64,000 bases of DNA, taken from positions 413,050 to 477,049 of the forward strand of contig KN832882.1 in NCBI GenBank assembly GCA_000827325.1, read 5' to 3'. Position numbers and translations under genes: made by a program. A model generated the notes under the pieces. That model was not told the DNA's origin, made no database searches, and saw only the letters and a program-made list of their open reading frames with translations. This DNA comes from Oidiodendron maius Zn. Taxonomy: Eukaryota > Ascomycota > Leotiomycetes > Myxotrichaceae. Shown here one piece after another: positions 1 to 64,000 of the stretch. The stretch's first letter is position 1, and the number at the start of each line of letters is the position of its first letter.

Positions 1-729
1 GTGGTGCTTCTCCACGGGCTGGGCGCCACCTATTATGAGGATTTAAACGTCTTGGAATGGTTCCTTCAGTTACAAGGCTTTTGCACTTTCTCGATTACAT
101 ATGGAGACTATGAAGACTTCCCCTTTGTGGGGGGACTGCAGCCGATTAGTGAATCAGCAATTCAAATTGCATCGTTCATTGAGCAGGTTCGAAATGAGAC
201 AGGAGCCGCAAAAATCGACCTCGTTGGGCATTCCGAAGGGGCATTTCAGGCGCTCTATGTCCCGAAAAAATTAAGGCTCTCTCCGATAGTGGATAAAATT
301 GTAGCGATCGCGCCTCCAACGCATGGCACAACCTTCGCAGGGCTCTACAACATCGCTCTCCTAGGTGGGAATGTGACGACGAAGCTTGTCTCAAGTGTCT
401 TGGATGCCGTGGGCTGTGATGCGTGCAGTGATTTGATTACCGGAGGCCCGGCTATTCTTGCTCTCAATGACGGCACTCCTATTGCTCAGCCTGGCAATTC
501 GCTGACAATCATTGCGTCCCGTGACGATGAGCTTGTCACACCAACGACGACTAGTTTTGTGAACGAGCCTAACGTGAGCAACATCTATGTACAGGACTAT
601 TGCGCTTTTGATCCTGTGGGGCATATCGGCGAAGCCTACGACTTAAACGTCTGGAATTTAGTCCTCAATGCCCTTGAATCTGCAAATGGTCGAAAATTTC
701 TATGTGTTATCGGTTCACCAGGTCGCTAG
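1..729 (+). CDS. Secreted lipase-like alpha/beta hydrolase, 5'-truncated by window edge
   Basis: The frame is open from the first base, so the N-terminus (normally with a signal peptide) lies outside the window; 242 residues are visible. An HG oxyanion segment (VLLHGLGAT) opens it, the nucleophile elbow GHSEG puts the catalytic serine near residue 78 of the visible part, an acid candidate lies in SRDDELVTP (about 174-182), and the histidine is in DPVGHIGE (about 205-212). This order is that of fungal class 2/EstA-like triacylglycerol lipases, which act on acyl esters outside the cell. No intron is needed. The next gene downstream is convergent. Family assignment is good; the natural substrate cannot be read from the sequence. 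Confidence 0.8.
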   Translation: MVLLHGLGATYYEDLNVLEWFLQLQGFCTFSITYGDYEDFPFVGGLQPISESAIQIASFIEQVRNETGAAKIDLVGHSEGAFQALYVPKKLRLSPIVDKIVAIAPPTHGTTFAGLYNIALLGGNVTTKLVSSVLDAVGCDACSDLITGGPAILALNDGTPIAQPGNSLTIIASRDDELVTPTTTSFVNEPNVSNIYVQDYCAFDPVGHIGEAYDLNVWNLVLNALESANGRKFLCVIGSPGR

Positions 730-1175
730 GGTTGATGCGAAGCTCTAGTAAAAACTTGCTAGCAATATAAGTAGTATAATTATTAATTAGGACAAATTCC
801 CTCTATGAATTTCGTTTTGAATTGAGCGATGAGGATCACGGGCCCTCGACAGAGGGCTAGACACATAAGAAACGCGCTCTACAGCTCCAGCCATATCATG
901 CACACCTGATCGACGACTTTTATGACCGTATACCTATTTTGTAATTAGGATGCCAGTTTTACTTTAAAAATTAATCATATTAAAGTTAGAATCCCCAGTC
1001 GGTGCATGTGATGTATCTCAACATCTTGTACCTCCTGAGCCACCGAGATATACAGCCTCCAGTACCACATCATAACTACGTGGAACCCATTGCTGAGATA
1101 TATCATTCATATATCATTCATAAATCGTAGAGACAGCTAAGCTATCCGTCCTGCAGATATTTTCTTTCCAAGCCT
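730..1175. other. Convergent intergenic spacer
   Basis: This AT-rich stretch lies between the 3' ends of the lipase (+) and the CFEM receptor (-). No coding frame, repeat or RNA gene was recognised; it presumably holds both 3' untranslated regions. Confidence 0.6.
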
Positions 1176-2837
1176 TTACACAACACTAGTTTCACTCTTG
1201 TTCGACGCGGGACCTGATATATCTACTAGGTGCACGAATTTTGGCCTGTCTCGACTCGGCTTCGTATTGCATTCAATAGAATACGAATATGATTTCGTGC
1301 GCTGAATCCCAATCGTGTCGCGATCGAGTCGCGCAATAGCAGGTGGCTGTCCTGAACTATAGAAGGCAGAGTGGTCTTCAGATCTACCGATGAGTCGAGA
1401 GTAGACGAAGCATGAGAGGACACGGATGGAGGGTATACAGGCACAGATAAGGCCAATATTAACCTCAACAATAGACCAGTATCCAATGGAATAGTAGTCG
1501 TCTATTTCATGTCAGTATATCCTCGTCTGAAATGTTAGGGTAGCGGAGTTGTAATACATGTAGGATTCGTAGTGTTCCTGAAATGAACAAGCGACTGCAA
1601 ACGTAAGATGCTAACGATTGTCACGCTATAATTATGGTGTAAGTAGATGTTTTAGTATATTGGATTCATTTTGAGAAGATGAACGGAGATAGAGAAACCC
1701 ACAAGAATCCTACGCTAAACATGAGGCAGCCAGTTACTCTCTTGCGCCAGGGAAGGTTAAGCTCTCGGATTTGGTAAAGAGGCAGACCAAGCATGCCAAA
1801 ATCTATTATGATGCCGACGATGGAAATAGACCAAGCCGGGCCGCTAGGGCTAAAACATCTTCCGGGCTCACCATTCCATTGCCTCCAGTAGTGATTGGCT
1901 GGCGAGCACTGAAAGGCGTCCACTAACACAAAGGCTATGGCAGCCATGATGGAGATGACGATTAGGCACCAGGTTACCTGCCGAAACCTCACGCCGGGGA
2001 AGATTCGGAGGTAAAAGAACAGGATTGAAGTTTTGGTGAGTGCCAATGTAGCTGAGTAAAGTATCTCTGCAAAATAGAATTGCTGTTCAGACATATGAGC
2101 CAAGGCATCTTTAAGAGAGCAGATGGGGAACGGACATGGAAAAATATAATTATGTCATTGAGGGGAATGGCCCATATATCTTTTCCAAGACGGCCGATGG
2201 AAGCTATGTAGCTTAATGCCGTGAACGGTATCATGAGGACCTAAGACGTTTTAATAGCCACTCGAGGTAGGGGAAGTGATGGGGCTGACAGCTGTGAATA
2301 TAATGGTCCAATCGTCCCACCAAAATCCTCCACCCAGCGACTTGTACCTAGAGATACACCTCAAAAGCACTGCCACCGTAGCAAGTGTCCCACCTGTAAG
2401 TCCAACGACCCCGATAACATGACTGTGATCTCGGGGTTGTATTCCGCAAAGAGTTGAAGTAATATTCTTGGCCGCTTTCTCACATATCAGTATGAGTAGC
2501 TAGAATGCGCGAGAGGGAAATGGCCATACTAAGTGCTTGGCTGATTGTGCAGTTTCCTAGTACACAACTTTCAACTTCATTGTTAAAGCTCGTATCAGCG
2601 CATTGGCATACTATATCTGTGGCCGCACAGCTCGAATGCGAAAGACCAGAAACCAGACAGCTAAGCTAAGGGTCACATGTGATTAGTATGCGCCAGGCCC
2701 TTAGGAACAATTTAATGGGTAGAACGAACTGCGCAAGAGGGAAGTTCAGCTATGAGACTTGAAGGCGTCGAACTGTCAGCCCTCGCCACGGACAAGATGG
2801 CAAGGAGACAGAAAATACGGCCTAGAAGGAGATGCAT
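1176..2837 (-). CDS. CFEM-domain PTH11-type seven-helix receptor (fungal rhodopsin family)
   Basis: Seven exons give 435 residues: 2837-2730, 2665-2530, 2474-2290, 2240-2136, 2082-1703, 1625-1558 and 1501-1176. The ATG at 2837 begins a hydrophobic signal peptide (MHLLLGRIFCLLAILSVARA). A CFEM domain follows (about residues 31-80: LPSCALSC, SSCAATD, CQCAD, then a further Cys pair), then the linker KNITSTLCG and a fungal rhodopsin-type membrane domain with FWWDDWTII, GRLGKDIW, TKTSILFFYLRIF and FVTIVSILRL, ending near YWSIVEVNIGLICACIPS. A cytosolic tail of about 90 residues closes it. The first intron has a clear CTAAT branch site. The family contains surface receptors tied to host sensing and differentiation; ligand unknown. 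All phases match, so the gene looks intact. Confidence 0.88.
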
Positions 2838-3977
2838 TTTGAGAATAACGAACCACGTAAAAGTGGTCAAATAGAAAGCTGACTCGCAGCTCGCAATTAT
2901 TTGTGATAATCAAAATTCGTGATTGAAAGCTCCTGAGCATTCCTGTCCTCAAGAATTATTGGAGCACTCCGCCTATAATGAAGTGGCCGTACCGCGGTTT
3001 CCCATCATCATCCCCATAATTCCCCCTCCCCTCTCACATTTGCTCCCATCCCCACAATGCTGGGTTTCATAACTTCACCCGTTCTGGAGACTATCCCGGA
3101 TAGTAGACAACCCAAGGCGGGGCGTTCATGCATCGAGAACGTTGAAGAGAACGTTCAGGAACGGCGGGCTGACTTTGTAGGCCGTCCCAGAGTTCTGAAA
3201 CCAATAAGAGAGCCGGGATGACGGGATCCCGGGAAGGCATGGAAGTCTAGTCCGAACCACAGCGCAATACAGAAGCTGGTTGACGGAAATCAGAACACAG
3301 GAACTGTCTGTGCGCAACGAATCGGGGTCATTCACGTAATCGACTATGCCCTCTATTATTCACACTAAGCGAGGGTCACTTTTTCGATACCCAAGGTGCG
3401 CAAAGACGAAAGCCTGGTGGCGGGACTCGACTCAAAAGGGGCTCGATCCTGCGAGTAGAGGCTCTACTTCCCCGCACGTTGGAAGGCGGAGCGTGCCTGA
3501 AACTACGCCGCCCCTATTTATCTTACGCCCCGTCGGTTCCCGCAAGGAGTAACCCGCTGACCACACGCCCTGTGGAGAAGGTGCCTGCGACCTTCATCCT
3601 TCAGGGTGCCTTCTCAACGTACGATTATGCAGATGCAGATACACTGTCAGGTCCCAGGAACTGTTTGGTCACGTGTTCTTATCGCCCTGCCTGCCATCTT
3701 TCCCTGCTTCTCCTACTGTACTGTATCCTCTTTCTAAGCTGACATGGGAGACACTAGCGATCCCTAACATGGATGCTTGGGGTCGCACGGTCACTTATCA
3801 GTATTTGCGGTCACGTTATGACTCACTAGTCCCATTGCTTTTTCTGGTTTTATATACGTCAGACAGCAGGGCAGTTAGCCACCTCAGTAAAGGATGCGTA
3901 GAGAACTCAGTCGCTCTAGCGTTTCTACTCTGCCCGGAACCCTTTGACTGTTGAAATACTTTACGCCCCGGGTTCCA
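2838..3977. other. Divergent intergenic region (shared promoter)
   Basis: This separates the start codons of the CFEM receptor (-) and the AAA ATPase (+), so it should hold both promoters. It has a pyrimidine-rich stretch around 3000-3060 and a CACGTG core near 3670. Several short open frames overlap here on both strands, but none has a recognisable domain or splice pattern. Confidence 0.5.
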
Positions 3978-5835
3978 ATGGTGGAGTGTCCAATTTGTAC
4001 AAAGCCGGTGAAGTCGGCGCACATTAACCAGCATATCGACTCAGGATGCGAGAATTTCATTGAGGACCACCCCCCTGAATCCGATGAGTTGGGTGGCGCA
4101 TCATCCGTATCATCCGTATCCTCCTTCTTCCATAGACCCACAGCAAATCGAGCGGCTGTCGACGTAGCATCGAAAGTAGAGACAGCCCCCACATTCGCCG
4201 CATCGCGACCGACTCCCAGAAAGGCAGCTGAGGAAAGTGTTGTGCGAAATAAGAGACCGGTGGAATCCACCATCCCGCCGCATGTCTCGGACATCGATGC
4301 GGCCCAGGCTGCAGGCGGAGACACGGCTCTGAAAAGACTGAAGACGAGCAATCCATTTCAGAAAGACCTGCCTCTTTCGGTACGAATGAGACCGCGAACC
4401 CTGGACGACATCTGTGGTCAGGAGCTAGTTGGTCCAACAGGCGTACTTCGGGAACTAATTAAACAAGGCCGGATCCCGTCGATGGTGTTGTGGGGTGACC
4501 CGGGGACCGGTAAAACAACTATTGCGCGGATCATCGCGTCGACGGTCAATTGTCGGTTCATAGAAATCAACAGCACAAATTTTGGCGTTGGAGAATGCAA
4601 AAAGATCTTTTTTGAGGTATGTAACGGCTTGACGCTCGTGTGGAGGGCTTTTCCTGAACAAACACTCACGGTCCCACAGGCACGGAATGAGCAGAGGCTA
4701 AGCGGGAGGAAGACAATCATATTTTGTGATGAGATCCACCGCTTTTCAAAGTCACAACAAGACATATTCTGTACGGCCTTTCGCTAGGACTTTCCTATAT
4801 CTTTCTTTAAGAGCGAATCTGACTGTGCAACTCGAGCAGTGGAGCCTGTTGAGTCTGGACTCATCACATTAATCGGGGCAACCGCCGAGTAGGAGCCCCC
4901 CACTCTCGAACCTTTCTACCCACCCACTTACCCGCCACAGGAACCCGTCTTTCAAGGTCCAGGGTACATTGCTTTCACGATGCCGTACTTTCATCCTTCA
5001 GAAATTGACCGTCAATGATGTTAAAACTATACTTGAGCGAGCGCTCGAGGTCGAGTGTCCTGGCGACACTCGGCCGTCCGTTCTCGACTCTGATATGATA
5101 GCCTATCTCTCCGCCTTTGCAGCTGGCGACGCACGTACTGCGCTGAATATTCTCGACCTCGCTCTCAGCCTCTCGACGCGCACAGGTATTACAAAAGAGG
5201 AAATCAAGAAGTCGATGACGCAAACACTCGTCTACAGCCAGAGTGGGAGCAGTCGTTTCGACATCATGTCTGCGTTTCACAAGTCCATTCGAGGCAGCAA
5301 TACGGACGCTGCTCTGTACTATCTGGCTCGGATGTTCGAGTGTGGCGAGGATCCGTTATGGATTGCCCGTCATCTCATACTGATCGCTTCTGACGACATT
5401 GGAATAGCTGATAACAGTTTACTGCCCCTGGCGACTGCTGCTTATAGTGCCGCGGAGAAGATCGGCATGCCAGAATGTCGAATAAGTCTCGCGCATGCTA
5501 CGGTCGCTTTAGCCAGGGCAAAAAAGAGCATGAGCGTGTTTCTTGGCTTAGCCAGGGCTCTAACAGTTCTAAAAGAACCCGATGTCGCTGCACTGCCCGT
5601 GCCAATAAACCTCAGAAATGTGCCCGGGGAATTGATCGATGTATCAGAACATCAGAGGAACTCGGAGAGTAGCACCAATTATAAACAAGGGAGAGTCGAG
5701 CAAGAGGTATGATGATTTGCCCTTTCCCTGTGATTTACTGGGAGCTTCCCTGTGCTTTGCAACGAAGAAACTAAGTTTGGGGTTCTGTAGTTTCTTCCTG
5801 ATCTGCTTAAAGGAAGGAAGATTTTTGAAGAGTGA
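3978..5835 (+). CDS. MGS1: WRNIP1/Mgs1-type AAA+ ATPase with UBZ4 finger
   Basis: Five exons (3978-4616, 4680-4770, 4840-4888, 4941-5706, 5791-5835) give 529 residues; an upstream in-frame ATG at 3951 would add nine. The N-terminus is a RAD18-type UBZ zinc finger (C-x2-C, then H-x3-H and C, residues 4-24) that binds ubiquitin. The ATPase has Walker A GDPGTGKTT (about 173-181), Walker B IIFCDEIHRF, sensor GATAENPSF and arginine finger LLSRCRTF, followed by the RarA/MgsA C-terminal assembly region. The family helps stalled replication forks in the nucleus. The last exon is tiny but restores the conserved tail (QEFLPDLLKGRK); the segment just before it is divergent. Splice junctions all recover family motifs. 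Confidence 0.9.
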
Positions 5836-6954
5836 AGAAAATTTGACCGGGAGGCCGATCACGAATACTGGATGGGAAAGCTTATATACCCCCCTGAGAA
5901 ATTTGGTCCAGAAATCATGCGTCATTCCTCACTTAAAGAAAGCAGTTCTTCTTCGTCAGCATTAAGCCTTACGATATACCCAGTATATGATTAGGGATTT
6001 AATATTTGTTTGGGGCAGAAGATGCTGGAGAGGAAGGGTTTGGAGGAGGTGGGAATGGGGTTAATAAAGCCTATTTGACTAATATTATATATTAAATACT
6101 GACAGTATTGAGGTCTTAGACATTTATGCCATAAGAGTATATCCTCGAAATCTCTAGATAGCAAGAAGACATATATAAACACCGAAGGGTTTCGTGGTCT
6201 CTGGAATCCATGCTAAAGAGTGGTGTGCAAAATCAGCTTCGCCCAAACACTACTCTTTTCTAATCTCAGCGCCACTCGGTACTGGAAACCCTCGTACGCT
6301 TTCACAAAAGCGAAACAGTAAGATGCCTGCCCCAGCGCTGCAAGCCGTTGAGGTAAATTACTTCCATACTTAGAATGTAAAGTATACAACTGAGACTCCA
6401 TGTACAGATTTACAAAGGATAAATAAAAGGTGCTACGCCATTGAATGGCTGTGTGATGACTCTGTCAACGACAGGGTCACTATATAATAGAGGAAAGGTG
6501 GCGGGCATTTAGTTGGTCCTTATTACTTGCATTGCAGTGCGCGTTTATTTCAATTAATATCCCAAATATTCCATGTTCGTTTATCTTACTGAAAGAGACG
6601 GCACAGCATGTGTAGTGTACTAGGATATATAGGTCCAAGTATATTGCCAACACAGTGCCTTGACCTAGTTATAGACGAATCATCATTGAATTACGCATAA
6701 GATGGAATACCATAAAATCGAACAAGGTAAAAGACCATATGTGGTAGAGCGCTGGATGCATATTGATACCGAGTCTCACAGACCGCGTATTACGATTCCT
6801 TCATGAACCAAAAAAAGAAATCTGGAAGAGCCGGCTCCATTGTAATACCTATTGCCTCCTATGAACCAATGTCAGAACTATAACGCTGCAAGAAAATCCG
6901 GACGCGAACGAAGACAAAAAGGGAACCACACAATGGAGATAGTAGAAATGAATT
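5836..6954. other. Convergent intergenic region
   Basis: This AT-rich 1.1 kb lies between the 3' ends of the AAA ATPase (+) and the beta-lactamase-fold gene (-). Only short frames without domains occur. I see no RNA gene or repeat. Confidence 0.55.
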
Positions 6955-8505
6955 TTAACTGTGGAGTACCAAACTCACCACTTGGCCCGCGGTGCTGACG
7001 AGAGTCCGTGCTCTTAGCGCTGTCCTGTACGGACTATTGTCCGGGTTCACCACAGGCGTTCCAGTTTGGAATCTTGTGACTAGCCAGTTTTCGGCATTAA
7101 TGTGCGTGAAGGTAAACGTTCGAGGTAGAGAGTGGTTTTGCATTGTCCTGCACACCAGATAAGTTGTGCTGTCAAATTGTGTGGTGCAGTCGCCTAATTG
7201 TAGGAGATTGAGAGTGATAGGGCCATAGGCGATGTTGCGGTATGTTCCCAAGTAGTCTTTCAAGGCTAGTGTGAGTGGGATAGTAGGGGTAGGTGGAGCG
7301 TCGGGGTATAGGCGCTGGCGAGCAGTTCTATTTTTTTCGGCATGGTCCCTACTATCGTCTATAAAGAACCGGTCCATCTTTTCCAAAACCTCATGCCTGG
7401 AATCGCCTAAAAGAATATCAATGAGATCTACCGCAAGTCCTTTTAGACTCGTATGAGCAGTTTGGCCGTTTGATAGAAAAGAGACACCTAATTCAAGAGA
7501 TGGGACGAGCATCACGAGAGCCCCATATCCGTCAATCTCACCTGTATGCCAGTGCACTAAGTTTGACTTATATGTAGTGATAAACCAGCCTAGGCCATAG
7601 GCAAGAACGCCCTCAAATGGTATATTTATCGGGTCGTGAGGCGATAGATGGCTCCTTGGCGCCCATAAATTCTTGACGATATCATCATTAAGAGGACCGG
7701 TAGAGGGTTGGAGAAATGCACGCATCCACTTGGCATAGTCGTCGACTGTAGTAACGATAAAGCCTGCGCCTGATCTTTCCGGAGCATCCAGAGCACTCTC
7801 CTTAATTAGCTCGACGTTCTCCCACTCAGGGTCAGATGCAAACTTCGACCATGAATAGCCTTGTGCTATGCTCCCTCCAGCTCCACGCGCGTCTCGCAAC
7901 CCGCCATAGGTATGCTGCATACCTAAGGGGTGCCACAGAGTTTCCTTCATAAAGGCAGACGCAGATTTGCCCGTTACAACCTCGAGAGCGTAAGATGCCG
8001 CGAAAAACATTTGATTGCAGTATTCGTGTTCCTCCCTAAGCGAATTGTGCATTGGGAGGTGCCGGAGATTTCGGGTGATCTGTCGAAGAGTTCCTTTTTT
8101 GGTGGACATTTCATGTCTCGGCAGTCCTGTTCGATGCGAGAGGCAGTCCTCCAGGGTAACTTGCGCCGTACGAGTCGGCTCAGAAAGAACAAAGTCTTGT
8201 GGGATGATCGTAGCCATGGGTGTCCTCCAGCTGATGCGCTCATCTGGAGGTTTGGACTGGTTAGCATCAGAAGCAAGGTAGATGGCCCAGGCCGCACATA
8301 GATGGGCCTTGGTAGTGCTTGCACCAAAGAACAGAGTGGTTGCGTGTTCCACGGGGGCCTTAGACTCAATATCGGCCAGACCGTAACCTTTGGACCAGCT
8401 GGACTCTTTATGGAGAACAGAGAACGCGACACCCGGGACACGCCAGCGCTGTAGAGTATCTGCTACCCTCCTGTCAAAGTCGGCGGTGAAAGGCGTAAAC
8501 GTCAT
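6955..8505 (-). CDS. Beta-lactamase-fold serine hydrolase (class C/transesterase family)
   Basis: This is a single 516-residue frame from the ATG at 8505. The three serine penicillin-recognition motifs are in order: S-T-T-K at 63-66 (nucleophile Ser and general base Lys), Y-C-N at 162-164, and H-T-G at 320-322. LSHRTGLPRH (about 123-132) and GYGLADIE (about 40-47) are also typical of the beta-lactamase/DD-peptidase-like family. There is no signal peptide, so a cytosolic hydrolase or acyltransferase is more likely than an antibiotic-resistance enzyme; fungal members include esterases and natural-product transesterases. A C-terminal beta-rich extension (about 410-516) follows the catalytic domain. 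No intron is needed and no defect is seen. Substrate unknown. Confidence 0.85.
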   Translation of the reverse strand: MTFTPFTADFDRRVADTLQRWRVPGVAFSVLHKESSWSKGYGLADIESKAPVEHATTLFFGASTTKAHLCAAWAIYLASDANQSKPPDERISWRTPMATIIPQDFVLSEPTRTAQVTLEDCLSHRTGLPRHEMSTKKGTLRQITRNLRHLPMHNSLREEHEYCNQMFFAASYALEVVTGKSASAFMKETLWHPLGMQHTYGGLRDARGAGGSIAQGYSWSKFASDPEWENVELIKESALDAPERSGAGFIVTTVDDYAKWMRAFLQPSTGPLNDDIVKNLWAPRSHLSPHDPINIPFEGVLAYGLGWFITTYKSNLVHWHTGEIDGYGALVMLVPSLELGVSFLSNGQTAHTSLKGLAVDLIDILLGDSRHEVLEKMDRFFIDDSRDHAEKNRTARQRLYPDAPPTPTIPLTLALKDYLGTYRNIAYGPITLNLLQLGDCTTQFDSTTYLVCRTMQNHSLPRTFTFTHINAENWLVTRFQTGTPVVNPDNSPYRTALRARTLVSTAGQVVSLVLHS

Positions 8506-9150
8506 GATTTATCCGATGCTTCCAATATATCTATAGTTTAAAGTCTCGCTCGTGCATCGAGACAGCAAGACTAGACATCAGCAGAGACGCAGGAGAGGCT
8601 GACGCTCTCAAAATATGTGCTCTTTGCTTCGGAGCTTCGGACATAACCTAAGCGGGGTAGCGCTTCGAGGGCGTATTCGCTTCAGGAGGGCCCAGCAAGA
8701 TTAACAAAGGTCTAGTGACGACTACAGTAGAAGGCGAGTTAAGTGTCGCCAGCTTTTTAGTTAACCTTTTTTTTTGAATAGACTGCGGGGTCAGCTTGTG
8801 GTTTGTGTGGCTTGGCAGATACATGTACCAAGGAGGTACCAAGGGAAGCAGTTGATATTTTGCGGCCGATAAGAGGTCACGTGGTGATAAGGCATTACGA
8901 GACATTACGACGGCCACTGATAAGCGAGCTGAATTGGCGGCTCAGCCTACTTGTGGTCGAGCTGACCTCTGACGAGCACCACCGACCACACTGCCCCAAA
9001 GTGCCTATCGAGCTCCAGCGTGAAGCCTTCGAAACTTAGGCAAATCGAGAAATAGATACTACTGCTCTGCGATTTCTGGCTCAAACACGATAATACGCTT
9101 GCATTGCGATCCAACATTCTTTGCTCGTGGGAGAGCATGCAGGCACCACG
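8506..9150. other. Divergent spacer containing a transposon-type end
   Basis: Upstream region of both the beta-lactamase-fold gene (-) and the NLR gene (+). It contains the left terminal-repeat copy at 8723-8766 and a CACGTG at about 8879-8884. No further gene is visible. Confidence 0.55.
8723..8766 (+). repeat. Terminal-repeat copy A (left end of NLR segment)
   Basis: It starts TACAGTAGAAGGCGAGTT and continues with a GTGTCGCC-like block and a T-rich stretch containing TTAGTTAAC. The same order occurs at 13398 (-), 46282 (+) and 48536 (-). The first TA fits a Tc1/mariner-type target duplication. Confidence 0.7.
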
Positions 9151-12100
9151 ATGCGTCTCCTGAAGCGCTCACCGGGCGGCGGTTTCGAGTTGGTTTCTTT
9201 CAATAATAGTGACCCTCCTCCGTATGCTATCCTATCGCACACCTGGATCGAGGATCAAGAAGTTACGTATAGTGAGTTGGTGGCCGGCACATGCAAGGAC
9301 AAGGCTGGCTACAGTAAAATCCGCTTCTGCATAGATAGAGCCGCGGAGGATGGCCTACAGTATTCCTGGGTGGATACGTGTTGCATCAATAAGTCTACCA
9401 GTGATGAGCTCAGTGCAGCTATCAATTCTATATTTTGCTGGTATCAGTGTGCAAGCAAGTGCTACGTATACTTATCAGATGTCCGGGTCCCGGATGAGGT
9501 TATTGATGCCCAGGCGTCCCGGGTAACGTGGCAGGATGCCTTTCGACGGAGCCGGTGGTTCACGCGAGGCTGGACGTTGCAAGAGCTTCTAGCGCCGGCT
9601 ACCGTTGAGTTCTTCTCCAAGGAGGGCAAGCGGCTGGGTAGTAGGATATCTTTGGAGAGGGAAATCCATGAGATCACTAAGATTCCCATCGGAGTACTAA
9701 GAGGACAAAGTCTTACCGAGTTTAGCGTTGAGGAGCGAATGAGCTGGGCTGCCAATCGCAGAACGACGTTAAAGGAGGACAAAGTATATTGTTTACTAGG
9801 AATCTTTGGGGTATTCCTATCACTTATATATGGAGAAGGAGAAGCCTACGCGACTCTACGGCTGAAAGAGGAGATATGGAAGCGGCAGGAAGGGTGGGGA
9901 ACAGAACATCTGCAACACTTAACAGGTACGTTCTTGCTCAGGCGAAGTAGCATTCCTGTGTACGAGTCATTACGCAGCTAACGATATGTAGTCCCCTCGC
10001 CGTTACCATTTCCAAGGAACGAAATCTTCATCGGACGAGAAGACCAGCTTCAATCTCTCGAACAATCCCTCCTTCTCCCAAATACTCACCAACGCATGAC
10101 AATATACGGTCTAGGAGGCTGTGGGAAATCAGCACTTGCCCTTGAGTTTGCATATCGCGCGCTAGCTCGAGACGCTAGATGTCTAGTTTTCTGGGTTCCT
10201 GCCATTAGCCAAAAGAGCTTCGAGCTTGCATATCGTGACATCGGAATCCGCCTTCGCGTACCAGGGGTCACTGATGATAATGCGGATTTTAAGCAGCTTG
10301 TTAAGAAGGCATTAAGCTCGGAGAGCACGGGTCACTGGCTGATGATTGTTGACAATGCTGATGACCCTGGAGTCCTTATAGGCGGCACTAGTGGCTATCG
10401 AGGGTCAGCTCGACTGCACGATTATCTTCCATATAGTAATCGAGGCAAGATCCTCTTTACTACACGGAGCAGGAAAGCTGCCGGAGATTTAACTCAGAGC
10501 AGTATCTTAGAGCTTAATGATATGAGCAAAGCTGAGGCTCGGCAGCTACTAGCGCGACGAATATCGAAGCCAGCGTTGCTTGACGACGGAAAGGCTATCG
10601 AAAGACTGCTAGAGTTACTTACGTATTTACCGCTTGCAATTGTACAGGCAGCTGCTTTTATTAAGAATAACGATATATCAGTGTCCGGATATATCTTGTT
10701 GTTCCAAGAAGCGGGTACTGAGGCTGATCTCTTTGGAGAGCATTTCGAGGATCCTAGCAGATACCGAGAAATGGAAAGCACGATTGCCAAAACGTGGCAT
10801 ATCTCGTTCGATCAGATACGAAAGCAAGATCCACTTGCTGCGGAGTACCTTTCATTCATGGCGTGCATCGATCGCATCAACATTCCTCAGTCGCTGTTGC
10901 CTCCCGGGGCCTCCCAGCTGCAACAAGCTAAAGCGATCGGGACGCTGAAAGGATACGCGTTTATCACGGAGCGGCAGAAAGTCCTAATGCAGGGACATGG
11001 AGAGAAGTTCTTCGATATCCATCGCCTTGTCCACATGGCGTCGATATGGTGGCTGAAGGAACATTGTGAGTGGGCGGCTCGGGCGAGCAAAGCGGCTAAT
11101 CGGCTTGAGGAAGTAATCCCATTTGGCGGGCATGAGAATAAAGAAGCGTGGACAACATATCTTCCCCACGCACTTCACGTAGCCGCACATCATGATACAC
11201 TGGATGAGGTAGTAAGAGCATCGCTTCTTGATCAAGTCGGACTATGCCTATCGACCCTAGGGCAATATTCGGCCGCGGAGACTACACAACGACAAGCACT
11301 TTTATTGAGAGAAAATATTTTGGGGAAGGAGCATGATCAGACACTCACGAGCATGAATCGGGTGGGAGTAGCACTTTACCACCAAGGAAAGTACGAGGCG
11401 GCTGAAGCGATTCACCGGCAGACACTGGTGCAGCGAGAGAAGGTGCTTGGGTTAGAGCATCTAGACACGCTGGCGATCATGCACAACTTAGCGACTGTGC
11501 TAGTCAGCCAAGGCAAGTACGAGGAGGCAGAATCGATAAACAGGCAGACACTATCGCAGTTTGAGAAAGTGCTTGGGCTAGAGCATCCAGATACGCTAAC
11601 GTGTATGGGCAGCTTAGCGCTCGTGCTGGCTAGCCAAGGCAGGTACAAGGAGGCAGAATCGATGAACAGGCAGACGCTGGCGCGGCGAGAGAAGGTGCTT
11701 GGGCCAGAGCATCCAGACACGCTCACGAGCATACACAACTTAGCGACTGTGCTAGTCAGCCAAGGCAAGTATGAGGAGGCAGAATCGATGAACAGGCAGA
11801 CGCTGGCGTGGCGAGAGAAGGTGCTTGGGTTAGAGCATCCAGACACGCTCACGAGCATGCACAACTTAGCGACTGTGCTAGTCAGCCAAGGCAAGTACGA
11901 GGAGGCAGAATCGATAAACAGGCAGACACTAGCGCAGTTTGAGAAAGTGCTTGGGCTAGAGCATCCAGATACGCTGATGAGCATGAGCAGCTTAGCGCTC
12001 GTGCTGGACAGCCAAGGCAAGTACAAGGAGGCAGAATCGATGAATAGGCAGACGCTGGCGCGGTTGGAGAAGGTGCTTGGGCTAGAGCATTCAAACACGC

Positions 12101-12813
12101 TCACGAGCATGCATAACTTAGCGACTGTGCTAGTCAGCCAAGGCAAGTACGAGGAGGCAGAATCGATAAACAGGCAGACACTGGCGCGGTCGGAGAAGGT
12201 TCTTGGGCTAGAGCATCCAGATACGCTGATGAGCATGAGCAGCTTAGCGCTCGTACTGGACAGCCAAGGCAAGTACAAGGAGGCAGAATCGATGAACAGG
12301 CAGACGCTGGCGCAGTCGGAGAAGGTGCTTGGGCCAGAGCATCCAGACATACTGTCGAGTATGGGCAACTTAGCGCTTGTGCTAGGCAGGCGAGGCAAGT
12401 ACAAGGAGGCAGAATCGATAAACAGGCAGACACTGGTGCGGTTGGAGAAGGTTCTTGGGCTAGAGCATCCAGATACACTGTTGAGCATGAACAACTTAGC
12501 GCTCGTGCTGGCTAGCCAAGGCAAGTATGAGGAGGCAGAATCGATGAACAGGCAGACGCTGGCGCGGCGAGAGAAGGTGCTTGGGCCAGAGCATCCAGAC
12601 ACGCTGACGAGCGTGTACCGTCTTGCTCGTCTCCTTGCAAAGCTGCATCGCTATGATGAATCTCTTCTCTTGTATGAAAGAGCATGCGTTGCGTACAGCA
12701 CCGTCCTTGGGATGGATCATCCGACCACCCGGGCGTGTTACGAACATTGTTTACAAACGCTTGCATCGCAAGAACAGGATCGGGTTGCCCCTTCCTCCCA
12801 GATAGCGGCGTAA
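9151..12813 (+). CDS. HET / NB-ARC / TPR NOD-like receptor (allorecognition type)
   Basis: Two exons (9151-9925, 9992-12813) encode 1198 residues; the intron has a GCTAACG branch site and GTACGT donor. The ATG at 9151 begins MRLLKRS, the usual HET start; a TTG-initiated extension to 9121 is not credible for a fungus. Residues about 20-240 are a HET domain of the HET-E/HET-D type (YAILSHTW, WVDTCCINKS, RGWTLQELLAP, RMSWAANR, YCLLGIFGV). FIGRE leads into NB-ARC with P-loop GLGGCGKSA (298-306), Walker B LMIVDNADD, sensor KILFTTRS and the GLPL-like YLPLAI. Twelve 42-residue kinesin-light-chain-like TPRs fill 671-1174. Such proteins sense non-self through the repeats and trigger cell death through the HET domain. 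The gene appears intact. Confidence 0.92.
11227..12738 (+). repeat. Twelve exact-length 126-bp TPR-coding units
   Basis: Units start at 11227, 11353, 11479 and so on every 126 bp to 12613, with no indels. Units 3-11 (11479-12612) are nearly identical in DNA and protein. Two subtypes occur (NLATVLVSQGKYEEAES and SLALVLDSQGKYKEAES), and the pair 6-7 (11857-12108) is repeated as pair 8-9 (12109-12360), which points to 252-bp duplication. Differences cluster at a few codons, for example the residues after NRQTLA (QF, RR, WR, RL, RS, QS). Confidence 0.92.
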
Positions 12814-13713
12814 GCATGGACACAGGCAAGCGATCGAAGTTGTTACATGGACTGGCAAAGATTTGTATCCGAGGCTCGAAATTGTCTATAAAATAACAGA
12901 ACTTTATGTTTGTATAGTACGCTACATGAATGATGCAGTTATGACTTGCAATAGACTACGTATGCTCACCAGCAGATGTCACAAGAATAAGCGCGCGTAT
13001 GGTAATGCTACCAGGCGGCCCGGACACATGTGTTCGAATTGGAGCGAGTTATACTCGAGACCAGCCTCAGACTTGCGACCCGACCGAGTCCCGTTAGCAA
13101 TTTGAAATTCAGATGCTAGCATCACTAAACTACAGCTATCCCAGGTCAGGAGGTGAAGCTCTCCCTGAAGTGTAATAAGCTTAAATATCCGAATAATTCG
13201 CTCAGTATATAATCCTTCCATATCTCTCTACAGCTCGACAAGTTTTTGGACAGGATGCATGAACTTTCCAGTGGATCCGACGGTATCCGGAGCGACCCAT
13301 CTTGTATGCCTGGGGTGAATCGAAGTATTACAGGCTAACCAGTTGTTATCTATGGAAGACATAATTAAGTAGCGACACTCAATTCGCCTTCTACTGTATA
13401 GGTGACCTAGGCCACAAAATTAGCGAATACGACTCCATAGCAGCGAGTGACTAGTAAGCAAGATAAGCATCGAATCATTCTTTGCCATAATTCATGACCG
13501 CTACCCGCGTCTCGATCCATGCCGTTTGATTGGCTGCTAGAAAACCTAATCTTAAAAACAATACTAGGCGAACCCCTATTTTTCCCCCCCAATCCGAATA
13601 TAACGTATGAGCTAGATAGAAGGACAGACCTGAAATCTGGGCATGGTAACCTTTGTAATAGCTGATGCGTAGTCGCATTGCAGTTCTAAGGAATTGGCTT
13701 CTCGGTATATAAG
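12814..13713. other. Spacer between NLR and acyltransferase genes
   Basis: It holds the inverted terminal-repeat copy ending at 13398 and, beyond it, the acyltransferase promoter. A TATATAAG lies at 13704-13711, only 2 bp before the acyltransferase ATG. No further gene was recognised. Confidence 0.55.
13355..13398 (-). repeat. Terminal-repeat copy B (right end of NLR segment)
   Basis: Read on the minus strand from 13398 it begins TACAGTAGAAGGCGAATT, then GA-GTGTCGCTA, and a short way on ATAGATAAC, matching the copy at 46282. It is inverted relative to copy A at 8723. Confidence 0.7.
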
Positions 13714-15270
13714 ATGGCAGCATTCTGGCGCATCCTCGGAACATCACCTGCTAGAAGGCCGCCACTAGTTGAGAACGATACCATTTACCCTGTTCACATG
13801 CTAGACGATACTAAGACCCTCCGAGACATCGTTGTTACCTGGACGCTGTGCTTTAACGACGTTCTAGATGCGGAAAAGTTGTGCGCTTCGCTTTCGAGAC
13901 TGCTAGAGATTGGAGACTGGAGGAAGGTTGGCGGTCGGCTGAGGCTTAAGGTGAACTTCTTATTTGCCCCGTCGTGAGTGGTCAATGTATTGGTGTTAAC
14001 TCGTGATTACTAGGAAGATGGAGAATTGGAGATCCATGTCCCCTCTCAGTTCACGGCAGAACGCCCTGCCCTGACTTTCACCCACAATCTTCTTGCCATC
14101 GATATCGAAGATCATCCGCTTGGAAAGACTTTGCCTAGAGCCACTAATGGCCCCTCAATCCAGGCCGGCCCTCATAACTTTCGATCCTTTGCAGCTCGAG
14201 AAGATGCACCGGAAACTCTTGAGGATTTCATTTATCATGACATTCCCCAGCTGTCACTCCACATTACCTCGTTCAACAACGCAACGCTCGTAGCGCTCTC
14301 ATGGCCGCACACGCTGATGGATGTCATGGGTCAGCAAGCTCTCCTCCATGGCTGGTGTCTTGTGTTAGCTGGCCGTGAGTCTGAAGTTCCGCCAATGCTT
14401 GGTGCGCGACAGGACGCCATATGTGCCGCCGCAGATATGCCCGTTGAGAAAGAGGAAGCGTTCATATTAGGACAAAAACGGCTTCGGGGATGGGCCATGA
14501 TCAAATTTGGACTGCGATTTGCTTGGGATTTGATGTGGAACCGAACTGTCGAGACAAACACCATATTCCTGCCCAGAAGTGTAGTTATGGAGCTGCAAAC
14601 CCAGGCGCAGCGCGACATTTCCACCCAGGACGGCGGCGAGGAGAAGCCGTTCATTAGCGAGGGCGATGTACTGACGGCTTGGGTGGTGCGACTAGTGGCT
14701 TCCTCCCTGCCCCAGCCACGGCCGATGACAGTGCTTCATGCACTTAATGCCCGGTTCAGGCTGTCTACACTCCTTCAAGCTTCAGGCGTTTACGTACAGA
14801 ACATGGCAGTGGCGGCCTTTACACTCCTGCCTTCTGAGGCCGTGACGGGGCCTCTGGGACGTATAGCGCTAGAAAATCGTCGCCAGCTGATGGAGCAGTC
14901 GACGGAGGCTCAAGTTCTGGCGGTCCTCCGTGAACTGCGACAAGAATCGAAGGCGGGTAGCGATCCGGCATTTGTGTGCGGCGAACCAGATGCTCTGCTG
15001 ATGCCCGTCACGAATTGGACCCGGGCAGGCTTCTTTAAGATATTAGACTTTAGCCCGGCGCTTCTCCGTGCGGGCGATACAAGCCAGTCGAGGCGTAACC
15101 TGCCTGGCACCATGATATTCCACCACGCACAGTCGATGCGACAAGGCCCGGCCGTTAGGAATGTAATCGTGGTGCTCGGCAAGGATCACAGCGACGACTA
15201 TTGGTTGACCGGGATTTTGCTCCCTCAAGCGTGGGCTAAGATTCGGGATGAAATTGAAATGATGCAGTAG
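13714..15270 (+). CDS. HxxxD (BAHD-like) acyltransferase
   Basis: Two exons (13714-13950, 14014-15270) give 497 residues; the intron ends in GATTACTAG. The acyl-transfer motif HTLMD lies at 178-182 (His is the general base). The N-terminal signature DTIYPVHMLDD and LEIGDWRKVGGRL, and the late NWTRAGFFKILDFSPA, are those of fungal transferase-family proteins (Pfam Transferase) that move acyl groups from CoA to alcohols or amines, as in the trichothecene 3-O-acetyltransferase group. The DFGWG motif of plant BAHDs is replaced by DFSPA. A TATA-like element sits almost on the ATG, but the residues from MAAFW onward fit the family start, so I keep it. The acceptor substrate is unknown; no biosynthetic core gene is adjacent. 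Confidence 0.85.
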
Positions 15271-16212
15271 TATATGTGAGGAGCTGTAGCGAACTAGCTA
15301 ATCAGATGTTATCATTGGATATTTTTGCTGTTGATGATACCAAATATTTCTTGAAACTGAATCAACGGAGAAATTGGGGAGGGGGGGTTACATTTTTACA
15401 ATTTTGTTCTCTTTGGGAGTGTTTTGGTGTATTTTGTGATACCGCAAAATGTAAGATAGTGATGCAGGCTTTTCTAGCATGAAACAAAGATCAATCAAAA
15501 GTTTTGAATACGATGTAGCCAGGAGCAATGAACTTGTGGTAATTCGCTTAAACTTAACTGATTCGCTTCTAACTAAACTAATAACACAAGATGCCGATGT
15601 CAGCTTTTGGTGTCATCCGGCCTGACTCCAATTAATGCGGTAAAGGTCAGTACTAGAAAAACTAATAAGTTCGCTGTTCGCTGTATCTATTTACATTTGA
15701 ATTACAGCTGGTGGGGGAAGTGGCTAGAAAGTAGTTTTTCGAGTGTATATTGTGAGGTCCCCGAATGTCTCGTGAACATTCTCTAGCAATGGGTCTGACA
15801 ATTAGTACCTAGATCACCCCCACAACATTATTCTAAAAATTATTATACTTCTACGGAAGACCATCAAGAAGCTTACGGGCGGTGTAATCCCATTTATAAG
15901 AGACTGTGGACAGCAGTGAGTTGTTGAAGTAGTTCTATTTAAATACTACGAACGTCTATCACCTGAACTGACCTCACAGCTGGGGATCGCTCCGCCCAAG
16001 ATCAGTGCAGTTTGCATTATCATGTGACCTGACCGTTTACTAAAGCAAAAAAAGCAGCGCTGAATATACGGTAGAGTATGGCACGCATCCCTCGCAGGCT
16101 CAATAGTACCCGCAAGGGCGCCCGCCCCACCCCAGCGTCGATTTTGGCTCCCCTCTATCTTTTCGACTCCCACCCGAAGAACAGAAATCTTACCTCTATT
16201 CTTATAGAGCTA
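15271..16212. other. Convergent intergenic region
   Basis: AT-rich DNA between the acyltransferase (+) and GMP synthase (-) 3' ends. A G-run occurs near 15380. No gene or RNA was recognised. Confidence 0.55.
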
Positions 16213-19025
16213 TCACTCCAGCTCAATCGTTCCGGGAGGCTTGCTAGTGATATCATAAGTAACGCGGCACACCCTATTTGAACATATTAGTACAGTTGAT
16301 TAACGAAAGTGAGAGTGATAAGAAAGATGATTTGACATTGAAGCCTGGCACTATAAAGAGAAAAGACTCTTATAGCCCGAGTACTTACCCGTGAATTTCG
16401 TTTATAATTCTATTTGTAACTCGCTGGAGGAATGCCCACGGGAATTCAACTAGTCTTCGAGTTAGTCTTTATTGTGCTTCAAAGCAAAGAGCTCGCTCAT
16501 CAGCAAGGCCATGTTCCGTAAAACTTACAAGCTTCAGCCGTCATAAAATCGGTGGTTGTGACAGCTCGAAGGATAATGATATACCCATAGACACGATTGT
16601 CTCCCATGACTCCCACAGCGCGACTTGGATCAAGTGCGGCGAAGGCTTGGGAGATTTGGTCGTACAGTCCAGCCTTGCGAATCTCGGAAATAAAAATATG
16701 ATCTGCGCGGCGAGCAATGTCGACCTTTTCAGGAGTCACTTCGCCCAAAATTCGAACAGCGATTCCGGCTGGTTAAGAGTCAATATCTGTTAGAGTAATC
16801 TCGAAGGGAAGGATTCATACGGCCTGGAAATGGATGCTATCAAGTTTGAGTCAGTACTTGTTGTATGAAGGAGATCGGGTGCGAGACTAGGTTTAAAGGA
16901 CGTACTCTCATCACAAGTTGCTCTGGTATTCCGAGAGCTCGGCCAAGCTCTGATCAAACAATATCAGCGCTTTCATCTTTATCAGGTGCGACATCAAGTT
17001 TGCCACAAATGTGCCAAGACGGAACGTCTTGACACTATTTCGGCCGCAGAGACAATGAATGGGAAATTTGAGATTGATACGTACCACGGACCTCGTCCTT
17101 GTAGAGGCTCCGAAGTGGCTCGATTAGGCGTAGACCTTGCCCGTTCGTCATTCGCTCCGGTAGGCCGCCACTTCAACACCAGTTAATTTACTTCTTACTT
17201 ACATAGAACCGGAATAATAGGGAACGTAGCATACACATTGTGGTGAGTCTACAGTTAGTTAGTAAGCTCTATTTTCACTTGCAATGCACGTCTCGGGGAG
17301 GGCTGACCTTGATTGTTGCAGATGGACCTTTGAAGGAAACACTCTCAATTACGTCAGGGTAGAGTGTACCTCTATCTAATGTTTAGCATCCTTGAAAAGA
17401 AAAATCCACGGGACGAAATCTAGAACGAGTGTCTAACATAAAGAGACTTACTGTAGGAAGAACTCTATTTTGCCGGCCATATCAGAATTGGCAGCAGCTT
17501 TCTCGATCTTCTCTGCCTCTGCTTCGAAAATATCGATAAACTTGCCACCTAGTAACAGGGTTAATATTGGCCTTATATGCGAGGCGAACGAGTGCACAAG
17601 ATATTTTAAACACTTGACATACCAATGATCTTGCGCTTTTTCTCCGGATCCTCGACACCCTTTAAATCGTCGAGAAACTGCTCGGAAGCGTCCACGACAG
17701 TAAGGTTGATTCCCAAGTGTTCTGAAAGATCCTTTTGCACCTGCTCACATTCATCGAGCCTCATGACACCGTCTATTGAGATTGTCAGCTCTTTCTTTCC
17801 ACTTGGGGGATAGCAAGAGTATTTGGGACATTTCGAAAGTAGGAATCCAACTTCAGAAATACGTACTGTTAACGAGGACTGCCCAGAACCTTGATCCTAT
17901 AGCCTCTTTCTGCCCAGCATTAGTTTTTTGTCCCCTGGAGGAAATGACGGTAGAAGTTTAGGAGCACATGTGCCCAACTGCCTAAGGAGGAATAAAGAAC
18001 ATCGGAAATACACACCATAAGCTTGGCAGCCACAGTGGAATCAACGCCACCGCTGACCGCACCCAGAACCTGACCCTTTTCACCGACGAGTTTGCGGATT
18101 CGCTCAATCTCCTGGTCCTTAAACGCAGACATGGTCCATGTTTGCTTGGTGCCGCAAATGTCAAGGGCGAAGTTTTTCAAGAGCTTGGTGCCATTCGGCG
18201 TGTGGGTAACTTCAGGGTGGAATTGTATACCGTAAATGGGCTTAGTGCCGTGGGCAATGGCGGCGTACTCTGAGTTGTCAGAGGTAGCCACGGTATGAAA
18301 ACCCTCCGGGAGCTTTGTTAGCTTGTCACCATGACTCATCCATACTCGCATAGATTCCTCGAGTCCTTGAAACAGACGGTCAACGTGGCTGTTGATCAGC
18401 TGCGGCTTGAGAGTGGCATGGCCATATTCGCGGCGCGTGCCGGCGATGACGTTATCTGGACTTGCGCGGTACGCAAGCTCCTGCATGCCGTCTGTTGAAC
18501 ACCTTGGTCAGCTCATACTTACAGTATAGGCGATAAAACTGATAGTTACGTACAGCAAATTCCTAGGATGGGAACATCTGTGAAGTTAAGATGTTAGTAA
18601 AGTGCATAGGATGGGGACTGAAGAAAGCCATACTCAAATCAAAAATAGCTGGATCTACATGAGGACTTCCTTCCTCATAGACGGAATATGGACCACCAGA
18701 AAGAATGATTCCTTTGGGAGTGAATTTGAGCTCGGAGATCTTCTGGGTACATGGGAGCATCTCTGAGAAGACATTCAGCTCTCGAAGACGACGAGTAATA
18801 CTTTGCATCTGCAATCAGCATTTCCCCATACCTTATCGCAATTGAATATCACTCAGGAAAGACTTACAGGTGTGTGTACTGCGAGCTGATTTAAGAGACT
18901 CAATTTAGCTACTGCATACTTGCCATGGGCTTATTTGAGAGTGCTGCTTACCCAAAGTCGAGAGTCAGTATCGTATCAAAGGCATCGTGGCCCACAGCGC
19001 CTGCAGGCTCAGAGTCCGCTGCCAT
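16213..19025 (-). CDS. GMP synthase (glutamine-hydrolysing), 16 exons
   Basis: The enzyme converts XMP, glutamine and ATP to GMP. Exons, high to low: 19025-18952, 18885-18868, 18800-18634, 18577-18554, 18491-18016, 17909-17867, 17772-17623, 17548-17452, 17371-17308, 17248-17235, 17170-17085, 16949-16906, 16836-16821, 16768-16529, 16449-16389, 16273-16213. They sum to 544 codons plus stop, the usual length. Class I amidotransferase: catalytic Cys94 in GICYG and His in FHPEV. ATP-pyrophosphatase: P-loop SGGVDST at 241-247. The dimerisation domain ends at the conserved [17 protein letters not shown]. Fifteen introns, with exons of only 14, 16, 18 and 24 nt, are unusual for an ascomycete. Every junction restores conserved residues, so the gene looks functional. 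One acceptor (after GCAAAG at 18801) is chosen by frame. Confidence 0.95.
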
Positions 19026-19184
19026 CGTCTCACCGTTCCTTGCTCAATCTGACAGATGCGTGAGACAAAGATTAAGCAAGTGTACGAGTGTGTGTTTTGG
19101 TTGGGGACGTTGGGGACAAGAGGTTTCTTTGATTTGTTGAAAGATGAGCCTCAAATCTTTTTTTCTGGCGGGAGAGAATATGAG

Positions 19185-19192
19185 TCACGTGA
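19185..19192. promoter_or_regulatory. Palindromic E-box TCACGTGA upstream of GMP synthase
   Basis: The site is 160 bp before the GMP synthase ATG and could bind a bHLH factor of the Cbf1 type. A second TCACGTGA lies near 19724. Function is inferred from sequence only. Confidence 0.4.
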
Positions 19193-20513
19193 TTTAAAGT
19201 GTGTGGGCGGGGCGGCCGGATGAGTCAACATCTCGGCTCTTGCAGAACTTAATCGATATCGGTCGTCGGCGATGCAGTAAAGGTCTGTGCATTCTTTCAT
19301 GAAGATAATTGTCGCTCGCTTTTTTAGAGCAGTAATCTCGTTAAAGTTAATCTTTGACTTCAACCCATCAGACAGATGTTCGCGGCACTCTTGACTAGGC
19401 TTCTATTGCTGGATTTAAGAAACGTTGAAATATGGCATTGTTTCTCTTCTCAACTGGGGACGAGGCCCGAAAAGCTGAAATTATCACTTGAGAACATGGG
19501 GGGTTCTGCGTTGCGGATTAGATTTCAGGAGGATCATTCGAAAAAGTTCGTCGCGGTAGCACCTGTTTGTCGACGTACGCGTATTAATGCTTTAAACCCT
19601 GCGTCTATAGATCGTTCCTTGTCCACAATATGAGTAACTTGAGGCTCGATGAGCAGAAAGCGCGAGCCTTGTTTACAATAGGAGGTGCGCGAAGAATAAT
19701 TTATCGTGGCTCCGCTTTCTCTAGTCACGTGATCAATACTACCGCACTGCCTTGCAGCCCGAGCCTTTAATGATGGCCTGGTAGTGACGATGGGTGGGCG
19801 ATCTGGCCTGGTTACTGCACTGGTAAGAGTTAGTTCTGGATTCCACTCCTGGTTTTGAAGGGGAATAGACATACTGGAGCCATTGTGCCTAGAGGCCACC
19901 AAGTACGGCTACGGCATAGGCTGACGCAAACTTGGGGCTCTCAGCTCGGTCTGTGCGGTCAATCGTTCCCTGATGTGTTAAAATCAGCCTTAATTTGGCT
20001 CAGTCTGTGTCGACTTGTCAAGGATTACGATCAATATTGCGCTGAACTTAATACGACTACTAACTACTAAGGATTAGTGATATCTGTAGGGATATCACAC
20101 ACAGAGAATAAACCATAAGCGGCACGTGAATACAGCTGTGAAGGGTACCTCAGTACTTAATTAATTAAAGTAAAGTGGATAGTGTAGTTTGCACCGATAC
20201 ACAGCTCCATACTCCCCGTTGTTGCTCAATGCGGAGATATGAAGACATCTAGTAGAGACCACAGCAGCTTATCTCCATGCTCATAGTCGTGCGTACAGCT
20301 CTGAGCATGCTAGTCGCCACCTGATGGCACTCCGTTGCGAAAACTAGGTTTGGCAGGAGGTAGCTCGGGGCTGGTGGAGTCCACTATATCAGTGATAGAC
20401 GATATTACTTTGATATTGTTTCATATAAATGATAGCAAGCATAAACTAATTATGCAATCCACAATAAAATGCGGATATTCACCCTTAACTTGTGGTGATG
20501 TACATATATCTAC

Positions 20514-20521
20514 TGACGTCA
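20514..20521. promoter_or_regulatory. CRE palindrome TGACGTCA (distal)
   Basis: A perfect ATF/CREB-type bZIP site about 400 bp upstream of the transketolase-like ATG; one of two identical copies in this promoter. Confidence 0.45.
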
Positions 20522-20725
20522 CCACGAGAGATGGGCGTAGATAAAGAGGTACAGTATATCACAAAACATTATACTAAGTTCGACGAGTAACTCTATTCCA
20601 GTATAGAAAGGAGGACCTTGAGGCTTTTGCTGTGCTGTTTAGTGATGTAGTGCTCTTAAAGCGAGCTGTTAATGTTGTGTCTAGTTTCATTCCCTCTGCG
20701 GGCAGTTGGCTCAGTAAACCCCCCA

Positions 20726-20733
20726 TGACGTCA
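20726..20733. promoter_or_regulatory. CRE palindrome TGACGTCA (proximal)
   Basis: Second perfect CRE, about 190 bp before the transketolase-like ATG. Two perfect 8-mers within 220 bp are unlikely by chance and suggest stress or nutrient control by an Atf1-type factor. Confidence 0.5.
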
Positions 20734-20770
20734 GTCGACGCTCCAGTCTGTATCTAAGGCCTATCCGCCT

Positions 20771-20791
20771 CTTATCGTCCTTCGCGATAAG
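20771..20791. promoter_or_regulatory. Inverted GATA motif pair
   Basis: CTTATCG and CGATAAG form 7-bp inverted arms around a 7-bp centre, giving two GATA-factor cores about 130-150 bp before the transketolase-like ATG. Nitrogen regulators such as AreA bind such cores; regulation here is inference. Confidence 0.35.
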
Positions 20792-20834
20792 CCCTATGTA
20801 CAAACTGGAGCGCGATTGACCATTAACTTGGGTT

Positions 20835-20852
20835 TTATTATTATTATTATTA
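20835..20852 (+). repeat. TTA microsatellite, 6 units
   Basis: Six uninterrupted TTA triplets lie about 70-90 bp before the transketolase-like start codon. Confidence 0.9.
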
Positions 20853-20922
20853 TTTCTTTTCTGTGGGAACTTGACCGATACATTCAGGAAAGCCCGTACC
20901 CGACTTGCTCACCACCAGCACT

Positions 20923-22839
20923 ATGGAGGGTCACCGTTTTCCCGTGAACCTCAAGCAATTGAAAAATCTCAAACTTGACCCTAGTATTTCCAAACTCTCT
21001 CCTGAGCAAAGGAAGGACCTTCTACATAATATTGGCATCTTCAGAGACGCGCTCGTGGCATTCACCGCAACGGGTGCTGCGCGTGGAGTCTCAGGACATA
21101 CTGGAGGTCCGTTCGACACGGCCCCCGAGGTCTGCATTCTCCTTTCAATGATAAGGGCCGACCCTGACGGGTTTGTTGACACCTTGTTTGACGAAGCCGG
21201 CCATCGAGTTGCCACTCAGTACTTACTTGCTGCCATCGACGGCAAGATAGACCCAGACCATCTCCTGAACTATCGTGATGCAAACTCGAAACTCCCCGGC
21301 CACCCTGAGCTAGGCCTAACCCCTGGCGTGAAGTTCAGCTCTGGCCGCCTAGGTCATATGTGGGGGATGGTCAACGGAATTTGCATGGCAAACAGAGACA
21401 AGAACGTTCTTCTCTTGGGCTCGGACGGGTCTCAGCAAGAAGGAAATGATGCCGAGGCCGCGCGTATTGCTGTTGCCAATAATCTTAGGGTTAAATTATT
21501 TATCGACAACAATGATGTGACAATAGCCGGTCATCCATCACAGTATCTACCAGGCTACGACATCGGTCGCACGCTCGAGGGTCACGGTTTGAAGGTAGTC
21601 AGAGCCGAAGGCGAGAACATTGACTCGCTATATGCCGCAATGTGCGCGGTAATCAATCACAATGGCCCTGCTGCTGTTATTTCTAATCGAAAGATGGCAC
21701 CCGGGATTGAAGGTCTTGAGGGCGAGGTCCACGCTCACGATGTGATATCTGTCGATATCGCCCGCAAATATCTCACAAAGCGCGGATACAGCAAACAGCA
21801 GCTTGCTTTTTACGACGACATCAAGCCCCGTTCGAACCCACACCAGTATTTAGGTTCAACAAAGGAGAAAGGTGCGAATCGCGTCATTTTTGGCCAGGCA
21901 GTGAACACTGTGCTCGATAGTCTCACTAAAGAAGAGGCGGCGCGCAGAGTTATGGTGATTGACTCTGACCTAGAAGGATCGACTGGTCTGAAGGCAATTC
22001 ATTCGGAACACCCTGAGGTATTCGTCCCTTCGGGTGTCATGGAGCGTGGTAATTTTTCTGCCGCCGCTGGATTCGGGTTTGGCAGTAATGGTGAACGCCA
22101 AGGTGTCTTCTCTACCTTCTCAGCGTTCCTCGAAATGTGTATCTCAGAGATCACCATGGCTCGATTGAACCGCTGTAGCGTGCTCTCCCACTTCTCACAC
22201 AGCGGGGTTGACGAAATGGCTGATAACACCTGTCACTTTGGATTACACCACTTCTTTGCTGACAACGGGTTGATGGATGCCGAGGTCACAAAACTATACT
22301 TCCCTGCAGACGGCGAGCAGATGAAGGCCGTCGTTAGTAAGGTATTCTTTGATAAAGGGTTGCGGTTCATCTTCTCGACTCGTGCCAAGGTGCCTTATAT
22401 TCTTAAGGAGTCCACGGACGAAAAATTATTTGGTGGCGACTACGAATTTATTCCCGATAAGGAGGAGACTATTCGTCGTGGTTCGGCCGGATACGTTGTG
22501 TCGTACGGTGACATGCTCTATCGGTCACTTGATGCCGTCGAGCGCCTCCGTCGAGATGGTCTCGATGTAGGTCTCATTAACAAGCCGACGCTCAATGTAG
22601 TGGATGAAGAAGCTATAAAGGCTTATGGATCTACTGCTTTTATTCTTGTGGTTGAATCCATCTCCCAGAAGAATGGCCTCGGTGCTCGCCTTGGGAGCGA
22701 TCTTCTTAGGCGTAAGCTTACACCGAAATACAAGGCAATTGGAGCCATCAACGAGGGTACTGGTGGATTATACGAACAGATTAATGGTCAAGGCCTCGGG
22801 CCAGATGATATTGTTGCAGCATTGAAAGCAATCGCATGA
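20923..22839 (+). CDS. Transketolase-family thiamine-diphosphate enzyme, intronless
   Basis: The ATG at 20923 (MEGHRFPVN) starts a 638-residue protein; the in-frame TTG further upstream is not a usual fungal start. The domain order is that of transketolase: ThDP/pyrophosphate domain with SGHTGGPFDTAPE (about 56-68), LPGHPELG, SGRLGHMWG and a thiamine-binding stretch GSDGSQQEGNDAEAA...NN; pyrimidine domain with MERGNFSAAAGFGFG; C-terminal domain. Canonical transketolases have GDG; here it reads GSDG, and overall resemblance to housekeeping transketolase is only moderate. It may transfer C2 units in sugar metabolism or belong to a specialised branch such as dihydroxyacetone-synthase-like enzymes. 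It has no intron and carries two CREs in its promoter. No damage is seen. Confidence 0.85.
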   Translation: MEGHRFPVNLKQLKNLKLDPSISKLSPEQRKDLLHNIGIFRDALVAFTATGAARGVSGHTGGPFDTAPEVCILLSMIRADPDGFVDTLFDEAGHRVATQYLLAAIDGKIDPDHLLNYRDANSKLPGHPELGLTPGVKFSSGRLGHMWGMVNGICMANRDKNVLLLGSDGSQQEGNDAEAARIAVANNLRVKLFIDNNDVTIAGHPSQYLPGYDIGRTLEGHGLKVVRAEGENIDSLYAAMCAVINHNGPAAVISNRKMAPGIEGLEGEVHAHDVISVDIARKYLTKRGYSKQQLAFYDDIKPRSNPHQYLGSTKEKGANRVIFGQAVNTVLDSLTKEEAARRVMVIDSDLEGSTGLKAIHSEHPEVFVPSGVMERGNFSAAAGFGFGSNGERQGVFSTFSAFLEMCISEITMARLNRCSVLSHFSHSGVDEMADNTCHFGLHHFFADNGLMDAEVTKLYFPADGEQMKAVVSKVFFDKGLRFIFSTRAKVPYILKESTDEKLFGGDYEFIPDKEETIRRGSAGYVVSYGDMLYRSLDAVERLRRDGLDVGLINKPTLNVVDEEAIKAYGSTAFILVVESISQKNGLGARLGSDLLRRKLTPKYKAIGAINEGTGGLYEQINGQGLGPDDIVAALKAIA

Positions 22840-25070
22840 AAACGATAAAAATAGACACTTTCTCCAATATGCGTCTTCGTTCCACCATGTGGAGCTGAAG
22901 CACTATTAGCATCCACATACGATAATTACATCTTGTAACTCATTTGTGATGCCATAAATCTCGTGAACATAAAACCATTCACATCGCCCTCTCAGTGACT
23001 TTTAGGAATTGAGGGAGCTTCATTCATATATTTCTCTTGCAACTAGCTACTTTTATGGGTGCATTGCGCAATACCATTATTCTAACAAGTGCTACATCTT
23101 ACGAACACATTCTGTTGATGATGTTAATAATATTGTGGAGTGGGGTCATTTAGTTATTCAACTATCCTTGCTCTCGAAGAAGTAGAGCGATCAAGAGCAA
23201 TTTTAAGTCCGCCGACGTGATAACTCATGTATATATATATCCCGTCCATCAAATACTTTATCATTCACGTAACCATTTCGAGTGCATACGCTAGCAAGTT
23301 TTATGTAAGGCTGCACAATAGGTTGTGAGCCTAATGGCCGACTTCTCAGTTTCATACGAATAGTAGTTTAGGAAGAAGTAGCGAAGCCATGGTGAAGATA
23401 TTACCCAAATTCCATCAGATTAGACGTCATTGAAGAGCTGGGTCTTCCGCATTCATGCATTTTGGTCAATTGATATCGAAGGACGGTCGACCAAAAGTGG
23501 AGTAAGACTAAACCGTTGGTTATTAAGAACAAATTTGATAATTGAATAGACGTACCTCGGCCATCGAAGAATTGTCTCCAGAAGTGCAATAACGTCATCC
23601 TGTTCCGGATGCCGCTATCTGATCCCCATTCGCAACGTGCAATCCGCCCTGGTGATTGTGGCTCCGCCATCGTTGCTTGCCGTACCGGACCGTACCGGAG
23701 GCATCTATCTACCAAGCTAGAATGGTAGAAGAGATATCCCACATTCTACCAACAGCTGCTTACCACGAAAGACGTAGTAGGTCGCGCGACCCCTGGTTTT
23801 CACTAGAGCGAGCCCGCATGGCGCTGTGAGGCATTGATATCTCCGATTGGACCGGAGTTTTAATTCTTAACTAGCTAGATAAATACGGCGCCGTGATCGA
23901 TGCGCTGCAGGGTGACTTTGGCAAACAGCTAGGGTGCTTGGTGGCCAGCACAACGATGGTGGAAACATGGCCGCCACTATGGAGAATTACTAAGTCCACC
24001 ATATCACTTCACAATAACTGCGGCATTTCCTGGGCAATATGATTACCGGTATCTGGCTTCTTAAATAGACCCGTATGTGGACAGTATCGACTTTATAACA
24101 CGATTACGCAAGGCCCCCTTGACCATTTGAAGGGGGCAGACAGAATGCATTCTTAAATATGTCAGCGGCCGTAGAAGACAGATGTTCAAAATGTTCAGGA
24201 GAATTTGCGAAGAATGGGAGGCAAGACGAGACCAAGGTCTAGGGCTGGAATTGTTGGCCACTTAGTCGGCATAATATAACGAGTGGTGACGCGCAAATCA
24301 AGTCCGGGAGTGACCTCCGGAGGGCTGCGACACAATAGGACGGTAAGCTGTCGTGAAGAAAGGAAGTGGCGAAAATAATAATGTTCCGAAGACTGCCGTT
24401 GAAAGATCTGGCATTTAAGTGTCTTAACTGTAATGTAGAATTGCAATACAGCATAGCAATGAAAATCATTTGTTTTTACTCGCGGGGCGAGTAGCGTTAA
24501 ATCTACTGGGCCATGGAACGATATTAGGAACAGTGAGAGCCCGCATCAACTTCTGCCATTCCGACTCCCTTAAATCACTAATGTCATGTCTTATCACAGT
24601 AGCAGTCCCGGAAATCCCTCGTGAAATCTTGAAATTTCACGTGCAGTCGTCTGTTGCATCAGCCTCATGAAACTTATTGCGTCGCTGTTCCCACTCTCAC
24701 TAGCGATGCAAACTTTTAACGTCTGCATACTTGGCTGGCATTCTTATCCGCAACACCCGGGAATTATGCCAAAGTTCTGTCGTGAGTGAGAGAAATCTTG
24801 CATACTGCTGTCGTTAGATTCAGTTGTGCGAGTCAATTCTTTGTACAGTAGGCTTTTGGCTTACAGCTCTTAAAGCGTCTACAGTGAGCAAGCTGCCGAT
24901 CAAACATAAAGACCTGCGCTTGGGCTCTTCTAGATGTTTCTCATATCTTCTAGCTGCAAGCTAACAGATAATTGAACTTGCTTTCTGTCTATAATCATAA
25001 GACGGTTAGCAATCTGAGTTGGTTCGGAGAATGGAACACTGTGGGCACTACTGGTGATCGCAGAAGTCTA
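22840..25070. other. Gene-poor 2.2-kb intergenic region
   Basis: Only short frames without domains or convincing splice sites occur on either strand. A perfect 8-bp hairpin lies at 24113-24137. No transposon protein remnant was recognised. Confidence 0.5.
24113..24137. other. GC-rich hairpin
   Basis: GCCCCCTT at 24113-24120 pairs with AAGGGGGC at 24130-24137 around a 9-nt loop, in otherwise AT-rich intergenic DNA. No T-tract or gene end adjoins it. Confidence 0.6.
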
Positions 25071-25790
25071 TTAAAAAGCCGTTGGGGCAATACTCCCCGT
25101 GCTTTGACTAGCTGCCTTATATGTCGATTCCCATATTCGCATGCGTGGAGGTGGCTGAACATCCTCTCTTGTGACTGAATATAAACCTTTTACAATTTTT
25201 TCGTATGGCTCGCCCATCCTAAGTTGTTCAAGGATAGGAGAAATGTCCATGTCGGAGGTTAGTGCCTCCAGGATTTGATTTGTCAAATGTTCTTTGGCCT
25301 CGAGCTCCTCAATTTTCTTAACCAGTTCTCTCTTAGCACGCCGGACCGGAACCTGGTATATGCAACGAGAAGTATCGAGTCGTGACGCACATCTTTCACA
25401 CGGCTGGTTAGCGTCACACTATGAAAACATCAGCATATATATATTGCCGTTACGCAAATTCCCACTCCCAACCCCCCTTCCCCCTTCTCGAACACTCATT
25501 ACACACATCCCTCGCAGCGGCCAGGTCAGTCTGATCTCCAGTAATTTGCCGCATAGATAGGACGTCGAGTCGCCCTACTAACTTGGATGATAACATACCT
25601 TTGCCCGAGCCGTTTTGCAATTAAGACATGCATTCAAGGTTACCGACCCCGGTCTTCTTCTACGTTTTGAGTTGCCAAAGCGAGGCTCCGCTGCCCTTCC
25701 GTCGCGCGAATCTCCCGAGTCGACCTCCATCTGATTGCTAATGAGGGTTCTAGCGACCCCAGATGGCGTTTGGACTCTATGGTAAGACAT
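25071..25790 (-). CDS. Short Zn(II)2Cys6 DNA-binding protein lacking a regulatory domain
   Basis: Two exons (25790-25599, 25418-25071) give 179 residues; the intron interrupts the zinc cluster just before Cys3, as in many fungal regulators. The cluster reads C-x2-C-x6-C-x6-C-x2-C-x8-C (CLNCKTARAKC / CERC). It is followed by a basic helix and a coiled-coil stretch (LVKKIEELEAKEH) and the ILEQLRMGEPYEKIV segment common in this family. Translation then stops, without the several-hundred-residue fungal transcription-factor domain. It may be a truncated gene, or a natural DNA-binding-only protein. Upstream in-frame ATGs exist; 25790 is a reasonable but uncertain start. It faces the full-length regulator at 27071. 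Confidence 0.7.
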
Positions 25791-27070
25791 CCTTGACGGT
25801 GGAATACACTGATCGTCGGCGAATAGTGGTAGAAGGTATGTTGAGAGCTGAAATAGACGATGACCGTCCTGAACATGCTCAACAGGAAACAGTTGAATGA
25901 TGATGAGAAGACTTGGAAGGTGAGAGCGAGACGTACTTGCAGCTTTGTACGTCATTAGGACAGTGATGCGCCGATCGAAACGATAAAAGCGAATTTGGAG
26001 CCGGGGTGTGCTCCGACTCCGAGCGAGGCATTTTATGGCCAATATAATTCAGCATGCATTCAAACCAGCCATATTTAACTCGATAGACAAAATTATTTAA
26101 CAAGCTATAGTCGGCATGATCAAAGATCCATTAATAAAGCCGTATTTCAACATCTCACCCGCAGAGCCAATTTCTGCGCCGTTGTCCTGAGTAATGGAGG
26201 TGTACGGTGAGATGCGCACCTTTGCGCAGATCCCGCCATAAAAGTGCCGTGATTCTTGGTCTATCGCCAGACAAATATTATCCTCACGAGCAGGTACCAT
26301 GAAGCCACTGAATTCGGCGCCTGCGTCATCCGCGTGGCCTCAGTATAAATCGCGCATTCTCCTGTCCGTGATACGAGTAAGCTTTGCATTCTGTCTTATT
26401 CTTTCGCTCTCGCATAGGCACGCCAGTTCAGTGGAAGTCAGCTCCTTTTTGCCCCTTGGGCGGGCCGCCTCGCTTACCCTCGTGCATTATCGTCATTCTT
26501 TAGCCTGTTGTATAGTTCATTGCAATATATCCTTGTCCTGCAATAACAGTCGAAGAACGTCCTCGGAGATCTGAGAACGTACCTCAAAGTCAATAAATCC
26601 GCAGTCGCTGCTCATGGCCTAAAATTTAATTTTCATTTATGAATGCCTCAGGTTTGTATCCAATGTCAGAATCCCAGGCCCGTAGTTTGCTTGTTTGTTA
26701 CGAATACGATTGGCTAGCCTTGAGCTTATGTAATATTTACAGAGGAGTTCGCCATCAATTGTATCATCAATATATTCTATATCTCTAGTAAGAAGGAATG
26801 CAAGTCTATATAACTCGATGTAAATCTCCGGTAGGAAGCTTTATAGAAGGCCCTTTCGTTTGCCATGGTCCTTTGACGCCACTGCATTGACTATATAAAT
26901 CTTTCGCCTCATGTGTCACCTGATTTTCCAATTATATAAGCAATCTTCAACGTCCGCCGGCCATAAAGCGCGATCATGAGATCTGAGACCAACAAGATCA
27001 CTCCCGTTTCGCTTCTTAAAGATTGTTTATTGTTGTGGCCTTCCATACTCATCCGCCCACTGATATTAGC
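25791..27070. other. Head-to-head spacer between two Zn2Cys6 genes
   Basis: It contains both promoters. On the minus strand, 26614-26582 opens with MSSDCGFIDFE before a GTACGT donor, and 26337-26097 is open with GFMVPARED and FYGGICAKVRISPYTS. These could be exons of an unrecognised gene, but I could not join them in one frame, so they are reported only as a possible relic. Confidence 0.3.
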
Positions 27071-28999
27071 ATGATGAAGAACCGTCCTGTACGGAGGCGA
27101 AGGATGCCTAGCTCCTTAGTCTTCAACGCTTGCAACGAGTGCAAGCTAAAGCGAACAAAGGTAGTGGACGGTGTGACCTCTGTAGACCTCAGCTAATGCC
27201 CCAAGTAGTGTGACGGCCAACATCCTTGTGCGAGGTGTGATTCCCGTGAAGGCGTACTGTGCGTATACGAACCGTCCACACGGGTGAGCAACGAGAGATT
27301 AAGACATGAAGTGCATCGGCTTCGATCACAACTTAAGCAGATAAATAATACCACCAAGCCTGTAGCCAGCAGCGCTGATTTCCAGGTTGGCTTCGGTTTC
27401 TCAACGATCTCGTCCGTGAAGGCAGATTTTGCGCCTCTTTCCGAAACTAGACGCTCTGAAGAGCAAATGCCAGTTTCGGCTAGCTGTTGGACAGAAGTGA
27501 CTTCGGATCAAGAACTCATTGAGCATCTTTTGTCGCTGTACTTTGTTTGGGAGTACCCAATTTTTGCTACTTTGTCTAAGAAACACTTTCTTGCTGATTT
27601 TCGAAGCGGTTCACGCACCTATTGCTCTTCTCTACTTGTTAACGCGCTCCTGGCAATAGGATGCAGTTTTTCAGATCGGCGAGAAGCTCGGTTGGATGCG
27701 GAGAAGGAGGAGACTGCTGGCGACCACTTTTTTCAAGAAGTAAAGCGCCTTCTGTCGGATCAACAAAGCCAGAGTTTAGAAACAGTACAGGTTTTGGGCT
27801 TAATGTCTATTAGAGAGGCTCGTTGCGGCCGTGAAAGTGAAAGCTGGTTTTTCGCAGGGCAATCAATACGCCTGGCGATAGAAATGGGCTTGCACGTTAA
27901 CAGCCTTCAAAATCTGACAAATGAGGAAAATGAAGTGCGTGCTGCTACATTTTGGGGTGCATTTACACTAGATCAGTAAGTTTGTCTGTTCTATGTGGAT
28001 AGGTTGGCCGCCTGCTAAATCTTATTAGAGCATGGTCCTTGAGTGTTGCGCGCTTGCCGCATGTTTCTCGAGACTCGCGTTTAATAGAAAAGTCCAGGGT
28101 AGTTGACCTGAGCCAAGCTAGTGACTGGAGTTGGTCGGCTCGAAGCAGCTTCACTCCAGAGATTGTTTCCATTCAGTCAAGCAGTACTCCATCCATATAT
28201 AACTGTTTTTGCAAGCTCTCCCAACTTATTCATCGCTCCTTGTACATCCTTTACACCCCGAGTTGTGCTCTCAACAGCAAAGATGTGTTACGTATATATA
28301 CCCAGTATCTGTTGTGGTACGATTCGCTACCCGAAACTCTTCGCCGTGGCGTTAACCCTTCACCCGCCGCCCTATTTCTGCAGTATGTATTCCCTAGCTG
28401 TCCTTCGAGAAATGGAACCTGGTTTGCTGATGATTTTCAGCATCTACTATCAGTATATCATTCTTCTACTTTTTCGGCCTTTTATAAATCTGCGCTTGGC
28501 TGGATCTTCAATATTACCCCGCGAAGTTTGTTTGCAAGCTGCTGAGAACATATCTGCCCTGATTCGCTCACACAACCAAATTTACCGGCGGGAAAATCAC
28601 TCCGCATTTTTGCCATATATTTTGCTTGCATCCGCTATGATGCATCTCGTTAGTGTCGATACTATATCCCCAATCGTGAATGACTCGACTCCAATCTTGC
28701 TAGACATAGTAACTCTTCAAGATTTATCTCGCAATCCTTTTGCAGGACGCGCGATAATGAGTTTAATGCACATCGCAGAGCAGTGGGATATAGCTGTTTC
28801 TTTTGATACTGGATTGGAAAAGAACAACGGATTGTTGAACTATGCCTGGCAGCCTGTATCCGGTTCGATGAATTTTTTTGCCCTCATTGTTAATCCAGCA
28901 TTATCGGTGACGATCATACACCATACGAAAAGTGCGGTTTTCGCACCGTTCCCTATGCAGGGGCTGCCCTCAATTACGATGGAAAGTTCAGGTATGTAA
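27071..28999 (+). CDS. Zn(II)2Cys6 transcription factor with fungal_trans domain
   Basis: Four exons (27071-27160, 27209-27975, 28029-28382, 28441-28999) give 589 residues. The zinc cluster C-x2-C-x6-C-x6-C-x2-C-x6-C (NACNECKLKRTKC, CARC) is split by a 48-bp intron before Cys3; a linker coiled coil (LRHEVHRLRSQLKQ) follows. The central fungal-specific transcription-factor domain shows ARCGRESESWFFAGQSIRLAIEMGLH-type features, then the late YIILLLFRPFI helix, which appears only with the third intron removed. The protein should act in the nucleus as a pathway-specific activator; targets unknown. The final GGTATGTAA resembles a splice donor, so a further short exon cannot be excluded. Confidence 0.87.
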
Positions 29000-29938
29000 C
29001 GCTCTGGGTTTACTTTGGCCCTTGGGTTACACGTAAGGCTGGCGGACCCTGAAGTAACTGTGTCTGGCAGAGTCAGAAAGCATCCTAAACTGAGCTCTTA
29101 ATCACACCGAGAGACTTTCGGTCAATACTTTTACCATCATATCCCTGTGACAGTGGTCATTTAGTTGACAGGCTTCTGCGTATCACGCCATATCTCGAGT
29201 ATATCAGAACGGTGCAATGACTGTTGTACAATAGGTGTATATACTGTTGTAAATTAAATGCTGCGGCCTTTTCGGGCCGGATAAAAACAGGGCTCTGAGG
29301 GCAGCAGCTAGAACAACAACAATCTCTGACAATAATTTCACTGCCGCGCCGCCTGTCTGTAAATTCAGGGACAAGCTAAATCGCTGTCGGCCTTCCCCTT
29401 TTAGGATTTTTATCACGTGTACCTGCGCCAGAGTACATTTTTCTGCGTGATCACCCTATCACCTGATTTGAGCCAGTGTAAAATGTCCTGAGCCTCATAC
29501 TGACATAGATCAATTTCTCAACTTAGTATTGCTGGGTATTCTTCCCGGGGTGGGTCTGGGCTCTGGTAGTAATACCTTTTTCCAAGGATAAGTATCTTAT
29601 AATAGTACGTTATGGTGGTGGCGAGTATCACAAGGTGTTGATCTCAAGAGGGCTGATAATGCACGTTAATGGAAATCAACTTGAGATTAGGTAGTTCCGA
29701 CTTGTGATTGGATCGCTTGAGGCATCCCAACTCAATCTACTAAAAAATGTGATTTGACTTGACTGAAGCGTCACTTCAAAATTTCAAAGCAGATGCTGGT
29801 TGTAACTCGATCCTCCTTATTCCCCCTAAAACATACCGGACCACAGTCATAAAATTTGTCCCAGATCAACACGGGACAAATCCCTGACTGACACATCCGC
29901 GAGTTGGCATGAAGAAACCCAACAGCTGCGAGAAAAAG
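29000..29938. other. Intergenic region
   Basis: Almost 1 kb without a supported gene. Short frames here have no domains or signal peptides. A TCACGTG-type E-box half lies near 29414. Confidence 0.5.
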
Positions 29939-30224
29939 TCAACACCCAACTTCTGGCCTATTCCATCGAAACTTAGTCAGCCATCACGAATCCAGTGCCT
30001 TCAAACTGAACAATTACGTACTCTAGCACCACACAAATTCCATAATAGTCCGCGGGACACCCGCAAAGTGGGACGCAGGGTGCTTCCGGAGCCCCGCCTG
30101 CTAAGCAGTAACACGCACTACCAGAAGGACACCCACTGAGATCACCAGTGGGACATAAAGTAGTGGCAGTGGATGTGGTGACTACCGTGAGGAGTGCCGC
30201 AAAGATTGCTACGGGAAAACGCAT
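29939..30224 (-). CDS. Small secreted cysteine-rich protein (effector-like)
   Basis: The ATG at 30224 starts a signal peptide (MRFPVAIFAALLTVVTTSTA). The mature part is dense in cysteine: LCPTGDLSGC, ACYC, APCVPLCGC, GIC. Read unspliced, the frame stops at 29973 (83 residues, 8 Cys). A canonical intron 30021-29958 (GTACGT donor, GGCTGACTAAG branch, TAG acceptor) instead gives 73 residues ending EVGC, with 9 Cys; I prefer the spliced form. No family was recognised. Such secreted proteins often act outside the cell on hosts or competitors; that is inference. It is a lone gene with an AT-rich decayed stretch upstream. Confidence 0.6.
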
Positions 30225-32660
30225 TGTTAGCAATGATTTGGAAAAGCAAAGCTTGACTAGATTATTTTTAGGAAGGTACAATAATAGAGGGCTGTCAGCG
30301 AAGCGGACTCTTCGTTATATATCGGTTTCTTGTTATACCGTTCTTTTTCGCTTAATCAACCCAAAGATAGGCCTTGGCCAGGGTGGTATTGCATGAAAAC
30401 TTTCTGCAAACGTTACTGGAGCAGCATATTAAATGTGGTTATTCCTGATAACTGGCAGGTTCCTATAGCCGCCTTCTTTAAACGTAACGTTACTGGCTCA
30501 GCACATAAATTGCGGTGCATTGATGCCCCTGAAGCCAATAGCGAGGCCCCCAGCCTGTGCCAAAACACGCTGGAGCTTGAACGTTTGGGGCCAAAGGTCG
30601 CCGTGGCGCCAAGGTCTAACAATGAGGATTAAACTAACTGGTGGACTAAAATCAATCCGGCCTTGTCACCAGACTGGTATAATCTCAAGATTTATACAGA
30701 CTTTAGAACGTGGTCTCAAACTTGTGGTCTCGAGTCAAGGTTCTTGATGCTGCATACATCATATCAGCCTTGAGAATGGACTGCTATAAATAGAGCATCA
30801 AATTCCCATGACCCAAATTATCCCTCATTCCCAGGATCCCTAAAGTTCCCACGAGTGTTCTTCTTGGTCTCGTGACGAACACTCGGAGGAACCGGGGAGG
30901 TTACAGAGCCACATGTCCCAGGACCGCGCGTCCCAGGATCGAGTTCTATTTTTAGGTAATGCCTTGCTTTCTACTATATTGAATGATCGCTTTCCCGACC
31001 CCTCGAGTTGAAGTTCTCTAGCAAAGCCCACTTGCCTGCAATTTATCAATATATTCAATAATTGTTATCTTCTTAACAAGTTTGGTCCATAGATCCACTA
31101 ACTGTCTAGTACCGACGGTCTACATTTGAATAGCGGTCGAAATTATTAGTTACGTACTGAGTCTAGCTATGGGATGATCGTCCTATGTGACGTGGGACTA
31201 GGTTCTTGGGGAGAGGATACAAAGCTTACTACTTAATAATAAATCTGCTACAGTAAGTCTAAATAGGAGTTATTGACCTATAATCTGCGTTATAATTTAT
31301 TGCCAAGATTCCTGATGCAACGATTTGTAGGTGAAGTAGTGACCGTTCTTATTGTTAATTGTAGAAATGCCAAATCAGTGTACCTTTACAAGCTTACGTG
31401 CCTTTTTAAATAACGTCTTATTCCTTCTTCTTAATTATTCCCTTCTATTTCTTAGAATTTTAGCCTATAGTCTATAGCCTGGACTAGGAGCGAATCGCGA
31501 AGAAGTATGTAAATTGTGGAAGGTGGGGCATGCATACCTGCCCTCTTATACTCGCGCTAAGAGTGGTGGCTAAGGTTGCTTAGTTATCTAAAGTTCTATA
31601 GTTTGAAAATGGCTAGCCAGTGTGCTAATTGGCTTGGTATCCTCGATAATCCAGGATAGACGAAGCTATTCTCATATACCCATCCTCTCTTGAGTATAAC
31701 TAGCAACCAGTTATAGATAAAGGTTAGGTGTGATTTTGTAGAGCTTTTATCCTCATGTCCTCAAGTGCTTCTCTAGACTCTTAATAACATCCGTGCTTAG
31801 ATTATGAGCGAGCATGGCGCTATTTCTTCTTATTTTGACCACTGTACTTCCACCTGCCAATCGTCTTGAAAAGTAATACAGCGTATTACTAGATACGAGT
31901 CCTGCATAATTCTGGTCACTACTCCCCCGGGGTGCACTATCTATAACCAGCCTACAGTGATTAGTTCTTGCGAGGTTACTGACTAGACAACGTTAATAGT
32001 TCCGGAGATGGACGATAGAGCTTTTGAGGAGAACTTCTATTATAGATACACTGAAACAGACACTATGCTCGGTGTTGGGGTATAGGGACTGCACTAGGTC
32101 GGTCAGAAACATAGAACGTAACAGTACTATACAACAGTACTTCAGGGTATCACCTGGCTCAACAAATACAAAGCCTAGACTTGACCCTCTTCTGGCTACT
32201 GATGGTGCACCTAGACACATCTCTATATGCGCCTATAGCCGAATGTTTAGAACAGGCCAGTGAGGAAGGCCACTCAACTATGCAAGAGAACTAGAGCCCT
32301 TATACTTGCTACCACGTACTCAATTAGGTCACTAGACAAGCCCCCACGTAGTTCCCATATAGGCACCAGTGGGCAGCCTAGTAGGCAGCTATATCGCACG
32401 TGTAGTAAGTACTTGAAGCCTTAGGGCTCAGTCAATATATTATAATAAATATTAACCTGACCTATTAAGAGTGACGACAATAATTCTGCCAACTAAGGCA
32501 GTTAGTTTAATAATCTTATCCTGCATCCAAAGTGCGGTGGTTGCCCCCGTGCAATTTCCGCCGAAGAAGATGTGTGAAATATTTACTCTATTTCATAGCT
32601 ATAAGCGGCCTCTCATTTTAGACAAGTGCTGTTACTATCGAGGTCCGTTTTAATTATTTT
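30225..32660. other. Gene-free AT-rich stretch, probable decayed repeat
   Basis: No intact frame of substance is present. From about 30840 to 32460 the DNA is strongly AT-rich and full of stop codons in all frames. On the minus strand, TGTTAAGAAGATAACAATT at 31082 resembles an LTR start, with TATA-like CTATTTATAG about 290 bp inside it, but no matching second LTR or pol protein could be recognised. It may be an old mutated retroelement; not proven. Confidence 0.35.
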
Positions 32661-34812
32661 CTAGTTGCCACAGTCTGCTGCATTACGAAGCATTGGGTGG
32701 CACTCGGTGTTAAAGACCCAGTCATCTAGGTTGACAACATTAGGATCCGCAAATGAGAGGAACAAGTACTTGAGTACTTCAGCGAAGTAATAACTGTGTG
32801 AAAGAAGAAACATCTGTTAGCTACCAAGCTGAAAGTACTAGACTGACTGGAATACATTCCCCGCACGTACCTAGGTAATTCAGATATAAAACTCTTCGGC
32901 ACATTGACATCTGAGATTGGCGCGCATGGAATAGTCGCAGTACTTTCCCGTTCCAGTGCTTGGAAGATTTCCCAGTTGTAGTCCTGCCATCTGCTGTCCC
33001 CTGTAATTCTGTATGCGTAGAAAATGCTCTCGATGGATTCTGGAAAAGAATCGTATTGTGCATTGCCAGGAGTGATGAAATAGCCGAACTCTTTAGCTTC
33101 CTCACGGTAGCTTGTATTACTATCCCATGTCGGGTCATACGCTTCATTAGATCCATTATACCAGCCCCAGGCTAATGAGACGTTAGCTTTAATTCACTTG
33201 ATATTTAATCACCCAACCGAATATCGACATCTGAGACGTACCAAGTGGCCCGAGATCAGTTTTGGTGGTGTTGTAAAATGCATGGCAAGAGTCCGCAACA
33301 GCGAGGCCAAGGTTGTAGATATCAGGCATATCGAGGAAAGAGCCACCTAGAAGAAGATTTCCTCCAGCAAAACAAGCCTTGAACCAATTGTCAGTAGACT
33401 TTATACAGCTAATATATTCAAACCTACATAGTCATCCATCTGCCATGCAAGATTACCCGAGACGTCGCCCTCAGAAAGGTAAGTCAATTCTGGGTGATCA
33501 TACGGATGCAAGGCAATATGTTCGATACTAGAATTTGCAGCCAAAACCCAAAAATCTTTCATAAAGCTAGCCGCTGCACTACTAGGCTGGTAGTAATACG
33601 TCTTGATTAGATACTAGGGAAATTATTAGCATACTAATATTTCGCTCCTGGGGAGAAGGTGGGTGTACTTCAAAACAGCTGTCAATACCGGCATGCCAGC
33701 CGAAATCGTAAGTAAGAAAGTTACCGGTATTAATATCGAGCTCGGAACCAATCAAACCTGGCCACACTGGGGCTGGATTAGGAAAGATCAGGTTTCCTTG
33801 AACACGATCGGCCTAGGAAATGATGAGCATTCGTTGGACTTAAAATATAGTAGGGACGACTAACGAGCTCGCGAAATGAATCGTCACCGGTCAAGTCTGA
33901 TAGTCTGTAGAATTCTAAAACTAGGGTCCCAGCTACGGCAGTATTTGTAGCATTGTAGGTTACATTGTTCAAAGGATCGGTAAACTGTCCGTTTACTGCT
34001 GTATTTGTCGTGAAGTTGATATAGGCAGCTGGGAGGCCACTGGGTGTATCGAATTGCACTTTCAAATTGTCACCAAGGGTCTTTGCCTGTGATAGAAGAG
34101 CATTGACGTGATCGGCATTGTATGTCCCTTCTGGAACATAGCCGCTGGTCAACAAGTCGTAAGATGAAAGCAATCTAGTTAAATCAGTAGCATTCAATAA
34201 AAGGAGAATATTTTGATCGCGCATACCCCCCTAGATATCGAATTACGGCATCAAAGCCATCCACTAAGGAATTGGCAGTACTTTTACTACATATTAGCAT
34301 CGTGAAGCTGATAAAATAGAACAGCATGGAATTGCCTACCTGAAATCAATTTCCGCGATGAAAGCTAGTTGACGGGTCACGATATCTGTCAAATTCATCA
34401 CAATGGCCGTGTCAATACCGTCGACAATAGTTGCCCCCCATCCAAATATGTCGTCGGCACAAGTGTTAGTGAGAGTCAGAATCTGGTCATGCCCAAAGCA
34501 ATACTCTGCGTATTGGTCCCAAGAGCGTCTATAGAGGTCACGAACAGCATCCGCCCGAGTGGTGTTCGAGTTGGTCCCACTAGGGAAGGGATACTGGACG
34601 CTCTTGCAGATGGGGGACGATGTCGCCTCTGCCGGTGGCCAGCTGTACGAGGGATGAGGTCCGGAAATAACTTCCTGACGTGGTCCTGGGTAAAGAGGGG
34701 CAGGTAGCTCAGTTGCAGCAGTGATAGGCCGAGTACCTGTAACACTCGAAGCTGCAACGGCACCGATCTGAACGGCCAGGAGGGCTAATACAGCACTGAT
34801 ATGGGAAACCAT
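32661..34812 (-). CDS. Secreted class I alpha-1,2-mannosidase (GH47)
   Basis: Eight exons (34812-34340, 34286-34227, 34174-33865, 33812-33669, 33613-33428, 33377-33242, 33171-32871, 32793-32661) give 580 residues. [20 protein letters not shown] is a signal peptide. The (alpha/alpha)7 barrel signatures are present: [37 protein letters not shown]-free junction [27 protein letters not shown], and the C-terminal calcium-binding VFNTECHPM (Thr ligand). It should trim alpha-1,2-mannose from N-glycans, in the secretory path or outside the cell. Asn-x-Ser/Thr sites are many (for example NTTRAD, NFTTNT, NVTYNAT). A TATATATA lies about 75 bp before the ATG. All seven introns restore conserved sequence; the gene looks intact. 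Confidence 0.93.
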
Positions 34813-35944
34813 TTTAAGTAGTCAAGGGAATGGAAGAAGCGCTACACTGCAAATTTGCTGGGGATCAAAACCAGCAGGATACCTGGTATATATACCTCTA
34901 CATACACGTAAATTGACGATTGTAATTTCATTTAGGGGAAGTATTGTTACCCCGCAGGATTACTGTACTAGGTAGAACTCATCCCCGCAAATGCAGGCGG
35001 TAAGCCCGAAGAAGCAGGTCACTCAAGAGATTAGAAGAGAAGCGCTGCTGTGAATACGCGGCGTAGATGTCGTAACAAGCCTCGTTGTCTTGGACTTGGA
35101 ATCGGCCTCCAGTCTCGCACGAGTAGCAAGGCCATATGAGCTATCTACGATCGCTGCGGATGCCAAGCAAACCAAGTCCTTGGCGAAAAGCCATCATAGG
35201 GAAGCCCCGCCTTGCTTCACTAACTGCCGGCCGGCTCTGCGGGTGGCGGTGGCCCTTGCTGCTGAAAGATGGGATGGAGGAAAACCCGCAGCAAACCCGG
35301 AATGATAGAGCCGAAAATTTCGCCGGCCAATTCTCCCGAGGGGTAGATTGGGTTATCAGGTGCTGGCGCAATGAGTTATTACGTGTCAACCGCTAGTTAC
35401 GTGCCCATCTTAATCAGGACGGGGTAGAAGTTTTATGCACATATCGAGCGTAATTTTATGCGCGTTAAGGCTTTTGTGCAGCTGTGAAGCTGGGCAATGT
35501 CGCCAAGCCGATGGCGCTTCGACGTTTCACACCTGCGAAGCAGCGCTAGCCTGAGTTCCATTTTAGTGCGTAGGTTGAATTACCTCACACTCGGTGTTTT
35601 CCAGGAGCATCAGAGTTGCGTTCTCGAGATTGAATGCGAGCTGGCTATGGCAAAAGCTCGATATATGATTGCCTTGCTTTGCAGTTTTCTACCATGGAGC
35701 AGTAAGAACTGGGCCAGGAATGATCAAGAGTCAACAGTCGACCTTATATTCCTATCGCAGGAGCTGCATGTAACCGTAGGATGATGGAGTGATCATGACA
35801 TCTTGAGGATAATGAAGTTTCGTAAAATATAGAAGAGCTTGTACGGTCTGTTAAGTAGGACCAGATGCTGAAGGTACTTGGAGTGAGTAATTTTTAAGGA
35901 TAATGCAGAGAAGTAAGTCTCGAAATTGTTAATCGCTGTGCAGC
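34813..35944. other. Intergenic region
   Basis: GH47 promoter (TATATATA near 34889-34897) followed by about 1 kb with only short, featureless frames. A GC-richer block at 35180-35350 carries overlapping frames on both strands but no domain. Confidence 0.45.
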
Positions 35945-36235
35945 TCACCGTTCTCCTTCTTGAGAGCTGCTTTGGTAATAAGGGTCGTTCACAGTCAGAA
36001 TGATCATCTTCATTTGATCTGTAGTCTCTCAATATTTTCCTTCCCAAACGTAAGATAGCGCGGCGATAAGGGGCAGAAGATCTCCATTTAGAAAGACATG
36101 TTCAAGCTTGCAGGATACAGAGTCGTTCTCGGGTGGTAGGAGACGAAGGATCCGGATCTCCTTACTAGCCACCTCCAGCGATCGGTACAGCGATAGGACC
36201 TCGGTTGTTTGCTTATTGACTTCGCCGACTGACAA
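35945..36235 (-). pseudogene. HET-domain gene fragment with in-frame stop
   Basis: From 36235 the minus strand reads MSVGEVNKQTTEVLSLYRSL, then IRILRLLPPEND, a Cys, and AALSYVWEG, which is the first conserved block of a HET domain (…YEALSYVWG). The frame meets TGA at 36031-36029, yet the same frame continues with TDQMKMIILTVND, matching the next HET strand. Nothing of the rest of the domain is found downstream. This is a 5' fragment of an incompatibility-type gene, broken by at least one nonsense change and truncated. Confidence 0.65.
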
Positions 36236-37491
36236 ATTCCCATGCTCTTTATATTTGGATCATCCTTAGTAGCCATGGTCTGAGGTATCGACGCGATGCG
36301 GATGGAAATTAAGAAATGGATGATTGCTGAATCGTGATGAGACTGCGAGGCTCGGTTAACCCAATTTCTGAATTTGGCATTGATGAGGGCGCCTCGAACT
36401 GTTGAGTAATTCATCCCATCCATTCCTATCATGCTTCATTTATACGACAAAAAATCTATTCCGTACGATATACTAATTGTAGTTACCTTGGTGTACTACA
36501 ATGCCACAAACCGGGAACAGGAATCGGAGATCTGGTCGTGCCTGCGTTGCCACATTTGGGTGCGAAGGGCAATTTTCAAAAGGTGCAGAATCTAGAGTTG
36601 GAAGATGCTGGGTGCCAGTGCTAGCACTTGGTTTGCTTGTATCGATGATCTATCAGTTGTGATGAGCGCCTAGTTAATGGCCAAATCATGCATCCAACAG
36701 TGTAACTGTGTCAGTAACCGGCGAGGGAACCCGAAATCGAAGGTATTGAAGATTAGTTCATCTAATATACCCAGATTACAGCGCATGTAGTCTTGCGAAT
36801 ATATAGCCGCAAAATTTGAGACGTGTTTTGCGAAAGGTATATTGTGAACAGCTAAGAGTTGCCTGCTCACTTAACGAGCTGTACGAATGCTTTCGGAAGA
36901 CTAGGCCTTCTAGCCCATCCAACCCACAAAGCGAGCGACGAGTCGCTCTTCGAATTTGGCCCAAAACTGTGCCTGTCAATAGGCTCGAGTTAGCTTAATA
37001 GATGACTATATCAGTAGCCAGAGTTTGGGGCACGAGAGAGTCGGTCGACTGCTCTGCCAACACCAGTAGTAAACATCGAGACTAAATATCAAACACTGGT
37101 GCGAACAACGAGATTGGAAATGGGTTACCCTACGATACTGCTTGTGCCAAAGACTCACCTTTTACTGGTTGCACAGCTTTTTCCATCCCTTATGTATAAC
37201 CACGGTCGGATCGCTACCCTCTATAGCGTTTTATCTAACGGTAAATGCCAAGGTGCAGTAGTGGCGAAGTGATTTGGTGCTATTGATTCTAAAATAATTC
37301 TTGTACCCTCTTATCTACGATCTGCTCAGCAACTCCCTCAGTTGGAGCAGTCGTTATTAGAATTAGTCTACCGAGCAGCTTGCTCTCTCGCCTTGATGTC
37401 TGCATCAAATTTGGTATCGTTTGATGCAACTTTCTCATTACGTTCTCGCTCTCGTGCAGTGGAATGTGCTTGCTCTTCTGTGATGCAGCTG
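36236..37491. other. Intergenic region with unassigned short frames
   Basis: Minus-strand frames at 36670-36980 read smoothly in parts (GLEGLVFRKHSYSSLSEQ; VSNFAAIYSQDY) but shift frame and match no family I know. At 37368-37580 (-) a charged stretch (HSTARERERNEKVASND) may belong to the retropepsin-like relic next to it. Confidence 0.35.
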
Positions 37492-37911
37492 TTAGAACCA
37501 ACACATATGAAAAGGAAGATCGGAATTCGAACCTCTTGTCTTCTTCGGTAGGATAGGACTGACCCCTCCAAACCCAGCAAACTTCAAGATGCCATGCTCT
37601 TCTATAGTTTCAGCACTAAGAATGACCTCCCAAGGAAGGGGATCACTATTGATGACATGAAAGACAGTGGTGAAGATCTTGCGAAAGCGTTTGCCTTTCC
37701 AGCGGAGAACGAGTGTGCCCATTGATATGAGCTCCTCACCGTTGAGGCAGGTGCAGATAGACTCGTTGTGTACGGTCACTTCGTCAAACATATGGAGCTT
37801 GTTGACGACCTGAAGTGTGATGAGGTTGTGGACTTCACATCCAGTATCGAGTCTCATCTTGGACTCAACGTAGTCATCTACGTGCGACGAGAAGATCTTG
37901 ACCGTCTTCAA
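37492..37911 (-). pseudogene. Retropepsin-like domain fragment
   Basis: The minus strand codes for about 140 residues: VDDYVESKMRLDTGCEVHNL, a typical DTG active-site strand of aspartic-protease-like domains, followed by hydrophobic strands (LVLRWKGK, VFHVINSD, WEVILSAETI). The frame stays open upstream to about 37950 without a start codon, and a charged C-terminal region continues in a different frame. Many fungi carry single-copy proteins of this kind as well as Ty3-type polyproteins. Without reverse transcriptase nearby I cannot tell which it came from; the lack of a start and the shift suggest a relic. Confidence 0.5.
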
Positions 37912-38878
37912 AAAAGGATCACTAGATTGCTGAGAGTGTTAGCTGTAACCCTTGACTATGTGGTCTGTAATTCGCATATCTTATTCTTGGAAACTCTCTT
38001 TGTCTGCTTCCAGGCCATTGTTACAGCTCTGGAAAGTCTTTCAATGAAGAACGTGAAAAGTTTCAGCATGGGTTGGGATAAGGTGGGATAATATGTGGCC
38101 CTGAGGTTTAATCTACTCAAGTGGGCGCGATAGAGCAGGTTTAGAACTTCGGCTATGTAAATTGGCAGTTAAAAGTTGTAGAAGGAATGTTTTTCACTGA
38201 ATGAGGATTCAAATATATATAGAGAATCCTCTTGCAAGATTTTAGACCTCGTTTAGGATGTTGTGCCATGAAATAGATTACTACCAGCTAACTAGGATTT
38301 GGGCTGCGTATCAGAAAGCATCTTTAGGAATTGTCTGGACCGCTGAATCCATTTTGGGACGAGCGGTGGTGACCAAGAGCGGTGTTGCTCGTTTATTGCA
38401 ATCAGAACAATCTCGTAGCTTTGGGGCAGGCTCGTGAATGGTAGCACTAGGCCCTACTCAGCATCAGCGGTCCTGGAGATGTTGTCGGTGGCCATGTGGC
38501 GGAGTGTTTCGGGCGTAACTCCGAGCGGTGAAGACCGCTGCGGCCATTTTCGGCCTAGTCCCGCCGAATAAAGCTCCTCACCTCCTCAGCCTCGTCGCTC
38601 ACCAAGGAATTCTTGCTCATTCTTTTTTGAATGCTTCCTATTTGAATGTGTCCAGCTATTGGTTTTGTACAAAGCTAAATTTGGTACGTTGTTTGAACTC
38701 TTAATCTTTTCTCCGCCCTCAGTCTCGCCGACCTCAGGCGTCTACAGCCTTCTCCTCTATCCCAAGACCATCACGAAGTCCTTATAGCCAGCTTGTACCC
38801 AGTGAAACAAGTTACTCACACCACTGTTCCCTCATTATATGGCATAGTGTGGCCCGGTCGGTCTATCGGCTTAGGTCA
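37912..38878. other. Intergenic region upstream of Zn2Cys6 gene
   Basis: No gene recognised. A pyrimidine-rich leader just before 38879 fits the 5' untranslated region of the following gene. Confidence 0.5.
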
Positions 38879-40551
38879 ATGAAAATGGAGCCGCCTGCCG
38901 CGATATATGAAGACCCGACCTGGGAATCCTCCATTCCGTTTGAAGCCACTTCACTAAATACGACTTCAACCCTGCCATTTGCTCCGTATCCTATTGAAAA
39001 TCCCGCTCTTTGGCAGGCCTCTGAAATGTGGGCGGGATGGGAGATCCAAAATTACCAGACGCTGAGCAGCACTCATGACAATACTTTTGAAACCCTAGAA
39101 TTTGAAAGTCCATCTCGTGCGCTTTCTGTTGGGAGCAAGCATCTGTCCATGGGCAGTGGAGGTAGCTCGAACTACTCATGGTCCAGTTCGAGAGGAAGAA
39201 GCAGAATCAAGAAGGTATTCAGCCGAAGCTCTAGCATAGCTAGTCGTGCTAAGAGTGCCATGAAAGAAGGGATGTCAAGCTGGAGTCTAAGTGGTGCCAA
39301 GCAACACGTCTCCCCTTCACCAGGACGTACAGGAAAATTAGCGGATATCGTGCGAGAGGGCATACGAATGCTTAAAGGTCAAGGTGCTTGTTGGAAATGT
39401 AAGATACTCAAAAAATCGGTGAGAAAACAGCTTTGGGCACCTTACTATTCAGCTGATAATATTAGTGTGACCCATGTAGTCCCTGCAAAGAATGTGCTTC
39501 CTCCACCAAGGCGGCCTGGCAAAAAATTGGTTGCCAAAGAGGAGCTCTCGGTGCAAGTTATAAGCCAGTCAAACTATGTCCTTCCGCAGATCCATGTCAA
39601 GCAGACTCCGAGGCGTACCTCTCAGAAGAAGACTGGGTGGCAAAACAAGCTGAGGCTAATCGCCTCTGGGAAGAAGAGATGCGAACTCGTTGTGCTGAGA
39701 TGGGAACTACCAGACTGATGGTTTATCAAAAAAACTACTCACCCCATTTCCCACAAGAACAGCTACCGGTGTTGTTCCTGAGAGGACTGGCATTGAAACA
39801 ACAGGTAGTCAAGGCTATGAAAGAGCTTGCTCCTAACCTTGACGAACCAAAACGAAAACAAGAGGTATTCATGCTACTGTATCATGCATCTTTGTACGAA
39901 GAATGTCTTAACGAACAGACATCTCACACAGTAAGCACCATATATCGACCCAAGTCCCGAATCCTAACTTGTTTTCCGCGACTAACCATAACAAAGAGTC
40001 ATTTGATCCTTCTCTCCATCCGCTGTCTAAATCATTCCTTGGATGCAGTCCGGACTCCGCCATCTCTTGCAACCCTCCATCATGCCTGCAAACCCGAAAG
40101 ATGCGGTCTCCATCCTATCGCAAAACTCCAACAATCATCCTCCAGATATATTGATGGCCTCCATGACGTCACTTTCGGCAAATGGGGCCTCTCAAATCAT
40201 AGATACTGGTGGCTGGCCATCTATTACAGTCTATGCATCCAGGGCCTTGTCCGTGAAAATTTGATAAAACTCAGCGAGCGTGTACGAAGCTCGCACCAGA
40301 ACTTGGATCGGTATTCAAATGCCAAGCTTTACTTACACTCATTTATCACTCTATTTGAGGCTGCCTCGGCAGAGTACGATCCTATCACTACGGAGTATGA
40401 ATTATCGCCCGGCGAAATGAGCCAGATCATACTCGCAAGGATTGCAGTCAACCCCTGGCATTGGGAGGGAAATGGCATTCACAGCTCATACGATCATTTG
40501 AGATGCATTTTCGAGGTGGAACAGAAGGTTGATAGATGTGGGGAAGAATAA
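38879..40551 (+). pseudogene. Zn2Cys6-type regulator gene with two frameshifts
   Basis: Exon 1 is 38879-39418 (MKMEPPAAIYEDP) and carries GACWKCKILKKS; intron 39419-39465 splits the cluster, and exon 2 from 39466 continues CDPCSPCKECASS and a further GC, giving a variant Cys-rich DNA-binding module. After intron 39931-39998 the frame reads SFDPSLHPLSKSFLGCSPDS. Near 40080-40090 coding sense jumps one frame (PANPKDAVSILSQNSNNHPP), and near 40250 it jumps again to REN-LIKLSERVRSS, ending SSYDHLRCIFEVEQ with stop at 40551. Each jump fits loss of 1 or 4 bases. All family segments are otherwise present, so this is either a recently broken gene or two sequencing errors. Confidence 0.65.
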
Positions 40552-41835
40552 AGGAAGTTAAATGCCGACTTAGATGGCACTTCGTGACAGGGATCCTGGT
40601 CTTCTCTCGACTAGAAATCACCTCTAGTTCTCTAGAATCTGTCTGACAAGTCAACATCCTGTTTCTATGCCTGACACAACTTCATCGTTGGTGAATGGTT
40701 TGAGGGCGTTTCTACTAGCCAAGACACAGATCTGGAGCAGCTCATTCTCTTGCTAAGCATATTTCAGATTCAAAATTTGTGTTCTCAGTAAGAGTATACT
40801 TCTACTGCCATGGTATACGTGCGGATGGGGAGACATACATGACCATATATCCTATTGAATTGAATGACTGTGGCATCATGGCAAAACACATGAGCTTGAG
40901 TTGTATATTGCTCGATGTTAGGTCTATGTTGTATTTGTCGCGTGCTGCTTATTCACAAACGAAGCAAAACAAATCATAAACGCAGAAGAAAAGAAAGAAC
41001 CAAAGCGAGTGGAGATAAAATTCATAATCTTATTCCTCGTCATACGTCTCTCGGCGCGTATACTGTTCCTGCGCATTCTCCTGCCGAAGGTGCCGGGAAT
41101 GGGAAATGGATGCAGGATGATTAGAAGAGTTGTAGAAAAGTTATATCCTTCTTGTATATAATAGCAGTTTGCTCTCCTTTAGTTTCGTTTAAATTTGACA
41201 TTTGGGTCCGCATGGTTGGGAATGGATACTCATATTGATATAGCAGGGCCTTAACTTGACGTAGTCCTTGTCCTCTACTATTGAAACTGCCACTTAGCTC
41301 ATATAAAATACAGGGAAAATGTTACAGAGGCAGGATGGGCAAGTTTTAACATCACACTACTGAATCTCCCTATTCAAGATATCTACTTATAATTCTCAAC
41401 ACTGGGCCCCATTTGAAAAAAAACCCCCCCCACGGGACCAGAATCATAGCCACTGCAACGAAGCCTAGTAGAGATACTGCCCAATTGAAGCCTAGCCTGT
41501 TTATCATCTACCTACCTAAATATTTGGCTAGTTGACAGTCGGCAGTGTGAGTCTGGCCTAACACAGGCTGGCGTAATGTATCATGAGCCCAAGTAACTAA
41601 TGGGAGGAATGTGATTATATAAAATCTCCGTCGTATAGGGACACATGATACCATGCACTGTCAGTAGGTGCCCGCGTTGACATGGTACCACCACACGGTT
41701 TGGTGCCTCTACCCGGTTGGCACCTCTATCTAGTTGGCACCTCCACCCAGTTGGTACCTCCATTCGCAAAATACCTCCGTCCACAAGGTGCCAAAGTAGT
41801 CAGAATAATCATTTCAATGTCAAAGAACACTAGGC
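40552..41835. other. Convergent intergenic region with minisatellite
   Basis: AT-rich DNA with a homopolymer junction (A-run then C-run) near 41418-41435 and the 17-bp repeat at 41697-41790. No gene was recognised. Confidence 0.5.
41697..41790 (+). repeat. 17-bp minisatellite, about 5 units
   Basis: Units at 41697 (18 bp), 41715, 41732, 41749 and 41766 follow the consensus AGTTGGYACCTCYAYCC, with a partial sixth (ACAAGGTGCC). Units 2-4 differ by few bases, and the last is diverged. Confidence 0.8.
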
Positions 41836-43563
41836 TCAACTCAAGAGGATATCAACCCCTAATTCCGCCATAATATCGTACCACAATACAGTCCCGCGTC
41901 TATCCTTATCAGTCTGGTCTCTTCGACTCCACACACCTAGCACAACTTTCTTTGCAGCCGCGACATGCGGAACGCCCAGACTCATCCATCGTCGATCAAT
42001 ATACCGCATCGCACGCAGCCGCAACTCTGTATCCTCAGCCTCGCATGCCGTAATAAACATAGGCCAAAATAAACCCGAGAAATTGAGCTCCGCCTCAAGA
42101 GACTCCGTGGTCTCGATCTGCTCAACACACTGCCGGACCAGATGTTGGATAACTTGCGGAGGCAATTTCCGTACGGAGCGCAAAAAGTATATATGGCAGG
42201 CGTAGTAAAACGCACAGGCGTGATACCGGGTCATGTCCTCGCAACGTTTGTTTGGACTAGGGAAGCGAAGAACTGAGGGATCGCTACGCAGTATTTTGAG
42301 CTCCAAGCAGTCCAGTTCTTCTTCCGACAGCGTTTGGCCACTAAACACCAGTTGGTTAATGCGCGTGATAATGTCCATCAGGGGCTTAGTGATACCCCAT
42401 ATCGACTCGAGGTACCTATCATTCCGATCATCGTTGAGTTGATATTCACTATAAGTGTCCCATGGATTAGAAGGCAGCCCAAGATGTACGAGGCTCAGTC
42501 TCAGTGGTTCGAGGTCCTTGGCTACGGCGCTGTGAGCTGGTCGTAATGCTTCAAGGCCGAGGAATAGCTGGTAGAGAGCCACAGCACTTGGATTGCGTTT
42601 CCAGGCTGATCTATCAATGGACTGCAACAAACCATTCCCTCCACGGATGTGAATGCGCCAGTCTGAACTTCCGCCGGTGAAACACGGCACGACGGCGAGT
42701 ATGGTAATTGTAGCCAGTATAGCTTGCTGCTCCTCAAAATCTGACGTGGTTAAACTTTTCTTCAGATGTTGAAGAGTCTTCTCCACATGCATGGCCCCAA
42801 GGCCAAGTTCGGATTGCCTAGTCGGTTGTATAGATACACGACTAAAGGCTGACACGGCATATAGTGAGTGCAGAAGTGCCAAATGGCCTGGGGAATGTGA
42901 TTTGGTCGTTATCGCCGAAAGGGCCATGGGCGTGTGAATGTCCTGGAACGCATTGTCCAGCCTTGGGGTAGGTGTCAGCAACTTGCTCAAGCATGTCACC
43001 CAGTGGTACATCAGTTGGCGCTCGTCCTCTGAACGGATGAGAGGAGGACAATAGTCATACGGATAAAGTTTTGAGCCCACGTTCGTCGTGGAGCTTTCTT
43101 CGCGTGGTATTTTGTCGCCGTGATGCTGGAAGCCATAGGTGGTAGCATGGACATCGCCGTCCTTGATGCCACCAGTTAAGTGGCCACTAGGCGTTGTGCC
43201 CGGAAAGACAGAGAATAAGCCAACGGTCAGACTGAGCCCGTCCAGAACTGAATCGATAGATTCCAGTGCAGAGTTAACCGCTTGATCGCTAAATGCAAGA
43301 TGGGAACTGAATAATGGGTCGAGAAGCACTCGTCGTCGAATCTGCTTAGGCTCGTTCTCAGTCGGCCAAACTAGACCGACTGAATAGCCAGCGCACGCCC
43401 GCCCACTTTGCCTACATCTTTGGCATGTCGGCTTCTCCTGGCCACACTTTACCGAACGTGATCGACACGTCCAGCAGCCTGTGAAGGTCTTGGATCGTTT
43501 AACGGAGTGCTTACTCCGAATAGTCATGCTTTTCATGCTCATGTGCACCGCTTCAATGCTCAC
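41836..43563 (-). CDS. Zn(II)2Cys6 transcription factor, Fungal_trans_2 type
   Basis: A single frame of 575 residues. The cluster GCWTCRSRSVKC ... CQRCRQSGRAC (C-x2-C-x6-C-x6-C-x2-C-x6-C) lies near the N-terminus after a basic stretch (KHSVKRSKTF). The rest has the ARG81/UGA3-like fungal transcription-factor layout: LMYHWVTCLSKLLTP, LHSLYAVSAFSRVS, WRIHIRGGNGLLQSIDRSA and a C-terminal YACHIYFLRSVR / FITACEAEDTELRLRAMRYI region. It should act in the nucleus; targets unknown. The nearest genes are the enoyl-reductase-like enzyme (same strand, upstream) and the broken regulator (convergent). Several in-frame ATGs lie within the first 15 residues, so the exact start is open. No intron or defect is seen. 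Confidence 0.88.
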   Translation of the reverse strand: MSIEAVHMSMKSMTIRSKHSVKRSKTFTGCWTCRSRSVKCGQEKPTCQRCRQSGRACAGYSVGLVWPTENEPKQIRRRVLLDPLFSSHLAFSDQAVNSALESIDSVLDGLSLTVGLFSVFPGTTPSGHLTGGIKDGDVHATTYGFQHHGDKIPREESSTTNVGSKLYPYDYCPPLIRSEDERQLMYHWVTCLSKLLTPTPRLDNAFQDIHTPMALSAITTKSHSPGHLALLHSLYAVSAFSRVSIQPTRQSELGLGAMHVEKTLQHLKKSLTTSDFEEQQAILATITILAVVPCFTGGSSDWRIHIRGGNGLLQSIDRSAWKRNPSAVALYQLFLGLEALRPAHSAVAKDLEPLRLSLVHLGLPSNPWDTYSEYQLNDDRNDRYLESIWGITKPLMDIITRINQLVFSGQTLSEEELDCLELKILRSDPSVLRFPSPNKRCEDMTRYHACAFYYACHIYFLRSVRKLPPQVIQHLVRQCVEQIETTESLEAELNFSGLFWPMFITACEAEDTELRLRAMRYIDRRWMSLGVPHVAAAKKVVLGVWSRRDQTDKDRRGTVLWYDIMAELGVDILLS

Positions 43564-44417
43564 GGGTTGGCTAGTAGTTGCATTGCATCATAAATACAAT
43601 GAAGTGGACAAGGAAGTCTACAGCGTTTGTAAGAACTTGGGCCTAGCGTGTTATCATCAGACCACACTCGCTTAGCTTGCTAGAAGCGGGTACATTAATC
43701 AGCATGTACGAGCTTTGGGAAAGTCACGGCGAGAAAGGAGATGACTAGTGCCTCACGATGTCAGACAACTAATCCATGAGCACCAACGGGTTCAATAATG
43801 CTCTTCGTTCCTACTATTAATAGCAGTCACGTCTTGTCATCTCGGAGCAATTAAGACCCCGGGTTTCGAGAATATCCAGTGATTGAAGTTTTTGAATACC
43901 TACCCAGATTGGCAAAGTGGGATTCAAACGTCTCTGGATCGTTCCGCCTATCTTATGTGGTCCCGTCTTAGATATAGCCTCTTGAGGAGTTTCGCTGTTG
44001 GTTACCGATAGTGGTATACTATGCTTACAGATGAAGCCCTTCTGCGGACATCATATCTCCCTATATATTAAAAATGAACTCACCGAAATATAAGGGAGCA
44101 GCTAGACGGCGCCTAGAGAGGGCGTCATTCCGCTATATAGAGGGTCTGTAATAAGAAAAGGTAGGTCTACTTCTTAATTGCTAAGAAACCCTTCCCCACG
44201 CCCAATGTAAGGTCCTCACGAGGCAAAAAGAAACTCACTTTATACTATGCAAGTACGTTCCATGAAGGAAGGCCGCTATACTATACAAAAAGCGACAGCT
44301 TTCTAGAGTTTAGCTGCTGTATAGAATTTCTGTTTCAACCGAATCTGATGAACACTGCAGGAACATACACAAAATCATGGAGCACTGTGACAGCGCCAAC
44401 GTAACGATGTCCCCTTC
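43564..44417. other. Intergenic region
   Basis: Promoter of the Zn2Cys6 gene and 3' flank of the reductase gene. No gene, repeat or RNA was recognised. Confidence 0.5.
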
Positions 44418-45728
44418 TCAGATCTTACGATTTCCCAAAGGTAATTTTGTCTCATCGACAAGATATACCAACTTTTCACCACTAACCTTCCCTTCCTTCA
44501 TCTCTTTCATCCCACCGGGCACACCGGTCAGTCCGCCCGATCCTACACGCGTCGGATGTGGCTTCCACTTTCCCTCCTCCCAAAGTTTCTCTGCGATTGA
44601 CAGGAACTCCCGCATGAACTTGAACGTCTCTGGCGATGCAGGATACTTTTCCCCCTCGAAAATATAGCTCTCTCCCGAGGCGTCGTAACCGAGGAAGAAG
44701 ACCGACTTGACATCTAAACGGGGAGCGTCTACGCCTAGAAGGTTGACGTATATACCGCCGTTGGGACCAAAGGCGGCAGCGCATGTGGCCGCTGTTGAGT
44801 CGAGGGCGACAGTATCGAAGACTTGGGTTAGTCGGTTTTGAGTATCTATGCGGATTTGGTTCCCGACATTGGGAGCGTGCTTCGAGTTGGAGTGTTAGTT
44901 GACATGATGGAGCTTAATCAGGAATGCGACGTGACTCTTGGAATTAAGAGTATAGCCAGCACATACATAGTCATAGACAAAATCGGCTCCACGGCTTTTC
45001 ATAAGTTCAAAGTGCTTTGGAGAGCAGGTGGTGTACACTTTCCTGCCAGACCTAGAGATAGGGATGTTAACAGTGGTTTCGCCTATATAGACAGTGGAAC
45101 AGCTATACTCACAGTTTTGCAAATTGAATAGCGATGGTTCCGGTTGCTGTGCTCCCTCCATAGATGAGAATCGGAGCCCCATCCTCCCTTCTCGTCTCCG
45201 TACCAGGGAGTGGCAGGCCCATGTGCTTATATAGCCCTTGACCTACGGTAGCGACACCAGCTGCAACACTGGCTGCTGCCTCCCAGCTCACTCCGTCTGG
45301 TACACGCATGACGAGGTCACCTTTGGAGATGATATATCTGGCAAATGCTCCAGTCTGAGGGTTGGCGTCATTTGCTAAGTAGTTAATAACAGTCACATCC
45401 TCAGCATACGTATACCACTAGGAGTATAGGTGGCCAAGGGGAAGTGTAACTTACCTCCATGAGCGCAGCCAACTACACGATCCCCCTTCTTCAGATTCTT
45501 CGTTACCGCCGGGCCAATCTCTTCCACGGTGCCCGCGAAGTCACAACCGACAAGCGTTCCGTCATCCCCGGCCGCCTCGAGAGTCGTCCAGTCTGTTGGA
45601 TTGATAGCGACCGCGACTGTCCTGACTAGGACATAATCGTCTAGCAGTTTCGGGATGGGAATTGGCTCGACAGCCGCGTGCCCGATGCTTTTCCTGATCA
45701 GGCCATAGTTTTGAATTAGGGAGCTCAT
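44418..45728 (-). CDS. Medium-chain reductase, trans-enoyl-reductase-like (ToxD/LovC group)
   Basis: Four exons (45728-45455, 45374-45113, 45051-44967, 44879-44418) give 360 residues. The GroES-like part has VAINPTDW and GCDFAGTVEEIG, the usual substrate-side signatures, and lacks the zinc ligands of true alcohol dehydrogenases. The Rossmann part has ILIYGGSTATGTIAIQFAK for NADPH. The C-terminal RVGSGGLTGVPGGMKEMKEG is typical of the fungal enoyl-reductase-like group that works in trans with polyketide synthases, although many members are stand-alone quinone or enone reductases. No polyketide synthase lies in the window, so a role in secondary metabolism is only possible. All junctions close in frame. 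Confidence 0.87.
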
Positions 45729-46983
45729 GGTGTTTGGGGAAAGAACCTTATCAACAGGGACTATGAATTACCAAGGCTCAAAGCTGGCCACACTGGGTTG
45801 TTGAAAGCATTCCTCCATGAACCTTATATATTAATCGGTGATGCGACGCTTATAAATTCAACGTGTTTCCTTCTTCAAATCATGGCTGTCATCCCGCGTC
45901 TAGGGGTACAGTCAGTGTAAGCGAGGTTAGAAGCAAGGAAACTCACAGCGAGCGGCGGTGGATCTACGGGTTGGAAAATGGAGGGGCCACGGGGCCTGTA
46001 AGATGCTGACTCATGTGGTCAGACAAGATTGGTTGCGTGAGTTGGGCAGCCAAAAGCGGTGGGCTAAGTATGACTACACTCATTGGCGGATATGCCATAG
46101 CCCTCGTTTTCCCTACTGTGCAATACACTCATTTTTCAGCTCTTAAAATTCATTCCGTAAGGTTAGGTGGCCTAAACCGGTCGGTCTTGAATACCAAATA
46201 TCTAGTAGTTCTCGAGATACGAAAAGTTTCACCTTTCAATTCCACGTTACAGCTATTAGGTTTTTAATACAGGCGTTATAGTACAGTAGAAGGCGAATTG
46301 TGTGTCGCTAATTTTATAGATAACTTTTTTAAGCAGGCTCCACTTCATGACACCTGTAGCTGTACACCCTTGCCTGGTTGTACAGTACCCCAAGGTACGG
46401 CCGCTAAAAATGAATTGTAAGCAGACCACCTTATCGGTCGGTAACTGCATAGCCCAACATACAATATACTACTGAATCCACATCTTCCCCTCATGTTTCC
46501 ACAGTTCTATAGTATCCCTTTTGGCATTGATCCAGTGGAAGCACCGCGAGCACGTATCTGGCACGTGGAGAAACCGGCACCCTATAACCTGACAGTAGAG
46601 GTCTAACCCTAAGAAAGGATGCCGGACTCTCATCTATATACTATACAACACAGCTACTCTCTTCTATAAGAGCTATAAGGGAAGCCGCCAATATACCACA
46701 ACAGGCAGTGGAACCGGTACGAAATCCAGGCTCATAACCTATTAACAATAATAACTTGATTTGACACTACAGTGGGAGAAGCCTGCTAAATACACTGACC
46801 AGCACACATTGTACAGTGTGGCTGCGTACATTGAGTCCCTGACATTCTAACAAAAACACCGTGGTGCAACTCAGCACTGAAGGGATGAATAGATATTATA
46901 TTTGGATAATAGCTTTACATCTCCTTGACCAAATTCTCCTCTCAGCTGATACGAACGCAGTCTGCGATATTTGTACACGGCAC
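45729..46983. other. Intergenic region with left transposon end
   Basis: Upstream flank of the reductase gene, then the terminal repeat at 46282-46406. Beyond it to 46983 only short frames occur; a hairpin-like CACACATTGTACAGTGTG lies near 46804. Confidence 0.5.
46282..46406 (+). repeat. Terminal-repeat copy C (left end of secreted-protein segment)
   Basis: Begins TACAGTAGAAGGCGAATTG, followed by a GTGTCGCTAATTTTATAG-type block, a TTTTTTAAGC stretch, and about 60 bp later GGTTGTACAGTACCCCAAGG. The same landmarks, inverted, lie at 48536-48420. Confidence 0.75.
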
Positions 46984-47422
46984 TTATTTCCGGTCAGGAA
47001 ATGGGACACAGCACGTAAATCCGTTCGGTCCAGGACAATGGCCCCTATGTCCTCGTCAGCATCAATAATACAGAAAGATCAGGCAAGTAAGCTCTTACGA
47101 ATACGAGGTTCCCCCTGCACAGGAAGTCTTGCATTGACCAGCTGAACCATCGGCGGAACAGGGAATATTCTCACAGCATCGGATGCTGTTACCATTGTTA
47201 GGACAGAAGCCTGGTATCCAGTCACCATGGTAGCTACTGCAGTCAGACTGAGTGACGCAGATTCCAGTGCTAGTCTAAAAAAGGTTGTGTTAACGTGTGA
47301 GTCTGCGAGGTTGCATGTACATTGTAGAAAAGGTGGGAGCTTACCCATGGTTCCGAACAGTATTGACTGCTAGATAGCCCGAGTTGGCCAAGCAAAAGAA
47401 TAACAGTAGCCTGGATCTTCAT
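46984..47422 (-). CDS. Small secreted 12-cysteine protein, lysozyme-associated-module-like
   Basis: Three exons (47422-47345, 47274-47099, 47044-46984) give 104 residues. MKIQATVILLLGQLGLSSSQ is a signal peptide. The mature chain has 12 cysteines in the order C, C, C, C, CC, C, C, C, C, CC, with GICVTQSDCSS, GFCPNNGNSIRCC and a closing GHCPGPNGFTCCV. This CPxx...CC pattern resembles the cysteine-rich module attached to some fungal lysozyme-type hydrolases, but here no catalytic domain follows. The third exon is needed to complete the last CC motif and was found by frame. It is the only gene between the inverted repeats of the 46282-48536 segment. Role unknown; an extracellular, disulfide-stabilised protein is likely. 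Confidence 0.75.
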
Positions 47423-48608
47423 GTTGATTGAGCAGACTGCTCTCAATTGATATCTTCTGCTGAAAGGTTGTTATGACACTTGTTCAATGACTGAGTAACA
47501 GAGCGTTGAGTAAGAAAGAGGTACAAAGCCGAATTCGTAAAAGCCAAGGACTATATGACCTTATTTATAAGCCTTTATCATGTCTGGTAATCTGTCAATT
47601 ATTTCTCGTCTGGTATATTCACATAGACATACGGCGCTATGCCGGCGTGCCACACGTATGTTAATAGGTCAAACCTGGGTGGCCGCATCACCAGGGACGC
47701 ATGAGATGAATGTGTCGTTGTGTAAACCAGTTTTCTCTGCCGACGCTCTGCATATGAGTGAATAGATCTGCATCTAGATTTCCTGTCAACTGAGACTGAT
47801 TGCGGGGTAATAAGTGCCCGAATCCGCCAACCGTTACTTTAGCTAGTTGATCTGCAGCTCTGCGGGGTCGCCATTTTACCACGCACACCCCAAAAATAGA
47901 ACAGTAGAAGGTTAGTAGCAGACACCGCAATGCTATATTTGTCTTTGTTCATGCTGGTAGCGTATGAAAAGGGCCGACTTATGCCCGAAAAGCGTCCACC
48001 AGATAGTTGCTAATGGGCGTCTTATCAATTGTAAAGGGCCGCGCAATTCGTTAGGAAGCTTTGCATACTCTTTAGCTAGTTTCAGGAGTGCGTAGCCATG
48101 AATCTTCTGTAATATAGCTGTAAAAAGAGGGATATTAATACTGTGTTTTAGCCGAATCTGCTGCTAAGCAAGCTCTAATAAAATAGGCAATCTATGATAA
48201 CAACGTATAGCGTTACTTGTCTCCTGGTCGGATTCTTTGGACGGCGCGTACGCCACAAGGCCTGCTGAGGTTATTAGCCTGGTTTCAAATCATCTCTTTA
48301 GTAATATCATGATCAAGAGATGTTGTGGAGCATCTAGTTGCGGCGCGCCATGATTGTGTTTGATGAGAGCCCGCTGATTCCCGCCGGGTAGGAGGAGCAA
48401 GAACTGATGACCAGAGGGTGGGTCGTACCTTGGGGTACAACCAGTTGACGGTGCACGGCCACAAGCCTCACAAAACGGCTGCCGCTTAAAACATTTAACT
48501 AAAAATTTAGCGAATCCCAATTCGCCTTTTACTGTAGAAGATATACTTGATCAAAGGTAGGTACTTTAGTGTTACGCTTCCCCGATTCGGCAATAGCCTA
48601 GGAGCTAA
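47423..48608. other. Interior and right end of TIR-bounded segment
   Basis: No gene is supported here. The stretch includes a weak terminal-repeat-like CAGTAGAAGG at 47902 and the right terminal repeat at 48420-48536. A minus-strand frame inside the repeat (FCEACGRAPSTGCTPRY) is partly shared with copy C but has no start or context. Confidence 0.5.
48420..48536 (-). repeat. Terminal-repeat copy D (right end of secreted-protein segment)
   Basis: Read from 48536 on the minus strand: TACAGTAAAAGGCGAATTG, ATTCGCTAAATTTTTAG, TTAAATGTTTTAAGCGGC, then CTTGTGGCCGTGCACC and GGTTGTACCCCAAGG. It is inverted relative to copy C; the CTTGTGG landmark is also present inside copy A at about 8797. Confidence 0.75.
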
Positions 48609-48914
48609 GCGAATACAACTAGAACCCCTATTTCGTCCATTGGGAAGGGAGACGGAAGTGACAGTGACTGCACTGATTCTCTGCGGCACCCTCCAATCGA
48701 AGGAGACAGGGCAGCAAAACGTTTAAAGATATATGAACAAGGGCAATCTCCTAGCCAAGGACGTTCTCATTCGCAAAATGTCAATGCTATGCATGAGGAG
48801 CACGTTGCCGTTGACGTACAGCGCTCTTCAAGTGCCGATCTATCTCTAGAGTCTGTGCCCGCGTCGCCACAAATGAGGGAACACAAAGGAGCTTTCGCCG
48901 TGGTGAGTGGGTAG
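48609..48914 (+). pseudogene. Possible gene fragment beside the right transposon end
   Basis: A frame of about 100 codons is open here without an initial ATG: TTRTPISSIGKGDGSDSD, then a basic RAAKRLKIYEQG, a Ser/Gln-rich stretch, and SLESVPASPQ to the stop at 48912-48914. Composition (Ser, Asp, Glu, basic patch) looks like a disordered tail of a nuclear protein. I know no family. It begins about 70 bp outside the terminal repeat at 48536, so it may be the remnant of a disrupted gene. Confidence 0.25.
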
Positions 48915-49260
48915 TTATCTCGAACTCGGAACAGGACGACGTGGGTAGTGAGGATTAAGCCAAAGTTGAAACATCCCGCCGTGTGCCCGGTAGGAGTTTG
49001 CCTTTAAAGCAATGCTCACGAACATGGAAGTCACTTTTGGGAGTACTATTTGACGAAGGAGAACAAAGGCAGGATTGTCCAATCCCTCGCAGTCTGGTCT
49101 GAAAATCAATGATCGGAGGCAACGTCTATAGCTATATCGCTATGGTTGTTATGCGCATCTATCGGCATCTCAATCCGATAGATTTTGTCTTCGGCATCCC
49201 GATCTGTCGGCTCTCAGATTCACAGCTTCCCGGTCAGAGGATACATGAAAGATCATAGCT
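48915..49260. other. Intergenic spacer
   Basis: About 350 bp of 3' flank of the methyltransferase gene. Repeated CGG/CATC-type words near 49155-49200 (ATCGGCATC, ATCCGATAG) are noted, but no gene is present. Confidence 0.5.
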
Positions 49261-50235
49261 CTATTCTCTGAAGACGGAGAATCTTAACATCCCCACACCC
49301 GGTTCAACCTTGTCCGTCTCCTCCTTGCTGAGCGATTCAAACAATACAAAGTCGTAATCCACCCTCCACTTAGTTCCCGTCTCTTCTCCGACTTCATCCC
49401 ACATCTTTTTGAAGCTCTCAGCATTGTGTCTGTACATAATACCACTCTCATTGGTCGTCTGAACATATTCTCCGGCATCGGTATTCCCAACCTGTCTCCC
49501 CAAGATCAAGGAATCCTTCTTCTCTCTCAACAGCTTCACCAACCGCTTGCAAACTTCAACCTGCCCTTCGTAATTGAAGAGATGCAGAAATGACCCAGCG
49601 TAGATAATGTCAATTTTTCCATCCAGTCCAGATAGTGCGGAGTTGGCATCGGTAATATCGGCTTCAATAAATTTGCTTTTTAGAGTGTCTCGGTCGAGGA
49701 AGAGGCGGTAGCCCATTTCAAAGAACTCGGCGCGCAAATCAGAACCGTAGAGATTTTCTTGAATAGCTCCATCATGAGCGACTTTTCGTAGCTCTTGGCC
49801 GACACAGCAGCCTAGGTCAAGGAAGTTCTCTTTGCCGGACTTCAGCCGCTGGAGAACGGCTGGGTAATCTGGAGAGAGACTGATTGCTCTGTCACAAGTT
49901 CAGCATTCACAAATAAAATGGCTCATGAGCCACCAAGCTTACAAGTCAAGGAATCTAAATTCGCCAATGCAGGGATATGGAAAGACCTCCCAGGCTTCAT
50001 CGCGCTAGTGATTCCATTTAGCTTCTTCGATCAAGTTTAGCACAAAACTCACCATCTTGTAAATATGATCCTCCACTTCAGCCGGCGGGATCCTGCTATA
50101 GTTTTCTAGCAACTCTCTTGCTGAAGGACCTAGTTTCTTAAGCTCCGGGTAATACCAAGGGAGGTCCTTGTCTCGGAGATCGATCTTTGCCTCGGCGTCC
50201 GGGATATTTGTCCTACCTTGAGGAGTTGTAGCCAT
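49261..50235 (-). CDS. Class I SAM methyltransferase of the fungal meroterpenoid (AusD-like) type
   Basis: Three exons (50235-50053, 50004-49943, 49888-49261) give 290 residues. The N-terminus (LPWYYPELKKLGPSARELLE) and WEVFPYPCIGEFRFLDL are characteristic of fungal O-/C-methyltransferases found in meroterpenoid and related clusters. The SAM site is FLDLGCCVGQELRKV (motif I), with acidic ends of later strands in GSDLRAEFF and FIEADITD, and DIIYAGSFLHLF as motif IV-V. It should methylate a small molecule in the cytosol. No synthase or cyclase gene is nearby, so it is an orphan tailoring enzyme here. The nearest possible partner, the enoyl-reductase-like gene, is 3.5 kb away across the TIR-bounded segment. 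All junctions close in frame. Confidence 0.87.
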
Positions 50236-50837
50236 GATGGAAGGTGAAGATGAGAGATAGAAAGCGAGAAATTGTTTGGGAAAATGCAAAAGAGCCACAT
50301 AACAAAGAAAGGGTGTCTGGCAAGACATACATAATGGCAATAAGTACCCCCTTTCCCGCCTCGGATGAACATCAGCACCCTCGAGGCCCGCCACTTTGCA
50401 AGCGTGCAAACGCCATTTGCAAATGCACAGCTCCCTTGAAGTGTTTATCTCTGGTTGCCTAGTAAGCGAACTTTCATGTAATCTTGTGAACCATTACGTA
50501 TGAAAGCGCCGCAGGCCAGAAAATATAATATTTCCACAACGTAAAACCCGAATCGCATACCCTTTTGACCGTTCGAAAACGCTCAGCCTGTAGAGTAATT
50601 TTGCACTTGAAATCAATAAAACCCGTCCAAAACCGGTGGAGTTGTTGAGGGTTCAGTGTTTTGTCATGTGACGTCTCCATATACCCACTTTGAGACGTAT
50701 AGTCACCACATATCTGTTAGTATAGTAGAGGTGGTAATATATTTGAGATCTTTGGCTAGAAGAGGGACCTTTTACGGCCCCTCGTTAAAAGTTGATGATT
50801 TCTAGTGAGGTTATTCTTAACTGCACCGCATCGCGCG
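50236..50837. other. Intergenic region
   Basis: Methyltransferase promoter side and downstream flank of the GNAT fragment. No gene was recognised. Confidence 0.5.
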
Positions 50838-51047
50838 TTAGAGGGGTAAGCAAAACCTGAGTAGACCTGAGCCTGAGCAAAGGCGGCGCTGCTCACACGA
50901 GACATAGGATTGAGAAGAGCAAACATTCTTGGGGAACATGTATTTCCACACCTTGTCGTCCTCGTATGCTGGTGCCATTATGTTGATAATTTCGTCCATA
51001 TCAGAACCGTCTGCCTCCATGAGCTCGAATCTGTCAACATTGTTCAT
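50838..51047 (-). pseudogene. N-terminal fragment of a GNAT acetyltransferase-like gene
   Basis: The ATG at 51047 opens MNNVDRFELMEADGSDMDEI, continuing to PAYEDDKVWKYMFPK, which is the start of fungal GNAT-family proteins (variable start, then the first beta-alpha unit). After about 40 residues the sequence loses all resemblance and stops at 50838. No acetyl-CoA loop (R/Q-x2-G-x-G/A) is present anywhere downstream. The gene is truncated; an AT-rich island begins just upstream of its start. Confidence 0.5.
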
Positions 51048-52221
51048 TTTATCGGAGTTCGCATGAGAAAGCAGCTTCCGGCATCTCAGAGCGACCAGTG
51101 ACGATGAGGTAAGTAAGTACGAAGGTGATAATCGCTACTATAGGCTATAATAGTAAAGTAATCATTAACCCTAAGAATAAGATCGCGATAGAGTTAAAAC
51201 ACCAGAAAACTCTTAATATTACTATCTCAGTTAAGTTAAGATATAAATATAGTATAGTCTAGCTAGCTACTCTAGTAATAAAGAATAATAGGATAGAACT
51301 CTATAATAGGCTATTATACTTAATATAATAAACTAAGTAGTACTAAGGACCGCCTTAATTTAAACTAAGTCTAAGAGAACATAATTATATATTATATTCT
51401 CTTAGACTAGGGCCCGGAAACGCGCCCAAGAGGACGCGGGCAACAGTAGCGGTGAAGGACGTGCGATGCTCTCGCGAAGTCGCAGACCACGCGCCAAGGC
51501 TCATAGTCCTAGAAGCTATAGAGGTAGGCAAGAGTAAGGAGTTACGCCCTACATGAACCGCCTATAATACCGCCGCTACGTCGCAACGAGAGCGCCCCCT
51601 AATGGGATGAGCGGAAGGGGCAGTACACACCACTTTTCGAACTATGGCCTTGAGGAAATCCGACGGATCGTTCTCTAGATTAGCAGATAACATCTCACCT
51701 GTTGCATCTTTAATGAGCTCAGTGTTTCTAGAGTGCCTCGCAGTGGAGGAGTTAGAACCTACTGTTTCGCGGTATGTTGGTCAAAAAATCTGAGCATCCA
51801 CCATCAACTTTCGACGGCCACCGCGTATGAGTTTTAATCCTGGATTCTTTCGGGGAGTGATGAGGAAAGGGAAGAGAGAGGGAACGGAAAGAAAGGGCAT
51901 GTAACCAAAATAAATGGGTTCAGGTCCGTCAGGGGCGCGTGCCGGTCATAACCCGCGACCCGTCACTAAGATGCGGCGCCGCGTGTGCAATCCAACCTAC
52001 GTGCTGAGAGGCTGCCGCTGCGGCTCACGTTCCTTTCGTTTGCGTTCTTCGAAATCTGTCAGACATTTTCTCTCTTCGCCACGGGCTCTTACCTCGCTCC
52101 TTCCATCCATCTGCCGAGGATGACAAAAGTACTCGAGCAAATATCTGGTCCCTGGGACTCCACTTTCCCTCCAGTCCTGCGCCAATAGGCCTGCCTCACT
52201 CTCTAACCTCTTAAACAATTT
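51048..52221. other. Gene-free region with AT-rich island
   Basis: Includes the AT-rich island (51120-51411), an abrupt switch to GC-rich DNA at about 51412-51620 without a coding frame, and a mixed stretch to 52221. No protein match was recognised in any part. Confidence 0.5.
51120..51411. repeat. AT-rich island with RIP-like character
   Basis: Nearly 300 bp made almost only of TA-rich words (CTATAATAGG, TAATATAATAAAC) with very few CpA or CpG steps, as left by repeat-induced point mutation. It ends sharply at AGGGCCCGG near 51411. An inverted pair GTCTAAGAGAA / TTCTCTTAGAC (51369-51379, 51397-51407) sits at the border. The original element cannot be identified. Confidence 0.55.
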
Positions 52222-52718
52222 TCAAATTCGTGACGATACATCCTGGTCCATGGCTTTAATCACTGGAGGAGGGTATGACAAGCGATAATAGAGGATGGTT
52301 TCCGGATGCCCGAAGACGCAGCCATCGGCAAATATCTCGACAAAATCGTCAGTGACGGTTACCGGGTACAGATCGTCAAAGGAATGAACCTATGCTAGTC
52401 CCATAGTAAATGCCCGGCCATCCATATGGTCGGGCATGTTTACTTTTATCCCAGTGATATGCAACTCATGTGCTGTACTTCTCCGGGTGCCGACGTGCGA
52501 GTAGTCGGATTGAAACAAAGTATCGTTCTCAATCCCGGGGTAATCAGGTTCGATAAGGTTCCTCGTGGCTTGCAAAATTCCTGTGCAGATGCAGGAATAG
52601 CTGTAGTTGTTTCGGAAACTTTCTCCCCAATACTACCTGGATGATGATGATTAGTGTCATATTGCGTATGGTATCTCAAAGTCTCATGATTGCGGTCAAG
52701 CATTGGCCTGGCGGCCAT
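52222..52718 (-). CDS. Hypothetical protein, three exons
   Basis: Exons 52718-52637, 52580-52444 and 52389-52222 give 128 residues (MAARPMLDRNHETLRYHTQY ... ILYYRLSYPPPVIKAMDQD). Both introns have good borders (GTAGTATTG...CACAG; GTAAAC...GCATAG) and the frame closes exactly. I know no family. The second intron contains an 11-bp near-perfect hairpin (52411-52421 with 52426-52436). A separate minus-strand frame immediately upstream (52933-52733) may be an earlier exon lost to a frameshift, in which case this is the 3' part of a larger damaged gene. Confidence 0.4.
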
Positions 52719-52732
52719 TAGCTCGACGGGTA

Positions 52733-52933
52733 TCACACAAATCCACCTAACGGTATAATCACTTGGGGATAGTGCTGGTCGACACTCTCCCTTTGGTTGA
52801 ATTCACCAAGTAGCCATTCCGCCAAAATAAACTTCCAGTCATTGGCTGGTGACGCGCAGCATATAAACCAATCCTTATCACGATGCACTAACCAAAAAGT
52901 GGCTTGCAGATGTGGTGGCAGTGCATGTGTCAC
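52733..52933 (-). pseudogene. Possible 5' part of the preceding hypothetical gene
   Basis: Sixty-six codons from the ATG at 52933 read MTHALPPHLQATFWLVHRDK, then WFICCASPANDWKFILAEWL, and stop at 52733 in VIIPLGGFV. The sequence continues directly into the next frame (CVIPVELMAAR), so one base of shift would join them. No splice pair of usable length does so. Family unknown. Confidence 0.3.
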
Positions 52934-53100
52934 ACGAACAATATCGGGTCACCGATGTGCTCTATTATAAGGTTGCTTGAACACACTAGGCTGTGATGCT
53001 AACCAAACTCTATCTTAAAGCAAGCAACGAAGCAGAACATCTTTCAATCTGAAACTCCGAAAACAGCCCCAGCATACAACTGACCTCTAAGCGCGGTGAA

Positions 53101-55427
53101 ATGCAGGCAAAAGAGGAGGACCAGTCGACATTCCCCGAAACAAAAACCTACTCCCATCTTTGCTCGCTCTGTCAAGCCATTTTCGATAACGCAAATGAGA
53201 TTGCGGAAGAACACCGCCCGTCACCAGATCTGATCCCATTTCCTTTTGATAAGCCGACCTTCGCGCACCACCAAAGTGATTCTACTCTTAAGAAGTCGGC
53301 TGTGGAGAAATGCTATATTTGTGTTCGCCTCATTAATTGGTTCTCCAAAAATCCTGTGATGCAGCCTGATGATTTATCTTGCCCGGTGAACATCAGATAT
53401 TCGCTTACAACTGCGTTCTGTAAGGATCTAAAACAAATCAATGTTTGGTTTATAGAGGGAGACAAACTAAGTCCAGTCGCGCCCGACTTGCCTATTGGCC
53501 GATACGTCGCCCTACCTAGCAGAGGTGAGTAGATTGTGAACTGCTCTTGTGTCATCTATCTCATGCATCTACTCAGAGGCCAGACGTTATATCCATGACT
53601 GTGATATGCAAGAGCCGAGCCCAGGAACCAATGGGCTTTTTCTAGCTAAACAATGTTTGGCCTACTGTCGAAGAGTTCACAAGGCTTGCTCGGTGGAGAG
53701 AAGCTCCACATTGCCAACTCGCCTCGTGAAAGTTGAGAAAATCGACTCCAAAATATCTGCTCACTTGTGTGATGGTGCTTCCTTGGATTCAAAAACAGAA
53801 TACATAACCCTGAGTCATTGTGTGCGTAACTGAAGCAATTTATACCGCCAAAAGAGGCTCGCTAACTTCTTGCAGTGGGGTGGCATATCATTCATGACTC
53901 TAACGGTTGAGAACATGGAACAAATGCGGAAGTCGATACCAATAGAGAAACTTTCAAGAGTCTTTCAAGATGCTCTGAAAGTCACGGTTGAACTTGGTTT
54001 CAAATACATTTGGATCGACTCGCTCTGTATAATTCAGAATTCAGCCGCCGGTGCTGACTGGTTAGCAGAGAGTACTACGATGAATCGCGTCTATCGTGAC
54101 TGCGTTCTGAATATCTCGGCGACAGGCTTTAAAGATGGGCAGGAGGGCCTATTTGTTTCGACGCAGCCGAGAGAAGTTATCCCTCCGAACATTGACTTTA
54201 CAAGGCTTGCGCGGCAGGGCTGCCCAACCGATTATACGATTGTATATACGAACGAATGGGCAGACGATGTTTCACGAGGTCCCCTTGGTCAACGGGGTTG
54301 GGTATATCAAGAGCAGGTCTTGGTTCGTAGTGAGTTACATGATGAAATAAATCGACATGCTAATCATATATAGGCTCCGAGAGTCATCCACTTTGGGAGA
54401 AGACAAGTATTCTGGGAGTGTCAAGTGGCAGCAGCATCACAGGCGTTCCCTCATGGCTGGATTCCAACGCACGCTATCCAGAACTTAAAGCGTAAAATTT
54501 CAATACCGACAACTCTTCAAGCCAATTCTGCTCCGGTGAGTTTGGCGGACCTATAATCTGGCCTTGCTAATCAATCCATAGGAGAAGCTCTATCTGCAGT
54601 GGCAAACTGCTGTCCGAGACTACACACACAGAAACTTGACATATGACACTGACAAGTTACCTGCACTTTCCGGTCTGGCCGAAGTATTCAAGCATCATCT
54701 CAACGACGAGTACGTTGCAGGCTTATGGAAAAATAACCTGCTCTATGACCTTCTCTGGCATGGCTCTGGTAATTTCAAGGAGACAGTCTCCTACCTCGCA
54801 CCCACCTGGTCATGGGCTTGCATCGATGGGCCGATCACATTCCCGGGCATCGGTAAATCAGACACGAAGTGGAGGCCGATAGCATATGTTCGACACGTTA
54901 TGGTGAAACCATTAACCAGCACAGTCACAGGGCAACTTATCGGCGGCCATCTACGTCTCTCTGGATTTCTAATAAAGCCTGATATTCGCGAGTTCCCTAA
55001 CGAAATAGGACGATCTCTAAGGTCTCTGAGGTTTAACTTTCGGACAAAGTTCACCTCTGATGGCCCCAATGCTGATGAACAGAACATGGGCTTTTACCCC
55101 GCGGCAGAGGGTATTGGGATGGTAGATTTGCAGATGGACCCTTCAATTGACAACTTAAGAGAGGCAAAAGATCCTATTCTGATGCCATTGTTTTATAATG
55201 AGGCACATGATCGCGATGCGGGCGCAACTCAAGGGCTTGTTTTGCGTCGGAAGGATGCCAATTCTGGATGCTACACAAAGATTGGCACCTTCACACTATT
55301 TCCGCATGATCTTCACTGGAAATTATTGAGTTCATCTCAAGCGAGAGAACTGCAGTATTACGAGTCTTGTGTTGAGATACCTTGGGAAGGTCCTCGACAT
55401 TATATCTGTACCGTGAAGATTTTATAA
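53101..55427 (+). CDS. HET-domain (heterokaryon incompatibility) protein
   Basis: Five exons (53101-53524, 53577-53821, 53876-54322, 54374-54535, 54582-55427) give 707 residues. The N-terminal 220 residues carry a Cys-rich lead (LCSLCQAIFDNA, CYICVRL) common in long HET proteins. The HET domain runs from YITLSHCWGG (about 216) through KYIWIDSLCIIQNS, DWLAEST...VYRDCVLNISAT and RGWVYQEQVLAPRVIHFG. The C-terminal region has the usual YLAPTWSWACIDGPI and a beta-rich tail ending ICTVKIL. HET proteins trigger cell death when partners from different strains meet; this one has no NB-ARC or repeat region, so it is likely an executor partnered with something else, or works alone. All splice phases agree; no damage is seen. 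Confidence 0.9.
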
Positions 55428-55559
55428 TTAAAAATTGGGTTTCATACCTTTGTTTAGTATTGTGTAGAAGGTGTCATACTTAGAACCTGCACACTCCCCG
55501 TGTTGTGCTATTCTATCACTTCTAAATTAAGCAATTTTGGGTTGCTGTTTTTGACTATC

Positions 55560-56150
55560 GACCATCCTACAAACACCCAACGGAGATGGCAACGTTGTGC
55601 TCAGCCAAGATGGCCAAAGCTATACAATTGGGGCTGCTACTGCAGCTGCCATAAGTACATATATCTCGGATCAATTGACTGGGTCAGCGAATGGAGGAAC
55701 TGGCGAGCAGTCTTTACATCCGATAGCATGCAAGCCATGTATACTACCATGACCTCGAACACGTCCAATATTTCCCTTCTCTTGGAAAATGTAGCCACCA
55801 GCATGTCAAGCAGTATGCGACTCGATCCAAATTCTAGTGGCCATACGTTCATGAATGGAACTTCATTGAAGAAGGAAGCATACATATTGGTTAGGCGGCA
55901 TTGGTTAAGCCTTCCAACATCGGTCTTGGTGCTTCAAATATTCTCATTAACTTATATTATCTGGCGAACACATAGTGAGTGAATACAGCCCTTCAAGTCA
56001 AGCAGCCTAGCAGTTACATTTGCTGGATTAACTGAGCAAAAGAGACGAGACGTATCAGGACGTGTAGGGACAATTCAAGAGATGGAGATGACAGCGAAGC
56101 AGCTGCATGTGTCTTTGCAAGAGGAGGATGGGGAGTATCGCCTTAGATAA
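55560..56150 (+). pseudogene. C-terminal remnant of a fungal membrane protein (DUF3176-like)
   Basis: The reading TPNGDGNVVLSQDGQSYTIG ... ISTYISDQLTG runs in one frame to about 55710, then coding sense shifts to FTSDSMQAMYTTMTSNTSN, followed by a membrane segment (WLSLPTSVLVLQIFSLTYII). An in-frame TGA at 55981-55983 is followed, still in frame, by QPFKSSSLAVTFAGL and a tail to 56150. Fungal multi-pass proteins of this type end with just such a LP-rich helix and WKSSSLA-like motif. The N-terminal part is missing. One frameshift plus one stop mark it as a dead fragment; the TGA could come from CGA by C-to-T change. Confidence 0.6.
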
Positions 56151-56895
56151 AGCACGGGCAGTTTGGAGTAACTTATGGAGACTTGTGATCAAAGGCTATT
56201 CACTTACTCTTAGACTGGCTCGTAGTTGTGTGTAAGTGGTAAATGTGGCATGCCTCACAATGTCAAAATTCGAGCATCCAGGGAAAATTTGCCGCAAATG
56301 AAGCTAATAAGTATCATGGTGAGAGCCTTGTTTACCAAGTAATGCTGTAAAAATTTACCATACTGGGTTCCGGTAACTACATTAGGTCTTTTATCATATT
56401 TCACATGTACGTCACAGAGAAAGTCTCGGAGAAATGCGTTTATTGTGCCGCCCCAGCTTCGCGGCAAGTTTGATACAGTATTCATCAATTATTTTCGGAA
56501 TATGGGCTTCATTGCCCTATTTCCTTCTAACCGCCATGGTTTAGGAGAAGTGCAACCCGAAAGCTTCAATTATCTCTATATTCAAGGCACATAATCATGG
56601 CCAAAGCAAACACCCGCATTAACAAGAGTTCATAACCCGTGCCCGTGAGTCTTCGACCAAGGGTGAAGATTTGTCAGTACAGTGCCGAGTCGACACTGTT
56701 CATGCTACTGCTGAAAAGAGCAACAACAGAGCTCCAGGTTGGGATCAAAAGGAGCTACGGAATGGTGAATATCAGCGGGGCAATCCATACTACAGAGATT
56801 GTCGGCCTCGCCGCACTACTTGCCATCTTCGCTGATAATTTTTCGCCGCCAGAGCACATTGGTAGTGACATACAAGGTTATAGGCAGGTAGCGAA
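56151..56895. other. Convergent intergenic region
   Basis: 3' flanks of the membrane-protein remnant (+) and the MFS gene (-). No gene was recognised. Confidence 0.5.
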
Positions 56896-58904
56896 TCACG
56901 CGGGTGTATCGGGTGAGGATTCTTCTTCCTCAACGCCTGTTTCCAGAGAAGGCTCAGGTTGGATCTCATCGGCCGCTGGCCTCTTATCGTCAAGTACAGG
57001 CGCAAACGGACTCTTTTGCCGCAGTCTTTTCCCAAAGAACCAGAAATATATGGGGATAGGAATGAGAATGACCGCAAAACAGCCAAGGAGCGTGCCGGCC
57101 CATTGGATACCCAAGTTATCGAACAATTGACGTGAAAAAAGTGGAAAACTGGCCGCAAATATGGAGCGGACGAAAGTATTCGCTGCAATAGCAGATGCCG
57201 CACTATAATTTTGTCAGCGAGAAGAATTCAGAGAACTATTAACTTCAAAGATGAAAGGCTAAGCGGGTAGTGCGCAAAGACAAATAGTATGCCAATGGGA
57301 GGGACATACAATATAAGATATGTGTCAATCAGATAATTGAAGAGCTGGATGAAGATGATCAAAAGGCCAAAACCGGTAAATAGCCCGCTTAAAGTTGGGA
57401 CAATCCATGGGATGTTGTCCGTGAATCCGGTCCATCCAAACCAGAACAACCCACCAGCGAAAAGGACACCCCCAATGATTACAGGCGGAAGACGCCACTC
57501 GGGAACGGGTATCCCATTGTTCGCTTCCAGTTTTCTGTTATATGACGGGTTGGAAAAAACGACAACGGCACCGGCCACGCATAAGCCGATGACCATACCA
57601 AAAAATGGCAAACCACCGACGCCCGGAGACATGTGGTATACACCTTGAAAAACGATCGGATATGCCGTTAGGAAACAATAGAGCAATCCGTAAATAAAGC
57701 TCAAGTATAGAGTTACCGCCAATATTAATGGCTCTGAGATCAACAATCTGAGAGGGCGGGAAAAGTTGCTAACTATAAGCTCTCGAAGGTCAAGTTCGAT
57801 TTCTTCCTGCTTCGCGTGAATACCCCAATTCCTCGTTCGGCGGCGTAGCTTCTCAGCCTTATGAATAAGGACCACAGGAGGATAGGACTCCTGTAAGAAG
57901 AAAACATTTAGAGTCAGAGCGGTAAAGCCCATTATCGCCGGAATATACGCCGTCCAACGCCAGCCAAGATAGGACGTATTGATAAAGCCACCGATAAAAG
58001 GTGCTATAAGTGGGCCTAAAAACACCGTGCTTGCAAACACTGCTACAGCAACACCTCGCATGTGGTTATCAAATATATCAGCAAAAACAGCAGCCACGAC
58101 TGCTAGTGGACAACTCCCAAAAACGCCCGTAAAGAAGCGTGAGATAAAGACGGTTTGTAGGTCCTTGGCGGTAGCTACGGCAATGTTGAAGATACTGAAT
58201 CCAAACATGCCAACGATGATCGGAACACGGCGACCTTTAAGCTCAGAAAATGGGGCCCAGATCAAGGGTCCGAAGGCGTAGCCGAGTATGTAAAGGGAAC
58301 TAGAAAGTACAGCAACTTCGAAACTCACGCCAAAGATTTCAGAAACGCGATTGGTAGAGGTTGAGAAGATGGAGGAATCGAAGGTCGAGCAGAGGCTGGT
58401 GAATGCTAGAACGGCACCAATCCCCATTCTAAGGTATTTAGAAACAATATATGACAGAGGGAGGCTGTTGTACGTAACTTACTTGCGACTTAAAGGCCAG
58501 TTTTGTGGATGCAGGAGATCATCCGGTCCATCGAATTCTACAACATACTGGTCTCGGGCTGGTAAGGGTGGTGGATAGGGTTTCCCGGCGCCGAATGCTG
58601 GCCAGGGCTCTCTCGAGGCTCTGCTTCGTGACTGCATAGTTCCGCCAACCGTCTGCGTATATTGAAGCCTCTGGGTTTCGATCCTGCTCAGAGCCCGTGG
58701 TGATGTTAGACGGCGTTCCAGATCACGGTCTGCTCTCGTTGTTGCCGGCGTATCCAATTCCGCCGTCGGTATGGCGGAGACCCCCGCTGTCGTCGACCTG
58801 ACCACCGATGTCCAGTTAGTCTCTCCAAACTCCTGGCTACGGCGAGACAGCGGAGATGCCGCATCGACTTCCGCCATCTCAAGTTCGCGGTCGACATGAT
58901 CCAT
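56896..58904 (-). CDS. MFS drug:H+ exporter (DHA1 type) with long N-terminal tail
   Basis: Three exons (58904-58483, 58428-57310, 57202-56896) give 615 residues. A hydrophilic cytosolic tail of about 140 residues (from [10 protein letters not shown]) precedes PQNWPLSRK, the usual entry to helix 1. Twelve helices follow with the MFS A-motif-like [16 protein letters not shown] between helices 2 and 3, [15 protein letters not shown] (helix 4), and the antiporter C-motif region [12 protein letters not shown]. The third exon adds helix 12 ([20 protein letters not shown]) and an acidic tail. It most resembles plasma-membrane multidrug or polyamine exporters of fungi. Substrate unknown; no biosynthetic cluster adjoins it. 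Frame closure supports all introns; the last donor (GTATGT at 57309) is chosen by phase. Confidence 0.9.
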
Positions 58905-60848
58905 AGTTGCAAAATGACCGAACGTCCAGATCAACAAAGAGAGCAGACGGAGCAGTCTAGAATTTATAGAGTTTGCATAGAGAATCTGGCTGCCGATGTA
59001 TCCGACTTCGTATGGCCGATGCTGACTACTGACATAAAAATATAATGATGTCATGGATAAAATAAACTGGATCCAATTATACCCGCGTCAGTTTTTACTT
59101 GTGCCCGAATCAATTTTCACTCGGGCCGGTGTTTTTTTTTTCGCCCCCGCAACCGTGAGATGATTAATCACAGCACATTGCACTAGGCAATGGAGGCGGC
59201 AATGAAAATATCGAGTGCTTCGTCGGCAGTCTCGGTATTTAAGGCATAGACTTAAATAACGTCGCATTTCCAGCTACACGAAGTCTGCTTCAGGTGTGTT
59301 CGGAGGCCCTTAGTTGGCAGCCGGAGGTATCTGGAACTCTATTTACTCCTTGATAAACGAGAGTTTGAAGACTGTTCGAGTTGGATTCCTGATTGGAGCA
59401 TCCCTAGCATGTCGTCTTAAGCTTCTACCAACAGCTAAGATTGGCGTCATTTGGTACCTGTGAGATTTCCGAATATTTCGACGTTTTCAACGCTCCTACG
59501 AGTCTTAGCCGTCTTGGCGTTTCCCAATCGTTTCCCGGATCACATTTTTATCGTCAGCTCTTTCGAACCCCGTTCTCGATGCTCATAGCGACTCATCCTC
59601 CAGCAATAAAACAGTGCGACGGGGATTCATAACGCTCATATATATTTCCGACGTTGGTTTATTTATCCCTTCCCCCCACTGGGTGCATTTCCCTTTCAAT
59701 GAACAGATATAAGTTACTGTCGCGTAAATTTGATGTTTCAATTCGCGGATCAGATATTGAGTAAGTCACGAGTCAGCAGAGTTTGAGGCCATAGGGGGTA
59801 AGTATACATAACCCTGAAAGAGTTAAGGCACGTGCTTCTGGACCAAATTACATCGCAGGCTCTACCTGTCATTTGAACGACTCCCAAAAACGAGTTACCT
59901 GAGCGCGGGCCCGCGCTCCAGCAGAAGTCAGTAATATCACGTGACGTACTTGAACAATTCTGATTGCTGTCTCCCCACCCTAAGAATTGTATATTCTCTA
60001 GTTCCGTAGCTAATACATCCTAATTGGGAAAGGAAACTAAATTCAGATTCCTGAGCAACGATAGGTTGCACGGGTCACAACAGTCCTTTTATCTGTTAGA
60101 CACAGGATGAGCAACGGATAGAGAATATAAGCTCTCGGCCTTTTCGATTAGATAATTCGAGAGAATTTAAGAGGCCACATTAAGAGTGCTTACATCCCCT
60201 CTTGTAACCTTTCAAAATCGTGAAAAATGCAAGAGGGAAAGCATTGCGGGCATGGAGCTATCTCAATACAAAGTCCTGACAGAGGAAAAGGCTATGTGCC
60301 GGGGACTGTTAGACGCTGTGAAAACCAACGGATAAATCATGTGCTCATTTGGAGTAGATATAATGCATGGTTTACTCAACTACCGCTGGGTAAGCCGGCT
60401 GTTTGTCACTGTCACCAAGCAATTGGCGCGATATTTATTCACTCATGTTGCTTACCATGCTAAGCCTCGTATGTTGCACTACAGACAGCTATGCCGCAGC
60501 TGATATGTGGGAACGTGAGTACATCGCAAATCTGGCGTAAGGACCTTGTGCGCACGGGAAGGTCCGAGCGAGAGTCATGATTGGAGAAATTACCACGAAA
60601 GGGGCTGTGCAATAGAAACCGGGTCCATTCGACAACATACCTACGTTCATGAAACTCCATTGGCTAGCCGCCTTGAAATCACGGCGCTTATAGTTTTCAT
60701 GGTAATAGGGCGAGAAGAAATATCTTAATGTTAGATCTTACAGCCCATACTCGCCGGAGCAAGAATATAGCACAAAGCCGGCTCAATTATAAACTCCTTT
60801 GCATTCTCACCATCACATTTCAGCACAAAAACCCCCGGCGTCCTCAAA
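58905..60848. other. Gene-poor divergent region
   Basis: MFS promoter side followed by about 1.5 kb without a supported gene. A T-run (9 T) lies near 59132 and a TCACGTGA at 59937-59944. A GCGCGGGCCCGCGC palindrome occurs at about 59904-59917. Confidence 0.5.
60788..60793 (+). promoter_or_regulatory. TATA box of the small hypothetical gene
   Basis: TATAAA lies 56 bp before the ATG at 60849, followed by a CA-rich leader (TCTCACCATCACATTTCAGC), a typical fungal core promoter layout. Confidence 0.5.
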
Positions 60849-61076
60849 ATGTGTCTCCAGAGCATAGGGGTCATATATTACACACTTAAGGCGAAGAAGA
60901 ACAAAGATGATGAGGGCAATGAGGCAGGCCAGTCAACAACTCCAGTCGGGCCATTGAAGTATACATCCCCAGATGGTATGTCGGCGGCGCCTGCAAAGTT
61001 ACCCAATAGTACAGTGGTGCAACAGCATGGAATGGACTCTGGAGAACAATTGCCGATGCGCGTGCTGAAGGCGTGA
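60849..61076 (+). CDS. Small hypothetical protein (75 aa)
   Basis: MCLQSIGVIYYTLKAKKNKD opens a 75-residue protein: a short hydrophobic N-terminus, a lysine-rich patch, then a Gly/Ser/Pro-rich and presumably disordered remainder ending LPMRVLKA. There is no signal-peptide cleavage pattern and no known domain. The well-placed TATA box and leader argue for a real gene. The N-terminal Met-Cys could be a lipidation or membrane-anchor signal, but that is speculation. It stands alone between the MFS gene and a gene-poor stretch. Confidence 0.45.
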   Translation: MCLQSIGVIYYTLKAKKNKDDEGNEAGQSTTPVGPLKYTSPDGMSAAPAKLPNSTVVQQHGMDSGEQLPMRVLKA

Positions 61077-62139
61077 TGGCGTGAGCGAGTGATGCAGTGC
61101 CAGCCTTCGGCACTCAAATTGCGGCAATGTAAGGGGAAGAGGCGGAACAATATCAGGACCAGTGACTTCAAGAGGCTTGAGCGAAACTTTTGTGTTTTTG
61201 GAGGATGGGGATTGGCCTGGCAGCTATTGGATGTTTGCCTTCATTATTACTATGGGAGAAGACTCACACCATTTCTTGGCACCATTATCGAGGATTGACA
61301 TTCCTGGGATTGAATGTTTGCATGGCTCCAGCAAGTAATATTACACTGTCTTCAAATATAACCCCATCCTCGCTGTAGTCGAGTCTGTCAGTCTCTTTTC
61401 ATGTAACCCCCTCATGCGCATTTTACGAAATAATGAATTGTCCGCAGTAATGTCATGCGAGGAAATATAGCTTACTCGACCCGCAGCTTCTTTCCAGCAG
61501 AGATAGCATCCTATCAACCAAATGGTATCCAATTCAAGAAACAGTAGCAGCACAAAATCTGCCTCTTAAGCCTCGGTCGTGGACGACTTTTCAAAAAGTC
61601 AGCCGCGAATATCTCTGGTTTTTGAACCCTAAGCTTGTTTTATTACTCATTTACTTCCACTCGGTCCTTATTCTCCATGTTCAATATGCCTAATAGGCTG
61701 TTGGAGTGATATTGGCGGTGTGGCTAGGGTGGGGGAGGGGAGCGCTGGGTGGAAGTAGCAAGTTGGCGGCTTCAGAGATGAACTAGCATTTTTGGAATGT
61801 GATACTAGAAGTTGTCGAAACTACGAACAACTCAGCTTTGGAAATTGCTAGCTCGAAAGTATAGCTCAGCCATTTAGTTTAAATGTCCATTCTCAGCTAA
61901 GGAATAGGTAGTATAGAAAATAATGAAAATTTTAATTAGGCATAATAGATTAAAACGGGACAAATTCCAGTATATAATAAAACTCAACGAATCCGTTTCC
62001 TGGCCCATCGCATCTTTCCTAACGAGTGTGTGTCCTAGTCCATCGTATCTTCCTTAACGAGTGTTTCCCAGTCCATTCCATCTTGTAACGAGCGTTTTCA
62101 ATTCATATTTAATTCAGATCGATCCATCCAGGATGTTAT
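61077..62139. other. Intergenic region
   Basis: No gene recognised. Near 62000-62095 a phrase of the type CCTAACGAGTGTGT / TCCTTAACGAGTGT / TTGTAACGAGCGTTTT recurs three times with CCATC-rich spacers, a short imperfect tandem repeat in the 3' flank of the next gene. Confidence 0.5.
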
Positions 62140-62854
62140 CTAGCAGTACTGCTTGTTGTTTTGATCTTGAGTCGTAAACCCAGAGACTCCATAAGGATCA
62201 GCCTTCTGCCCATTAGCGTCCAAGAAGGTGAGAGGCGCTCCGCCACCAGCCTGAGGGTTATTGGCTGGTTGAAGCAAGCTGAAACCACTACTCTTATCAA
62301 GGTTGTAGTCCAAGGTGACGTTGGTAGGAAGATTGGGACTAGAGTACAGTGTGCAAGATCTCTTTCCGTTATCCTTGCTGGGCACGAAGGTATGCTTGTA
62401 GACCCAGTTAGTGCAAGAGAGAGGACGTTCGAGGCAGGCAGCGATGCAGTCGCAGGCGGAATGAATGCCGTCTTTTGCATAAAGGTCAACTTCGGTGACG
62501 ACGCCAGTCATATCAATGCCCTGGAAGTCTGAGAGGAGTTAGATCAATAGTTGAGACTTAATTAGACATTCTTAGTATTACTTACAACGTACGCATCCAC
62601 TCTTGCCATTAGGGACATTTAAGTGCGGGAACTTCCTGACGGTGATGTCGTTCTGGCAGATAGCACCGTCACTATAATTTCTTAGCGGGGAAAAAATAAA
62701 CTTTAGGTTTAGTCTCAACTTACTATCGGCGAGAGCTGTCTTCGAAGATGTTATATTTATGGTCTAAATCATCGTTGTCGCGTTCGACACTCAGAGGGCT
62801 GGCGAAAGCCGATGAAAGGAAAACGACGAAAAGAGAGGTAGCTGTGACACGCAT
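62140..62854 (-). CDS. Secreted PAN/Apple-like cysteine-containing protein
   Basis: Three exons (62854-62724, 62671-62586, 62528-62140) give 201 residues. MRVTATSLFVVFLSSAFA is a signal peptide. After an acidic stretch (VERDNDDLDHKYNIFED) comes YDGAICQNDITVRKFPHL, then a domain with CDCIAACLERPLSCTNWVYK and KRSCTLYSSPNLPTNVTLDY, the spacing and wording of PAN/Apple-like folds in fungal secreted proteins. It ends QDQNNKQYC. One N-glycosylation site (NVT) is visible. Its promoter has a TATATAG about 65 bp before the ATG. Likely extracellular; binding partner unknown. Splice phases all agree. Confidence 0.75.
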
Positions 62855-64000
62855 TTTGAATGAATTTGCCGAAATATTCGTTGTAAAGTTTGTTGGCTAG
62901 AGTTGGAAGTTTGAAATGGGATATATAGAAATGTTGGACTGGTCTTGATGGTATATAAAGGTAGTGAGAGCTAGTGTTTGTTTGGAGTTTCTTTCATCTG
63001 AGGGCATCAATCCCTTTATATCATGGCCCTTCAAACCATGAGAGTTATTTTCATATCTCGACTCTCCTACCAACTCGTATTATCCCGCTCGACCTATCAG
63101 TTAGACTTACCAACATCATGGCTCATCAGTTTGGGCGTCGAGTGCTGTAATGACGAGTCCAATCAGATCAACCCGAGATGAATGCGTTTTGCTCTCTTAC
63201 CTAAGTCGGATATAAGCTGACATGAGAGGCTCGCGTGGATATGAGCGGCACTTTTTTAAGGCTGATCTAATATTAGGCGCGTCATGTGCCTATGGTACTT
63301 AATGGAATTGGGCGATGCTATGCGCTATGAAGTAGTTGGGAAAATAATGAACTGTGAAGGAACTAGAGTCTCAAATGAATGCAGCCGTGCTTTGTATCAT
63401 TAAGTATGACAGGAAATGTATCAATAGAGTAGACCACTTGCTGCGCTATGAAATACAATTCGAGACAAAGCCAAATCGCATTTCTGCACTCGATCGTGTC
63501 GCTGAAATCCGGGGTACCATTACCTCCTCTGGGACTTTGTATCGATTAGACCTATCAAACATCCCGATCTCTACGTCTTCGATGTAGGAGGAGCTGTAAC
63601 TCAGTGCATCGTAAGGTGCTCGGACCATATAATTAGGAGGCTAATGTCTACTGTCGGCCAAGTAAATTTGCACAAACTCTATCGCATCAGTCTGACCTGT
63701 GGAATATCTTACACGAGGTTCTACAAAGACCGATAGAATATCAAGAGGCATGTTTATGCATCGCGCCTAGCCCTACAATCCCTAAAGATGGCTTAAAACT
63801 AGACGCGTGTGGAATCACCTAATATCTATGTTTGGACTAGCAATTAAATCTCGAACTTTGTGGACCATCTTACCCTGCAATATCCCTGGCATGCTGTATT
63901 AGAAGCATCAAGACGAATTTCTCCATGCTGCAGGGCTGGCACAGGCGCGAGCCAGCCCCAGGCAGAAGCCAGGACGGTAGCTATTAACTATAGGCTCGGC
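62855..64000. other. Gene-free right edge
   Basis: Promoter of the PAN-like gene followed by about 1 kb with only short featureless frames on both strands. No RNA gene or repeat was recognised. Confidence 0.5.

Follow-up and report, generated by a model that had tools for sequence, protein, structure and literature searches.

Several described systems combine a mobile element with host genes in a way that resembles the locus reported here. The Pack-Mariner elements of rice, which are of the Pack-TYPE kind, are non-autonomous, have terminal inverted repeats (TIRs), use a TA site, contain host coding DNA and have conserved ends around unlike interiors, and all of this also holds for the present family (PMC8903248). 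The Pack-Mariner examples given in that paper, however, contain gene pieces with an identifiable source, whereas the family described here belongs to a fungus and contains whole genes, mostly of one functional class, for which no source was found. The Pack-TIRs of animals likewise hold sequence captured between the TIRs of cut-and-paste transposons, and most single-copy cases treated in that study were assigned to gap filling without transposition (PMC8277862). Among fungal elements, ToxTA (formerly ToxhAT) of Bipolaris sorokiniana is described as a 14-kb non-autonomous element of the Tc1/Mariner type that uses a TA site and carries ToxA (PMC12506042). It shares with the present family the fungal host, the Tc1/mariner type, the TA site, the host-gene cargo and a transposase suspected to act in trans, but its movement was observed, it carries an effector gene, has a TIR of 74 bp and lies within a Starship, whereas our family has many cargoes and its movement is a proposal. 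The Starships are also mobile elements of Pezizomycotina with HET, NACHT and other NLR genes (PMC9594970; PMC12134995; PMC12506042). In the descriptions given there they measure 170–294 kb (two sizes) and typically encode a DUF3435 recombinase, in contrast to the elements described here, which are about 0.4–8.7 kb long and are bounded by two TIRs and TA. Among the open-licence papers listed for TIR elements with HET/NLR cargo or for gene capture in fungi, no such family appeared.

The element that drew attention to the family lies in the 64-kb window, the whole stretch of DNA that was analysed, on contig C13 of the 45.9-Mb genome. It occupies positions 8723..13398 (no strand assigned) and is 4676 bp long from TA to TA. 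The left TIR (8723..8749, + strand) starts with the target TA at 8723–8724 and matches the family end profile, which was built from 40 ends, with 50.9 bits; the right TIR (13372..13398, − strand) ends with the target TA at 13397–13398 and matches it with 41.1 bits. At its outer borders the element reads gacgac[TA]CAGTAG on the left and CTACTG[TA]tagg on the right. The short TIRs of Tc1/mariner elements often begin with CAGT. The sequence-only reading had placed inverted ends on TA at these two positions, and the comparison of the arms bears this out, with 25 of 27 pairs complementary (93%) and a spacing of 4622 nt between the arms. It had also given the inverted end a length of 45 bp; the arms are indeed inverted, but they match each other over 27 bp only. 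Against the family end profile, the left arm matches positions 1–55 and the right arm positions 1–38. When the whole window was searched with the profile (E up to 5) four sites were found, namely the 8723/13398 pair and a second pair at 46282/48536, and thus neither end of the first element is part of a separate short element, a case that the earlier reading had named as one that would speak against it. The second pair delimits another family element (46282..48536, no strand assigned) of 2255 bp without an ORF of 150 aa.

The first element contains one gene. With ATG starts and a minimum length of 100 aa it has four ORFs, of which two are the exons of an NLR gene and two lie antisense over its TPR array; the description of a HET/NB-ARC/TPR gene as the only gene inside holds. 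Exon 1 (9151..9925, + strand) encodes a HET domain (PF06985, E 1.5e-9) and exon 2 (9992..12813, + strand) encodes NB-ARC (PF00931) and TPR (TPR_12, E 1.1e-157) domains. The NB-ARC domain scored 23.0 bits in the ORF that starts at the first ATG at 10096, just under the cut-off of 23.5, and 30.7 bits in the genome search. The TPR array starts at approximately 11311 and runs to 12813 (+ strand); comparison of its units gave a length of 42 aa, and the seven central units are 69–95% identical to each other (mean 78%). The intron predicted from the sequence (9926..9991, + strand) has 66 bases with canonical borders (GTACGT...GCTAACG...TAG) and joins the HET and NB-ARC frames into one frame of 1198 aa without internal stop. 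Provided that this intron is spliced, a HET domain, a NOD-type ATPase and a repeat domain would be united in one protein, as in a fungal HET-NB-ARC-TPR NLR. Among the best 120 of 2163 matches to the NB-ARC part, the closest two were 95% and 90% identical, and the closest from named taxa, including Lepidopterella, Paraphaeosphaeria and Xylogone, reached at most 77%. The element is flanked by a beta-lactamase-family gene (6955–8505) on its left and by an ORF (14317–15270) on its right. The left neighbour has its closest relative at 95% and its closest named relative, from Xylogone sp. PMI_703, at 75%. A source gene or second copy of the NLR was not found in its own genome, where the best match was 75% identical over 662 of 2551 query bases and covered part of the HET exon. 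DUF3435 was absent from the two NLR exons, the ORFs of this 4676-bp, one-gene element on which Pfam was run.

The ends of this element recur throughout the genome. A 25-base end pattern with up to three mismatches gave 65 genome matches and its reversed control none, so the ends are not due to chance; a 27-base pattern gave 75 matches and again none for the reversed control. A genome search with the end had been suggested earlier as a check, and in its own genome it thus yielded up to 75 matches. The end pattern had no exact match in viral contigs, and in open-licence papers the letters of the end appeared only as one short string each in four publications, which by title treat unrelated subjects. 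The merged match lists comprise 77 end sites. Adjacent sites at most 10 kb apart were convergent in 17 cases, divergent in three (two of which fall between neighbouring elements) and tandem in five; the convergent pairs take up 34 of the 77 sites, and the other 43 lack a convergent partner at this distance. Border conservation was analysed base by base in 43 ends, which had been chosen by patterns starting at CAGT. Of these 43, 39 have TA immediately before the repeat; the information amounts to 1.52 bits at the T and 1.57 bits at the A, stays mostly at 1.5–2.0 bits across the 25 columns inward of the TA, and is at most 0.2 bits in the ten columns outside it. Such a sharp conservation border is characteristic of transposon ends that lie at TA. 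Two of the loci have more complex ends: L039 may be two overlapping elements, with a truncated inner end at its positions 3095–3120 (14 bits), and in L033 two sites with a spacing of 268 bp are candidates for the right end.

Traces of a transposase were found in other copies of the family. Of 60 genomic matches to the DDE_3 domain of Tc1/mariner transposases, one lies inside a family element (L033; E 4.3e-5, 28.2 bits). The broken transposase frames of this region were used in pieces as queries, and a piece of 108 aa gave 18 genome matches, six of them within four family elements and the other 12 away from the family's ends. In each of the four elements, the first match had the orientation of an end and lay inward of it at a distance of 328 bp in L033, 397 bp in L044, 363 bp in L049 and 355 bp in L048. 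L044 contains both decayed transposase fragments and a HET-ankyrin gene. Local comparison revealed further, weaker relics, namely in L034 and L039 and in the second window element, where a probable family transposase relic (48266..48346, − strand; 27-aa match, E 0.001) lies 190 bp inside the right end. Element 8723–13398 itself gave a single marginal match of 21 aa beside its left end (8751–8813, E 0.007), in line with the earlier statement that it contains no transposase. By themselves, the broken pieces were not assigned to any transposase family by Pfam. A related fragment with 34% identity (C29:104481-104753) overlaps a DDE_3 match (C29:104118-104528, 102 bits), and both lie within an open frame of 353 aa. 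Another relative (60%) on C9 carries TACAGTACTGC about 370 bp upstream, which may be its own, different end. An intact transposase was not seen behind the ends of the family. Taken together, a Tc1/mariner-type element is the most likely origin of the family.

A pogo/Fot-type DDE_1 match on C31, 1.6–2.3 kb inward of two ends, was considered as an autonomous copy and dropped because the 1 kb downstream of it contains no family end; no end has any of the remaining DDE_1 matches (130 in all) within 5 kb on its inward side. A comparison family with TACAGT ends has three two-ended copies of 1.3–3.4 kb, which were compared by eye with the coordinates of the domain matches: all three contain a DDE_3 match, one contains a DDE_1 match as well, and the 150 scored HET genes are absent from all of them. 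Its short pattern was noisy, with 15 matches against 12 for the control, and the pairs rest on six matches with at most one mismatch.

The cargo of the family was surveyed in 20 stretches, including 13 two-ended elements of more than 2 kb, among them both window elements; Pfam was run on 20 selected ORFs of family elements and on the window ORFs. Ten of these 13 contained a HET or NLR-like gene: the HET-NB-ARC-TPR gene of element 8723–13398, HET-ankyrin genes in L036 and L044, HET genes in L034/35, L037, L039 and L040, a HET gene with SH3 in L038, a HET-WD40 gene in L041, and in L043 frames for patatin, NB-ARC and TPR (NB-ARC 23.2 bits, under the 23.5 cut-off). L033 contains a DUF7730 gene, and the two ORFs scanned in L042 had no domain. 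Of the shorter elements, L016 (1525 bp) contains a 2EXR gene and L017 (about 1.4 kb, with a weak right end of 10 bits) a small ORF whose product, judged by eye, looks secreted. Inward of single ends we found HET (L046, L031 and L035), NB-ARC (L050), PNP_UDP_1 (L048), MFS (L049), retroelement domains (L051) and a transcription-factor domain (L052), and no domain in the one ORF scanned in L047. On the outer side of L048–L051 none of ten ORFs had HET or NB-ARC, and one had a HeLo domain. Beyond their ends, the elements have in common mainly terminal stretches of about 110 and at most 240 bases, ankyrin/HET or WD40 stretches and transposase relics, together with a few short interior pieces, such as 126 bases common to the second window element and L039.

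The link between ends and HET/NLR genes was also examined genome-wide. The genome has 481 HET candidates, and the genome-wide tests refer to the scored part, that is the best 150 of these 481 and 89 of 145 NACHT candidates. The 17 convergent pairs cover 74.3 kb, and six of them hold a scored HET, NB-ARC or NACHT gene, where 0.46 genes would be expected at the genome average. Of the HET, NB-ARC and NACHT genes, 282 after merging, those no more than 5 kb from an end lay inward in 15 cases and outward in five (P 0.021), but this bias was not significant at 8 kb (17:11, P 0.17) or 10 kb (19:12, P 0.14). For HET genes only, the inward to outward ratio was 8:3 at 2.5 kb (P 0.11), 12:4 at 5 kb (P 0.038), 13:7 at 8 kb (P 0.13) and 14:7 at 10 kb (P 0.095). 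Two HET profiles found nine HET genes in 70.4 kb inside pairs against four in 116 kb outside (P 0.022), or against three when one of the outside genes, which comes after another end, is omitted (P 0.010); the lengths in this density test were computed and the counts read by hand, and since the profiles were made from the nine enclosed genes the test is biased towards the inside. As a control for transposon-rich regions we used the DDE_1 sites. A HET/NLR gene lies within 5 kb of 25 of the 77 ends but of only 19 of the 130 DDE_1 sites (P 0.0045, with both ends of one element counted). Simply counting the HET genes near ends gives a link that is weaker against controls than at first sight, and after allowing for HET-rich regions the link between ends and HET/NLR genes is real but moderate.

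Both ends could be true transposon ends and still be leftovers of separate insertions, between which a resident NLR gene never moved, if HET-rich dispensable regions collect both. In L045, two complete short copies of 387 and 376 bp indeed lie one on each side of a HET gene, and in L038 and L040 HET genes are also found just outside the ends. The many ends without convergent partner fit such a history, as do the two arms of one element, whose resemblance does not clearly exceed that of shuffled arms (0.895 against 0.881 over 27 bp, P 0.09, not significant; P 0.19 over 45 bp). Independent insertions, however, should not produce 17 convergent and three divergent pairs, neither end of element 8723–13398 has a nearer partner, and HET/NLR neighbours are rarer at the DDE_1 sites. 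We consider separate insertions an unlikely explanation. Much less probable still is that one ancestral element held a HET/NLR gene and that this cargo diversified together with the element, without repeated capture. This would account for a cargo that is mostly of one gene class and for the HET-ankyrin genes of L036 and L044, whose HET domains are 51% identical. The other pairs among the seven HET domains compared from the elements, however, are only 20–43% identical while the 27-base arms of 13 elements have a mean identity between elements of 0.88, which argues for separate histories of ends and cargo; moreover, the architectures vary from HET alone to HET-ankyrin, HET-WD40, HET-NB-ARC-TPR and patatin/NB-ARC/TPR, and some cargo is unrelated; DUF7730 and 2EXR genes and the small ORF occur besides HET/NLR genes. 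A role of the repeats in the regulation or recombination of HET/NLR genes, in place of one as transposon ends, would fit their association with such genes but is hardly tenable, since they have TA at an outer border where conservation ends abruptly, also form both ends of copies only 387 and 376 bp long, which are too small for such genes, and have transposase relics at a near-constant distance.

We therefore propose that element 8723–13398 is quite likely a non-autonomous Tc1/mariner-type element that was inserted at TA by a transposase acting in trans, that it carries a complete NLR gene together with flanking sequence of that gene, and that it belongs to a family in which differing genes lie between near-constant ends of about 27 bp, beyond which a weaker similarity extends to about 110 bp. 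In most of the two-ended elements that were read, the enclosed gene is of the HET/NLR kind. The sequence-only reading had suggested that a non-autonomous element with TA and CAGT may have captured this gene. The family pattern and the transposase relics support the element, but for the capture no source gene was found in the genome. Because of this missing source we do not classify it as Pack-TYPE, though it works like one. Capture and movement of the NLR gene appear likely, and the other genes of its kind that the same ends bracket elsewhere point to a small DNA transposon as a probable carrier of HET/NLR-type genes around the genome. At least in the past, a transposase provided in trans would have recognized the outer ends, and the segment between them would have been inserted at TA. 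The cargo was probably gained in one of two ways. Firstly, two short copies may have landed on either side of a gene, after which the outer ends would be used together. This corresponds to the Pack-TYPE model presented in PMC8903248, in which two neighbouring insertions are mobilized through their outer ends, and L045 fits that model as a possible intermediate. Secondly, a copy may have gained a gene and then lost its transposase; L044 fits this route, and L034 does so more weakly.

The NLR and HET repertoires of fungi are large and have a fast turnover. A broader and more tentative proposal, which we hold to be possible rather than probable, is that a Tc1/mariner family has repeatedly captured whole NLR/HET genes and still spreads them. 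Such a shuttle would seed new incompatibility loci, where selection would preserve an intact NLR gene while the transposase decays. Starships carry HET/NLR genes among many others; elements of 3–9 kb with one receptor-type gene each would, if this proposal is true, be a finer route by which such genes reach new loci.

The window holds a second element of the same family (46282-48536, 2255 bp), which is without a long ORF and includes a weak transposase relic at 48266-48346. A separate TACAGT-ended family in the genome, with the end sequence TACAGTCGGTTCCAGGTGT, has two-ended copies on three contigs (C1:776141-779549, C10:1185279-1186589 and C14:40491-41800), every one of which contains a DDE_3 match.

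The TPR units of the window NLR (11311-12813) are highly similar, with a mean of 78% for the seven central units, and in this the gene presumably resembles NLRs with high internal repeat conservation. Family elements elsewhere in the genome carry a second type of cargo, namely a 2EXR gene (locus L016, local positions 273-1178) and a DUF7730 gene (L033, 1347-2339). Furthermore, a 1.4-kb element (L017, 1499-2880), in which the terminal repeat on the right is incomplete, encloses a small ORF that looks like a secreted protein. A HeLo-domain gene, a domain tied to fungal cell death, was seen at L051 292-1152 on the outer side of a single family end, inward of which there are retroelement domains.

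Doublets of the family end, both in the same orientation and spaced 237-268 bp apart, occur at four places (C1:545343/545610, C13:353901/354137, C30:124534/124776 and C31:69723/69965), and the C30 and C31 doublets may be duplicates of one another. At L034, the left end is present as two direct copies 2159 bp apart, at 1021 and 3179 (C1:989020 and C1:991178), which share the same flank and have a WD40 coding sequence (1812-2660) between them; a NACHT match lies 2.6 kb outward of the first copy. Since a 20-N run adjoins this first copy, the repetition is possibly an assembly artefact.

Lastly, two complete short family copies (L045, 3924-4310, 387 bp, and 6879-7254, 376 bp) bracket a HET gene on the minus strand (5764-6615), an arrangement that possibly represents a capture intermediate.
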